From Alentia gelatinosa (lineage: Eukaryota > Annelida > Polychaeta > Phyllodocida > Polynoidae), in NCBI GenBank assembly GCA_950022655.1, contig OX465588.1, forward strand, positions 26,707,525-26,771,524: DNA of 64,000 nucleotides. The letters run 5' to 3'. The translations under genes were made by a program, and so were the position numbers. Numbering within the stretch: position 1 is the stretch's first letter; each line of letters opens with the position of its first letter. This document shows, one piece after another, positions 1 through 64,000 of this stretch. The notes under the pieces were generated by a model. The model was given only the letters and a program-made list of their open reading frames with translations. It did no database searches and had not been told where the DNA came from.

Positions 1-129
1 GCATCTAATTAAATGAATCTAATCCAATTAATGAAAAAAGCGTTATATATTTTATCCATATGTAGCAAATTTCCTTGATGTAAATAAGTATCTTTGCATT
101 ATTCAGGAAATAATTGCAGTTCAACGTAC

Positions 130-366
130 TCTGATTGTTAGATTGCCATACATTGGTTGTAAGAAGTTTGTACATTGGTTATAAGAATGGCATATGGTGG
201 CTGTAAGAAGGATGTATGTTGGGTATAAGAAGAACGTACGTTGGTTATAAGGATATATGGTGGTTATAAGAAGGATGTAGGTTGGTTTTAAGAAGAACGT
301 ATGTAGGTTGTTAGAAGGGCGTACGTTGGTTATAAGAAGGACATATGTTGGTTATAAGAAGGATTA
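130..366. repeat. Degenerate tandem repeat, GGTTATAAGAAGGA core
   Basis: The phrase TTGGTTATAAGAAGGACGTA and close variants recur roughly every 22-28 bp across this stretch. Copies vary by substitution and small indels, so this is an aged minisatellite. No coding potential is seen. Confidence 0.75.
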
Positions 367-921
367 TGTTTTTACACTCACTCCGGGGCCAACCTGAGGT
401 ATATCCAACCTATTTTGAATATTTCACAAAACATTTTACAAATGCTGATAGATTAGACTCACGTTTTATACAATTCATCTCAATACCAGATGAAAATTAA
501 GCATGTCCAAAACATGGAGAAATATGGATAAAACCTGAAAGAAATGTAAAATAAATACTGAAAAGATGACCTACTGGTTTACATCTGGGACAGCACCCAT
601 ATGAAGCAAGTGACATAATTTTATCAGAAAGGCCCTCGAACATATCACAATGATTACAGCGATAAGGAATCGCACACGGACATTGATATCAATCAGCATA
701 TTGCCCTGATAGAACCGGCGAGTGCGTTCGTACATTAGTTTTGGTTATCTATCAGCTTTATTAGGCGTGGTAGACTGTCAGATACAGGGCAAAGTTTAGG
801 GAGAGTTCATATAGATTTTCAACTGAACGCTTCAACCTCTACTAGCTATTCGCCAAATATGTGGCATTGGTCAGGTCCAGAGAACCAGAAGCCTGTTGAA
901 TAATTTAGGTTCGTACCAGCT

Positions 922-1237
922 GGGACCTGTTTCACTAGTTTCGTGACATGTCTAGATGGCATGACATGTCTAGATGGCGTCTAGATGGTGTGTACGGTTT
1001 CATAAGGACTATACATTAAACTTCATTTTGTGCTTTCTTGCATGCACTGTTGGTGCCTCTTTTCATGTCTGTCTTCACTTTTGTCACAAAACTAGTGAAA
1101 CATGTCCATGATGTGTAGATTTGTCTAATTCCTGTGTTTGGGGTCGGTCTTTTCTTAAGGGCAGCTACTTGTGTTGTCACAAAACCAGACAATCCAATCT
1201 GTCTGTATGGTGTCACGAAACTAGTGAAACAGGTCCC
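922..1237. mobile_element. MITE copy 1 with TIR GGGACCTGTTTCACTAGTTT
   Basis: The segment opens with GGGACCTGTTTCACTAGTTT and closes with its reverse complement ending AAACAGGTCCC. Inside it repeats CATGTCTAGATGGC. A second copy of similar length lies at 38124-38432 with the same termini and interior. There is no transposase ORF; the short peptides on the minus strand are repeat shadows. The superfamily cannot be assigned from two copies. Confidence 0.8.
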
Positions 1238-1405
1238 AGGAGCTACCACGCACCTATATGCATGTTAAGGGTGAAGCCATGTGCACATAAAGAGTGATAT
1301 CGTGCAATAAATATATAATCTTTGGAAATTACAATTTATGCACGAAATCAGTGTACAATGGAGTACAATAGTTCGTCAACTGCGATATATGGTAAAATCA
1401 GCGAC

Positions 1406-2193
1406 GTTTACACCATCACCCCGGCAGTCCTGACAGTGAATTTTCCTCAAACCGCAAGTGAAAGTGGACTTTTTATGATCTTTATATGACCTTTTTATGG
1501 CCTTTGCTCTGCTCGGCCCCATATATCCCAGCGACTTAAGGCACACCACGGTCATTTAAGGTTCCGGTTGTGAGCCAGGAATAGAAGCCTACAGAACGTT
1601 CCCCGTTGACTTTAGGAGAATTGCAGCAGTCCCGGTAGGCTGCTGGTGCAGCAAGGCCGACTACGACTTTTTCGTCAGTGTGGTGTGCCTTGTATCTTTG
1701 GGAGTACAAGGGAAACAGAGATGCTTATATACATATGATATGGAATTTGCTTGTACACCTTCCCATAATTCACTGTTGTAAAAAAAGAAGTGAATAGGGT
1801 TCATTAAAAAGACTTACATGTTCACAACCGTTTACAGTTGTTTACCTTCTCCTTATTCAACGCTGTGACTGTTAAAAGTTGAATGAATATATCCAGGGCC
1901 CCATAGGCCTAGTGCTATCCAGAAGCCCCCGTCTCCCGGCCCGGTGACTTAAGGTGACTTACGGTGAACTACGGTGAAGTACTTCGACGTAGGACAGTCC
2001 CAATTCTTATTAGCCACGGTGGGGGGGGGGGGCGCTGGATTTTTTGACAGAACTAAATTTCCCAGCAGCTCTCCGACAGCCAAGTCGACTTAGGTTTCTA
2101 AAGTACAGTGACTTAAGGCAGAGAAGGGCAGACCATCGAAGTACGGCCACGAGGAAAATTCACTGCCGGGACTGTCGGGGTGATGGTGTAAAC
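1406..2193. mobile_element. 788-bp element with about 43-bp terminal inverted repeats
   Basis: The left end begins GTTTACACCATCACCCC and continues through a CAGTGAATTTTCCTC block. The right end is the reverse complement of the same 43 bases with a few mismatches, ending GGGGTGATGGTGTAAAC. The interior is non-coding, contains a G10 run near 2023 and several 'gactta.gg' phrases. It is probably a non-autonomous DNA transposon. Confidence 0.75.
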
Positions 2194-2514
2194 GTAGCAT
2201 AATAAGATAGATTCAGTATCCCGAGCAGATTTCTGAACGTCCCCAGTTCTCTCGTCACTTTCCACGGTATATCTCGTCCCACACCTCGGCAATCAGAGGA
2301 CGGCAATCAGTGGTGTGGGTGCATGATCAGGTGATAAGGAGATTACACCTGCAGGTACCACCCTGACCGCATCACGGGCTTTACACTGACCATAGGAGGC
2401 AGTATTTAACGTCTCACACTCACCGCTATACCACCCTGGCCGCATCACACTCTACACTAACCACAGTCTCACCCTCACCACAGTCTCACACTCACCACAT
2501 GTTTAATACTACTC

Positions 2515-2775
2515 TGGACAGAAGGACTGTGCTACAGTGAAAGACTGGAGACTGGACTAAATTAGACAAAGAGACTGGAATACAGTGAGCAGAAAGACTG
2601 AGCTAAAGTGAAAGGACAGACTGAGCCACAGTGAAAGGACAGAGTGAGCTACAGCGGACAGAGAGACTGAGCTATTGAGGCCAGAGAGACTGAGCTACAG
2701 AGAAAGGGGAGACTGGACTAGATTGGAGAGGAAGAGACTGGACTACTAAGAAAGGAGAGAGTGTACGGGGAACCA
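2515..2775. repeat. Degenerate tandem repeat (AGACTGAGCTACAGTGAAAG-like)
   Basis: About ten imperfect copies of an approximately 25-bp phrase related to AGACTGAGCTACAGTGAAAG follow one another. The preceding 100 bp is a shorter CTCACCACAGTCTCACA repeat. No gene is seen here. Confidence 0.6.
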
Positions 2776-3049
2776 ATTAATTACGGACTCAGTGAAAGCC
2801 TGTTGGAAAGACAAAACATTTTCGTTTGTACTATTACCGTAGATCTGAAGTGAAAGTGAAACTACCAGTATTGTCAGTATACCTTCCTTGTCAGCATTAA
2901 TCTATTCCACATACTGCGAGGGAGCTTGTGACGTTTACTATACACAGAGCAAACCTGAGAGGGAAACCTTGTCATACTGAATAAAACTGGCAGAAGACCT
3001 CAAGGGCAAACCTCCCCGTCCGGATTCAACTCCCGTGACAGCATTTCGC

Positions 3050-3460
3050 ATATAATCCAGATTAGACTTGAGGTAGAAGACCTACTCTACCGGATACGAT
3101 ATAGTGCTGACTATAGATAGATTGCCTACTGTACTGGATACGATCTGGGGTGAAAAGCCTGCCATACCGGATACTGCAGAAAGTCTTCGTTACAATTGTT
3201 AGAGCAATTTACGAGGAGAAGAAGGTAGACCATTAGTCTGCCTAATATTAGACCCCCGCTATACTGGATACAACCCTTTCGATATATGAGGTAGAAATTC
3301 CAATGCAATTTTGAGGTAAAATCCTGCCGTACTGGATCAAATCTGAGGTGATACCCCTAATCTGCCGGATACAATACAGAGCTGACCTCAGGCTAGATCC
3401 TATTGTACTGGATACATCTGGTGTCAACTTGAGGTGAAAACTCATACCTGCTACACTGGG
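3050..3460. repeat. Degenerate tandem repeat with TACTGGATAC and TGAGGTGAAA cores
   Basis: The words TACTGGATAC (or CCGGATAC) and TGAGGTGAAA alternate about every 40-50 bp. The array lies just upstream of the transporter start codon and may fall in its promoter or 5' UTR. No TATA box or initiator could be assigned. Confidence 0.5.
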
Positions 3461-3836
3461 AACTACCCTGAATTCTTCGCCAGTTTAACAATTTTAAATT
3501 CTCCTGATGCAAGCTAAGCCCTGGACACAACCTTCTTCTGATAAGCAAAGAGAGAGCAGAGGAAGACAATCAGCTCAATCGGCAGACACCCAGTGTAGGC
3601 TGATACCTAGAGCTGGACCATCCTGGACAGAAGAATCCATAGATCTTACAGTGTTACCAGACAGGTGTATAACTCTCCCAGGTCCTTCAAGGCTATCCTC
3701 TTTACAGCAACCCCATTGGAATACCATCATGAAGCGTTGGCATTGACCTGCATAACCTGGGCATACAATTCAATATATCTGGAATAATTCCATAACAAAA
3801 TCAAATATTTAGTCAGAAATAGTAACAACGCAAAGC

Positions 3837-4350
3837 ATGGCGCCTAGTAAGCACCATGAGACGGAGTACTCGGAGAAGCGGCCACTGCTGCTGGACAGCC
3901 AGCAGACGGCCGACTACACGGGTCAGTCACGCGTAACGGCCGAGGTGGTGGTCATGAAGAAGCACGTCACGCTCATGCACGCCATCGGGATGATCGTGGG
4001 CGGCGTGGCCGGCTCCGGGATCTTCATCTCGCCGACGGGGGTGACACAGAACGTGGGGTCTGTGGGGCTCTCCCTCATCATGTGGGCCGTGGGCGGACTG
4101 CTGAACCTCCTCCTCGCCCTGTGTTATGCTGAACTGGGCACCGCTCTGCCGTTCGCTGGCGGGGACTACGCCTACCTGCATCACATCCTCGGCCCCCTCC
4201 CTGCCTTCCTGTGCCTGTGGACGACGGTGTTGCTGATCGGGCCGTGCTGCGGGGCGCTGATGGGGCGTACGGTGGGCACGTACATCTTCACCATGTTCGA
4301 CGTCGAGTGTAACCTGCCGCTCGTCGTGCTGCTCTCCATCTGGGTCAACC
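3837..4350 (+). CDS. SLC7-type amino-acid transporter, coding exon 1 (residues 1-171)
   Basis: This is the first coding exon of a heteromeric amino-acid transporter light chain (SLC7 LAT/xCT/b0,+AT group), a 12-TM plasma-membrane exchanger that in known members pairs by disulfide with an SLC3 heavy chain. The ATG at 3837 has A at -3 and G at +4. The first 45 residues are a cytosolic tail. TM1 carries the family signature GVAGSGIFISP (about 56-66). TM2 ends in CYAELGTALP, and GGDYAYLHHILGPLPAFLCLW leads into TM3. Cys158 in VECNLP sits where the family's heavy-chain-linking cysteine lies. The exon ends GTCAACC|GTGAGT in phase 1, splicing to 30595. Codons are GC-rich compared with the flanking DNA. 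The full predicted protein is 501 aa over 42 kb, a normal family length. Confidence 0.95.
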
Positions 4351-4681
4351 GTGAGTACTCAGAGTCACTCATCCCTGACCGAGTTGTGCCATACCTTATA
4401 TCCCACCCCTGGTACAGGTTGTGCCATTGAGTTAACGTTGAAATAAAATACGCCACGCTCACCTACGTAGAGTGTCAATTCTCTGCCATTGCAGTGGCGG
4501 AGAATCTGCGACCAACAAACGTCGCGGAAAAGAAAATAGTTCCGGCGCCATTGTTTGAAGCGCAGCTGCAGCAACAATAGTTCCGACGCTATTTTTTGAA
4601 CAATTCAATACATGATTATATTATTGCTTAAAATCGACTGTAAAGTCCGTGTTGGGGGTGAGATAAAAACAGAACCGCTTT

Positions 4682-4803
4682 CGAAACGTATTTTGAACCA
4701 CTACGCTCACTCGTTTGGATGCTCCGCATCATCACTCGGCTACGCCTCGTGACAATTACTACGCATCCAAACTCGTGGCGTAGTGGTTCAAAATATGTTT
4801 CTA
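4682..4803. mobile_element. Fold-back MITE with ACTCGGCTACGCCTCGT loop
   Basis: About 40-bp arms (CGAAACGTATTTTGAACCAC and onward) pair with their reverse complement at the right end. The loop reads ACTCGGCTACGCCTCGT followed by a TTACTACGC phrase. Related loop words occur in hairpins at 7765, 8061, 15470, 15847 and 40340. Confidence 0.75.
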
Positions 4804-4847
4804 AAGACAGTTCTGCTTAATTATTATCCACCTAAAACAAAGTGTTC

Positions 4848-5028
4848 ATAGAAGACACAAAGGGAGTGTTTATGCACATACCGGGCGCATATGGATATGC
4901 TGTATGATCCGGGCGGCGCATACGGAAAATAGTGCATACGGAAAAATAGTGCAAAACTAAAATGAACTGATATCGACATTCCACTTGTCCAGAAAAGATG
5001 GATGATAAATACAATATAGAGCTTAACG
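4848..5028. repeat. Interspersed repeat shared with 54345-54530
   Basis: The segment from GGGAGTGTTTATGCACATAC through GATGATAAATACAATATAGA is homologous to 54345-54530 in the same orientation. Its tail also matches 37120-37200 in reverse. It is part of a dispersed non-autonomous repeat family without coding capacity. Confidence 0.65.
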
Positions 5029-5639
5029 TTTTCCATGGTCTATATCCTGAGGGTTGTCCATTCTTTTAAGGCTCTGTTCCATATAGCCAATTTTACTCAC
5101 GATCTTGTACTGGAGTGGGGCTGGGGTGGGACTTGACTGGTACTGGAGCCTAACTGGTGTGTGTCTGCTGACTCCCGGCTGAAGGTGGTCTGGGCCTAGT
5201 CTGTACATAGACTGGTAGTATGTTCCATATAGCCGACATGGTCCAGTCACCATCCGCTCCTAAGTGGTAAGGCATCGGGTGAATAGACTGGTGTGCTCAT
5301 CCACTAGTAGTAACACGCTTCCACTGCATAACAACCGACCCCCTCCCAACTCCCTCCAGCTCATGCTCACAACCTTCCACCCGATGTAGGTCATACCCTC
5401 CTCCAGTCACACCCCCGATGCAGTCGATTGCTTAAAATAGACCTGACTGAGCTCTTTGTTGCCTTGATGTTTCCCGCGCATCGGGACATTTCCCCGCGCA
5501 TCTCCCGTCCCAGGACAAGTAGACTTGCAGTCAGTCAGAAAGGGTCAGAGAGGGTTACTCATTGTGTCACTAAGTATGTGTCATTTAGTGTGTGTCACTT
5601 AGTGTGTGTCACTTAGTGTGTGTCACCTAGTATATGTCA

Positions 5640-5958
5640 CTTAGTGTGTGTCACTTGGTGTGTGCCACCATACTGCCTCTCCACTATACTGCCCTTCTAC
5701 TACACTGCCCCTCCACAATACTGCCCCTCTATCATACTGCCCCTCCACCATACTGCCCCTCTCCCATACTGCCCCTCTCCCATACTGCCCCTCTACTATA
5801 CTGTCCCTCCGCCATACTGCCCCTCTACCATACTGCCCCTCCACCATACTGCCCCTCCACCATACTGTCCCTCTGCCATACTGCCCCTCTACTATATTGC
5901 CCCTCCACCATACTGCCCCTCCACCATGCTGCCCCTGCACCATACTGCCCCTCCACCA
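5640..5958. repeat. C-rich 16-bp minisatellite, left arm
   Basis: Tandem copies of CCCCTCCACCATACTG and point variants follow a short TGTGTCACTTAGTG repeat at 5575-5665. All six-frame ORFs here (Pro/Leu/Tyr/His-rich) are repeat shadows. The same unit resumes in the opposite orientation at 5959. Confidence 0.9.
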
Positions 5959-6535
5959 AGCTATGGGAGAGGGGCAGTATGGTGGAGGGGCAGTGTAGTA
6001 CTTAGAGGGGCAATATGGGAAAGGGGCAGTATTGTGTAGTACTTAGAGGGGCAATATGGGAAAGGGGCAGTATTCATATAGAACGTCCTGACCATGCTGT
6101 ACAAGTCACAGAACGAGATGACAATTTACGGTTTGTACGGAACGAGGCGTTTACGCTGAGTTCCATACAAACCGTAAATTGTCTTCGAATTTGCAGTATT
6201 GTGTAGGGGCAGTATGGGAGAGGGGCAGTATGGTGGAGGGGCAGTATAGTGGAGGAGCAGCCTAGTAGAGGGGCAGTATGGGAAAGGGGCAGTATGGTGG
6301 AGGGACAGTATGATAGAGGGGCAGTATGGTGGAGGGGCAGCATGGCCTCCAGAGGGGCAGTATAGTGGAGGGGCAATATAGTAGAGAGGCAGTATGATAG
6401 AGGGGCAGTATTGTGGAGGGGCAGTGTAGTAGAAGGGCAGTATGGTGGAGAGGCAGTATGGTGGAGGGACAGTATAGTTGAGGGGCAGTATGGTGGAGGG
6501 GCAGTGTGGGAAAGAGGCAGTATGGATGAGGGACT
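5959..6535. repeat. G-rich inverted copies of the same minisatellite, right arm
   Basis: Tandem copies of GGGGCAGTATGGTGGA are the reverse complement of the 5640-5958 unit. The two blocks therefore form a very large imperfect palindrome. A unique insertion at 6075-6181 interrupts this arm. Confidence 0.9.
6075..6181. mobile_element. Fold-back fragment inserted in the minisatellite
   Basis: This stretch contains GAACGTCCTGACCATGCTGT, then CAATTTACGGTTTGTACGGA and its reverse complement. The same palindrome exists as a fuller copy at 36024-36176, so this is a dispersed fold-back MITE that has landed in the array. Confidence 0.75.
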
Positions 6536-6830
6536 GCACAGACCCTTTCCTAGTGACACAGACAAAACACAATAGATGAAGGGACTTTTGCAAGACTACT
6601 TATCTAGGGTTGTTTTCCGGCGCTCAACGCGGGGTCAGGGGTCACGTATCGAGCCCCTCACCACCCTACATATGGTGTTGAGTAACTGGTCTATATATAA
6701 CCCAGCGGTGTGAGCAAGTACAGATACACCAAACAGGATGAACTGTCTTGTTTATTGATTAAAAGAAATTTTTAAAAAGAGATTGACGCAACTTAGAGGG
6801 TACTGGTAAATCAGTGCTGGCGTTTATGTA

Positions 6831-7282
6831 CTGGTGAGTGAGTACTGGTGAGTGAGGACTGGTGAGTGAGGACTGGTGAGTGGGGCCTGGTGAGTGAGGA
6901 CTGGTGAGTGAGGACTGGTGAGTGAGGACTGGTGAGTGAGGACTGGTGAGTGAGTACTGGTGAGTGGGGCCTGGTGAGTGAGGACTGGTGAGTGAGGACT
7001 GGTGATCGGGGCCTGGTGAGTGAGGACTGGTGAGTGAGGACTGGTGAGTGAGGACTGGTGAGTGGGGCCTGGTGAGTGAGGACTGGTGAGTGAGGACTGG
7101 TGAGTGAGGACTGGTGAGTGAGGACTGGTGAGTGAGTACTGGTGAGTGAGGACTGGTGAGTGAGGACTGGTGAGTGAGTACTGGTGAGTGAGTACTGGTG
7201 AGTGAGTACTGGTGAGTGAGTACTGGTGAGTGGGGCCTGGTGAGTGGGGCCTGGTGAGTGAGGACTGGTGAGTGAGGACTGC
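6831..7282. repeat. 14-bp minisatellite CTGGTGAGTGAGGA, about 32 copies
   Basis: GTGAGT recurs every 14 bp from 6834 to 7268, exactly 31 periods with no indel. One copy is mutated to GTGATC near 7002. Some copies have GGGGCC in place of GAGGA. Each unit presents a consensus 5' splice site (CTG|GTGAGT) on the sense strand of the SLC7 intron. ORFs across it are shadows. Confidence 0.95.
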
Positions 7283-7764
7283 AGCTGGTTGGCCAGGAAA
7301 TATCTGTTTTTCCAGACTTACACTGGAGTACATCTGGACTGGGATATACATGTGTTGGTGTTGAGGTTGATAGGGTGTTGCGCCATAAGTCGGAGCAATG
7401 GATGAGAGGGCCAGATGGCGCGAAAGATATGCCACGCAACGCCCCTCAGTGACACCGGCGATTAAGTCACAACACACCGCACACAGAGGCCAGTACCACT
7501 GTATTCAAAGGGGACGGGGCTGGTCACCATCTGGACCCCCCACCCAGATGGGCCGACGCACTACAGAGACACTACAGTCCCAAGCCCGATATGCTACAGT
7601 GCTGGTGGGACCTCCTCCATTCTAACAACGTGCATCAGATGTGGGTCAGACACACACCAGTCGGCTAAAAATAAAATTAGGATGTAGTGAGTTGTGGGTT
7701 AGTTGTGGGTCAATTCGGCTATATGGAACTAGGCCTTTAGTGTGTACAGGGGGGAAATAAATAC

Positions 7765-7908
7765 AGAAAGCAACTCGTTATGGTCAAGGAGGTCATTCTC
7801 CAACTCGTTTAAATGCTATGTGATATTCACTCGGCTGTCGCCTCGTTCATATCACACCGCATGAAACTCGTGGAGAACGACGACTTTGACCAAAACTTGT
7901 TGGTTTCT
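7765..7908. mobile_element. Fold-back MITE, arms AAGCAACTCGTTATGGTCAA
   Basis: The left arm from AAGCAACTCGTTATGGTCAA pairs with the right arm ending TTGACCAAAACTTGTTGGTT type sequence. The loop contains CACTCGGCTGTCGCCTCGTT. A diverged copy is at 34325-34545, also placed directly beside a TATCTCACCCC element. Confidence 0.7.
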
Positions 7909-7915
7909 TCTTTGT

Positions 7916-8054
7916 TATCTCACCCCTAGTATTTTTTCCCTTAGACTTAACATTGGAAACTCGTACTCAACGCTCCGTGGAGTACTGTGGAAAAATACTC
8001 CATGGGGATGATTTTACACATTTTAGCCAATTAGTAAGTGATAGGGGTGAGATA
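7916..8054. mobile_element. Short element with TATCTCACCCCT termini, copy 1
   Basis: It begins TATCTCACCCCTAGTATTTT and ends ATAGGGGTGAGATA. Copies occur at 15313-15459 (same orientation) and at 34546-34687 and 51418-51557 (inverted). All share a GACTTAACATTGG-like block or its complement. No coding sequence is present. Confidence 0.75.
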
Positions 8055-8060
8055 AAATCT

Positions 8061-8203
8061 GAACTGCACTCGACCCATAACCACTGATAATATGCTATTC
8101 ATTTTGGTTTGCTATATAACCTCATTCGGCGTTGCCTCGTGGAATTACTCCGCAACCAAAACTCATGGCATATTGTTAGTGGCTATGGATCTCGATGCAG
8201 TTC
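8061..8203. mobile_element. Fold-back MITE
   Basis: GAACTGCACTCGACCCATAA at the left pairs with the right end, which reads TATGGATCTCGATGCAGTTC. The central loop has CATTCGGCGTTGCCTCGTGG. It abuts the TATCTCACCCCT element on its left. Confidence 0.75.
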
Positions 8204-9184
8204 CTCATTATTGTATATTTGAAAGTCATAATTTTCTCTAGCGAAAACTGCGCTTAAGTACGTCAGTGGGAGGGAGAGAGAGAGGATTACATAGGGTTTG
8301 CATGGGGAAACAGATAAGCAGTTTAAGTCCTTTGTTTTTTGGCAAAGAATCTGTGATAATGTCATTGCAGCTGTGGGAGGGATGCTGGGAGCTATGCCGT
8401 GAATATGCACACTCCACATCTGGGATATGGATATGCTCATTACATGTAAATTGCCTACCACTGAGCTGATTGCCAGCTGTAAAACACATTATGACAATAC
8501 CATATTGGATGTCTCTGATTTCCGTTACACAGTTTTCTGTGAATGCGAAAAATGGCCAATGTTTATCAGTATCTCCCCTTCATATCGGCTTCGCTTATCC
8601 GTCTACAACGGATTGCTACTAACCTGCTACTAACTGTTACGTAAGACAAACAAATTATCTCGAAGGCTTGTAGGAATGGAGCCTCTTATGAATATCAACA
8701 TTTACGCACCCGACATAAAGACACACTATGTCCCTCCGTGAAATATACCCCTACGTATGATGTAATTTGGCTTGGTTGGTCAAGTTTATAAGTAATTAAT
8801 ATGATATGTTTCCAAAAGGTTATACCACCCAGGAAAGACCCACGAATCTTCTTGTGCAAAATGTTTATATATGTTTTTCGGAGCAAACATTTATTTCTCT
8901 AGTTGTGTTTGCTTTAGAGTCACGAGAATGAGATTTCAAGAGAATGAGTGACTCAGTCAGAACCTAAATGTGGCTGTCAGTTGGCTCGACAGTGCTCTCT
9001 ATAATCAAACAATTTGTTTTAAAATCTAGAGTTTTGAAGAATACTTTGGACCATAAATTCCTCCATTTCAAAGAGAGACATGAATTTTAATCATTGTGAT
9101 ATGATTGTAAAACCCAACCACAACGAATACCACTGAGACCAAGAAGATATCAGCGCTAATTGAGTGATAAATAGTGCCTGGTGA

Positions 9185-9615
9185 CTGGGTATTAACGACA
9201 ACTGTTACCGATGTTATTTCTATACCCGTACGATTAGCTAGAACCTCAGCAATATGAAGTAGGGAAATGTGCCCGTGTAAAATGACAGCTCCTACCCATG
9301 TCCATTTTATGCCTATGCAATCAGTTAGAACATCAGTATAATGAATTGAGGATATGTGACTGGGTAAAATGACAGCTCCTGCCCATGTTATCATTATACC
9401 CGTACAACTAGCTAGAAGTTCAGCAATGTGAATTAGTGACATGTGACAAGGTAAAACGACAGCTCCTGCCTATGTCATTATTATAATGGCACAATTAGCT
9501 AGAAACTCAGCAATATGAGTTAGGGATGAGTGAGTGGTTAAACGACAGCTTCTGCCCATGCTATTTTTTTATTCGTCTGATTAACTAGGACCTCAGCGTT
9601 ATGAATTAGAAATGA
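9185..9615. repeat. Tandem repeat, about 87-bp unit
   Basis: GACAGCTCCTGCCCATGT-type blocks occur at 9284, 9372, 9458 and 9544, spaced 86-88 bp. Each is followed by a TAGCTAGAA.CTCAGCAATATGAATTAG type phrase. About five imperfect copies are present, with no coding potential. Confidence 0.8.
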
Positions 9616-9844
9616 GCACACTACTAAATACTCCTTCCTTAGGGAATGGGTTAAAATAGTTGCTAGGTGGTCAAATTTCTTTAGTAAGCTGGAGGTTTAC
9701 AGTAGGCTCCTAATTGTGCCTTTTTCCATGTTGCTCCAGGCTAGAAATGATATGCACACACTTGTAATACAGAAAATACACACTGCTTATGGAATATATT
9801 CAAAGTCGAGCAGCGTTCCGAAATAGCATACAAATTGTAGGTAT

Positions 9845-10003
9845 CTGTAATATATTGAAACAGTATTCCTGTGAAGTAATCTTCCGGTTTCCGGACACGT
9901 TTCGCCGGAGTTCTTTAGAACTAGGTTTAAACCTCCGGAGAAACGTGTAAGGTTCCGGAAGATTACGTACACAGGTATACTGTTTCTGTATTACTATATA
10001 CCT
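9845..10003. mobile_element. Fold-back MITE with CCGGA-rich stem
   Basis: GTATCTGTAATATATTGAAACAGTATTCCTGTG-like sequence on the left pairs with its complement at the right. The inner stem pairs AATCTTCCGG and ACACGTTTC with GAAACGTGT and CCGGAAGATT. Confidence 0.75.
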
Positions 10004-10154
10004 CAAAAACAGTCCGATATTTACCTTATTTAAGCCATGGCAGACATTTGTGATCCAATTTGGGCACACAACACTCATACCGTAATGTAGATTACACCCC
10101 CACCTTCAAATACTCATTGGTACAGTCAGCTCTTACCAGATGGCGTTTTCATGC

Positions 10155-10225
10155 TTCAAAGCACTCTCCCAGCAGATCGATCGTGGCGCCTCTGCTTACT
10201 AATCTGTGCTCCAACCCAAAGCGTA
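10155..10225. repeat. Interspersed repeat GCACTCTCCCAGCAGATC, copy 1
   Basis: GCACTCTCCCAGCAGATCG followed by TGGCGCCTCTGC and CCAACCCAAAGC recurs at 50239-50300 and 50871-50940. It may be a short SINE-like or MITE fragment. No polymerase III boxes were confirmed. Confidence 0.5.
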
Positions 10226-11253
10226 CATTTGGAATATAGTAATGGTGGTATTTTGATAAACAATTAACATACATCACAGAGTGGATGATATCTCCGATGA
10301 TATCGGAATACATGAGGTTAAGGTCCACCGATATCATTCAAACATCGGAAATCCAGAATTAAGACAGGGCATACAAGATGTACACAAGAAAAGGTTGTGT
10401 TTCAGGGCAATTTGATCAATGGGATGGGATTGAAAAACATGCGCTGGGGTACCTACAAATAGAGATTGTGCAAGAACAGAAGTGGGGGGGGATTCGGATC
10501 CATATAGTAATCGGTTTGCTCTATAAGTTGCACGTTTTTGATTTAAGATCATATTTAGCTTATACTTTAGGATCTCAATAGAGTAGGTATTCCTGAGGTC
10601 AGGATTGCATTTGTTCCATAAATCAGCAACTTTATGTAGTACAGATCTTTCACAACTCGTCTACAGGCTCAGAAACCCGAGATCAAAGAGTAAAATACGA
10701 GATACCATATCATAGTATGATGCCTGTTCCTGTCACCTATCCACGCACTTAACCAGATGTCAAATAGAAAATTCCCTGCTGCAGACTTGCAATTGATCGT
10801 ATTAGTAAGAGAAAATCTTGCATTGGAGTCTTCAAATAAATGGTCTTTAGGCAGAGGTGGTTACATTAATGAATACTTTGTACGAAAAAAAGAAATAAAA
10901 GAGGGACCGGCCCAAGATATCTATGATAAATGTGTGGTGGCGATATGGAGATGGTCCTTAGCTGGGAGTACTTATAACAGGCAGTGTTCAAATCCATGCG
11001 CCAAAACAAACAGTGTAGAAATGGCATGTTGGTCTTATCTTGTGTACCCAATATCTATGTCTAATCTATTGCAATCACCATCAGGGCATCCATTGTGTGT
11101 AGATATCTGCCCTCTCGACAGGACACAGGATAACATCAGCACGACAAAAATATGTAATATCTGACTAATTCAAAGCTAGTAACACCTGGTGTCAGGTAAA
11201 ACATTCAGGTTCATGTCAATGCAGATAGACAAGCAAAGCTATATCTTTAAGTC

Positions 11254-11799
11254 TGTCCCTCACCTCCTATCTCTCTTCTCCTTGTCTCCCTCTTTGCCTT
11301 TCCAAAATCTCTTCCTCCGTTCTCTACCCCCTCCCTCACTCCCCTACTCTCTCCTTCACCCACTCTCCCTTACTCTCTTACTCCCTCATTCTCTCTCCCT
11401 TACTCACTCCCTCACTTCCTCACTCAGTCGCTCTCCCAAACTCCCTTACTCACTCGCTCACCCTCTCTACTTCACTCTCTCACGCACTCTCCCTCACTCC
11501 CTCATTCCCTGGCTCTCCTTCACTACCTTACTTACTCACTTACTCTTCCTCACTCCCTCACTCACTCTCCTTCACTTTCTTACTCACTCACTTACTCTTC
11601 CTCACTCCCTTACTAATTCCCTCACCTTCTGTCCTTCTCTCCCTCACTCCATCACCCACTCCCTCACTCTCCATCACTCCCCCACTCACTCCCTCACTCC
11701 CTCCCTAACTCACTCACCCTGTCATTCCCTCACTCTTTTTCCCTAACTCACTCCCTTTCTCTCCATCACTCTCTCCCTCACTCACTTCCTCACGCCCTC

Positions 11800-11830
<31 letters not shown>

Positions 11831-11862
11831 CTCACCCCCTCTCCAGCACTCTCTGATACCTT
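11254..11862. repeat. Pyrimidine-rich tract (CACTCCCT repeats, then CT repeat)
   Basis: About 600 bp of nearly pure pyrimidine is interrupted mainly by single A residues, built from CTCACTCCCT variants and ending in a perfect (CT)n near 11800-11828. The 185-residue Ser/Leu-rich ORF is a shadow. Confidence 0.9.
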
Positions 11863-12764
11863 AGTCAAAGTCTATCATTAGGCAAAGCATATTTGGCAAT
11901 AAAATATTTATTGAAATGGCTGTCAGGCCATTGCACATTTTCACTTTTATCAAGGTTTTAAAAGACTTATATTCTGGAGCATCATAATTGTCTCTGTACA
12001 TTCACAGCATACAGACAGGTTACTGTCAATTACAGTGGAATTTAGATAATCATATATTATCATTGATGTACTTCGCAATTCGCCAATATCAGCGATATGG
12101 CGCCAACGACTGGGAGAATGTGATATGATCTATGATATCAGTCCGGTACTCAGGATAAGAGGGAGGGGAGTTTAGCCTGGGTTAAATACCAAAATGACGA
12201 TCAGGGAAATAATAGTCGGTGAGCATTTGGGAAATAATTCTATGATTTTTATACAGGTATTCGGACGTCCTATAGAATAGCTTAAAAGGTATTGTGTTCC
12301 TCTTGATCTTACACTCATGTCACACTGTGAGGTTGTTTTCACATCGCCCTATCAATGAATGAGTCTTTCGTGGACAGTGTTGTAAACGTGTGATAGGTAG
12401 CGAGCCTTATATGCAGATCAAAGATAGTGAATATACCTCACAGATAGCAGAGATTACATCCACAATCATCACGTGCCGGCCCTTTTGTCGTCAGTGCTTG
12501 AGACCCTGCATGCCGACTCAGTACAGACATGTCACCGTCCCACCTTCTCCAAGTGTCTCTCGTTCTACTGTTGAGCGTGGGACAGACACACAAATACGTT
12601 GCCCCGAATAGGGAGAGGTTATTTAGATGCTCAGCGTGCTGCAAAAACTATCCGTTCACTATCTGTTAGACTGTAGTACATCCCGTTATCGCCAGGGCCA
12701 GTGCGCTGAGGCTAAACTGGCGCCCAGAGGGAACTGACCAATAAGAAACATGCTCTCAAAAGTC

Positions 12765-12960
12765 CTGTTTCAATTGGCCGACAAAAACGGTGTAGATTTT
12801 TTGTGTTATTCTTATAGCCTATTTCCATTGGCCATTACCGACATACAGTCAGGAACCACCTACGGACCTTTAGCACTATTGATACAAAGTGTAAATAGGC
12901 CATTAGGAGAACACAGAAAATCTACACCGTTTTTGTCGGCCAATGGAAAAGGGCTTTTAG
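12765..12960. mobile_element. Fold-back MITE, arms TTGGCCGACAAAAACGGTGT
   Basis: TTGGCCGACAAAAACGGTGTAGATTTT at the left is matched by its reverse complement at 12914-12945. Single arms of the same family appear near 13683 and 60795, where the sequence reads GGCCGACGAAAACGG. Confidence 0.75.
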
Positions 12961-15312
12961 ACCATTTAACGGACCATACCCCAAAACGGATGGTTCGTAA
13001 ACGGCCTAACTATTTGTGTGCCAACTCTGTGATATTGGATGCACATACCATTTATTCCTTGTATCTTATATGTGTTACAATTAAGCACCACCTAGTGGTG
13101 CTTTGCATAGCTACCCCATCTTTTGGCTAAACATTGTGCAGTATGGCATCACGCCTGTGTGCTTCACTGCATTTTTTCCATTCAAGTATTAAAGAATTAC
13201 AAATCACCCTTAACCAGGGCGTTCTTCCTTCGTAATATCTTTGTTACATCAAGATGTGTATTTACAAGTACAAACGACATATTAGACATATACAGGACTA
13301 ATACAGGACTTTACAGTATATGACAGGATAGGACAAAACAGATTAGATACATTGTGCTGTCTGGCTACTTACAGTATGAACTGCTTGTGTGATTGCAAGA
13401 CAGGACTGTTTGGAAAACTAGAGCATTGTAATATGGTAATTGTACAGCATAGATGAACATGATGCTATTCTACGATGATCAAGTCTGGGCGAATACGATA
13501 TTGTGCATTCGCAGATGACTCCACCATCGCTGTGTTGTTTAAACCAAAACCACAAGGACTATAGAAACGCCGATGCAACGAAGGCTCTGATTGGGTAACC
13601 CAATTCATCCCCGACAAAATCACAAAAGTAGAAAATAATAGTTATAAGTGTAAGCTTCATAAGTCGACCTATATCCTCGTTTCCATTGGCCGACGAATAC
13701 GGCAGAGATCTTTATTAGTCTGTCTGCGGTACCACTGACTATATATCAGCATTAGTGACGATGCATTATATTTACTGTATATTCAAGTTTACAGAGCTCT
13801 ACCGATTCTGACCACAGATCCAAGAATCTGAGACCACAGACATGCATTATACATTTCCGATAAAATATCGGCAATTGCAAACAGATGTAATGCAGACCTG
13901 GTAACCGACTTCTCAGCCCCAAATTGCCTAAAATGGCATCGTCGACCGATTTCAAAGAACTTTGATATCGTCGGGTAAGAACCCCTGCATTTCGCAAAAG
14001 ATTCTGTTTGTGCGGACATCATATAAACGGGTGTGAACATCCCAACGACTTTGAGTGCCACCAATAATCGATACCGATATTTTATCGGGGGGCACCACTG
14101 ATCGACTTATTTCCCCCAAATTTTATTGGTGTATTTTCGTTGACAGCTGTAAATTTTGCCTATATATGTGTCTGTCTCCACTTCAGGATTTCGGAGAAGA
14201 AAGTTTAGAAATTGATCAATGATGACCGAAATACTTATATTAGGGCTTTGTATAAAGACTTCCACTCTATATCCCATATACATCAATGTATTCCTACAAC
14301 AGCATCATTCTCAGTGACAGTTAAGCTAACATCTTATTTATGGCATCCATATATCAATGTTGAACTTGTGTTGAGGTAGTGGAATTTACACTTTGGCTGA
14401 AGTGGGTGTGGGATGTGTCTCCGGGGGAGGTTTACGTCAGCTCTATGCACTCAGGGGTCTGTGCCTTGGACAGGTGTAATTCATTACACCTCTTCACTAA
14501 CATGCCTGTGTGTGCAGCCAGGGAGATAACAGATTAAACCATCGTCACCTCTAATCAATATCTTGGATCTAAATAATTTAGTCTCATTGGCGTATAATTT
14601 ATGGTATGCCATTCTATTGCTCCCTGGTTTGTATTGATGGTCGCAAAGTTCTGTGTGAATCACTTTCATGATAGACGTGTTATCAAGGGAGCAAAGTGTT
14701 AAGACATGTTTGTCCTTTCCAGAACAGCTGACTGCATATGGTTATTACCATTTATTACCATCGTATCAGGATGTTTTTCTGACAGTGTGATGTTGTAGTC
14801 ATGTATCCGGGTGCACCGCTCTCATAAGATCTCACACTTTTTAAGTAGTATTCAGTATTCCAGTCTAAAAAAGTCACTAGGGCACCAAGTACGCAGTATT
14901 CCCGCTAGGCGGCATCATTGAGGTTATAGCACAGGAGGCAGGCCAGTGGATTCTCAAGGCTCCAAGCCTAGTTCATTAAGAATTCTTCTCACATAGAGCG
15001 TATATGAGTTACCGTTGAGCAGACCTAGCGGCCGTCGCTTGGACAAACATGGCTCAGTCTGGGCTCTTGTCTATGAAATTCAATGCATTAACACCTAGTG
15101 TGGACGGTGAATGTGATCACAAGATTGTTTTTCTTCTTTTTTTTTTGCATGGTATGACTGCTGGGACAAACTAGAGTGTTGTGTCTAACGGGAAACTGGT
15201 TTCCAGTGAAAGAATCCCGAAGTTACGAGTTGAGAATAGCTTAAGTTATTACAGAGTAATTTCGGGATTCTATCATATATATTTCATCTATACAGCACCA
15301 CGTACGCACATT

Positions 15313-15459
15313 TATCCTACCCCTAATATAAAATCCCATAGGCTTAACATTGGGTTTCCGTATGCCATGCTGACTGGCATACGGAGTTTTATATGCCACT
15401 AGTGGCATACAGCATTGTTATCACGTAATATTCCAAAATCGAGGAGATAGAGTAGGATA
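15313..15459. mobile_element. Short element with TATCCTACCCCT termini, copy 2
   Basis: It begins TATCCTACCCCTAATATAAA, contains CATAGGCTTAACATTGG, and ends GAGATAGAGTAGGATA. It is a diverged member of the family at 7916-8054. An internal GGCATACGGAG / palindromic GCCACTAGTGGC is present. Confidence 0.65.
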
Positions 15460-15469
15460 AAATCAAAAC

Positions 15470-15604
15470 CTGATTCGTTTTAATCTTGTCCATCGCATTC
15501 CACTCCTGAAGTTTTGGCTCCGGACTTCACTCGGCTTCGCCTCATGAAGTCACTTTGCCAAACTTCAGTCGTGGAATACGGTGGACAAGATTAAACCTCA
15601 TCCA
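15470..15604. mobile_element. Fold-back MITE with CACTCGGCTTCGCCTCATG loop
   Basis: GATTCGTTTTAATCTTGTCC and CATTCCACTCCTGAAGTTTTGG pair with the right half, ending GGTGGACAAGATTAAACCTC. It lies immediately after a TATCC-terminated element, the same arrangement as at 7916-8203. Confidence 0.75.
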
Positions 15605-15846
15605 GTTTTACGATATTATTACCCACCTGATACGGAGTCTCCATACTAAGCCTATGGAGATTACAGATCGCTACTGAGGAGGATACGGACCTGCGTACCC
15701 TCCTAGGAGGATACAGATTTTTGAGATGAAAGTAGTCCCATTGAGATGAAAATAGTCCCAAACATAACTTCTTAACTAAGTTGAAAAGTTTTCTAACGAT
15801 CATATTTATTGCTTAAATCTAAAAATAAGTGAGTAATAAAAACAAC

Positions 15847-15983
15847 ATTACCATAATTTTGATCTGTGTGGCCGTATTCTCCTTGTAGTTGACGCTACGC
15901 AATACACCTCGCTATCGCTCGGAGTATTACTACGCGTCAACTACGCGGAGAATACGGCCACTCAGATCGAAATCATGGTAATA
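15847..15983. mobile_element. Fold-back MITE with GCGTAGTTGACGC stem
   Basis: ATTACCATAATTTTGATCTG at the left pairs with CAGATCGAAATCATGGTAAT at the right. The inner stem pairs GGCCGTATTCTC and GTTGACGC with their complements. The loop reads CACCTCGCTATCGCTCGGAG. Confidence 0.8.
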
Positions 15984-16276
15984 TTGTGTATGTATACATT
16001 GTATTTCAATATATTTATATATCCATACGCCTCTATTTTGCGCAAGCGTATGTGGCCTATACATCTAAGTTTTTACATTTATACGTCCGTGTAATGCCTG
16101 CCTTTGCCGCCCAGCCTATATGAATAGAAATATACTTTACGCGATATGTATACGCTGCTCATATACATGTCTGACGTTTAGCGTATACATGTTCAATATA
16201 TAGTAAACATGAATTTTACATGTACGTGTACATACACTCTAGTAAAACAACTAAATAGGTATTCTTAATCTATACA

Positions 16277-16278
16277 TG

Positions 16279-16319
<41 letters not shown>
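16277..16319. repeat. (TA)n microsatellite
   Basis: This is an uninterrupted TA run just 5' of the gag-bearing retroelement. A second TA run at about 18255-18288 marks where that element stops. Confidence 0.95.
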
Positions 16320-16322
<3 letters not shown>

Positions 16323-16421
16323 ACAGATATACACAGACGGGGTATATCTTACTATAAAATAGAGATGGTGCCACTGACGGCCCTATCCTATTAGCGCCAC
16401 CAAGCGCCACCAGAGTCAGGT

Positions 16422-17744
16422 ATGAGGAGCGCGAACCTACAAGCGTCACTCACCTGCCGAAATTTTTTCTGTTCGGACGTACCCCTTACTATCCTCGCAA
16501 TGTCGCGCTGGTCCGCATTAGTGCGGTGGGTACTACTACTCCTCATGGCGGTATGTACGACTTGTGGTTTTACGTACGACGGAAGAACGTACAGGAAAGG
16601 ATGTCCAAAATGTCCGGAATCAGGTGAAAAGCGTTTACAGGACTTGGAAAGAAGTTTACAAGGCCTAGAAAGGAACGAAGGCACCGAAGAAGGCGCCATC
16701 GGAGGCTTCGACTCTAATCATCCACCTCCTGAGCAATTGCCCCGTGAGGTAATTGCCACGCTCCGATCAGACAATGCAAAATGTCAACATGAAGTTACTT
16801 CAATACGGAGCGAATTATCGACGCTGACGAGTATGATGGCCGAAATGAGACTTATGGTTATGGGTCTCCGATCTCCTCAAGATAATCAAGATGGCGGCCA
16901 AGGACGCGCAGAATCTACCGGCATCCAACATGGCGGACGCGGTGACGGGTTCCACATTCCACAGGTTAATACCTCTACACCACGGAATATCCAGCCAGCA
17001 GCGAAACAAACGTCTTATGTGCCAGCAACGACCGGAGACGTTATACCCCCTGCATTCTCCACAACGGACCGCCCCAGAGAATACGGCCAAGCGACTCAGA
17101 CAACTACAACTCATCCACCACCGTCTGGGCACGCAAGATTCCTACCCATATACTCTTCATCGTCTTCAAATTGGACTGCAGCACAAGGCATCCCTGTGGA
17201 GTACTCACACACTTGTACTTCAGAGACAAAGCGAAAACGTAAGTGTGAGGTTTTCTCACTGGAAAATCATTTACCTGCTGATGTGTCAAAACCAACTTTG
17301 GATAATGTACTTAGTGGTAGTATGTCCCTCATGAGGTCCATGTTAAGCCAAGGCATTAATGTAGCCCCTTATGCCGATCACTTGGCCTTTTTATCGGACC
17401 GAAGACCACATATGACGAGTCAATCTTTGATAGATTACAATACAGCCTGCCGAGAAAAGGCAGAATTACTTGGATCAGATTCGTTCTGTTATGGCGATTC
17501 GTATCTCGTGGCCAAATACTTGAACTTTGAAAAATCGCTTGCCTTCGTAAAAGTCCAAGAACCAAAACAAAAAGCAAAGGTCACAAAGGTCAAGACATCT
17601 CGCCCGTTTGGATATTGTTGGCGTTTCAACGAAAAGGACAATGGTTGTACTAATTCGGAATGCAAGCACAAACATGAGTGCCTGGACTGCTCTGGAACAC
17701 ATCCTAGTTACAAATGTCCCAAACGCAAACAAGATACAAAATGA
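16422..17744 (+). CDS. Gag-like ORF of a YR (DIRS-like) or related retroelement, 440 aa
   Basis: This is an intact ATG-started 440-codon ORF in intron 1. The N-terminus has a hydrophobic stretch (about residues 35-50, LVRWVLLLLMAVCTTC) and a Cys pair in KGCPKCP. A possible coiled coil (KRLQDLERSLQGLE, then SIRSELSTLTSMMAEMRLMV) and a Pro/Thr/Ser-rich middle follow. The C-terminus is Cys/His-rich (YCWRFNEKDNGC, ECKHKHECLDC, HPSYKCPKR), a nucleic-acid-binding arrangement common in Gag proteins of DIRS-type elements. It ends at TGA 17742-17744, and the same frame stays open afterwards. Assignment to YR elements rather than another retroelement class rests on this Cys/His pattern and the downstream peptide, so the class is moderately certain and the Gag identity fairly certain. 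Confidence 0.7.
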   Translation: MRSANLQASLTCRNFFCSDVPLTILAMSRWSALVRWVLLLLMAVCTTCGFTYDGRTYRKGCPKCPESGEKRLQDLERSLQGLERNEGTEEGAIGGFDSNHPPPEQLPREVIATLRSDNAKCQHEVTSIRSELSTLTSMMAEMRLMVMGLRSPQDNQDGGQGRAESTGIQHGGRGDGFHIPQVNTSTPRNIQPAAKQTSYVPATTGDVIPPAFSTTDRPREYGQATQTTTTHPPPSGHARFLPIYSSSSSNWTAAQGIPVEYSHTCTSETKRKRKCEVFSLENHLPADVSKPTLDNVLSGSMSLMRSMLSQGINVAPYADHLAFLSDRRPHMTSQSLIDYNTACREKAELLGSDSFCYGDSYLVAKYLNFEKSLAFVKVQEPKQKAKVTKVKTSRPFGYCWRFNEKDNGCTNSECKHKHECLDCSGTHPSYKCPKRKQDTK

Positions 17745-18251
17745 CTTGAAGTTGAATTCCCTACTAAAGGAAAAATGTTTGTTGATGTTGCTACATGTGA
17801 TTTTTCCAATTTGTCTGTGTACCATACTGGGTTAGCCTGTGTTGATGATTGTACATCGGAAAATTCTTATACTAGTAATGTCCAACGCTTGGAATGCCAA
17901 GTAACCCCTCATACCCAGGTTAAGGAGATTGTTTATAACGATTCAAACCACTCCATTGTTAGCAATGGAATTGCGGTTGGGGAAAGTGCCTTTTGTAATG
18001 CAGGTCTCTGGGTCAATGATTCTCAAACCGAGAATAATACCCCTTCAAGACCATGCCCAGCTGTTTGCCACGGTGTACATTACATAGAAGGTAAAAAGAC
18101 AAGTCTAAACCCATGTGTTTTTTGGGAATACTGTTTCAATTCCGGGGAAAATGATGAAAATGCTTCTTATATATTTTCCGGAGTTGTAAATGGGTTTAAG
18201 ATCGTGGATGACAATTTTTCCGGTTCTTATGACGCCTGTAACTACAAGAGC

Positions 18252-18254
<3 letters not shown>
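17745..18254 (+). pseudogene. 5' fragment of a retroelement pol ORF, truncated
   Basis: The frame of the Gag ORF continues without a further stop after the TGA at 17742, through about 170 codons (an internal ATG lies at 17775). No reverse-transcriptase catalytic motif is reached. The last recognisable part, FSGVVNGFKIVDDNFSGSYD, resembles the region just before the RT core in YR retroelement pol proteins. The sequence then runs into a (TA)n tract and stops being retroelement-like. I interpret it as a 5' fragment with the rest of pol lost. Confidence 0.5.

Positions 18255-18288
<34 letters not shown>
18255..18288. repeat. (TA)n microsatellite at the retroelement's 3' break
   Basis: A pure TA run directly joins retroelement coding sequence to unrelated intron sequence. 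Confidence 0.95.
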
Positions 18289-18365
18289 ATACTGACCTGC
18301 CAGCTCTGGATGTTACAAAAGGATTACCCTAACTCCTCTGTCTACACACATTATCAGTGTAATAA

Positions 18366-18518
18366 AAGAAAATGACCAGACAGGTGGGCAAACTATGTCT
18401 TGGTTAGAGGTCACTTATCGCCAACATTCGCCCCTCCGCCTGCGGCGTCGGGGCGAATGTCGGCGATAGGTGATTGAGAACCAAGACATAGTTCTGTCCA
18501 CAGTCTGGTCATTTTCTT
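18366..18518. mobile_element. Fold-back MITE with GGCGAATG stem
   Basis: AAGAAAATGACCAGAC pairs with GTCTGGTCATTTTCTT. AACTATGTCTTGGTT pairs with AACCAAGACATAGTT. The inner stem has ATTCGCCCC against GGGGCGAAT around the loop TCCGCCTGCGGCG. It is followed by TTATTATTATATACCTC, the terminus of another repeat family (33925 and 47025). Confidence 0.8.
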
Positions 18519-18654
18519 ATTATTATATACCTCAATTTAATCAGAAAACGCCATTTATCGAGTGACAACCCCTCCATGTTGACACTGTCTGCTACTAACC
18601 AGAAGTTGCGAGGGATGCTCCTGTTGCATATATGTGAAAATATGGAAATTAATG

Positions 18655-18735
18655 TCACTCTCCGATTCGTAGTCCCAGATGTTCGAAGCAGCACAATGCG
18701 GCCAGCAACTACGATTCGGAGAGTCACGTTAATCT
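18655..18735. repeat. Inverted repeat CTCTCCGATTCGTAGT
   Basis: ACTCTCCGATTCGTAGTCCC on the left is matched by ACTACGATTCGGAGAGT on the right, making a hairpin with a loop of about 35 nt. The outer flanks (GAAAATATGGAAATTAA / TTAATCTACATATTTTC) also pair. Confidence 0.7.
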
Positions 18736-20684
18736 ACATATTTTCATGCATGTGCAATGGCCACGTCTGGCCTGTCTGTGCGTCGCCCATTGCGGACTAA
18801 GGCTAGTTGTTACTATCGATTGATTTAGAATATTTGAGCTATTTAAACTGTTGTACGTGCAATCCTCATGTTAGATACCTCAATAATCGGTCTTTACACA
18901 CTTGTAGTTGTTACGGGGGGCCTGTATAGAGAGTTTCAAGTCGCAATTCGATGTTGTCCGCCATGTTGTCAATGGTCGCAATGACATTGATTACGCAGGC
19001 TAATTGAATAGCAGAGTCTAGGCTACACACACGATAACATATTGCAGTGCGACAAAGCGCAGGTATATCATATATATCTCAACTGATAGGCCCAAGTCTC
19101 AGCTTTCTAACAATGTATTGCTTATACAAATCGGCCGATAAGTGAAGACGTGAGAGCGATTTCCATCTTTCAAGTCAGAGAAACACTAGTATTTTTATTA
19201 TTGCTCAGGACTGAGTGGAGAGGGCTCGCCTCGTTTTCGATTGACGTACATAGGCGGCCATTACAAGATGGCGCCAGTGTGAAGAGGGTCTAAAGTGGGC
19301 CGTAGTCGGCGAATACTACACCCCTGTGAGAGGGCCATATTTCACTGACATTCGCACACAGGTATGTAATAATGTCTATGTGTGAATGGCTGCATAGACG
19401 GCTGTGTGAAGCAGTGGCTGTGGCAGAGGTAGCAGAGGTGGCAGTGCCAGCTGTGATAGTGGTGGCAGCAGCTGGGTGATATCTGATCAGAGCTTGCGCT
19501 AAATGTTCAGGAATGGAATTATAACCGCAGAACAATAGTGTTTTCAAACTAAAATCTATCCAAAATTACAGCAAAAGAAGCAATAGAAAGCTGGGTTTAT
19601 TGTGTATAATAGATCAAATGATACCCAACCAGGTTTTAGAAAGGTTTTGTGATTGCAATATAAGCTTGTATCTTTCATATAACACAGACTTGGATGGTTA
19701 ATGACAAATGGATAAAAAACAGAGAGGTATCTTCTAGGTGCAAAGATCAGAATGATTGGACAGTGGCGTTAATATGTGAAAACATAATTCAAACTGGCTT
19801 AGCACAGGATACGTACAGAATATACGATGCCAAAGATGTCAAAGAGGATGAAATTATTTAGGCCCGAAGAGCCTTATATACACAGAGATTAAACATATAT
19901 AAACTTAAATGTTCATGCTGTGATTCACTGTTATCTTCTCTAGAGATAATCTGAACGGGTATCATAAACGTATTTATATTATGCTTATACTCAGTCCTCT
20001 AAAGGATTATCCCCACCAACGCCAATGGTCTATGATAGACCTCCCCATTGGCTATGATTGGAACTGGAAAAGCGCAGCCTATCGCCAGGTCCCCGATGAT
20101 TCAAATCGTGGACATGGGTGTAAATTGTAGACCATCGGAACGGCTTCGGAGGACCAAAAATATAAACCATGCTCACCATTAAATCCATGAATCAATGTAA
20201 ATCTCAGGCAGAGTTTTGATATTGAAACATGGTATGGTTTTGCAAATATTGAATGAAAGACTAATCTTATAGATGTATCTACAAAATATTATGTTATTAT
20301 TTTTCAGACACTAAAATAATCAAATTGAGAAAATAACTGTGGTAGAATCAAACTCCATTAGGAAACTATTATTACCCGATTCCAGAATTTCATAATTATC
20401 TGCTGATTGTTTCACCCGCAAGAAATATTTTCCCATTAAATCACCTACAATAGGCTATGACAGGGTACGAAAAATCCGAGTTGGATTTCATCAGGAGCTC
20501 TACAATTGGCGTTTTCAATCGCAGAATATCGGTATGCAATCAGCAGGTATCGTAGAGTCGATCCCAGAAACCTGTTCCACTGCTCCGATTTTTTCTGACC
20601 TCATAATAGAATCTGTTTTCTATCGGGATGTCAATCGTAAGGCCTATCGGAACCGGAATCTGCATTGGGTGTGTAAGCCTAAAA

Positions 20685-21114
20685 GGGGGGCGTCCACCAT
20701 CCATGACAAGACTACGACAAGCGGTGACAAGAAAGTTCCAATCGCCACTTGTCGCGGCCATGTCGTAAGAAGGCGGGCTTTACGACAGCGTTGTCGGAGG
20801 GTGTCGGGCAGTGCATTCTCCACCATAATTTACTATCGTAGACCTCTGTCACACGCTCCAAACATGCCAAGACCCTCCACGACAAAGGTCCAGTCGTAGG
20901 AAAAATTGAAGATGTTCGATTTTGTCATAACCTTGTTGGAAGGCTCCTGACAAGGTTCCAGTCGCAGCCTGTCGTGGCCTTGTCATAAACTCTTGTCAGG
21001 AACTGGGGTCCACCAACCACAACAAGGTTATAACAAGCCTTCCAATATTAGGGCTGTCATGGACCTTGTCGGAAAGCCATTGTCGTAGCCTTGTCGTGGT
21101 TGGTGGACGCCCGC
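20685..21114. mobile_element. MITE with GGGGGCGTCCACCAACC termini, copy 1
   Basis: The left end reads GGGGGGCGTCCACCATCC and the right end GGTTGGTGGACGCCCGCC. The interior is full of CTTGTCGTAGCC / GACAAGGCTACGACAAG words in both orientations. A second copy of similar length is at 60966-61384. Non-coding; ORFs are shadows. Confidence 0.85.
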
Positions 21115-21399
21115 CTTTATGCTTATGAATACACCCTGCTATGAAATCTTTGTACCACAGAGGAATTGTCTGAGCCTGGTGAAAGGTATGAAGTACAACC
21201 GTTTCAAGTGCATTACTCTCTAGCCCTTTCCTTACCATAGACCTATATATAGGTCCTGGAGGGCTATTTCTGACCTCCAATTTTTAGTTGGTAGCAGCTA
21301 TGGGTCAGTTAAAGATGGAAAATTGAAACTTTCCATATTAATTAAATAAGACATGAGCTTTCCATTAGAAGTATTCATTTTGTTCTAAAAACATTCTAA

Positions 21400-22075
21400 T
21401 TACCCAATTTTGGTGTTTTTTTGGGGGTCAAAGGTAAAAAAACTTAAAAATAGCGAAAAGTGGACTCCAAAATACAGACAACACCAGTAAATATGGAAAA
21501 CTAGAGAACATCTAACAACAAAAGCATTATTTTGGGTAATATTTGTAATAACATGATTAGAATTATGTAAGAACTAAATTTCACATTCTATGACAGTTCT
21601 GTCAAGGTCAAGGTCACATATTCAAGGTCAGCAAAAATGGGGCAAGTTATAAGCCCATTTTGCTATTATTGATAACATATTTTGGTTTTCAACTTCTCTA
21701 AAAAGATCTGAGGTACAAATCTAAAAGGTTGCAAAATTGCAAATTTAGATGTGGAATTCCTCAGTCTGAGCTCTTTGGAATATTCCAAATGGTGCTATCT
21801 AACATTCTAGATGGGGTCAAAGGTCAGATATCATTGAATTGGCAAAGGAAATGAGCCTAGTGTATTGTTCCATGGTGCATCAGCAACAAAATAAGTTGGA
21901 GGTAGATCTAACAGGTGGAACAATAAAAAGTGCAAATGATCAAACGTTGTATGACATGATGTGATAGCATACCTGCAGGTGTTTGTTTTATATTTATTCA
22001 AAATTAATACAACATTCTTTGGAATATGTGTCATAGGTCAATAGGTCATATGTCACCATGAGCAACTAATGTAGA
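21400..22075. repeat. AAGGTCA-rich unclassified repeat
   Basis: The hexamer AGGTCA occurs repeatedly, e.g. CAAGGTCAAGGTCACATATT at about 21602 and ATAGGTCAATAGGTCATATG at about 22034. No termini or ORFs were recognised; it may be an old transposon remnant. Confidence 0.45.
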
Positions 22076-22654
22076 GCCCAACGGAAAGATCTATTAGTCC
22101 TCAGTTCTAGTTCTTGATCTAATTTATGTTTTAGATTCAGGAATATTTATTGTATATGTGAATCACATTCTGTCTATAATTGGCTATTGATTTGAAGGAA
22201 ATAGTAGATTTAGGTGACTTACACATTAGAGAAACTCAATAAGTTATTCTCTGGAGGGCAACCTGACCTGTAGCCACCTGGTGTCGGGACCGCTGAAGCA
22301 CCCCAAGTACCACTATATGTCAGTCCAAAATGCAGTCCCAGTGCTGGTCACACCCACAAACCGGCAGCTGTCTACCAAGATAGCCACCCAGCACTGCTAG
22401 ACTCCACCCAGGAATCACAAGGGGGGCCTATAGAGGCCTGCAACCTGCAGAGACCCAGGACCTCAGACTCACAAGGAAGGCCTTAAGGCAGGGAATTGGA
22501 CACCTTGAGTCTTTTACCATTTGAGCCTGCTGTCATCGCGAAAATGTGGACGCCTTGAGCCTACCCCATTTTAGTTCCAACTAGCAGGTCAGGGTTAGAA
22601 TAGGGTTGGGTAAGGGATAGGGTTATTCATATATGGATATAAACCAGTTAAAGT

Positions 22655-22805
22655 GCACTTTTCAAAGTTTTACAAGTAGAAGCTCAAGGCCACCAAAAAT
22701 GGGTAGGCTCAAGGCATCCACAGGGTACAGTCAAGGCGTCCACAGAAAGGCTCAAGGCTTCAAGGGCTCAAATTGTCCGGGACTCAAGGCATCCAAGAAC
22801 ATTGA
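22655..22805. repeat. Degenerate GGCTCAAGGCATCCACAG repeat
   Basis: The phrase GCTCAAGGC followed by a CATCCACAG-like word recurs five to six times with irregular spacing, flanked by similar 'CACCTTGAGTC' complements near 22500-22560. Confidence 0.5.
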
Positions 22806-24544
22806 GGCATACAGTACTCTAGAGAACTGGGACAGAGCCATGTAGAGGAACTGCACATGGTTCCTCTATCTCCAGTATGTGTAGCTAAGGTGAGCAACTC
22901 CTAATATACATCTGCCTGGCCCTATTGTGCATGTGCAGAAACCACTAGGTTCCCACTGGGTTTACACAGGTGAGTCTGGTACCCAGCAGGCTATTCCACC
23001 AAGCTGGAACATCCAACTTTATTACTGAATCAAGGGAATTGTATAGGGATCTGTTTACAAAACCAACTGATGCAAATTATACTTACGACAATTTTGACTT
23101 GGTACAACCACCCTCTAAAAAAGAATTCTACCATGCTCACAGCTGAGAGTAAGAGGGATTTCCAAGAAGACAAAGAATCGTCCAAATACCATCCAGGCAC
23201 ACTCCATCACCAAAAAGTTTAAACATTTTAAATTGCATATTTGGAGGAAGGGAATGCACAGAGTACCATAAAAACAGTGCACATTGTTCTGTTCCCACCA
23301 CATGACAACAGAGAGCTGTGGAACAATCATAGGTGAGCTACTACACAGTCTAAAAGATTGCTGCTTTTACCATTCAAGCATAGATTGTAACAAACACTGG
23401 TGGAGAATCCCTAAGATCCTGATGCTATGACATTACATGCATCTGTGGCACAAATACAAATCATGTCCTTGCAACACATTTCACACATATTAGATACAGA
23501 TAGTAGGCAACCAAGCTCAAAGGGAGAGCAATCTGTAAGCACCACAACCTCAACTCGATCCACCACAGCAGCCTGCTGCCTCCAGACTAAGGCAGTGATC
23601 CCTTCCTAGCTCACCCATCACCACAGTGTAGCGGCAACCAATGCTTTCAGCTCCATCTAACCTCTACCCAAGCATCTCTTCCCTGTTGCATACTGGCATA
23701 CAGCTCAACATGCCAGAGGACATTGAACACCTCCAAAAACAACAAGGCTGACATATTGCAGCACTCTGACAACTGTGCAATCAGAACTTGATGTCCTCTG
23801 ATCAAAGCCAGAGGAGCAGATGTTGCAAAGGGACAGACTAATGAGACAAAATGCCTTGTTGGTCCCACCTGTCACCATCACAGCAACAACAATCATAATT
23901 ATGAATTTCATGCAGTCAGCCCAGCAACCTCAAGGCAGTGGCCATACAGTATGTGTGTTTGGGTAAAGCAGTGACCTATCTGTATTTTAGTATTTACACT
24001 GATAACATAACCACAAAGCCACCGTCATAGGTGATACAATAAGAGTGAATAAAGGCAGGGGATGGTGTGAAAGTGCAACCTCAACAAGGATGATTTTGGG
24101 GGAAAGGGCGGGCAGGGTGGTGGTGGCTTGGATAGAGTGACCTTTGACACCTTTTGGGGAATATGTATCGAACCATATATGAAAAATTGATTGTTTTTTT
24201 ATATTATTAACATTTGTATATATTTGTCTACTAATTAATGAATGTATTTATATATATTATTATTATTATCATTATATATAAATAACAATAATTTTTTATT
24301 CCTTGGATATAATTAGTGTTTCTTTCTTTTATATTGGTATGATCATATAACCATCTGGCCAGATGTCACAGATCGTCCTCAAATGGGCAGGGACAGGGGT
24401 CAAAAATAAAGTTAGGAGTATGGTCAAAATCTTTTGTCTATAAGTAGTACAGTGGGTGGTGTATATGTTGGATGTATGAGGGTAGGTTAAATACCTATAA
24501 TAAACATACACCACAAAGCCAAAGTTTGGTAGTACAAATGCTAT

Positions 24545-25090
24545 GTGGAAACGATTGACTCCCTCTTTTTAAACACTGCAGAGATTATACTGATAAATTT
24601 AATTTTTAAACTAATTATCCAAAACATTTTTAAGCTCCATGACTAGTTTGAGTAGGTTTTCTTTCTTTTTGTTTTGAACCTTACTAAGGTTAATATCAGC
24701 TAGGGGGTCAATCGTTTCCACAGGGAGTCAATCGTTTCCACATTCTCAGATATGGGTTCATGACCATGTACAGGAAAGGAGTACAAGAAAGCTGGTACCA
24801 TGTGAAGTTACCTTGATATAAGGGGGTATTTATATGAAATGGACAGTAGTCAAATATAATATACTTGTTAGCTATCACTGTAGGGTGGGAGTCAATCGTT
24901 TCCGAAAAAAAACTACACAAACCAAGGGAATAGGCTCTCAGGCCTATCATAGTATAGTTAGATATGATTTTTTTTCATATATACATAGGTACATGTTAAG
25001 GCTTACCAGGATATAATTTATTCCTGTCGGTGCTATATGTACATATTGGGAGGGTTCCTTCTTTAGGGAGTCAATCGTTTCCACACTAAA
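24545..25090. repeat. Dispersed motif GGGAGTCAATCGTTTCCAC, five copies
   Basis: Copies start near 24701, 24723, 24887 and 25068 in the forward direction, and one inverted copy lies at about 24545-24563. Sequences between them differ, so this is a recurring short word rather than a simple tandem array. Confidence 0.75.
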
Positions 25091-25564
25091 ACTACACATG
25101 TACATTTTGCCATGGAGAGAGTATACTATCCTCCCCAAAAATGTGTAAATGGTCGGAAAAAATTCCTTAACCTATGGGGACCCAGTTAAGAACAATAATT
25201 GTCAACATTTTATACTCTTTGTACTAATGCTGACCATTGCAATTATGGTATAGTCATTTTATCATGAAAAAACACCCTGTTTTAGGTAGTTTGGGCCTTC
25301 TATCTCCGTTATTTATGATCCCACATAGGCAAAACTATGGTTCCCCTGTAAGATCCGATTGAGCCTGACCAGAAAACACGATAAAATAATAAATATCTAT
25401 TAAATTTAGAGTATTATTGAATGGAGAAGCAATAATGGTTATTTGATGACGATCCGTGACATCTGGCCATCTGCAGACTAAAAACTCCATGGAAAGCAGA
25501 CTTTTTACTCGGAAAAGAAGGTGCCCCCATAAGTGCGGTTTCACTGTATTTAAAAAAAAAATGC

Positions 25565-26890
25565 AATGTGCAGTTGTCATGGCAACCAAATAGGGACAAT
25601 ATTAATATCTCAATGCAATCAGGATCGTTATACTCAGAACATTCTTAAATATTATTTTGATTGATAAGAGGACCTGTGAGTTACATGTGAAAGAGTAACA
25701 GTATGCATCTCTAAGCTCTATATTGGGAATGTGACTGCATAGATACACAACATACACATACGCTTGTGCTCAAGCCAGCCTTGCAGAACCTACATCATGC
25801 CTTAAAATGAGACTTTCCTATTCAAAAGTGTCTATAAAGAGTAATATTTGTACTCTGACTTTGTCATAAGATACACAGGTCTATGTTGATAGGTTTGGGT
25901 GTGGCTAGCTTATCAAAAAACATAGATAATCCTCAAAAAAACACTATTTCCACCAAAAAAGGGTAAATTTGGTTGCCATGGCAACCAAATTGGAAAAGTA
26001 TCAACATGTCAATGTAATCAGGATCATTATACTCAGAACATATTCAAATATTGTTTTGATAGATAAAAGTGCTTGAGAGTTACATGTGAAAGAGTAACAG
26101 TATGCATCTCTAAGCTCTATATTGGGAATGTGACTGCATAGATACACAACGTACACATACGCTTGTGCTCAAGCCAGCCTTGCAGAACCTACATCATGCC
26201 TTAAAATGAGACTTTCCTATTCAAAAGTGTCTATAAAGAGTAATATTTGTACTCTGACTTTGTCATAAGATACACAGGTCTATGTTGATAGGTTTAGGTG
26301 TGGCTAGCTTATCAAAAAACATAGATAATCCTCAAAAAAACACTATTTCCACCAAAAAAGGGTAAATTTGGTTGCCATGGCAACCAAATTGGAAAAGTAT
26401 CAACATGTCAATGTAATCAGGATCATTATACTCAGACCATATTCAAATATTGTTTTGATAGATAAAAGTGCTTGAGAGTTACATGTGAAAGAGTAACAGT
26501 ACGCATTTATCATTGGAGCTCCATATTGGGAATATAATTGCATTGCAAAATGACATATATGTACATGTACAAGCTACCCCTGTGAAGCCTTCCCTATATC
26601 TAAAAGATGACATTATCTGCTAATAAATGTCTCTACTAACCACTATCTGTATTCTGACAAGGTCTCAAGTTAAATTATGATACCTAAATAAGTTTCGGTG
26701 TTCCTTATTCGTAAAAAAAGTGGAAAAATCCTTAAAAAATGCATTTTTCTATGCAAAATTACCTTAAATTGGTTGCCATGGCAACTGAAATTTCGAATCC
26801 TATTAGTGGTTCCATGTACCTAATCATCATATCTATACATGTGTAAAATATCTTTTTAATCAATCAATTATTACCAACACAGTAGAGAAA
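25565..26890. repeat. Tandem array of about 400-bp units, each with an X-box-like palindrome
   Basis: Two well-preserved and two flanking diverged copies of an approximately 400-bp unit are present. Each contains a GTTGCCATGGCAAC palindrome (first copy GTTGTCATGGCAAC) at 25573, 25972, 26371 and 26772, spaced 399, 399 and 401 bp. The middle copies are nearly identical across TAACAGTATGCATCTCTAAG and beyond. No ORF is shared among copies. Confidence 0.9.
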
Positions 26891-27685
26891 AATGTATTTG
26901 GTGCACATTTCCAGTGAAATGAGCCCAAAACCCCTGATAAGGAAAGGGTTAAATAGGAGTATCCCTTTAGACATGTTTGAATTTTATAGTGACATTTTGG
27001 GGTACCCGCTGCTGATTCAACGACTATGTATACAACTTTTCCAATAGAAAGCCAACAAGCAGAATCACATGTTTTTCACACCCCTCACATCAAGGCTACA
27101 TGAGTCTCAGGGTGGGTGTTCACGGGACTTTGTCTGAGACTATGTTCACGGTGTGTCCTTCCATGTGACATTTCATATTTCTTTCCCTTAAACTTGCAAA
27201 AGCAAAATTTGGTATCTTGCTTTTTTTGTACCACGGAAGAATTGTCTGAGGAAAGGTGTGAAGTACATCTGTCTTGAGTACATTAGTCTCTGCGTGTGAG
27301 TCCCGCTTTGCCATTGATGGGAGCCGGCGAGGTTTTCCTAATCTTCTGGTGATTGATTTAACCGCACACTCCTTCTTCCCCTGATAACACACTCCTCGAG
27401 AACGGCTTCTGGCCCTGCCAAGTGTTCCTTGTCATTATCGGCAATGAATACTGTTATCGTTTATATAATGTGGGTATTTTAAAGATAATGCGTGAAGTAG
27501 TGTCAAGATCTGAACCTTGTATTTATCAAATTAGACGTACTTACATTGTATAAGATGATGAGTAATCCAGCAAATAAATCAATTAGATAATCATTAGGTC
27601 CATTGAACACTTATAAAGGCTTCAAGTACTTTATCCCAACAAGGTATTCGTAAAATCGAAAGTAAAGACACCTTTAAACGAGCTG

Positions 27686-29262
27686 TAAAACTAGGAGCTA
27701 ATGTTATTTCCATTTACGATGGAAGAGCGCGGTATACCTAAATTACTTCAGGAAATAAAAGTAAGAGAATATCATAATAAATTATGTATTTGAGCCATCT
27801 GATATTGATCGAGAATCAAGTATCAAGAATGTTTCAATAAACCTAAAGAATTAACTTGGTAGTTGTTCTCAAGTGTCATGAATAGGCTTACTTAATGAAA
27901 CTAATTTCTGGTATTAAAATCAGTGTATACATCCTAATGCATTACAAATGTCTCTGAATCAAGTCCTATATGGGTCTGGTTATAACAGTTTCAATACCTG
28001 GTCAGTGGATCAAGGTAAGGAGTGTGTGAGTGAGAATGGGGGAGAGGTGCTAATATGGAGTGACTTGGTTGGGATATATATTTTTTTTTTAATTCAAAAT
28101 TTTTATTTAAAGTCATATGCCTTCCCTTCCACCAACCTCATACCTCCTTACTGGGTCTGTGTTTCTTTGAGGAGCATAGAGAATGGTCTGTCTCACCAGA
28201 TGTGGAAGTTCCAATGCTATACAGCCAGGTCTGTCCCACCAGATTTGAAATGTACATGCATTGTAATGTGATAAGAGACCAGTGAGCCAGAACGAACAGA
28301 CTCTTGAGTGTAGCTAGTTGGTCAGTAATGTAGATGGAGTGGTTGTGGGAGGGGACAGGGTGAGCCTTATTTTGGCATGACTATAGAGTGGCCAGTGTGT
28401 TATACCTAAATCTTCATCTGTCCCTGTCTTTTAGTAAATATGTGTATTTCTCTTTGTTTGTGTCTGTTTTCTGTCTCCAGCTGTCTGCTTCTCTGTCTGT
28501 CTCCCTGGCACTATCCCTGTCTATATACTTTTTATATAACTCTCTCTGTTTTTATATTTGGCTCTGTCCCTGTCTGTCCATATTTTGTCATACTATATTG
28601 TTGTCTATGTCCCTGTTGGTTGGCATGTATGTTTGACTATTTCTCTTTGAATGTGTCTTTCTGCATCTCTGTCCCATTGTCTCTGTCCCTATTTGTATAT
28701 GTCTGACTCCCTATGTGAGTCTCCCTTCTATCTCTGTTATCATCTGCATCATTACCTGTCTCTCTGTGTCTCCCTCCCTGTCTTCATGAAAATCAATGAT
28801 CAAGGTTTTCAGCAAGTCTATGGTCAAGTCTATGGTGCAATGCCTGATGGCAGGGCTGAAGGGAGTAAAACTGGTTTGTCAGTTATGTACAAAGTGGGTC
28901 TGAATACAGTGTATTTAGATCTGTCCTACCAGATCTGACTGAAATGTAAATACCACATTCAGACCATACTATAATATAATAGTTTCCTTTTCTAGTAGCA
29001 GATTACAGTAGCCATAACTAAGTGTTTATCATTTCATGAAATGATTGACATAGTGAATCCTTTTGTCTACAAAAGGACTAGAAATAAAAATGTCTATTTT
29101 CAGGAACCATGTCAGTAGTGGGGCAGGGGGTATGGTAAGGCTTGAAACTGGACCCCTGCTTATTTAACCAGGCCTTTATAATTGGACATTGATAGTGAAG
29201 TGTTAGATTCTCTGCAGTAAGCTGGAAGCCTGTGTGAGCATTCTAACCTCTAGACGCTCAAA
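27686..29262. repeat. Segmental duplication, left copy
   Basis: The blocks at 27686-28100 and 28800-29262 align with 30742-30965 and 31370-31800 in order and orientation, with diverged and unique material between. Shared words include AAAACTAGGAGC, GCTAATATGGAGTGACT and TAGTTTCCTTTTCTAGTA. The left copy carries a TCTGTCCCTGTCT-type pyrimidine repeat (28390-28780) where the right copy has the GT run. Confidence 0.8.
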
Positions 29263-30594
29263 AACTACCTGACTTACCATGAAAATGATTATTATGTTAA
29301 TATGTATGTATGTATAATGTTGGTAATAACTGTGATGTAATCATTATTATTATCTGGAATCTGTATGGGCTATTTTCGTGGTATGAACCTAATGGCAATG
29401 CGGAATCACGAAAAACTTCCATGTGCCAGTGTATAAATGAGACTGTTGAGTCATCGATCCCCCAAATGGATGTGTATAGTCAAACTAGGACAACTACAAC
29501 TGAAATTATAAAGACCCAGAAATTTCTCATCTACGTGCTCGCGGAGAGCAATTGAGTTATGCCAATTAATGGTGGAACAGATACTTTTTGCTTATTGCTC
29601 TTTCAAACTTCATCCTTCATCATTAGTTGTTATTTAGCTTATAAGTCTGGATGTTTATTACACCCTTCTCACTTGGTTAGTATCATAAATGATACTCATA
29701 TTCTATATTGTATAATAGTTAGGGCTTCAAGCCCCTCCTTTATTGTCATAATTTCCTACATTTATTCATATACAATTGTGGTGAAACCAAATTATGAATG
29801 AATGATACAGAGGTCAATAAACACACAAGGTGTTAGGGAAGATCGTGGACATGTACTGACGAATGATACCTGAAAAAAAAAAGTCAATCAATTGTGTCTT
29901 TTCTTAAAAGTCATGATTACGTGAACATGACGAGGAGAAAGGAACTAAAAAACATAGAGAAATAGATTATTACCAAAACATTGACAATTTTACACTGAAA
30001 ACTAGCACATGTATACATTTTTATTGTGTAAATGAGGGTGGGACGAGTTCATGAAATGGATTGCCAAAAGCCTCGATATCTGTCAATAGTCATCCTCATA
30101 CTCAATTAACAAGAGCAGTGAGGGATCCTTTACATGGATATGACTTGTACAGATTCTAATCCAGAAGCGGGATAGACACTATCATCAAGTGTAATTCATT
30201 ATGTATAATATAACACTAACATTTCGTACTCTACAACATCATACCCATATTTCCACTGATATAATTGATGAACATTACTTTATTTGGTAATTGGATTGAT
30301 TTACCAGGCCTCTGGGGTGTTTTTGTAAACCAGGATTCACACGGCTATTGCCTTGTCCATATTATTGTTCATATTATTGTTCATATTATTGCGCGTTCCA
30401 AACTCCATGGCGAACGGGGACACAGACCAAACACTCATCAATTTTCTTTTAATTCCATATAGTAATAGTAGTTGACACTACTGCCCTTCATCTTACAGGT
30501 CTCCCTACCATCTAACACGCAATAGCTTTAGCATGAAGCTCCGTATATTGATATTAATCATGTATTTCATACGATCCCCTCTTTTCCACCACAG

Positions 30595-30720
30595 TGACAG
30601 CGGCTGTGTTGAACGCTCTCAGCGTGAAGTGGGCGGCTCGGTGTCTCACCATCATGTCCCTGGCCAAGCTGGTGGCCCTCAGCATCATCATAATCACTGG
30701 CTTCACCAAATTAGCAACAG
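30595..30720 (+). CDS. SLC7 transporter, coding exon 2 (residues 172-213)
   Basis: This 126-nt exon follows the acceptor TTTTCCACCACAG and ends ACAG|GTGAGT. It encodes the end of TM4 and TM5. The run VLNALSVKWAARCLTIMSLAKL is the family's conserved 'N.YSVK.ATR.Q....AKL' segment. Phase 1 at both ends matches its neighbours. Confidence 0.93.
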
Positions 30721-30741
30721 GTGAGTTCCATAGAAAACTAG

Positions 30742-31805
<1,064 letters not shown>

Positions 31806-32236
31806 TATTTGAACACGTATTGCCACCCTCAACTAGGAGCAAATAGTATGCTCATCATTAATGAATGAGCATACAACTATAATTGAATAACAATTGATAG
31901 GTTTGGGTTACATTCAGTGTATGGATCGTTATCTGTAACCCACTTGCACCCAGTTAACTTTCCACCAGCTGCATAAGGTCTTTTCCTCCTACTTTCCCGT
32001 ATCCCTCCAATATTCCCCTAAATCTTTATTCTCAGTTATTCTGGCTTCACAAGCCTGGCACGAATGCTGAAACTATACTCCATCTCATAGTTCCTATATA
32101 TTTCTTTTTACGTTTTTCAATAATTTTACCTAGACTGAACAAAATATGGTAATCTTCCTGTTTTCAATCCGGCTCAGCAAGTAGTACTTGACTTGGTTAT
32201 AGTGAACTGGAGTATATCCGTGCACAGACCACAATA

Positions 32237-32340
32237 TGGAAAGTCTCCGTTCTCGCTGTGTCATCAAGTCTATACAGTTCTCCGCGTGTGGCTGTATAGA
32301 CTTGACGATAGACCATGAATGGAGACCGTTTCGCCAACAG
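32237..32340. repeat. Hairpin TCAAGTCTATACAG
   Basis: TCATCAAGTCTATACAG pairs with CTGTATAGACTTGACGA around a CGCGTGTGG loop. The outer arms GGAAAGTCTCCGTT and GGAGACCGTTTC also partly pair. It is probably a fold-back MITE remnant. Confidence 0.6.
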
Positions 32341-32417
32341 TACGATCGTTTCCTTATATTGTCTATTCAACGTTCATCTCACATTTTGGCTGACTGTAAA
32401 AATCTTGATGCTTACAG

Positions 32418-32517
32418 GTAGCACAAATAACTTTGACAACGTTTTTGCTGGCAGTAAGACGGACATGTGGTCTTTGGTTGGTGGATTCCTCCCAGGTTTC
32501 GTTGCTTATGTTGGTTG
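32418..32517 (+). CDS. SLC7 transporter, coding exon 3 (residues 214-246)
   Basis: A 100-nt exon between GATGCTTACAG and TTG|GTGAGT (phase 1 in, phase 2 out). It encodes the extracellular loop STNNFDNVFAGSK and the start of TM6, WSLVGGFLPGFVAYVGW. The GGF...F.Y.GW pattern is conserved in light chains and contributes to the unwound TM6 substrate region. Confidence 0.93.
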
Positions 32518-33853
32518 GTGAGTATTGTACTGGTTTTTTATTGGAGTCATATTTGGGTGCAGAAAGTTGCATCTGATTCTTGTAAAAAAAATCAAGCATC
32601 CTTAATAGCAACACAACCACCTTTAATGCAAAACTCATACCTGACATATATATACCTTGCCGTTACATTTAACCATAGAGTGTTCTGCCGTATCTGTATG
32701 ATAACATGAGGTTCTCGCTGGCTGCACAGCGAGTCACCAGGCACATAAACGTTGTAACCTGGTCCCCTATGGGTTTATGTCCATAGTTAAATCTTTGATG
32801 TCTCCATAGGCATTTCGTGTCGGTTTTAGTTCGTTCACCTGGATTATTATTATCATCATTATCATTTGGAATTATAGTAAGTCCAATATTCTTTCTAGCA
32901 ACTTATTGTTACCACACTTCGACTTGACTAGCGGCTATGCCTGATAACCCAGTGTACATGGGGTGCCATTGGATTTTGACAGTGTCCAGGTTCTACCCCC
33001 TGATAGATAGATCAAGGTGTATTTTATACAAGGTGACTGTTGAGAGGCGTTAGATATATGGACATTTATCTATTACAGGAATTTCAGAAACAGTATATCT
33101 GACATTTCCATGAATGCTACAATAGAGTAAGGAAAAAAATAGGTTCCTTACAGATATGAATGTCTTATACTAAATTCCAGTCAAAGTTCATATATGAAGT
33201 GTCATCTGGTAAAAAGATAAGTGATTCTTGATATCTTATCTTGGGTCGTTATCTATCTATGATAGGCGGTGAAGTCTATTCATTTTATCATGAACTGTAA
33301 CACTGTTGATGTTAAAGGCCTATTTACAGGTTTGTTTTTTGACTTCAGAAAAAAGTCCAGATCCTAGATGATTGTGTTGTACTGATATGTCTAATTTAAC
33401 TTTCCCTCACCATTCTTTCACTCTGTAATTAGCCAAAGGGTGATTGCACTTTTTGTCTGTCCAAGAAGTCCATTATTTCAATTGGTAAATTTCAGGAACT
33501 ATATCACCTCAGATCACTTGCTTTGTTCAACCAGGTCCTCCCTGAATGGTGATAAACCTCACATGTTGTTAGCATATAATCACATGGTAAATAGAAAAGT
33601 AGAGGTGAATAATTGGTGAGGAATAGGAAGATAAATACTCAGTACATGGTCTATCACAATAAGGACAATAACAGTACCTTTCAGAATGTATTACTATTTC
33701 GCAGTCAACTTAATTATTCAACGAAACAAGTCTTTTCATGATCAAGAACTGAATAGCCTTATCTAATCAAGGTTCAATTAGATTTTGGGGACACACCTTT
33801 GTACCCCAGTCTGTAGCCTAGTATTTTCAGCTGGTATGTTTTATCCTTTACAG

Positions 33854-33898
33854 GGATGCAGTTAACAGTTTAGCAGAGGAGATGAAGAATCCGGGCAG
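33854..33898 (+). CDS. SLC7 transporter, coding exon 4 (residues 247-261)
   Basis: A 45-nt micro-exon after TCCTTTACAG, ending GGGCAG|GTGAGC, phase 2 on both sides. It encodes DAVNSLAEEMKNPG, equivalent to the family's 'W..LN...EE..NP.R' stretch. It is too short for ORF tools and was found from flanking phase and family pattern. Confidence 0.9.
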
Positions 33899-33924
33899 GT
33901 GAGCTTAGAGGACTACAGTGAAGT

Positions 33925-34076
33925 TGACACTATTATTATATACCTATGTCCGAATGTCTATTAAATACTGCCCGCTGCTGGGGGTGCAGTACTAATAATG
34001 TTCCTGCCCGATTTTGTATGTCATTTAAATGGCGTTTTTTCACTAATTAAAGGTATATAATAATAAGTCAACGTCC
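33925..34076. mobile_element. Short element with TTATTATATACCT termini
   Basis: CTATTATTATATACCT opens and AGGTATATAATAATAAG closes the segment. The interior has ACTGCCCGCTGCTGGGGG and AAATGGCGTTTTTTC. Related ends occur at 18510-18560 and 47025-47165. Confidence 0.65.
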
Positions 34077-34079
34077 TCA

Positions 34080-34199
34080 CTGTAGACGAAATGGTTCTCG
34101 TTCTCGGTCAGTCTTCGTTTTCAGACTGCCTTCCGCCTATGGCGTCAGGCAGTATAAAATCGACGACTGACCTCGAACAGGAACCGTTTCGTCCACAGT
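34080..34199. mobile_element. Fold-back MITE, arms TGTAGACGAAATGGTTC
   Basis: CTGTAGACGAAATGGTTCTCG pairs with the right end ACCGTTTCGTCCACAG. An inner stem pairs CAGACTGCCT with AGGCAGT around a CCGCCTATGGCG loop. It sits next to the TTATTATATACCT element, as does the hairpin at 18366. Confidence 0.7.
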
Positions 34200-34545
34200 A
34201 AGGAGGTTTCCTAATAGTACTCCTTCATATGTGACACAGAAAGGATGAACTAAAGATTTGATACAGTCTATAATGGGAAAGTTTTTCCGAAGCAAGGAGT
34301 AGTTTAAATTGATACTAACAGACCAGGTAAGATGGGTATTAAAGAAGAAACCAACCCGTTATGGGTCAAAGTGGTCGTTCTCCATGAGTATGATGCAGAG
34401 CGATTATGAATGAGGCGACAACCAAGTGAAATTCACATGGCATTCAAATGAGTTTTTTGTTGTTGTTTTTTTATTTCCAAAATCAACATGGCAGATCTTC
34501 CGCTGAGAACAACTACTTTGACCAAAACAAGTTGCTTTCATTATT

Positions 34546-34687
34546 TACTTCACCCCTGTATAAACTAAAAGAATAGATTTTGCACAAGAAAAATAGTCCA
34601 TGGAGAATAGTTTGCAATATTCGTAGGGGCATGGAGATCAAGTTCCTAATGTTAAGCCTAAGGGGAAAAAAATACCAGGGGTGAGAT
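34546..34687. mobile_element. Short element with TATCTCACCCC termini, copy 3 (inverted)
   Basis: TACTTCACCCCTGTATAAAC at the left and ATACCAGGGGTGAGATA at the right. The interior TAATGTTAAGCCTAAGGGGA is the complement of the 7916 copy. The preceding 34325-34545 is a degenerate copy of the fold-back at 7765-7908. Confidence 0.7.
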
Positions 34688-35323
34688 AAACAACAGGTGG
34701 TGCTTATCATTTATTGGGAAAGTGATAGAGATATTCTGAGCGAGCTTGAACTTTGCAAACAATCCTCTCTCCCTCATGAGATTTCCTCCCCCATAACTTA
34801 TTTACATTAGTTCATAATGACTAACACGGAGAGCGTATAACTTTGAAATATTTATTGAGAATATCCAAGGGCAATTGCCGAGGCAATTGGTCGGAACCCA
34901 AATACAATGGAAACAAAGGACGAAAACTGAAAGTCATTGCTCTTGTAGGCTGGGTGGGTGATTCCAGTTTCAGCAGTGGCGCAGTAGAGAGTGAGGCCGA
35001 GTGCTCGCGATCACTCGTGAAGTGCGCCCACGTGACCGGTGACAGGGTGCCGTGTGCAGCGGTCGTCCTCAACTGGCGTCCTTGGTAATGGCCTCTCTCT
35101 CCCGCGACCGTATTAGTACTAACCATGTTAGCCAGATAGAATGACAATAAAAAACCAATTTCACCCTCTCAAAATGTGATCGATAACGGACCTTTACACG
35201 GGGTGTCCCTTAAGTGGGGTTCTATTGTATTTGAATGTAGGAATGACAACACCCATAGTTCTATCCCGCAGAGAATTTGACAAAATGGTAGTAGGTTCTA
35301 ATATGTGAATACTTTGTTTGTAG

Positions 35324-35447
35324 AGACCTGCCTCTGTCCGTCTCCATCTCCATGGTCTTAGTCATTCTCATCTACATCCTGACGAACATCGCCTACTTCA
35401 GTGTGCTCACCCCCGCCGAGTTCATCAGGTCCGACGCCGTCGCCACG
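35324..35447 (+). CDS. SLC7 transporter, coding exon 5 (residues 262-303)
   Basis: A 124-nt exon after ACTTTGTTTGTAG, ending GCCACG|GTAGGA (phase 2 in, phase 0 out). It encodes RDLPLSVSISMVLVILIYILTNIAYFSVLTP, the conserved 'R.LP......M...T..Y...N.AYF..L' TM7 segment, and the loop to TM8. Confidence 0.93.
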
Positions 35448-35840
35448 GTAGGATGCCGCTATACTCCCTCAACCTTTACCTCAACATCTACGTCAACCTC
35501 TACCTTAACTCCTACCTCTACCTCAACCTCTGCATCAACCTCAACCTCAACCTCAACCTTTACCTCAACCTTTGCCTCAGACTTTACCTCAACCTTTACC
35601 TCAACCTCAACCTCTACCCCAACCTCTACCCCAACCTCTACCTCTACCTAAACCCCAACCTCTACTTCAACCTCTACCTCAATCTCTAATTTAACTCCTA
35701 CCTCTACCTCTACCTCTACCTCAATCCCAACCTCTACCTCAACCTCTCCTTTAACTCCTACCTCTACCTCAACCTCTACCTCAACCATAACCTCTACCCC
35801 AACCTCTACCTCTACCTTAACCTCTATCCCAACCTCTACC

Positions 35841-36023
35841 TTTACTATATACCCATGCCGTAATATATACTGTAAATATGCACCGTTTATGACGTAAAAA
35901 TACTGTACGGACCGCTGGTCCGTACACTAAAATACGGACCACCTTGCCATACACGTTTATTAAAAAATTGGTTGTTAAACCAAATGAAATAGATTTTTTT
36001 TTAAATTTCGGGTATATAGTAAA
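35841..36023. mobile_element. Element with TTTACTATATACCC termini nested in the hexamer array
   Basis: TTTACTATATACCCATG at the left and GGGTATATAGTAAATA at the right are inverted. A partial copy of the left end with the following TACTGTAAATA phrase begins at about 36293. Confidence 0.7.
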
Positions 36024-36176
36024 TATATAACGTCCAACCATGCTTGTACAAGTCACAGAACTCGATGATAATTTACCGTTTGTACGGAACTTGGCATAAA
36101 TGCCTCAGTCCGTACAAACCGTAAATTACCATCTTGTTCTGTGAATTGTACAGCATGGTCAGGACGTTCTATATAA
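36024..36176. mobile_element. Palindromic fold-back MITE
   Basis: The left half, TATATAACGTCCAACCATGC through TTTGTACGGAAC, is the near-perfect reverse complement of the right half ending GACGTTCTATATA. The loop is only about 17 nt. A related copy is at 6075-6181. Confidence 0.85.
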
Positions 36177-37099
36177 CTACCTTAATCTCTACTCCAACCT
36201 CTACTTCTACCTCAACCTCTACCTTAACCTCTACCTCTACCCCAACCTCTACCTTAACCTTTACCCAAACCTCTACCTCAACCTCAACCTCTTTACTATA
36301 TACCCATGACGTATATAAATACTGTAAATACATACCGTTTTGACGTATAACGTAATTTCGCCGAACGGACGGGTGGCCCGTGTTTTCCCGTAATGGAACA
36401 CTTGGTGCACACGTTGCTACGTGTTGGTCTACACGTTCCTAAGTGCGGTTACAACGTTGAAATAACGTAACGCGATTGGACAATAACTGCCACACCCACC
36501 TTTTATCCTACGCCTAATAAAAAATTGCCATAGACCAGACCCATCCCAAACGCCATTTTTATATAAGAATAAGAATACACTGAAGGAAATAGCGCTGCCC
36601 GTGGTGCCACACTGTCTGTGGTGCCCGACTGCATATCGATGCTGAATAATCAGCAAATGGAAATGTGCTATATAGGTCATTTACCACTGAGACCTAGGAA
36701 GTACAGTAGAAACATTGCATACGCTGCACCTTCACCGATTCCTGACATACAGTCGGTGGCACCATGGACAGACCTTTATGGTAATTCATAAAGTCGGTGC
36801 CACTTTCGACAGCCAGTGTAAACGAACTTAATATAGTATGGGTCACTTTTCCATCAGTCGACAAAAATTCCTTCCCAGCATGCATCACTTCTTCCTGTTC
36901 ACCTGCAGTCTAAGGGACTAAATTTGACCATGCACCAACCTTTTAGTGATACCAGTGCAGATGATGTTTGGCCTGTCTCAGATCTCATCAAATATCCATG
37001 ATTTACATGTTCTGAGGATATATTCATTACACTGGTAAATAAACTATCGAATTGTAAGGTCTTACATGCACAATATTGCCTGCTTTCAGATACAAGCGG

Positions 37100-37205
37100 C
37101 CGTATGCTCCGAGAAGCTGAAGTGTAGTAATATGGATCTAAGCAGCATATGATTGCTTTAATCTGAAACCAGTCGATATTGTATTTATCATCCACCTTTT
37201 CCAGG
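37100..37205. repeat. Partial copy of the 54500 fold-back family (inverted)
   Basis: AGATACAAGCGGCCGTATGC and TGAAACCAGTCGATATTGTA with ATTTATCATCCACC correspond to parts of the fold-back at 54500-54680. Confidence 0.55.
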
Positions 37206-37543
37206 CAGCCGATGTATGTTCATTTCAGTTACGCACTATTTTTCTCAGGCACTATCTTTTTCATAGGCGTGCTTTATCACAACCCCACTGTCAGAAGAAC
37301 TGATTTGTTTCAGAAATTGATGTAAATTTGAAAGAAACTGTGCATACCACATAATTGCAATGATGTGTTGGTCATGTCGATACACACTCCATATATGTTT
37401 TCTGTGGACACTTTGTATAGGGTGGATGAAAAAAAAATTGTAGTGACACAGACGATACTGCGATCAGATGTTAGAGGTTATCCTTGTATAAGTTTACCAA
37501 AACACTAACGATTCCTCTTTCTTTTATTGACTTGATGGTGCAG

Positions 37544-37647
37544 TCCTTTGCACAGCAAACGTTGGGAAGTGTGGCGTGGATGGTACCTATAGTTGTCGCC
37601 ATGTCTGCAGCAGGCTCATCAGTCGGAGCCTACCTGGCCTACCCCAG
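37544..37647 (+). CDS. SLC7 transporter, coding exon 6 (residues 304-337)
   Basis: A 104-nt exon between TTGATGGTGCAG and CCCCAG|GTGAGT (phase 0 in, phase 2 out). It encodes TM8, SVAWMVPIVVAMSAAGSSVGAYLAYPR, matching the family's 'P..VA.S..G...G......R' core. Its last 12 nt and the donor have been copied into the adjoining 53-bp minisatellite. Reading past the true donor meets TGA at once (CCC AGG TGA), so use of a downstream copy would truncate the protein. Confidence 0.93.
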
Positions 37648-38590
37648 GTGAGTCAGAGTATAAAGATACCCGTCCCTATAAAAGACATGGCCTACCACAG
37701 GTGAGTCAGAGTATAGTGATACCCGTCCCTATAAAAGACATGGCCTACCACAGGTGAGTCAGAGTATAAAGATACCCATCCCTATAAAAGATATGGCCTA
37801 CCACAGGTGAGTCAGAGTATAGTGATACCCATCCCTATAAAAGACATGGCCTACCACAGGTGAGTCCGAGTATAAAGATACCCGTCCCTATAAAAGACAT
37901 GGCCTACCACAGGTGAGTCAGAGTATAGTGATACTCATCCCTATAAAAGACATGGCCTACCCTAGGTGAGTCAGAGTATAGTGATACCCATCCCTATAAA
38001 AGACATGGCCTACCACAGGTGAGTCAGAGTATAGTGATACCCATCCCTATAAAAGACATGGCCTACCACAGGTGAGTCAGAGTATAAAGATACCTATCCC
38101 TATGAAAAACATGGCCTACTCCAGGGACCTGTTTTACTAGTTTCGTGACATGTCTAGATGGCGTCTAGATGGTGTGTCCGGTTTCATAAGAACTAGACAT
38201 TAGACTTCGTTTTGTCCGTTCTTGCTTGCACTGTTGGTGCCGCTTTTCATGTCTGTCTAACACTTTTGTCATGAAACTAGTGAAACCAATCCATGATGTG
38301 TAGATTCGTCTAATTCTTATGGTTGGGGTCTGTCTTTTCCTAAGGGCAGCTACTTGTGTTGTAACAAAACTAGACAACCCCAATGCCTGTATGGTGTCAC
38401 AGACATGTCACGAAACTAGTGAAACAGGTCCCTGGTGAGTCAGTACAGAGATACCCATCCCTATGAAATACCTGGCCTACCCCAGATGAGTCATAGTAAC
38501 AGGATACCCGTCCATATGAAGGCCCTTATCTACCAAAGTCGGATGAGAGTGTAAAAACACCCATTCCTATAAAAGATGGCCTACCCAATG
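37636..38590. repeat. 53-bp minisatellite carrying copies of the exon 6 donor site
   Basis: The unit is GGCCTACCACAGGTGAGTCA plus 33 more bases. GTGAGT occurs at 37648 (the real donor) and at 37701, 37754, 37807, 37860 (GTGAGTCC variant), 37913, 37966, 38019 and 38072, each exactly 53 bp apart. Decayed units continue at 38433-38590 and about 38885-39030 with CTGGCCTAC cores. A MITE interrupts the array at 38124. Confidence 0.95.
38124..38432. mobile_element. MITE copy 2 (GGGACCTGTTTTACTAGTTT) inside the donor minisatellite
   Basis: It opens GGGACCTGTTTTACTAGTTT and closes GAAACTAGTGAAACAGGTCC, and matches 922-1237 through the interior. It is inserted right at a donor copy, with CTACTCCAG on the left and GTGAGTCAG resuming on the right. 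Confidence 0.88.
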
Positions 38591-39263
38591 CACCTGGGGA
38601 CTGTTTTCTTAAAAATGAGAGATCAATTAAAGATCTTATTATGGTCTTTATGGCGTTCTCGTTATCAAAATGATCAGTCTTGATTGAAGATCAGACACTT
38701 ATGGATCGACTGATAAATATGCTCATATTATTCAACAAATGTAAACAGTAGGCATTTGGGAATATATATATAGCGCTAGATATAAAGTTGTCTATGTTTA
38801 TGTCTATTTTGACTACTTATAATACTTTCGGAAATAGTAGTGGTAGTTCTAGTCATTGATTTGGTGCTGCTCTTAGTTTTAAAAGCTCTTACCTGGCCTA
38901 CTCCACATGATTCAATTTCTCATCAGTCCCTTAAAAAGACCTGGCCTACACAACATGATTCAACCCCTCAAGACACCCATCCCTTTAACAGACCTAGCAT
39001 ACCCCACATGATTCAACTTTTCAAGGTACATGTCCCTTGTATTATACGAGCATCTGCATCTTTGATTAGCGTGCAGCATGATGGGAGAGATTTAACGTGA
39101 TAAACATGATAATTATTCATTTATTTGATCGTGCTTGTCTCAACGTGTTCAGTACAACAGTGTATCTGCCAGAGATAAAACTTTGCAATTCATAACTTTG
39201 GTATTTCTTATACCCCTGATCAGCCTGTGGTTTGTGTTTCCTCATAAATCTTTGATGTTGCAG

Positions 39264-39360
39264 GTATGCTTTCGCGGGTGGCAGAGAGGGACAGCTTCCT
39301 AAAGTGATGTCTATGGTCAGCCTACACCACTTCACACCTATCCCGGGAATTATACTTATT
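39264..39360 (+). CDS. SLC7 transporter, coding exon 7 (residues 338-370)
   Basis: A 97-nt exon after TTTGATGTTGCAG, ending CTTATT|GTGAGT (phase 2 in, phase 0 out). YAFAGGREGQLPKVMSMVSLHHFTPIPGIIL is the family's 'Y...REG.LP......H....TP.P......' loop between TM8 and TM9. It precedes the alternative exon pair. Confidence 0.94.
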
Positions 39361-39389
39361 GTGAGTCTATAAGTGTACAACGAGTGAGT

Positions 39390-39660
39390 CTGTGTACACA
39401 AATACAGTGTGTATGTCTGGGAATGTTGTGTGTGAATGTAGCATGTCTATGTCTCTGTGTGTGAATATGTGTATGTAGATACAATTAGTCTGTGTGGGTT
39501 TATGTAAATTTCAGAATGTCTGTCTGTGGATGTTTCATGTCTATGTCTGTGTGTGTGTATGTGTGAGAGAGACAGAGAGAGAGACTGTGTTCGTAAATAC
39601 AGTGTGTCTGTGTGTGAATGTAGCATGTCTAAGTATGTGTGTTTGATGTCACGATTAGAA
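39390..39660. repeat. GAATGTAGCATGTCTATGTC-type repeat, with copies at 40510-40620
   Basis: GTGTGAATGTAGCATGTCTATGTCTG and CAGTGTGTCTGTCTG words recur three or four times. A further block lies at 40510-40620. Confidence 0.6.
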
Positions 39661-40339
39661 TGTAAGGTGTGCTATCAATGGCAGGTTCTGCCATACTGTG
39701 AAATAACATGGACATGGACACTGACAGCTTCATGCTGGCTGCTCCTAAGTTTTGACGCAGTAATTTCCAGTCTATTGGCAGGATGTATCAAGCTGACACT
39801 GCTGGCAGCGATCATGTAATATCCGTAATAAGGTATGTTCGTCTCCTTCCATTCAGAGTAAGGCCATATCAGATAGGCAAGACGGTTTGAATTGAATAAT
39901 CCAGAACTGCTTTCACAGTAAAACGACGCCTGATGCAATAGCCATTTAGTTCGGGATTTGCCTGTGGAGTTGCTGCCATCGTAACACACTTATGAATAGC
40001 CTTAACAGCCAGTGTATTGACATTGAAACAGACGTTTGAGAGCAAAATTAATGATTATTTCTGTCTTTTATACATCAATTTAAAACTGATTCTGCTATTT
40101 GCACACTTTTAAACATTGATATTTGAATAACTGCATTGAAACCATTGTGAACTATATCCTCTCTTAGAGCAAACAAAACAACTTCCATGTAGATAAATAA
40201 CTTAGCAGCGAAGTATCACAGTGCATGAACCGAGACTTGCTCCAACAATAACAAGTAGCAAATGGAAATTCAGCACGCATTTTATGTTGGCCGTTGAGTT
40301 TGTATTCACTTTTTTAGTAATCTAAAAGGTAGAGAGGGG

Positions 40340-40495
40340 TAGGATAACATATGAACGCCACTCAATTTCATATGAATGTCTGTTTGTCACTCGTTGTCTT
40401 CTGCTCCGGATTTCACTCGGTTACGGCTTCTGAAATCACTACACGAAGGCAACTCATGACATATAAACATTTACATGAAATTCTGTGATGTTTCA
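40340..40495. mobile_element. Fold-back MITE with CACTCGGTTACGGCTTC loop; right arm duplicated at 40630-40710
   Basis: CATATGAACG/CAATTTCATATGAATGTC arms pair with GACATATAAACATTTACATG. About 80 bp of the right arm (GAAATCACTA..GACATATAAACAT..TTTCATCTTA) is repeated at 40635-40705 just before exon 8a. Confidence 0.65.
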
Positions 40496-40840
40496 TCTTA
40501 TTATAGAGTATGTAAATCTGTGAATGTTGCATGTCTATGTCTGTGTGTGTGAGAGTGTGTTGGTGAATACAGTGTGTCTGTCTGTGAATATAGCATGTCT
40601 GTGTCTGTGTGAAGTGAGCATGATGGAGCGCCTCGTGAAATCACTATGCACAGACAACTCGTGTCATATAAACATACATTTGAAATTTCGTGACGTTTCA
40701 TCTTAGTATTGCATGGGCATATAATAAATATGCGTCTTTCCCAGGGTGGGCTTCAGCCTGTGCAAACTGCTTGCAATGCTTGTTGATGCTGCCTCGCTTA
40801 AGTGTCTCCAGCCTTTACTCACTTGTCGATTCTGTTGCAG

Positions 40841-40996
40841 TCCCTTTTCGGCATCATTATCAGTTCTGCAGTTTTCTTCGACATCCAAAATCTGCTTGCC
40901 ATCGGCAGCTGTGTGAATCAGATAAAGTGTGCGCTTGTGCTCATTGCTCTTCTGCATGTGAAGCGCTACCAGAAGGACCTGCCACGGACTGTCAAG
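40841..40996 (+). CDS. SLC7 transporter, alternative coding exon 8a (52 residues, TM9-TM10)
   Basis: A 156-nt exon after CGATTCTGTTGCAG, ending GTCAAG|GTACGA, phase 0 on both sides. It encodes SLFGIIISSAVFFDIQNLLA and then TM10, GSCVNQIKCALVLIALL, and a basic end, KRYQKDLPRTVK. In position it equals the TM9-TM10 hairpin of light-chain transporters, with the terminal 'RP.KVP' motif completed by exon 9. Exon 8b, 46 nt downstream, is the same length and 25 of 52 residues are identical without gaps. Including 8a alone gives an intact 501-residue protein. Reading on into the intron hits TAA seven codons later. TM10 of known light chains has a Trp here ('SF..WLF'); this exon has Gln. Confidence 0.93.
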
Positions 40997-41042
40997 GTAC
41001 GAACTCTCACCTCATAACTGTGTCACTGTTTCTCGTTTCTAG
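40997..41042 (+). other. 46-nt intron between alternative exons 8a and 8b
   Basis: It is bounded by AAG|GTACGA and TTTCTCGTTTCTAG|AAC. It is much shorter than any other intron in this gene (1.2 to 26 kb). The donor, branch region and acceptor would be squeezed together, which could prevent 8a-to-8b splicing by steric interference. Confidence 0.85.
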
Positions 41043-41198
41043 AACTTGGCCGCCATCTTGTTTTCGTCAGCTGTCTTCTTTGACCTTCAAGGGCTGCTGG
41101 CCTTGACGAGTGTCATCACGCAGTTTAAGATGGTGCTTGCTTTGATGGCACTTATACGACTCAAATGGACCATGTCCCATCTCAAGCGAACCATGAAG
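41043..41198 (+). CDS. SLC7 transporter, alternative coding exon 8b (52 residues, TM9-TM10)
   Basis: A 156-nt exon after TTTCTCGTTTCTAG, ending ATGAAG|GTAGAA, phase 0 on both sides. It encodes NLAAILFSSAVFFDLQGLLA, then TSVITQFKMVLALMALIRLK and a tail SHLKRTMK. It shares SSAVFFD.Q.LLA and S...Q.K with exon 8a but differs in most TM10 side chains and in the loop charge. Both open reading and splice sites are intact, so it is not an obvious relic. Either exon joins in frame to exons 7 and 9. Including both would add a third membrane hairpin; skipping both would remove one. Confidence 0.93.
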
Positions 41199-44100
41199 GT
41201 AGAATTCAATCACTTCACCTCTGTGCGTAGGTAGGACTAGTAGCCAGCCAATGATTCTACCAGGGTTAGGAGCAGCCTAACAATGTGAATACTCAATGAT
41301 CTATGTCTCTTTATGATGTGGGTTTTATAACACTATTCACATTTAACCCCATTTGGAGCAGAAATACTCGGAACAAGAAAGGTAAAAGTCTTCATTTTCC
41401 CGAATCAAGGTCCTGTGAATAGTATTTCGTTTAACAGTTGTGTGAATGAGTGAAATATTGTCAGATTTCCTATCATGAGGTCATTTGTCATTCCAGCCAT
41501 GCTTTATTTTACATCAAGAAAATCACAATTTCTTTTCTTCACCATGGAGAAGTATACATTATATCTAAGAGTTGAAACGATTCTGGATTTATATAGACTT
41601 ATACAACTTTCTCGCTGTAGAGATAAATATTTCAATGGTGAGATCATATGTCGACCATGTACCATTGGATGAACCGATCTAATTCCATGGCTAGAAATAT
41701 CATGCCTTTCGAACTAGAAGAAATACAGGCTCATTCATCAGGAAATCATTGATCATTTAGTGATTTAGATATCGCTATCACCCTTATCTTAACAATGCAC
41801 GCATTCTAGGCAATAAAAGATACGCACTTTATCCTAGAGTTATCTAAATTCATTATATTAAGTATATTCCTAGTTTTAGTTACAAAATAGTGACCATCAT
41901 TGCTCAGTGAGGTATGAAGGCTGCTGGCCCCACTTTGGCCGTACACTGCAACTCTGGTAGAATCATGGTGTAAACTGCTTAGTTTAAAGGCATATCGGAT
42001 GATTTACCCTGAAAATTTAATGTTATTTTCATAGACTTTAATATGAGGATCTGAAAGTATTACAGAGCCCATATCGAAGTAAGAAATGGGGGATCATTTT
42101 GCTTGTCTTTCACCAAGAAATAAATATCTTATCACAGAATATATATAGAATTTCTAAAAAGGTTTCGAATAGTAAAAGCAATGTGATTTTCTTATTAAAT
42201 ATTGTATATATGGAGTACTATACATCTAGATATTAAAACAATAGGTTACTCTCTTCCATTGTTTTCTTAAGGGAATTGAGGAAAGACATATTTTCAGTAC
42301 AATTTCTATATAATTCAAGCATATGTAAATAGGCTCCCGTTACCTATAGGGTTAAAACCAACTGAACAAAACATTACACCTTACCCATTTGATATTAGAA
42401 TAAGTAACAAGGAACATAATTGTCAATACCATTGTGATCATGAAATGTAGGATATGCCTTTAATGCTTGTACACACTCCGCCTTTCAAATGAATTATATA
42501 TATTTGATATTAGAAAAATTTGGTCATTCAAAACCAGATTCCTACTATCAAGGATTAAGACCTTCCCACTTCTCTCTCTCACTGATTAAGGTCTCATAGT
42601 CTGTGATAAGGACGCCTGTGATTCTACTTTCTGAGTTGCATTGTTACAGTCAAAATGCTGTTAGGACATGAATCCCCCCTTCTGACCTCTCCTCACACAC
42701 ATCCATCTGAGTCCCCACTTCCCTCACAGGACCAAATCACTCTGTTCCGACTAATAGGTTGGTGTGGTTGAGTCCAGACTTTGTTCAAGAACATCAATCT
42801 CAAATCAAAATACTCACTAAAAAATATTCTTAGATTATAAAATTGATAATTAAGTAAAGTTTAATGATAATTTTCAATCAAAATACACACAAAATCCGTA
42901 TCTTACGCGGCGATTACGACACGATCTGCAAAATTTCAGGAGCAACGTTTAGGCCCTCGGATCGCTATTCTGTGATCCGCAGCTCTGTCGTAAACTTGGG
43001 GCAACGGGGCCCAGAGGTAACGTAGAGTAGCTCCGGTGGCCAGTGTAGGGTATAGGCTAGTTCATTGAGGCCCCACGATGTGTCTCCATCAAACGTCACC
43101 CACACTAACGGATTTACCTCACTTCTTCCTTCTAGTCGTCACCTTCTCCACACATCACATATTCACATTTGTCCACCCACACACACATTTTTTTATAGTT
43201 TATTTATACCCTACAACAATTCATAGGGGTGCTTCAACAGACCTTTTAATGTATATTATCTATTCAATATTTATCTCATATATACAAATATTAGCTGGTC
43301 TTATCTCATTAGATAAATCACTTTATTTTCTCAAGCCACATCTCTATCGTCCTTTCATTCCGACACCATTAGCATGCCTGGAGGCACCTCTAGGACTTAC
43401 CAGATGAATGCCTCCAGGCATTCTCAGGACTGAAAGGGTCAGAACACCAATAGCTGAGGTGGTAAGACTCATAAGGAGTTGGTGGGTGGGTAGAAGTAGT
43501 CGAAGTCAATATGATGAGCTCGGGATGAAGCGTAGAAGATGTGCTTGTGAAAAATGGCCTTTTGATCGGACCCCGTAATATACAAATTACCCAAGCATGA
43601 TGGACGACTAAGTGTCCTAATGCCCTTATTATTGACACAGTAAAACGCCAGCATCCCAATGCTTGGAGGTGATTATCAAATGTCAATCATAATCATAAGA
43701 ATCTCATTCATCAATCATCAATATATCAAATATTTGAAGTCATTATTCATTATCGCAATTAACCATCACCCTTTAACCATAAGTATTGCACTACTTTACA
43801 CAAACATAAGTATTGACTGAGAACTATTTCTATATTGTTAAGGACTCAATTCTCTAGTAACATTTACTCAATTTGTTATGAATTCTATCAATTTACTAAG
43901 GTATTTATTTCACATTTCATTACCAGTGTATGCTACATCAGGATACGCATTGCATTATGATCTATAAGTGACATAAGTTTCACCTTTCGTGCCTCTTCTC
44001 ACCTCTGATTGACCTCACTGACCTTGTGTGGTGTCTATTTCACATTTCTGTCCTCTGATGAATCACTGATCAGGGTTTAACAGCTGATTGACATCCATTT

Positions 44101-44404
44101 CACTTATTCTTGGCCTTTTATTGACATTTCATATTGGTCTGTGATTGATATCTGCTTTGCTTCTGGTTGACCTTACTATCCTCTGATTGACCTCTGTTTG
44201 ACCTCTGAACTCCCCCTCTATGACCTCTGATTGATGTTTAAATAATGACCTATCTTTGACATCTGATTCATATTTGGTTGACCTCTGAATGACCTATAAA
44301 TGATGTCGGAATGACCCCTGAATGGTCCTTGATTGACCTACGATTGACTTCTAACATACTTCTAAATCACCTCTGAATGACCTTGAGACGACCTTGGCCT
44401 CCAG
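41199..44404 (+). other. Intron 8 (3.2 kb)
   Basis: AT-rich non-coding sequence with no third copy of exon 8. The last 420 bp are rich in TGACCT words. Confidence 0.7.
43990..44398. repeat. TGACCTCTGAT-type degenerate repeat
   Basis: TGACCTCTGAT and variants (TTGACCTCTG, ATGACCTCTG, TTGACATCTG) recur about twenty times, ending just before exon 9. TGACCT (AGGTCA on the other strand) is a nuclear-receptor half-site. Spacing varies; one direct repeat with 3-bp spacing is at 44010-44024 and one with 5-bp spacing at 44188-44204. Confidence 0.75.
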
Positions 44405-44579
44405 GTACCGACGCCGCTGGTGGTGCTGGCGCTGATAGCCCTCCTGCTAATCCTGTGTCTGGCAGTGCTGCAGGAGCCACTCGTGAATGGCGTTGGGCTG
44501 CTCCTCTTCCTGCTCGGCATCCCCATCTACTATGTCGGTAACTGGTGTAAACAGACACACTGCTTTGACACGGCAACAG
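44405..44579 (+). CDS. SLC7 transporter, coding exon 9 (residues 423-480)
   Basis: A 175-nt exon after CTTGGCCTCCAG, ending GCAACAG|GTGGGT (phase 0 in, phase 1 out). VPTP completes the conserved 'KVP..' motif. TM11 is LVVLALIALLLILCLAVLQ and TM12 is GVGLLLFLLGIPIYYVGNW, matching the family's 'G.G......G.P.Y'. It ends in the short tail WCKQTHCFDTAT. Confidence 0.92.
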
Positions 44580-45811
44580 GTGGGTCTTACTTATTGGACA
44601 TAGAGTTATTGCTAGTCCTGTCATCATCCGCCAGGAAATTGTAAGATAGCGCCATTGTAGTCGAATTGGGAGACAACTACTGATATCAGTTGTTATAACG
44701 AATAGATAACATTGAGACGAGGCTAAAATTCCGACATGGGAGGCCCTCATATTTTTTATCGGTAAAATCCTTTGATAATGAGCCCTGCCACCTGGTGTTT
44801 TGGATTGATTCGGGGGTCAAGATGGCCGCCTCAAGAGCACAAAAGCTATGTACCTTATAGATCAGCCTAATGCTTAGTTTATTGAGCGTTAGCCACACGC
44901 TCATACACTCAGCCTCAATGTTAGAGATTTTGAGCTTATTGAGCATTAGCCACACATTCGTATACTCTGACTCAATGTCAGAGTGGTGACATAGTCTTTG
45001 AGCTTGGTAAAGAAAACTAACCCTTCAACATCTTTGTGCTAACACTGTTACATGGGGAAAGGAGCAGAGGGCCAGTGTATCAGTCTTAGAAGTGTGCCCA
45101 ACTGACAAATCACTTAAGACTGAAATACTTATTGACCCACTGGTGCATGATACATTTGCCTCTTAGACAAGCTGCTGTAGAAGCATGTTGACTGAGTGCA
45201 AGAGGGTTACAGAAAATGACCCATAGACTGAATATAAACAAAACCTTTCAATTCTTTTGTCTTTTCTCTATAATTCCATGCTCATTTATCAATGATGAAC
45301 ATATCATTTGTTCCTAGTTTGTATATTTTAATGGTAACCATTGTGCACCATCAAAGTGATATCTTATTATGAATGGTTTAGCTTTTTTGTGTTTATTAAT
45401 TGCATATAGTCTGCCAATTTTTACAATTAACGGTCTACCACCATACCTTTTTAGATATTCGGTATCTGATACTTCACCTAAATTGAGTTACATCTAGATA
45501 CCATTATTTCTTTCTTAATTAATATCCACAGTATACTGTATAATGATAAAATAACAAAACATTGAAAGGTAAAAGAAGGTAAGCAAAACAAGGTTGAAAA
45601 TTATACCTTCCCATGTACTCTAATATTCTAATGTAAAAAATCTCGAATATATATTTCCGTACTCTTTTCTTTAATTTAGGGGTTTCCTTTTCTATCTTGT
45701 CTGAGGTGCATTCATGGAATCATACTTTTGTCTGCGATCTCATTAAAAACCTATTTCCCTTTCCCCTATTCATATGAGATTTAATGGCAACTTTTCTCAT
45801 TGTGTTTTCAG

Positions 45812-45876
45812 ATTACATCTGCATAATCTGTCAGCAGCTGTTTCATCTGGTCCCTGGTGGAAAGAAAGCTTCCTAG
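45812..45876 (+). CDS. SLC7 transporter, last coding exon 10 (residues 481-501)
   Basis: A 65-nt exon after TCTCATTGTGTTTTCAG. With the G carried from exon 9 it reads DYICIICQQLFHLVPGGKK and stops at TAG 45874-45876. The pattern 'LQ.L..VVP' near the C-terminus is conserved in light-chain transporters, which supports this exon over a competing acceptor at 48186. The total is 501 residues, normal for the family. No AATAAA was seen close by, so the poly(A) site is unassigned. Confidence 0.8.
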
Positions 45877-47024
45877 GATTATCATCTAAATCTATCAGTA
45901 TTAGGATATTGTTGGTGCTCAGATATTTACATATAAACACTACCTGCCTCAGAGATGTCGATTATATTTATAGACTTATTTACTTCAGCTGGTGCGGTTT
46001 CGTGGTATACCTCAGATTACACCATTATTATTACATGTATAACTCTCTGTTATTGAGACACTGACATGATCAATAATTTTATAAACTCATGCAGAAAATC
46101 TATTGAAATTTATAGAAGCATGTTTTGAACTGTTTATCAAGTAAACAAGTCCTTTTGTGTTCTACTGGGGGATACAATACCTGGTGTGCGGGTTATTATC
46201 CATGGCATACAAAATCCCCATTGAGAATGATGGGGACTCTGTAAACCACTACCCATTGTTTAAAAACTCTCAGATAACATAACCGTAGTATGCGCATTAA
46301 AAACCGATTTCAATATACGGCCTTAAAGCCATGGTATATGGGAAAATAGTCCCTTTGTTCCGTTGAGCTAAAAATACCTAGTCCCTAGTAAAATAGCCTT
46401 GAATATGGCAATTCACGGGTTTAATTTATTAGAGAAGATGGATAATGATTATAACAAACGACGCTGACGCTCGTGTATTACTACGCGTCAACCTCTCGGT
46501 TTACGACCGCCTGTCTACCAAACCATCGATTATTGTTTATGCATATTATATCACTAAAATTGTACAGTAATGTACGGGTTGATCTATGATATTAGCATGA
46601 TTATACATTAGTTTATGGGTTGGTCAATGTTATTTTCGCAAACATATATATATATCATTCTATAGATATGTCTATGATATTATCATAATTATACATTATT
46701 TTATGGGTTGATCTATGATATTGTTATACTGTCGCATTAGTCAATCTACTCTCATATCAGACGGTAGTGTTTTGGATGTTAGTCTGTAAAATCAATTTTG
46801 TGTGCTTTTTGAGCAGTGATAAATATTTCCGTGTGATTATTATTTATCCTTAGATTTTGCAATCTGGCACCACCTGAGGACTTTTCGCCTCACCGATAAA
46901 TTCAAACCGGGTATATAAAATCGGTGGCAGAATCAAAGTGGCCTTTAGAGGGCCACCACCCGACGACCTTTTTGCACCCTGACCACATAATCGGTGTATA
47001 TTTAGTCGTCAGGTGGAAATGCCT

Positions 47025-47165
47025 ATTATTATAGCTGTATCAACTACGTATACTGCCCGCTCCTACCCATGGCATATTTATATCCGTACGGTACACTGTG
47101 ACGTACGGGGTATGTGATCACGTGACTAGTTAACATTTCGCCATTTTTAGATATATAATAATACG
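47025..47165. mobile_element. Short element related to 33925-34076
   Basis: TATTATTATAGCTGTATCAA at the left and TAGATATATAATAATACG at the right, with ACTGCCCGCTCCTACCC inside, correspond to the 33925 element. Confidence 0.5.
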
Positions 47166-48499
47166 AAAAGAGGCTGACTGTCAGGAGAGTAAGCCAGTTT
47201 CTGTATACTACATGTACTTCTACTAGTTAATTCACGCTCTTGGGCATGCAGTATACATTCCATACTGCGCAGTGTGCAGTAAAGCTGTGTATTGCACGGC
47301 CTATGATAGCGTTGTTCGCGCTCCAATATCCTTCAACGTCTATTTACAGTTAAGTATTTATATTCCAGGGCGTGTAGTAAAGAAAGGACAGCTGAAGGAA
47401 GCAGTCTTGCCATAGTATTGATCTTGATGTAACTGTGCACCATTTTGCATGTTTTTCCTTCACCATTTATCCTTTCTACGATAACCCTAGTAATTCCCAT
47501 TTAGTTACCGATATAGAGAGTATCAAACCTCTTATTAGTAGGAGTAGATAACACGTGTTGTACATATATTTTTTTACCTATCATAGCATTAATTATTTTG
47601 TGAAGGTCCATAAACTTGTGTTCTTTATCTTAGATATCCTATGTATTATTATTTCCGATATTCCATGAACTTCTCATGTCCTCCTGTGATTGGTTAATCA
47701 TTGTATTCTATAAAATCATCCTATCAGTATTAGCAACGGGAAGATACATGGAATGCATCTATCTTTCCTTTCTCTATATCAAATACATTTAGTAGGGTGT
47801 CAGACGAGCGGTTTTTATACGTACTGTTGTGTGTGAGTAATATAGGTCGGCATAACATTAGTAAACTCTAAAAGATTATTGTATCAGGTAAAGATGTTCG
47901 TGACAGATTTAAAGGTAGCTACTATCCGACCATGACAAGGATATTTTCCAGGATATTTTCCTGACAATATTGTAAAGTGAAAGGGCGATTTGTCAAACGT
48001 TATATGCTGATAACATAAATTTGTATAATTAGGTCCACTTTGGATATTTTGTATTTATTATTACACTAGGATTATAGTAAAGTTTGAGCCATGCATTTGA
48101 TTTTCCTTTTGTTGCTAGTGTATATGTAAACAGACAAAAAAATTGTCGGATGATGAGAAATTCCTAACCCTAATTTATTTTACAGTGCAAACAAATAGAA
48201 AACAAAAGAGAAAATTACGGTCTTGGGACAGCCGTCGATATCGATAGAATAAAGAAAATAGAAAATACAATGTATATTCCACTCATAAATGACCTTTTCT
48301 GCTTCAGCTGTATTTGCCTTGAATTCCCTTCAAACTGATCCTAATGAAATGGTGTCAGATATGAGCCTGAGAACATCAATTCTGAGTCCGTAAACAATAC
48401 AATGTCGCGGCTTATTATAGGGTTTTCCTGATTCCACTTAACTCTACCTAGAGAGAAAATAACAGTGTACTTGCTATATTCCGAGCTATATTATAGAGC

Positions 48500-48610
48500 C
48501 CTTACGATAGGCCTAAGATTTGAAAATTCTATCGTAGCAAAATTATAGCACTGGCAGAGTCGTGGGAGTCCGGCTTTAGACCCGGCGTCCACCTACTATG
48601 ATTTATTCAA
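48500..48610. repeat. Fragment of the GGCGTCCACCTACTAYGAT family
   Basis: TTACGATAGGCCTAAGATTTGAAAATT and CCGGCGTCCACCTACTATGA match 52955-53085 in order and orientation. Confidence 0.65.
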
Positions 48611-50234
48611 TGTGGACATTTTGGAGGGAAAATCTATTAAACATTTGTCAGGGACATTAGATATATATACAGATGCAAAAATGCAGTAGGGCATAAGGCC
48701 TAAAGGCCCAAACGATTTTATAAGGGTATAGGCGGAAAATTTAACTTATGCCCAAAGTGAAGGGGAAGACGATGTCCATTTAGCCGTGTCGGAGGCGAGT
48801 AGGGAAGACATGATACCGAGTGGAGGTGGGGATCCTGTAACCACAGCAGTCCCTTGAGTGTTGAGTCTCAGGAGGCGCATCTCGTAGCCAAGGTGAGGTG
48901 TCTCGAGGAGAGGAGGACGTGACCGTCCCGTTGAGCAGAGTGTGTGGTGCCCTCCTGTGCATGAGAGACAGGTTACGGTAAGTCACTCTGAAAGATTGAA
49001 CCGCTGGGATTAGCGGTTAAGGTGAGGCCACCTGTGCGACCTGAAAGATAGTTAGTTCATCCATGAGGCAGAGGGCATGGTCATCTCTGTGGTAGTTGAA
49101 GACCGCCCGAGGTGAGGCTTTTGTTGTGAAGCAGGCACGGGGATGGTGAGAGGTTCACGTAACAGGTGAGCAGCAGGTACAAGAGTGGCAAAGCAGTGGT
49201 GCCACCACCTTGCCACCACCTTGCGTGTCAGGGCTACATTAATCTGGCCGCCAGAGCTACACTGAGGTTAGCTCTGGAGAAATCCAATCTGAACAACCTT
49301 GTCTGACTTGTTCCCTGCCCAAATGAAATATGGGACTGGTATCTACTTCTTACGTAATACAGACCTTGAACTGATAGTCAAGCCTTTTTTAATCCTCACT
49401 TTTTTATTAGGTCATAGATCCAAACATTACATTTGGTTTTCAATCCAGGAATCACAAAAAATAAAATGTCAATTGTAAAGTATAAAGTGTTTCAATCAGC
49501 AATCCTGTTGTACTGGCGGTAAGGTGATGAACTTGCCTTTTCTCTAGCCAGAATTCCTGCAATGATTGATTACGGAAGCCTTCCAAATAGGAGGAAACAT
49601 GGCATTAGACTATTACAACCCCCTCTCAAAGACACTGTATTTGATTCCTCATTTTATATCCATAGTATCTCAGCATGGAATAACTTTACACCATGGTACT
49701 AGACAAGAACAAATTTAAAGTGCTTATGAAAAAAGAGTACCCAAATTGTTACATGAACTAGTCAGCATGTGTTATAACTGGCTATATTACTTATAGTATG
49801 ATTATAAAATAGGTGTACAAAAACTCCCCCACCCCATACTCTCCCTTATTAATAAACTAAACTAAAATGGTGGTAGATTGTGTTACAACTACAGGGAAAG
49901 CAAGTAGATTGTGTTGCAACTACTGTAAAAATTGCCAAACGAGTGCAAGGTGCCTTGTGTTATAACCACTATGTGTAGCTGACCTGATACTGACTCTGAG
50001 TAGTCTTAGCTTAGCCTTCAGTTGAAGATTGTTACTAAAATTGTGTTGCAAGCATGTAAGGTTGAGAATGACTAATCATTAAATTACCAAATTACCAATG
50101 TGAGGATACCCTAATAAACTCGATCAAAAAAAGAAGGAAGATAACCCTGCAGGTCTGATACATCCAGATAAAATAAATGAAATAAAAGGAAAGGATACAG
50201 GGACTGAGGCCAGTCTAGGCTCTACAGTCTCAGT

Positions 50235-50305
50235 ATGCTAATGGCACTCTCCCAGCAGATCTTTTGCGGAAGTAGAGTACGGGATCTCTGCTAGGCTCTG
50301 CTAGG
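50235..50305. repeat. Interspersed repeat GCACTCTCCCAGCAGATC, copy 2
   Basis: GCACTCTCCCAGCAGATCTT, then GCGGAAGTAGAG and ATCTCTGCTAGG, related to 10155 and 50871. An inverted relative AGCAGATCTT/AATCTCTGCT lies at 50420-50495. Confidence 0.5.
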
Positions 50306-50867
50306 AGTGTGCAAGAAATGGAGGCATTACCCATAGTGCACCAAAAAAGTGGAACCCGTTACCTGGCCTATAATGTGACTAGGCCAGGCTTCCAGGCTAC
50401 CTTGACTTTCACTCGACTAGCAGATCTTCTTACTATCAGAGCCAGAATCTCTGCTGGAAGAGTGAACCAATCTTCGAGCAGATCTTTTGTTTTGGTAGTT
50501 TTTGTCACAACAGGCTGTTGTGGTTGGAGATTGTAGTACTCTCGAAGCCCCTTATCCATATTATTATATTCCTTTTTTGTGTATTTTGAAAAAAGACATG
50601 AAGTTAGACTTTGTTATCAATTAGTTAAGTTAGTAATGATTTGTAGTAAGTATTCATAGTTTATATTTCACGATGTCCAAAAGTGTACTTTGTTTCGAGA
50701 TAATTGTCTTGAGCTTACTGGTCAGAAAGCGATCGAACCAGACCAACCCCTAAGTCGGAGACAGGGGTTGGTTGCCAATCTAAAACTACATGTGGCTTCT
50801 GAGAAACGCTCAACATGAGTGGTGATAAAGACAGGAACCACATATAACATGGGGAGGTGCCTGTACA

Positions 50868-50940
50868 GCGTAAGCACTCTCCCCCAGATCTTTCGCGGCG
50901 CTAGCGCTGGCTTAATCTCTGCCCCAACCCAAAGCCTGTT
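50868..50940. repeat. Interspersed repeat GCACTCTCCCCCAGATC, copy 3
   Basis: GCACTCTCCCCCAGATCTTT, CGCGGCGCTAGCGCTGGC and CCAACCCAAAGCC are shared with the copy at 10155. Confidence 0.5.
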
Positions 50941-51417
50941 CCCTGGGTATCCACTAAAAACAGAGGAGACCAGCGAACATTTCAGATTCAAAACAAGGTA
51001 ACTGTCAAAAGTTATACAAATCAAAAAACTCACATATCATGAGTATGGAAATATGGGAATTGTTATAGGAGCTTCACAGACATTCTAGTTATTTCCTTTT
51101 TTATGCTTCAACCATTTTCTAGTGGGATCCCACAGCTGATTAGTCTACCCATTCAGAGGTGCACATGTTGACAAAACAAAGCCCTGCAACACATGTAGAA
51201 AGTAATCCCAGAGACTGTGTCTGGGATAACATGATTACCTTACCTCAAGTGAAGAACCTCACAAGCCTCACCAGTTGTGTGTCTCGTATGATAGGAAGAT
51301 GTGGCCATAAGGACAGATACCAAGAAAACCCAAAATCCAAAACCGAGTGAGATTACATAACAAACCAAAACAAATGGCTTATATTCAGCAGCTACGGATC
51401 AAGCGTGGTTCGGATTT

Positions 51418-51557
51418 TATCTCACCCCTATCACTGACTGATCAACTAATGTTGGACACGTCATTGTCCATTGAATATTTCTTTCACGATAATACATGGG
51501 CGTTGAGTACGAGTTTTCAATATTAGGTCTATGGAGGAAAATACCAGGGGTGAGATA
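51418..51557. mobile_element. Short element with TATCTCACCCCT termini, copy 4 (inverted)
   Basis: TATCTCACCCCTATCACTGA at the left and ATACCAGGGGTGAGATA at the right. The interior GCGTTGAGTACGAGTTTTCA matches the complement of the 7916 copy. Confidence 0.75.
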
Positions 51558-52230
51558 GTAGTATGACTGTGATGAGATTCATATCAAAAGACCTACAATC
51601 CACAATTATACAAATGTCTACCGTGATACCACAATCATTACATATCATGTAAAATTAGGTGCATTTTTAATAGAATCTGCTTATAGTTTCATCCCTACAT
51701 GGGTCATAGTTAATCAGACCTACGCTTGAAGACTGAAATGCCATTAAAGCGAGATTATCATGTACAGAAAAACTCTCCTTTTCTTTTGTGTAGGTCTATA
51801 CTCAAAGTGGTCGTGGTAGCGAATGGGATAGGAACCACAAAATCCGCCATGTTTTCCTTACCATATCGGATACCCAAATGTACATATTTTTTTCTTAAGA
51901 TTCATGTTTAGCCATGCTAAAAAAAAATTAGTTCGAGAGAAGCCCCTAAAACAATGGCCGACTTTTCGCTGGTGGAAAATAACCAAAGTTCATGAGTGGA
52001 TACCAGCTCAAAAAGTGTAGTGCTAATCCTACCCACTAGAGTTTCAAATTAGTCTCTCTCACGGACACATGAAGGCGCACAAATATGGGACAAATTTGCT
52101 AGAAACGTTCTCTAAATTTATGCTTAACTACACTTTACTTAACTGGTCAAACCAATGACAACAATAATCGGCAATCGAGCCAAGAAGGACATTCCCAATC
52201 TATGTCACAATTATCTTTGGGGATTACTAA

Positions 52231-52472
52231 TCACCAGAAACTTGACTTTATGACTTTAAACCATTGCCCTGGCTGGGTCATATCTCCCTGGTTCGTCCCC
52301 AAAGAATATAAAGTGCAGGACTCGCTCAAAGAGTAGTAATGTAAGATTTCACAATGAGGTTTGTTTATACATTTGACCCCACATTCTGTTACAGAGCGCG
52401 ATGACGTCACTTCTGGCAGGGCTACGGAGATGATGCTTCCATTGACGATGGCAGAAAACCGCAAGTTTCTAT
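52231..52472 (-). CDS. C-type lectin/PAN protein, last exon (PAN/apple-like domain)
   Basis: This is the final exon of a minus-strand gene. Reading leftward from the acceptor TTTTTCTGGTCTACTTGCAG it opens with AT (phase 1 from the previous exon) and encodes about 79 residues to TGA at 52231-52233. The pattern VTSSRSVTECGVKC, then PHCEILHYYSLSESCTLYSL and a final WFKV, fits a PAN/apple-like fold: Cys-x3-Cys-x5-Cys-x(11)-Cys with an aromatic end. PAN domains bind proteins or carbohydrates in secreted and surface proteins. The phase match with the lectin exon at 53287 supports one transcript. No other domain is seen, so this is the C-terminus. Confidence 0.75.
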
Positions 52473-52739
52473 CTGCAAGTAGACCAGAAAAAGACTTGAA
52501 TCTTTTAAGCTGATTTATCTCTAAACAACTGTGAACATATTTTACATGCACAACTACCCATGGTTTTGTGATCGACCGGCTGAAAGTGGTCGTTTTATTT
52601 CTAACCCTCGCAGGGGATGACTGGCACAACGAAGGATACCTCCATGGACAGTACATTAAACAAGAGCCCGTCAATCGCGTTTGATTATGTGTGTCGTCCA
52701 TAGGTAGAGAATTCCTCGTCCGTAGTCTCCTACAAGTGA

Positions 52740-53260
52740 TCCTGAGGACAAAATCAGCTTGAAAGACACATGGGGGGGGGGGACTTGAACCAGGGGTCGA
52801 CAACACGGACGACCATACAGAATAAAAGGGGTATCCCACTATCACGTTGGCGCATTTCTTAAATCGTGGCCGGTATCGTAACCGTGGTCTTCTTTTCAAC
52901 CCGTTCCGACACACTACAACACACTCCGACACACTCCGACAAAGCCCTTCCGATAGGTCTACGATTGGAAAATTTCTCATCATAGCTCAATCGCAGCACT
53001 TTTTGCAGTGTGTCGGGACAGTGGGAGCCCGCTTGAAGGTCATGCAAGACAAGACATTGTAAGGCCTGGCGTCCACCTACTACGATAGAAATTTAGACCT
53101 ACTGATATGACACCGATATAAAAGGCAAATATCGGAGAAACGTGGTCAACTGCCCCGATATTAGGTGACCTTCTGACGCGATTTTGATTTTTTATCGGAA
53201 GGTGCATCGTAGACCATATCGGAGCCGTATCGTATAGTAGGTGGACGCCGGGCTTAACTC
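52740..53260. mobile_element. MITE of the GGCGTCCACCTACTACGAT family, in the lectin intron
   Basis: Between 53063 and 53256, GGCGTCCACCTACTACGAT is matched by ATCGTATAGTAGGTGGACGCC at the right. Preceding sequence 52955-53062 matches 48500-48600. Interior words (TATCGGAGAAACGTGGTCAA, CTGCCCCGATATTAGGTGAC) occur inverted at 62085-62140. A run of ten or more G lies near 52773. Confidence 0.7.
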
Positions 53261-53286
53261 TAGTAATCCTAGATGTGATCACGTAC

Positions 53287-53507
53287 TCATGAATTCCGGG
53301 GTCTGGCAGAGTCCACAGAAGTGATACGAGCAGCGGATATCATTCCACTCCCAGCCCATGGATGCCCGGATGTGGACGCAGGGCTCGGTGGAACTGCTCG
53401 GTTCTCCGGGGTGCCAGTCTGTCCACGTGACCGGCCTCCCGTCATTCCACGTCTTCGTCGTCTTCTCATAACCAATCCAGTAATCTACCAGGCTGCTATT
53501 CGATGAT
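53287..53507 (-). CDS. C-type lectin/PAN protein, exon with C-terminal half of the lectin domain
   Basis: A 221-nt exon. Reading leftward it follows the acceptor AACTTTAACAG and ends ATTCATGA|GTACGT (phase 2 in, phase 1 out). It encodes SSNSSLVDYWIGYEKTTKTW, then WTDWHPGEPSSSTEPCVHI, GWEWNDIRC and FCGLC. These are the WIG, EPx and WND landmarks and the third and fourth conserved cysteines of a C-type lectin-like domain. The calcium-site motif is EPS in place of EPN or QPD, while WND is kept, so sugar binding may be altered or lost. A stop codon follows if the donor is not used, which supports splicing to the PAN exon. Confidence 0.88.
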
Positions 53508-54127
53508 CTGTTAAAGTTTATTCAATGTTAATTGAAGTGAGCGAAGTCATAAAATACCAAACGCAGTCGATATGTTTTCAAAGGTATTTTTATATACAAC
53601 CAAGATAACAATGTCGTGGTATGATAATTAGTATCAAGGAGAACACAACGTTTCGTCCTAATGGATAGCACTTAGAGTGATGATATTTCGTCAACTTTGC
53701 TGGGGTTAAGTATGCTTTTTGGATCGGGTTTGACTTCCTGATTTACAAGGTTAAGGTTCTTTGTTATTATGAATAGAATTCTAATCTAAGAATAGATTTT
53801 GGTACAATGAATTCGGGTTTACTTTAGGATCTGGGGACTGTAACATGGCTGTGTATTGAATATAATGACTATGCAGCAAATAGAATGTAGAATCCAGTTG
53901 TTTCTGCGTATTTGCTAGTCTGAGTATTATTGTATAAAATTATATATATAATAGATATATTTCTTATATTGTCATATATCCTGCTATTTTAATATTAGTT
54001 CATCTAATATTTATTCTAATTGTAAATGCTCGTATCCAATCATTTTCACAAAAGCCAGGCTATACTAAAAATCTTCACTATATGGTGTGGCACATATTTC
54101 ATGGTGAATAAAAGAAAATCGACCTAC

Positions 54128-54296
54128 TCCATTTCATTCAGGACGTCTTTTATAAAGTTGGCAGTTTTTTCGGAGTTTATCGATGCAAGGAATCCACCAT
54201 CCGCTTTGCATTTATCACTGGCCAATGATCGTTGTGCAGGACTTACTATCCAATAGCAGACGTGGCTGTCAGTGACTGCCGTCAGGCACAGCCTCG
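54128..54296 (-). CDS. C-type lectin/PAN protein, exon with N-terminal half of the lectin domain
   Basis: A 169-nt exon. Reading leftward it follows the acceptor TTGTTTTTGTAG and ends AAATGGA|GTAGGT (phase 1 in, phase 2 out). It encodes HVCYWIVSPAQRS, CKADGGFLASINS and TANFIKDVLNEME, the first two cysteines and the 'L..I.S..E..F' helix region of a C-type lectin-like domain. It joins in phase to the exon at 53507. Upstream exons (start codon, signal peptide) are to the right and were not found; the retrotransposon at 55674 may lie in that intron. Confidence 0.85.
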
Positions 54297-54344
54297 CTAC
54301 AAAAACAAGGATTTTCTCTTTCATTATCCTACTAATGCAAAAAG

Positions 54345-54530
54345 TCCCGAGAAAACACATAGGGAGTGTGTATCTACATACCTGGCACATACAGATATGT
54401 TGTAGGCTCCGAGTTGCAATAAAGTGCAGAAAAGTAGTGCGTACTGAAAAATAGTGCATACATAAATGAATTGATATTGGTACCCCATTTGTCAGGAAAA
54501 GGTGGATGATAAATACAATATAGATATAGG
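54345..54530. repeat. Interspersed repeat shared with 4848-5028
   Basis: GAGAAAACACATAGGGAGTG through GATGATAAATACAATATAGA matches 4848-5028. Confidence 0.65.
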
Positions 54531-54680
54531 TTTCAGGTAAAGGTGGTTGTATGCTCCTCGGAGTTGACCCTGTTCAATATCCTTGCATGCACTTGGATAT
54601 TAGTAAGTGTCAACTCCTCATAGCATACGGCCACTTGTATCTGAAACCAGTCAATATTGTGTTTTTACCCACCACTAGCG
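54500..54680. mobile_element. Fold-back MITE, arms GATGATAAATACAATAT / AATATTGTGTTTTTACCCACC
   Basis: AGGTGGATGATAAATACAAT and GTTTCAGGTAAAGGTGG at the left pair with TATCTGAAACCAGTCAATAT and ACCCACC at the right. The central stem pairs GGAGTTGAC with GTCAACTCC. Confidence 0.7.
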
Positions 54681-55673
54681 ATGTTGTCCCTGTCCTATGC
54701 GCCCAGTGAAAGAGAAAACACTGAGTAGGTATTATGAAATATTGTAGTTAAGCTACAAGGGTTTCGTTTAGATTTAGTCAAATATCAGAGAGACTAGGAC
54801 TGAGTGCAATCATGTGTATCATAATGTATTTGTTAGCATCGATTTGTAGGGATTTTACAATTGTATAAAGTTTGAGAATTTAAAGCAGTATTTCAGTATA
54901 TGATATTAGCAGAGCATCGAAACCGTTACAGGATAAGCAAGGACGCCAGTTACCGGATAATGGATAGGACAGCAGGGGACACTCTCCATCCAAGGTGATC
55001 ATGTGATGTCAGCATGTGCAGCCATATGAGGAGCAACCAATGAGGCTTTAACATGACCTGATCCCTAACCGTGGTAAACTAGTGTGTCCTGAGGCAATTG
55101 GCCGATGGTAGGGAACAAAGGATGGTGAAATGAAATAAAAAGAGGGTATTTTGAAGGGTACAGGCAGACCCCAAGCGGGGAGTGGAAGGAGTGCATGCTG
55201 AGAGAGATAACTGATCAGGAAAAGGAGCAGAGAGCTGGACAGGAGCAAAGTTAAGTGAACTTTGGTGAGATACTGCAGCAACATATTGGCAGGTCTCTAC
55301 TTCGCATAGACTATCTTGTCCATGCTGCACGCCTGTTGTCTCTGCACTCTCCTCTCATGTCACGCATCAGTTACCCGCAACAGCCTGTAAGTACCCACCC
55401 TCATTTCACCTTGTGTAACCATCTGCACATATCTAGCCTTCTACCATTTGTGCTGCGTTTCTGAATCAATTGTTGCTTGGTTTGATCGTGTCATTGCGCC
55501 ATCGCACATCGTGCCATCTTGTCATTGCTTGAGAAATGTGTATCAGTTATCACGTCTATAAATTTGTGCAATTGTAGACTTCTGAATGTGTCCTTACTTT
55601 AGTGTTACAGCACTCAAGTCCTAGGGGGTTTGACCATGTTAGCATCCTGAAATAAACCTTTCATGAAACATTG

Positions 55674-55865
55674 GTAGCTCATGGCCCGTAGGGTCAGGAG
55701 CGGTCATTGCACCACCTAGCACACTCCCTCCCTACTAGCGCACCCTGCGCGCCCCCGCGTGCGAGTCACGTGAACTAATAGGTCACGTGGCGAAGCACGC
55801 CCCCACGCTCTATCTCATTCTGTTCCTGCGCTTCACTCCGCTCACACCTACAACCTTTTTTCTCC
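55674..55865 (+). repeat. Split direct repeat A1 of the YR retrotransposon
   Basis: GTAGCTCATGGCCCGTAGGG through ACCTTTTTTCTCC. It matches A2 at 59859-60050 with a single A/G difference. It contains two CACGTG sites and presumably the promoter. Confidence 0.93.
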
Positions 55866-56655
55866 TTGGCTCTACGCTGTTCGCGGCACCGCATACTCCA
55901 CGGGTATCGGTCCGAGGCCGTAAGGGCAAGAGTTTAAAAGTACGGGTTAGCAGGAAGACAGGTTCACGTGAAATGCCGAAAACGCGAGCTGGACCGAGCA
56001 CGTCTCAGGCTCAGGAGGAATCTTCGGATTCGACCATGCGGCCTTCCGAGGACCACGTGGAATCGGCCTCGGAGGTCGGGAGCGTGAAAACCACCCGCCT
56101 CGTGGCGGTGGGAAAGCAGTGCGGGCATTCGCTCCATGCCTGTAACCGCAAGTTGGGTTACACCATGGGGTACGACAGTCAGCAAGCCCCCCAACCCCCA
56201 GCAGCACGGCGGGCGGGCCAGGTGGCGTACACCCCACAGGCTGGATACACGTTGAGGGCGGCCGACCCCGGACCGGATGCCCTGTACCAACACGGCGGTC
56301 AGCCGGCGGCAAAATACGGGCACGGTGCGCCCCGCGAGTGATCGGAGCGCACCCCAACACAGGATGCTCACGTGTAGGCAAGCCCCGGACCCCTGCGGAC
56401 ACCGGATGCGGCACACGTGAGATCACACGACCGGTAACCCGTGTAACAACACCGGACAGGAAACGGCCGCCGGCCACGTGGGCCGAGGTGGTCAGTCGCT
56501 CCTGCCCGGATACACCCCCCTCTGGAGCACCCGCAACACGTGGGGTGGATGGGGGGCGGGGGACACGTGACGCCATAGCGACTGCGGCCGCCCCACCACG
56601 TGAGGAGGGGGCGGTCGGCAATAACAACAACAACAACAACACGGTACCCCACGTG
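55767..56655. promoter_or_regulatory. Cluster of 11 CACGTG palindromes
   Basis: CACGTG begins at 55767, 55784, 55965, 56054, 56369, 56414, 56475, 56537, 56564, 56597 and 56650. This is the canonical E-box core of bHLH-Zip factors. Only one more was seen in the rest of the coding region (57874), plus two in the A2 repeat. The function is inferred and not shown. Confidence 0.6.
55973..56341 (+). CDS. ORF1 (putative Gag) of the Ngaro-like element, 122 aa
   Basis: The first ATG in the frame is at 55973, just after TTCACGTGAA, and the frame stays open to TGA at 56339-56341. The frame is open upstream to at least 55787 but without ATG. The product is Ser/Glu-rich at the N-terminus, then Pro/Gln/Ala/Tyr-rich, with no Cys/His knuckle. 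That makes it short and atypical for Gag. The RT frame (-1 relative to this one) is open across at least the last 120 nt, so a -1 frameshift could make a fusion. Identity as Gag rests on position only. Confidence 0.55.
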   Translation: MPKTRAGPSTSQAQEESSDSTMRPSEDHVESASEVGSVKTTRLVAVGKQCGHSLHACNRKLGYTMGYDSQQAPQPPAARRAGQVAYTPQAGYTLRAADPGPDALYQHGGQPAAKYGHGAPRE

Positions 56656-58500
56656 GCCGGCCCGGTGGGCGTCGGCCACTCGGGTCCACCCTCCGACAGC
56701 GTGGCCGGCCCCAGCGGCACGGCAGAGCCCAGCACATTGGACTTCAAGGCACTGGAGGAGATCTGCCGCACGGGCATCGTGACCGCCGGGACTCGTACGG
56801 ACCCGGAGGCCTTTATGTTACATCGCCGCAAGCAGTGGCCGGAGATGGACGACAACGCTCCACCGGCGCACGGCCACATATACCGGGCCGTGCGGGCAAC
56901 CGGGCTCCCAAACGCCATGTGTAGCAAGATAACTCTACCCACGGACTTACGGCTACGGACGTGGGAGAAGTACCTAACGGCGATGCAGGGGAAGCGGGAG
57001 CTGCTGGGGTTCATACGTTATGGATTCCCCCTCGGATACCTGGGACCCGCGACCGATACCCAGGGGGTCCCAAATCATCCCAGCGCGACGGCTTTTCCCA
57101 CGGAGGTAGGCAGGTTTATCACTAAGGAGCTCTCCTTCTCAAATCTGCTCGGGCCGTTCGCCGAGGCCCCGTTCACTCCGTGGTGCCACGTCTCTCCGTT
57201 GATGTCGCGGGAGAAACGGGACTCCGATGCCCGGCGGGTGATAACGGATATGACCTTCCCCCGGGATCGGAGCGTCAACGCCTACGTGAGGAAGAACTCG
57301 GTGTACGGGGAGGAGAGGGAGCACACTCTCCCCACGATCGACGGTTTTGTCTCCCGTCTCCTGCGATCGGGTCCCTCAAGCTACATGGCCTCCATCGACA
57401 TCGCGAGGGCATATAAAAATTTCCGGTGTGACCCCCTCGACTGGCCCCTCTTGTGTTTCGCGTGGGACGGCGGGTACTACTGCGATACGTCGATGCCGTT
57501 CGGTGCCCGCGCGTCCTCGTATCACATGCAGTGTGTTGCAGATACGATAGTGGAGATCCTCGCGCGAAAGGGGGTGGAGGCGGCCATGTACCTCGACGAC
57601 CTGATCCTGCTATCGCCGTCAAAGGAGAAAGCCGCCGCCGACTTCGCGACCGCTAGGGAGCTCTTCCGCGAGCTAGGGCTGCCCGAGGCCCGGGAGAAAG
57701 CACAAGAACCGTCGCAGGTCGTCCGTTGGCTGGGCATCAACATCGACGCACGAAACATGACTCTGTCGGTGCCCGAGGACAAACTCCAGGACGTCCGGCA
57801 GCACGTCGCGGCCGTCGCACGGAAACGCTCGCTAACCAAGCGGCAACTCCAGTCGGTGCTGGGAAAAATCCTCCACGTGGCAAAGTGCATCCGCCCGGCA
57901 AGACCCTTCGTAAGCAAGCTACTGGAGGCACTGCGTGGAATGTCAGGGTTTTACCTAAACATCTCCTCGGACATGCGGCAGGACCTCGACTGGTTCTCTA
58001 GGTTTGCGGAGGGTTGGAACGGGCGTGCCTTGATTCCCAGGGGCCCCCCGACGAAATGCATCACTGTGGACGCCTGCCTCACCGGGGTCGGGGGCACCGA
58101 CGGCCGCCTGGCCTACTCCGCCCAGGTGTGCCCGGTTGCCGACCCGGTGAATTGCATATCGGAACTGGAAGCCCTCAACACGATATACGCCCTCAACACG
58201 TTCCTGACCGACCGGGACCGGGGGACGCGGGTTGAGGTCTTCTGCGACAACATGGGAACCGTCCAGGCACTAACATCGGGGCGGGCACGGAACAAGGTGC
58301 TGGCGGAGTGTGCCCGCCAAGCCTGGATGGTACAAGCGAGGCTCCAGGTCGAGCTGGTATACACGCACATCCCGGGGATCCTCAACTCGGTCGCGGATGC
58401 CCTCAGCCGGTCGCACCTCACCTCCAGTGACTATTCTAAAGCTGCCTTTTACATGACCTCTCTTAACCTCAGAGCTGTCGCTCCATGTAACCACGCCTCA
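56338..58500 (+). CDS. Reverse transcriptase-RNase H of the Ngaro-like element
   Basis: The frame is open to 59253, but similarity ends near 58440 and the rest is antifunctional overlap with the recombinase. There is no ATG until MLHRRKQWPE (56815), so translation likely depends on fusion to ORF1 or a non-ATG start. The first 130 residues are low-complexity, with an Asn run. RT motifs: ASIDIARAYKNF (motif A Asp), MPFGARASSYHMQ (motif B), YLDDLILL (motif C, residues about 418-425), then EKAQEPSQVVRWLGINID. RNase H follows: ITVDACLTGVGG (Asp578), ISELEALNTIYAL (Glu), VEVFCDNMGTVQAL (Asp) and PGILNSVADALSR (Asp). All expected catalytic acids are visible. The product makes cDNA from the element RNA. 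Confidence 0.88.
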
Positions 58501-58501
58501 T

Positions 58502-59473
58502 TTGTGCCTATCCTCCGGCTTTACTGCAGATCCGGCGCTACGCTGTCTCCAACAGAGGGCATCTGCGCGGCAGGGCACGGTCGCCAACCAGCGAAGCGCA
58601 GTGACTACATACCTAGCGTTCTGCCGGAGGATGGGCGTGGACCCCCAGCAGCCGACCGTCAGCCTACTCACCGCGTACCTGGAGTACGTCCGAGACCACG
58701 CCCCCTCACCAGCGACCGTAGCCAACCATCTGTCTCACCTACGGTCGCACCTACGGCTGTCAGGAGGGAACATTGCGGCAACGGAGGACGCCCGCGTCAA
58801 GCGGGCACTGGACGCAATGAAGAGGGACAAGGCCTACCAGCCAAACGTGAAGCCTCCTATACCTATGGAGGCCCTCAGAGGCGTCCTCAGCGGTCTCACG
58901 GCCACGCCCCTCGACCGGTCGACCAGAGCGGCGTGCCTCCTCATGTTCTTCGCGGCCCTGCGGCAGAGCGAAGTCGCGCCGCCAACCGTCAAGAGCTTCG
59001 ATCCGGTCCGGCACCTCACACGAGGAGACGTGAGGGTCACTTCTACTCACGTCGACGTGAGGATCAAGGCTGCAAAGAACCTCCAGTGTGTTGGAGAAGA
59101 GAAACGCGTATCTCTGCAGCCCTCCCCGGACCGGATGTCGTGCCCGCTGCGGGCAGTGAGAGCGATGATCGCGGCCGTTCCTACGACCAACGACCGCGAG
59201 CCCTTCCTCATGAACGAGGATCGCTCCCCCATCATGACTCGATGTCTCGCTAAAGAGTGGGACCGTCTCATCGCGCTGGCAGGGATACCATTAAGGACAT
59301 ATACCCTGCACAGCCTGCGAAAGGCCGCGGCGACGCAGGCCTTCCAGGCCGGAGTCCCTGAACTGGATATACAGAGGTATGGGGGGTGGCGCTCCAACGC
59401 CCACAGAAGCTACATCCGCACCTCGGATGCCAATCGGGTGAATGATTCCCTCCTCAAGTCAATTAACGAGTGA
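58502..59473 (+). CDS. Tyrosine recombinase of the Ngaro-like element, 323 codons
   Basis: Open in the frame +1 to RT (the same frame as ORF1), with TTG as the first codon of the counted ORF and the first ATG at GVDPQQP, so the true start may be a fusion. The N-terminal core-binding part resembles YR recombinases (RQGTVANQRSAVTTYLAFCR, PATVANHLSHLRSHL). The catalytic domain shows Arg154 in FAALRQSEVA, His270 and Arg273 in HSLRKAAAT, GGWR and the nucleophile Tyr304 in RSYIR. It would join the circular cDNA to genomic DNA. It ends at TGA 59471-59473, 50 bp before B1. All key residues are present, so it may be active. Confidence 0.9.
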   Translation: MCLSSGFTADPALRCLQQRASARQGTVANQRSAVTTYLAFCRRMGVDPQQPTVSLLTAYLEYVRDHAPSPATVANHLSHLRSHLRLSGGNIAATEDARVKRALDAMKRDKAYQPNVKPPIPMEALRGVLSGLTATPLDRSTRAACLLMFFAALRQSEVAPPTVKSFDPVRHLTRGDVRVTSTHVDVRIKAAKNLQCVGEEKRVSLQPSPDRMSCPLRAVRAMIAAVPTTNDREPFLMNEDRSPIMTRCLAKEWDRLIALAGIPLRTYTLHSLRKAAATQAFQAGVPELDIQRYGGWRSNAHRSYIRTSDANRVNDSLLKSINE

Positions 59474-59523
59474 GCATCATTTTCTCCCACCCTCCTCTCC
59501 ACAAACTCTTCATGGACATTTTT

Positions 59524-59858
59524 GGCGTTTTATACACATTGTATAACCATATATACGTATTACATAATACTATTATACATTATACACATGTACTCCTGTA
59601 ATACATACCACATATGTAATACCTTTTATACAGGCATCACATCTGCCTTATGTATATCTTATACATATCTTCAAAATATGTACTTATCATATTTACAAAT
59701 ATGTCTTCTTCATATATCATACTACATATGTATATCCTCTTCCATAAGATATTGTTTCATATTTAATATCTTACTTTATATGGACCTTATAAAATTCAAA
59801 TAAATTTTATTCGCCCATATCTGTCTTCCACTTTTGTGTTGCGGGTAAGGGGTAATGG
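59524..59858 (+). repeat. Split direct repeat B1
   Basis: GGCGTTTTATACACATTGTA to GCGGGTAAGGGGTAATGG. It is apparently identical to B2 and strongly AT-rich. An AATAAA at 59799-59804 could serve as the poly(A) signal. Small ORFs inside are shadows. Confidence 0.95.
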
Positions 59859-60050
59859 GTAGCTCATGGCCCGTAGGGTCAGGAGCGGTCATTGCACCAC
59901 CTAGCGCACTCCCTCCCTACTAGCGCACCCTGCGCGCCCCCGCGTGCGAGTCACGTGAACTAATAGGTCACGTGGCGAAGCACGCCCCCACGCTCTATCT
60001 CATTCTGTTCCTGCGCTTCACTCCGCTCACACCTACAACCTTTTTTCTCC
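59859..60050 (+). repeat. Split direct repeat A2
   Basis: It follows B1 without a gap and matches A1 except for one base (CTAGCGCACT in A2, CTAGCACACT in A1). A 33-bp pyrimidine-rich spacer separates it from B2. Confidence 0.95.
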
Positions 60051-60083
60051 CACCCACCCTCACCTTTCTTCCTACTCCCGTAG

Positions 60084-60418
60084 GGCGTTTTATACACATT
60101 GTATAACCATATATACGTATTACATAATACTATTATACATTATACACATGTACTCCTGTAATACATACCACATATGTAATACCTTTTATACAGGCATCAC
60201 ATCTGCCTTATGTATATCTTATACATATCTTCAAAATATGTACTTATCATATTTACAAATATGTCTTCTTCATATATCATACTACATATGTATATCCTCT
60301 TCCATAAGATATTGTTTCATATTTAATATCTTACTTTATATGGACCTTATAAAATTCAAATAAATTTTATTCGCCCATATCTGTCTTCCACTTTTGTGTT
60401 GCGGGTAAGGGGTAATGG
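60084..60418 (+). repeat. Split direct repeat B2
   Basis: Same 335 bp as B1, ending GGTAATGG at the host junction (CTCCCAATC). Confidence 0.95.
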
Positions 60419-60965
60419 CTCCCAATCTTTGTTCAAAGTCATGTCTTTCCAATGTTGAGTTTAGGGGTTAATTGAGGGACAATTAATCAAGATATTTTAA
60501 CATATCCCGGATCAGGGTAGAACGAAGTTTGGCAACAAACTTTGCACAGCAAAGCCAAACACACACATAATCTCGCAGAGATGGGAATCCCTCTCCCGCT
60601 AACTCTGATAGCAGATTGTATTTCACCCCCTTTCTGGTATATTCACCCCCTGTTTGTCTGACCTTCCCTTGCTGGTGGAGAATTATCCGAAAATGGTTGA
60701 CGGTGCTGAAAGGACCGTGGACCCTGTTCCTCGGGCATTTTGAATAGTTTAGGCTCATTCAGCGACAAGATCCTTCAAATATATAAGCCATTTTCCAGTG
60801 GCCGACGAAAACGGCACCGTTCAATCGAGTACTCCAAAAAGTCGGTTGGTGGTGGCCAACGACTGCAAGTAGGTATCTAAAGTTCGGTGAGGGTACTGTG
60901 TATGCCTTGTTTCTGCCACATTCGAAGGTCCATATATTGACTGAACCGTCCTCCAAACACAATAA

Positions 60966-61384
60966 GAGGGGGCGTCCACCAACCATGACAGGGCTGCGAC
61001 ACACGCCGACAAGAAATTTCCAATCGGTGCCTTGTCGCAGTATTGTCGTGAGGAGGGGAGCTGTCGTGACCCCTTGTCAAAGCCTGTCGGGAAGTGCACG
61101 CTCCACCTAAATGTTCTATCGTAGACCTCTGCGACAACCTCCCGACACGCCATGACATGGCTCCAAAATCGAACATGTTGTCGTAACCTTGTCGGAAGGC
61201 CCCCGACAGGCCCCCCGACAAGCTTCATGTCGGAGCCTGTCATGGCCTTGTCGTAGCCTCTTGTCAGGAACTGTGGTCCACCAAACATGACAAGGCTACG
61301 ACAAGGCTTCCAATCGTAGAGCTGTCGTGGACCTTGTTGGAAAGCCGTTGTCGCAGTCCTGTCGTGGTTGGTGGACGCCCCCTC
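60966..61384. mobile_element. MITE with GAGGGGGCGTCCACCAACC termini, copy 2
   Basis: GAGGGGGCGTCCACCAACC at the left is exactly matched by GGTTGGTGGACGCCCCCTC at the right. TAA directly flanks both ends, a possible 3-bp target duplication. The interior has CTTGTCGTAGCC/CTACGACAAGGC words like copy 1 at 20685-21114. Confidence 0.88.
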
Positions 61385-62034
61385 TAACTATCAAACCTTT
61401 CTGATTCTGCCAGTGGTTGACCAAGTTATATAGTCGGCGGTGGCTTCATTGCATAATCTATGTACATGTACAATCAATTGGTGAACACTTTTCTGCATGG
61501 CTGTTTCCATTCACTGATCTGTTATCAGCATACCAAAAAAATCGATCGGTAATTCCCGACGGCAGATCGGTGGCTAATAATGGGTCAGTGGAAAATGGCC
61601 ATGACTGGGATTGCATGCAATCACATTGATAAAAGTTACACTGACCCGTGTTTGACCAAGCGACGGCCTAAACTAAAGAATGCACCGCTGGGTGCACTGA
61701 ACGGTAACTCATTTATTGACCAATGCAAACAGGTCTCATGTTGATCTGTTGTATCAGAACCCCTTTCAGTTTCCCGAATTACAAGATACAGTATAGTTCT
61801 TCTAGATGCCTGCAATAGACAGTTGGGTATAGGGACCTGTAGCATATGGATGCATAGTGAAGGTAGCTCTAGCCAGTGTAACCAGCCCTGTCCCCAACGG
61901 GGCTGGAATTTGCTCTCAATGCTGAGCACTGGAAATCGTGGATACTTATTCTTCACATGTATAACACAATTTGATACTGAATAAACATAAACCCAGTTAC
62001 AGGGTTTCCCCCGCTGGTATGAAAACATTTAAAC

Positions 62035-62285
62035 CGGGCTCCCACTATTCCGATGCACTCTGATAAAATAAATCAAAATTCCGTCGGAAGGTCACCTCTC
62101 ATCGGGGCAGTTGACCACGTCTCTGCGATAAGGCTCCGATTAAAAATGGGGGTCTACAATTTCGTCCCGATGGAAAACCAATATCGCAGGGTCTCTATAC
62201 GACATTTCAACATGTTGAAATGTCGGTGGCTAATCGGGAGCATCGCAGAGTATTCTGCCGGGGAAATCATTCTTCATAATCTTAG
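62035..62285. mobile_element. MITE fragment related to 53063-53256 (inverted)
   Basis: GGAAGGTCACCTCTCATCGG and GCAGTTGACCACGTCTCTGCGAT correspond to the complement of the interior of the lectin-intron MITE. An AACATGTTGAAATGTCGG palindrome (ATTTCAACATGTTGAAAT) lies at 62205-62222. Confidence 0.65.
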
Positions 62286-62289
62286 TTTG

Positions 62290-64000
62290 ACTTTGAAAGG
62301 TGCTTTTAGTGTCTTAAGAATATATTTAAAATTGTTCCATGTATATTGGTAAAAAGAACATTCACAAATTATACTTATGATTTACATCACACTTATATTA
62401 GCGATATCAGGGCGTTTTGATCATGTTGGTGCAAGTAGAATAGTATGATTAATTTGGAATTAAGTGAAGGTGTAGATGGCTAGAGTCAAATGATACCTCA
62501 CGATAGCATTCAATATATCTTACATTTAAGGACTATATGGCCCTCAATACCGTTAGTAATATTTCTTATTGTACACACATTCACATAAAGGATCTTGATT
62601 TCTACTTCTCATAACCGCACTATGAACTGGCCCGAGATTATACGGGAGGCGCCATAGCAAAGGACTCACACCAATAGTATACCAACGTTGATAGACCTAT
62701 ACTTGGAGAAAGAAAGTGTATGGACATGAATAGCGATTAAATGAAATAGACTGTTAAGGTACATTCCAAACAACTTATTGATTTCCGAGTGCCGACTACG
62801 TGTATTGAGCCCCGTTGTGCAATGTCGGGTGGCAGCTCGCCAGGTATCGCCCTTCTACATAACCGTAGAACCTCGAACAAAGGAGAGATTGGTTAAACAT
62901 TCACTACACTATGATGTATGTGTAACCTACACCATAATATGATGTATATGTAACCTACACAACAATATGATGTATGTGTAACCTACACCATGGTGTATTT
63001 GTGAGAATACCAGGCTTTTGGAGGTATTAAACTTTTCCATTTATTGTGGTTTTATTATGTGTCAGCTCATCACATTGTTTCACCAATACTTGGTCCTTTG
63101 CACAATCTAATATGGGCAGCTATATTGTATATGACCACCCTTGTTGTAAAGAAGTGTTACTGCAATGATTGCCTGGTGTACTCTCGTCTTAAGTAGAATT
63201 TAAAAACTATCGTCAATGATAAGTTTCATAAATTATCAGTAAATCTATTTATAGGATATATGTTAATAATTAAAGATTCATTGTATACGTCACCAACACA
63301 CATATTTATGTGTATATTCAAGAGAAGATTGTATCATTCCATGAAAACTTCAGAATTCTATACAGGATACAGACTATAATATCTAATAATTCTTGTAACC
63401 ATTATTATCCAAAGGATCTGACCGCAATCCAATATGGACGGGGCCAGAGGACGATATTAGAGATATAACTCAACATGTTATAGGGAGAAATACATGATCG
63501 AGAGTATAATTCCCTCGTGGTCTTTGTTTCATACTCCATTCTATTTGGATTTCATTGCTGAATATGGGCAAATGGATGGCATTAAGCAGTGACAGAGTTC
63601 ATCTGGTTTTTTTCGAGTCAACCTGGGTTTCATTTTGCCGTGTTTGAAAAGAAATGTATCATTTCCCTTGGCTTCGACTTGATATCCCTTAGATTTATCC
63701 TATACAAAGCAATAAGTCGAGTGAATACGGTAGTCCCGGCATGATTAAACCATGGTGGTGCAATCACTAGCGACTTGTATATAAGCTGAGGGTGAGAGAC
63801 AGGAAGGCAGTGACTATCCAAACTTGGCATCATGACACTTGGTCTTCTGACCAGGCTCATGCAGTCAGGGGCCACTCACCCCTCGCTTACTTCGTGAACA
63901 TGTTGTTGTGCAAGGCGGCGTAACGGGAACGAGGGCCTGGAAGCTTCCGAGTTATCCAGGTCCCACGGTGGGGAATGTTAACTACAGATACTCATTGAGT
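62290..64000. other. Non-coding stretch without recognised features
   Basis: AT-rich sequence with three copies of an ATGATGTATGTGTAACCTACACC phrase at about 62910-62995. No conserved exon was recognised. Possible upstream exons of the minus-strand lectin gene could lie here or beyond the window. Confidence 0.5.

What the first reader, a model, noticed from the sequence alone, without database searches (positions are those of the whole stretch)
40841..41198. Mutually exclusive exon pair swapping TM9-TM10 of an SLC7 transporter
Two neighbouring exons have equal length (156 nt), the same phase (0/0), intact splice sites and 25/52 identical residues without a gap. Each completes the 501-residue transporter; both together or neither would break the membrane topology. 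Vertebrate SLC7A2 (CAT-2A/2B) has mutually exclusive exons that change affinity, but in a cytosolic loop of a different subfamily. Exchange of a TM9-TM10 hairpin in a light-chain-type transporter is, to my knowledge, not described.
Basis: partly seen in the sequence, partly recalled or inferred. Interest (0 to 1): 0.9.

Follow-up and report, generated by a model that had tools for sequence, protein, structure and literature searches.

The report
Alternative exons swap transporter substrate-site helices
An invertebrate amino acid transporter gene carries two interchangeable exons for the same pair of membrane helices, spaced so closely that only one should fit into a message, so one gene can probably make two transporters with differently lined substrate pockets.

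Summary
At 40841-40996 (A) and 41043-41198 (B) lie two 156-nt, phase-0/0, GT-AG-bounded exons, 25/52 residues identical without a gap; among 127,684 gapless window frames compared with each, the next best match is 12 or 13. Either completes a 501-residue SLC7 light-chain-type protein. New here: (1) the A-B intron has 46 nt, the other nine introns 1,232-26,244 nt, so any branch point lies within the 50-nt limit published for steric interference. (2) Both exons keep a TM10 Gln+Lys pair seen in only 4 of 161 relatives with those columns. (3) The gene sits in an orphan clade, support 100/100, apart from the sampled named subfamilies. (4) A and B differ at LAT1 positions 400 (G/T) and 404 (N/T); 404 is xCT Arg396 and LAT2 Asn395, which contact substrate. 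(5) The closest relative, apparently a spliced contig, ends exactly at the junction of the shared and alternative exons, as an assembly fork would. No RNA of this species was available. Best reading: mutually exclusive exons, enforced by the short intron, that probably re-tool the substrate pocket.

The parts
3837..4350 (+). exon 1: start codon, TM1-TM4, conserved heavy-chain cysteine (residue 158 of the model)
   Evidence: Cys column C in 155 of 164 relatives
30595..30720 (+). exon 2: TM5 with the conserved lysine
   Evidence: K in 164 of 164 relatives
32418..32517 (+). exon 3: TM6, gate position Val
33854..33898 (+). exon 4: 45-nt exon, DAVNSLAEEMKNPG
35324..35447 (+). exon 5: TM7
37544..37647 (+). 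exon 6: TM8
39264..39360 (+). exon 7: last shared exon before the choice, ends ...TPIPGIILI (start of TM9), phase 0
   Evidence: relative P0003 ends exactly here
40841..40996 (+). alternative exon A (52 codons): rest of TM9, TM10 with G400/C402/N404/Q405/K407 in LAT1 numbering, TM10-11 loop
40997..41042 (+). 46-nt GT-AG spacer intron between A and B; proposed steric block to joining A to B
   Evidence: criterion of under 50 nt from PMC5740500 (passages)
41043..41198 (+). alternative exon B (52 codons): rest of TM9, TM10 with T400/V402/T404/Q405/K407, TM10-11 loop
44405..44579 (+). exon 10: TM11-TM12, shared
45812..45876 (+). exon 11: C-terminus and stop

Best explanation
A tandem exon duplication in an SLC7 light-chain-type amino acid transporter of an orphan invertebrate clade gave two mutually exclusive exons. 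Each supplies the C-terminal part of TM9, TM10 and the TM10-11 loop, so the messages 1-7-A-10-11 and 1-7-B-10-11 each encode a complete 501-residue transporter. Joining A to B is blocked because the 46-nt intron leaves too little room between the donor of A and the branch point of B. The two TM10 versions share the clade's Gln405 and Lys407 and basic residues at 419 and 427, but differ at 400 (G/T), 402 (C/V), 404 (N/T), 406 (I/F) and 408 (C/M); the isoforms should therefore differ in substrate choice or affinity. Shown: anatomy, homology, constraint, intron length, clade, aligned positions. Inferred: exclusive use in RNA, the steric mechanism, the functional difference. The confidence below is for mutually exclusive use; that the swap changes substrate choice or affinity I put at about 0.55.
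For: Equal length and phase, intact GT-AG sites, one 501-aa product with either exon. 25/52 identity against 12-13 for the best unrelated frame; dN below dS; 0 of 20,000 neutral runs at each of two path lengths are open with 25 or more identities. A-B intron 46 nt against 1,232-26,244 nt for the other nine; published steric criterion: donor to branch point under 50 bp. Gln405 and Lys407 occur in both exons and in 4 of the 161 relatives (of 164 aligned) that have residues there: P0004, P0005, P0006, P0124. Without the exon, the window falls with the 7 relatives I had set apart beforehand, support 100/100. Positions: R396 of xCT is essential and is N in LAT1/LAT2 and A in b0,+AT; N395 of LAT2 bonds Trp in one binding mode and F400A of LAT1 lowers Trp affinity. 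HMMER aligns the N of exon A with N404 of LAT1. P0003, 68% identical over 314 residues, ends at the last residue of exon 7.
Against: No transcript of this species was available; all seventeen own-genome requests did not complete. Some animals splice introns of about 45-50 nt (recalled, from no call), and no intron length distribution could be measured for this genome, so A+B (553 aa, in frame) is not excluded; no branch point was mapped. The P0003 end may be chance; its DNA could not be fetched. The N/T change at 404 is one of 27 differences between the exons, and the four clade members with that column have A or V. LAT1 F400V had no significant effect on L-DOPA transport. The evidence for contact at 402 is a docking model whose TM10 register is one residue off the cryo-EM structure. 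A search with both C-terminal versions found no homologue.
Confidence: 0.78

Rival explanations
1. Only one exon is used; the other is a relic or is very rarely spliced.
For: No RNA evidence for either junction; a tandem duplicate can lie unused.
Against: Both keep an open frame, equal length, splice sites, Q405/K407 and the D after FF. Substitution without selection leaves on average 4.9 (whole path) or 10.8 (half path) identities and an open frame in 6% or 12% of runs (indels not modelled). Of the 117 relatives (of 120) with the segment, 60 are nearer to A, 35 nearer to B and 22 equal, means 10.1 and 9.7 identities, so neither exon looks decayed.
Confidence: 0.1
2. Both exons can be included in tandem, giving a 553-residue protein with an extra hairpin, or they act as independent cassettes.
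For: A+B and neither are both in frame, so nonsense-mediated decay would not remove them.
Against: A 46-nt intron beside nine introns of over 1.2 kb. An extra TM9-TM10 pair, or its loss, should break the TM1-5/TM6-10 repeat fold described for xCT.
Confidence: 0.12
3. The exons are mutually exclusive (so this overlaps the best explanation), but the swap tunes targeting, heavy-chain pairing or transport rate, not substrate choice or affinity.
For: Many of the 27 differences are conservative hydrophobic changes; part lies in the TM10-11 loop (RYQKDLPRTVK against WTMSHLKRTMK).
Against: The differences include positions 400 and 404 of TM10, which contact substrate or ligand in LAT1, LAT2 and xCT.
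Confidence: 0.25

Closest known systems
SLC7A2 CAT-2A/CAT-2B and fish slc7a1 exon 6a/6b
   Same: Similar alternative exons within one SLC7 gene; low (CAT-2A) against high (CAT-2B) substrate affinity is reported for the mammalian forms (PMC7584565, passages).
   Different: There the exchanged stretch runs from about the second half of TM8 through a cytoplasmic loop to the first half of TM9, in the CAT branch (14 predicted TMs). Here it is the rest of TM9, TM10 and the TM10-11 loop, in a heavy-chain-type light chain, and it carries substrate-site positions.
NKCC2 (SLC12A1) exons 4B/4A/4F
   Same: One of three similar exons of a transporter (same superfamily, recalled); encodes TM2 plus a loop and sets ion affinity (PMC7818487, passages).
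   Different: Different family and helix, three exons, ion cotransport.
Mutually exclusive exons kept apart by a branch point near the donor (OGDH 4a/4b)
   Same: Branch point close to the upstream donor blocks double inclusion (PMC7969005, abstract and passages; class counted in human genes by PMC5740500, passages).
   Different: There distant branch points do it (intron 118-131 nt in birds and mammals); here the whole intron is 46 nt and no branch point is mapped.
LAT1/LAT2/xCT light chains (SLC7A5, A8, A11)
   Same: Same fold by sequence (best PDB hits), heavy-chain cysteine, TM5 lysine, basic residues at 419 and 427.
   Different: No alternative TM10 exon for them appeared in the listings seen. 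This clade has Gln/Lys at 405/407, and the window has Val at the aromatic gate.
unc-32 exons 7a/7b of C. elegans
   Same: Mutually exclusive exons chosen by RBFOX (UGCAUG) and CELF (UUGUUGUGUUGU) sites (PMC3585155, passages); UG repeats and TGCATG lie in intron 7 here.
   Different: A gene outside SLC7 (recalled); here the motifs are only a statistical lead.

Membership tests
Mutually exclusive tandem-duplicated exons | Neighbouring homologous exons, same phase, similar length, intact splice sites | tested here: met
   156/156 nt, phase 0/0, 25/52 identical, GT-AG
Mutually exclusive tandem-duplicated exons | Both copies under coding constraint | tested here: met
   dN 0.61 against dS 1.76; 0 of 20,000 neutral runs at each of two path lengths; clade residues kept in both. 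No orthologous A or B exon of another species was available
Mutually exclusive tandem-duplicated exons | A sequence-level cause for exclusion: donor to branch point under 50 nt | tested here: met
   Whole intron 46 nt; criterion from PMC5740500. Branch point itself not mapped
Mutually exclusive tandem-duplicated exons | Transcripts hold one exon or the other, not both | not testable with these tools
   No RNA reads; indirect hint only, from the end of P0003
SLC7 light chains of heteromeric transporters | Amino acid permease domain and sequence match to solved light chains | tested here: met
   PF13520 5.2e-57; best rows xCT and LAT1 chains, 4.4e-105 to 1.4e-91; isoform A given
SLC7 light chains of heteromeric transporters | Cysteine for the heavy-chain disulphide (C158 of xCT) | tested here: met
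   Cys 158 of the model; column C in 155 of 164 relatives
SLC7 light chains of heteromeric transporters | TM5 lysine (K198 of xCT) | tested here: met
   K in the model and in 164 of 164 relatives
SLC7 light chains of heteromeric transporters | Aromatic gate residue on TM6 (F252 of LAT1, Y244 of xCT) | tested here: not met
   V; 160 of 164 relatives have F, Y or W; V or I only in P0003, P0005, P0008, P0046. A gate difference inside the family, not taken as exclusion from it
A named light-chain subfamily (LAT, y+LAT, xCT, asc, b0,+AT) | Groups inside that subfamily in a tree | tested here: not met
   Separate group of 8 rows, 100/100, among 58 hand-chosen rows, midpoint root
CAT-2A/2B-type alternative exon | Alternative stretch from TM8 to TM9 with the cytoplasmic loop of a CAT | tested here: not met
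   Here rest of TM9, TM10 and TM10-11 loop (region of CAT-2 from passages)

The most novel reading that the evidence does not exclude
One gene makes two amino acid transporters with different substrates by choosing between two TM10 exons. The choice changes the TM10 position (xCT Arg396, LAT Asn404) that differs between substrate classes of SLC7 light chains, together with position 400. It works as a splice-operated specificity switch, older than the split from the nearest known relative and enforced by a 46-nt intron.
Probability: 0.42. Interest if true: 0.8.

Novelty: new variant of a known kind. Interest (0 to 1): 0.62.

Why it matters
Substrate classes of SLC7 light chains are normally separated between genes (general knowledge). 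If a single gene exchanges the TM10 pocket by splicing, nature has run the helix swap that structural work on LAT1, LAT2 and xCT points to, and comparing the two isoforms would test directly how far TM10 alone sets specificity. It would also add a substrate-site case to the few transporters known for alternative homologous exons (CAT-2, NKCC2).

Tried and rejected
Own-genome search for further exon copies, paralogues and intron lengths: all seventeen requests came back busy, so the species and its intron lengths stay unknown. Third gapless copy of the exon in the window: none. Homologues of the C-terminal piece with both exon versions: 2,293 candidates, none at E <= 0.001. Isoform pairs in the protein database: not looked for, because it is clustered at 90% and the A and B isoforms are about 95% identical overall. 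Docking/selector RNA pairs as in Dscam: 19 inverted repeats of 14 nt or more in 39300-44500, none that I could see arranged as alternative partners for A and B. Regulatory motifs in intron 7: TGTGTG 16 against 4.6 expected (0 of 200 Markov resamplings as high), GCATG 7 against 3.3 (9 of 200); the full TGCATG did not reach the print threshold of 10 of 200; seven motifs in five regions were tried without correction, so this is a lead only. P0123 (Trichinella) appears to be two transporters fused in one gene model and was dropped before the alignment. P0008 departs from the transporter sequence right after the exon 7 equivalent; it may be misspliced and was not used as evidence. PMC9741552, a survey of tandem-exon substitutions in human, fly and worm, has no 'SLC7' in its main text (passages), and PMC4209874 said nothing on CAT-2 exons in the passages shown.

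Full report
What is there. I rebuilt the gene: exons 3837-4350, 30595-30720, 32418-32517, 33854-33898, 35324-35447, 37544-37647, 39264-39360, then A or B, then 44405-44579 and 45812-45876. All introns are GT-AG and the product is 501 residues with either exon. A+B (553 aa) and neither (449 aa) also stay in frame, so decay of frame-shifted messages cannot be what keeps the exons apart.

More than chance. A and B share 25 of 52 residues without a gap and 81 of 156 bases. Among 127,684 gapless 52-codon frames of the window on both strands, the best match apart from itself and its partner is 12 for A and 13 for B. Differences fall 24/16/35 on codon positions 1/2/3; dN 0.61, dS 1.76, the latter close to saturation. 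In 20,000 runs of substitution without selection along the whole A-B path the mean identity was 4.9 residues and 6% stayed open; along half the path, 10.8 residues and 12%. None in either set was open with 25 or more identities; the highest identity in the half-path set was 25, not in an open frame (indels not modelled). Both exons look kept by selection. Of the 117 relatives (of 120) that cover the segment, 60 are nearer to A, 35 nearer to B and 22 equal, with means of 10.1 and 9.7 identities, so neither copy stands out as the decayed one.

What protein. With exon A, Pfam gives AA_permease_2 at 5.2e-57, and the best solved relatives are a consensus xCT, xCT and LAT1 chains, E 4.4e-105 to 1.4e-91; a partial model with B gave the same top families. 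The cysteine that binds the heavy chain and the TM5 lysine are present. In a tree of 58 hand-chosen rows (the window and 57 of the 164 relatives aligned), with the alternative exon removed, the window joins the seven proteins I had set apart from the alignment (P0003, P0004, P0005, P0006, P0008, P0046, P0124) with support 100/100, apart from rows labelled LAT, y+LAT, xCT, asc and b0,+AT (midpoint root; P0046 and P0124 are long branches). Two of the seven carry an organism name, both the annelid Capitella teleta; the others come from unnamed assemblies. The protein lists are the best 120 of 630 and of 763 hits, so further members may exist. It is a light-chain-type transporter of an orphan clade, substrate unknown. 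Its TM6 gate residue, aromatic in 160 of 164 relatives, is valine.

What the swap changes. Exon 7 (39264-39360) ends with TPIPGIILI at the start of TM9; A or B supplies the rest of TM9, TM10 and the TM10-11 loop. HMMER aligns the Asn of A (SCVNQIK) with Asn404 of LAT1 and with the Arg of xCT that becomes Arg396 after subtracting 8 residues (numbers counted by hand, the 8-residue offset assumed to be a tag). In LAT1 numbering, A/B differ at 400 (G/T), 402 (C/V), 403 (V/I), 404 (N/T), 406 (I/F) and 408 (C/M), and agree at S401, Q405, K407, K419 and R427. Q405 and K407 occur in 4 of the 161 relatives that have residues there (164 aligned; P0123 dropped beforehand): P0004, P0005, P0006 and P0124, all of this clade. 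Position 404 is E in 56, N in 33, R in 30, T in 11 and A in 11 of the 161; the four clade members have A or V.

Passages of PMC8654953 state that xCT Arg396 binds the far end of cystine, that the site is Asn in LAT1 and LAT2 and Ala in b0,+AT, and that A, N and K mutants do not transport. Passages of PMC12444478 report that LAT2 Asn395 bonds Trp in one of two binding modes and that LAT1 F400A lowers Trp affinity more than twofold, while F400V had no significant effect on L-DOPA transport. Passages of PMC7988154 describe Phe400 touching diiodo-tyrosine, TM10 rotating in the cycle, and Arg419 and Arg427 bonding Glu105 on the intracellular side; both these sites are basic in A and in B. PMC6803698 (abstract and passages) places F402 and W405 at the ligand in a docking model, but says that S401/F402 of the model correspond to F400/S401 of the cryo-EM structure, so I give 402 little weight. 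The exchanged segment thus keeps the clade and gate-side residues and changes substrate-site positions 400 and 404. That the isoforms differ in substrate is inference.

How exclusion would work. The intron between A and B has 46 nt; the other nine introns of the model have 1,232 to 26,244 nt. PMC5740500 counts a donor-branch-point distance under 50 bp as potential steric interference (passages); no branch point in a 46-nt intron can be further away. PMC7969005 describes a related mechanism in OGDH (abstract and passages). The steric reading is well founded but not proven: some animals splice introns of this size (recalled, from no call), and I could not measure introns of this genome. Intron 7 has 16 TGTGTG against 4.6 expected and three TGCATG, with a fourth in exon A; such motifs regulate exons 7a/7b of unc-32 (PMC3585155, passages). 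TGCATG itself was not over-represented by the test used, so this is a lead, not evidence. I saw no docking/selector arrangement among 19 inverted repeats.

Traces outside the window. P0003, 68% identical over 314 residues, runs from within exon 1 to exon 7 in one 964-base contig, so it looks like a spliced message; it stops at the last residue encoded by exon 7. An assembly graph that forks into A and B would end a contig there. The same end could be chance, and its DNA could not be fetched. A and B are 48% identical. The clade member P0005 is 40% (A) and 33% (B) identical in the exon and 43% elsewhere, while P0003 is 68% identical elsewhere. The duplication is therefore probably older than the split from P0003 and younger than that from P0005, unless the exons sped up after duplication.

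Comparison and novelty. Similar alternative exons in SLC7 are known for CAT-2A/2B and described for fish slc7a1, where they cover about the second half of TM8, a cytoplasmic loop and the first half of TM9 (PMC7584565, passages). NKCC2 exon 4 exchanges TM2 plus a loop and sets ion affinity (PMC7818487, passages). The listings showed no such exons in SLC7 light chains; two searches listed only 15 of 2,117 and 12 of 189 papers, and subscription papers are not covered. I file it as a new variant of a known kind: mutually exclusive exons in a new place, the TM10 substrate site of a light-chain-type transporter.

Verdict. Observation confirmed; interpretation supported, with RNA evidence missing and the topology argument restated. 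The odds of the first two rivals were raised slightly (0.09 to 0.10, 0.08 to 0.12), because a statement that no relative carries two copies of the segment was not properly tested and has been removed.

Noticed in passing
37635-38119: A 53-nt unit repeated 9.2 times (93% matches) begins in the last bases of exon 6. CAGGTGAGT, the real donor included, occurs exactly 8 times here at 53-nt steps (one step is a variant): a row of duplicated 5' splice sites, possibly decoys.
   Followed up: partly
39361-40840: Intron 7 is rich in UG repeats (16 TGTGTG against 4.6 expected) and has TGCATG at 40222, 40528 and 40710 (not itself over-represented), with one more in exon A at 40953; possible CELF/RBFOX control.
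   Followed up: partly
32418-32517: The TM6 gate residue that is aromatic in 160 of 164 relatives is Val here, and Val or Ile in four clade members: an unusual pocket independent of the exon choice.
   Followed up: partly
56146-59250: Open frame of 1,035 codons with a reverse transcriptase match (RVT_1, 3.7e-10) at the end of its first half; second half without a Pfam match: presumably a retroelement.
   Followed up: partly
16395-17741: 449-codon open frame inside intron 1 with no Pfam match at E <= 0.001.
   Followed up: partly
25735-26472: Two stretches 399 bases apart give the same or nearly the same short ORFs, a recent tandem duplication in intron 1.
   Followed up: no
52234-52986: Minus-strand open frame with a PAN domain match (3.8e-06), perhaps an exon of another gene.
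   Followed up: no
41251-41966: A 17-nt inverted repeat, 94% complementary, arms 682 nt apart, starts 53 nt after exon B; could form a hairpin near the donor of B.
   Followed up: no
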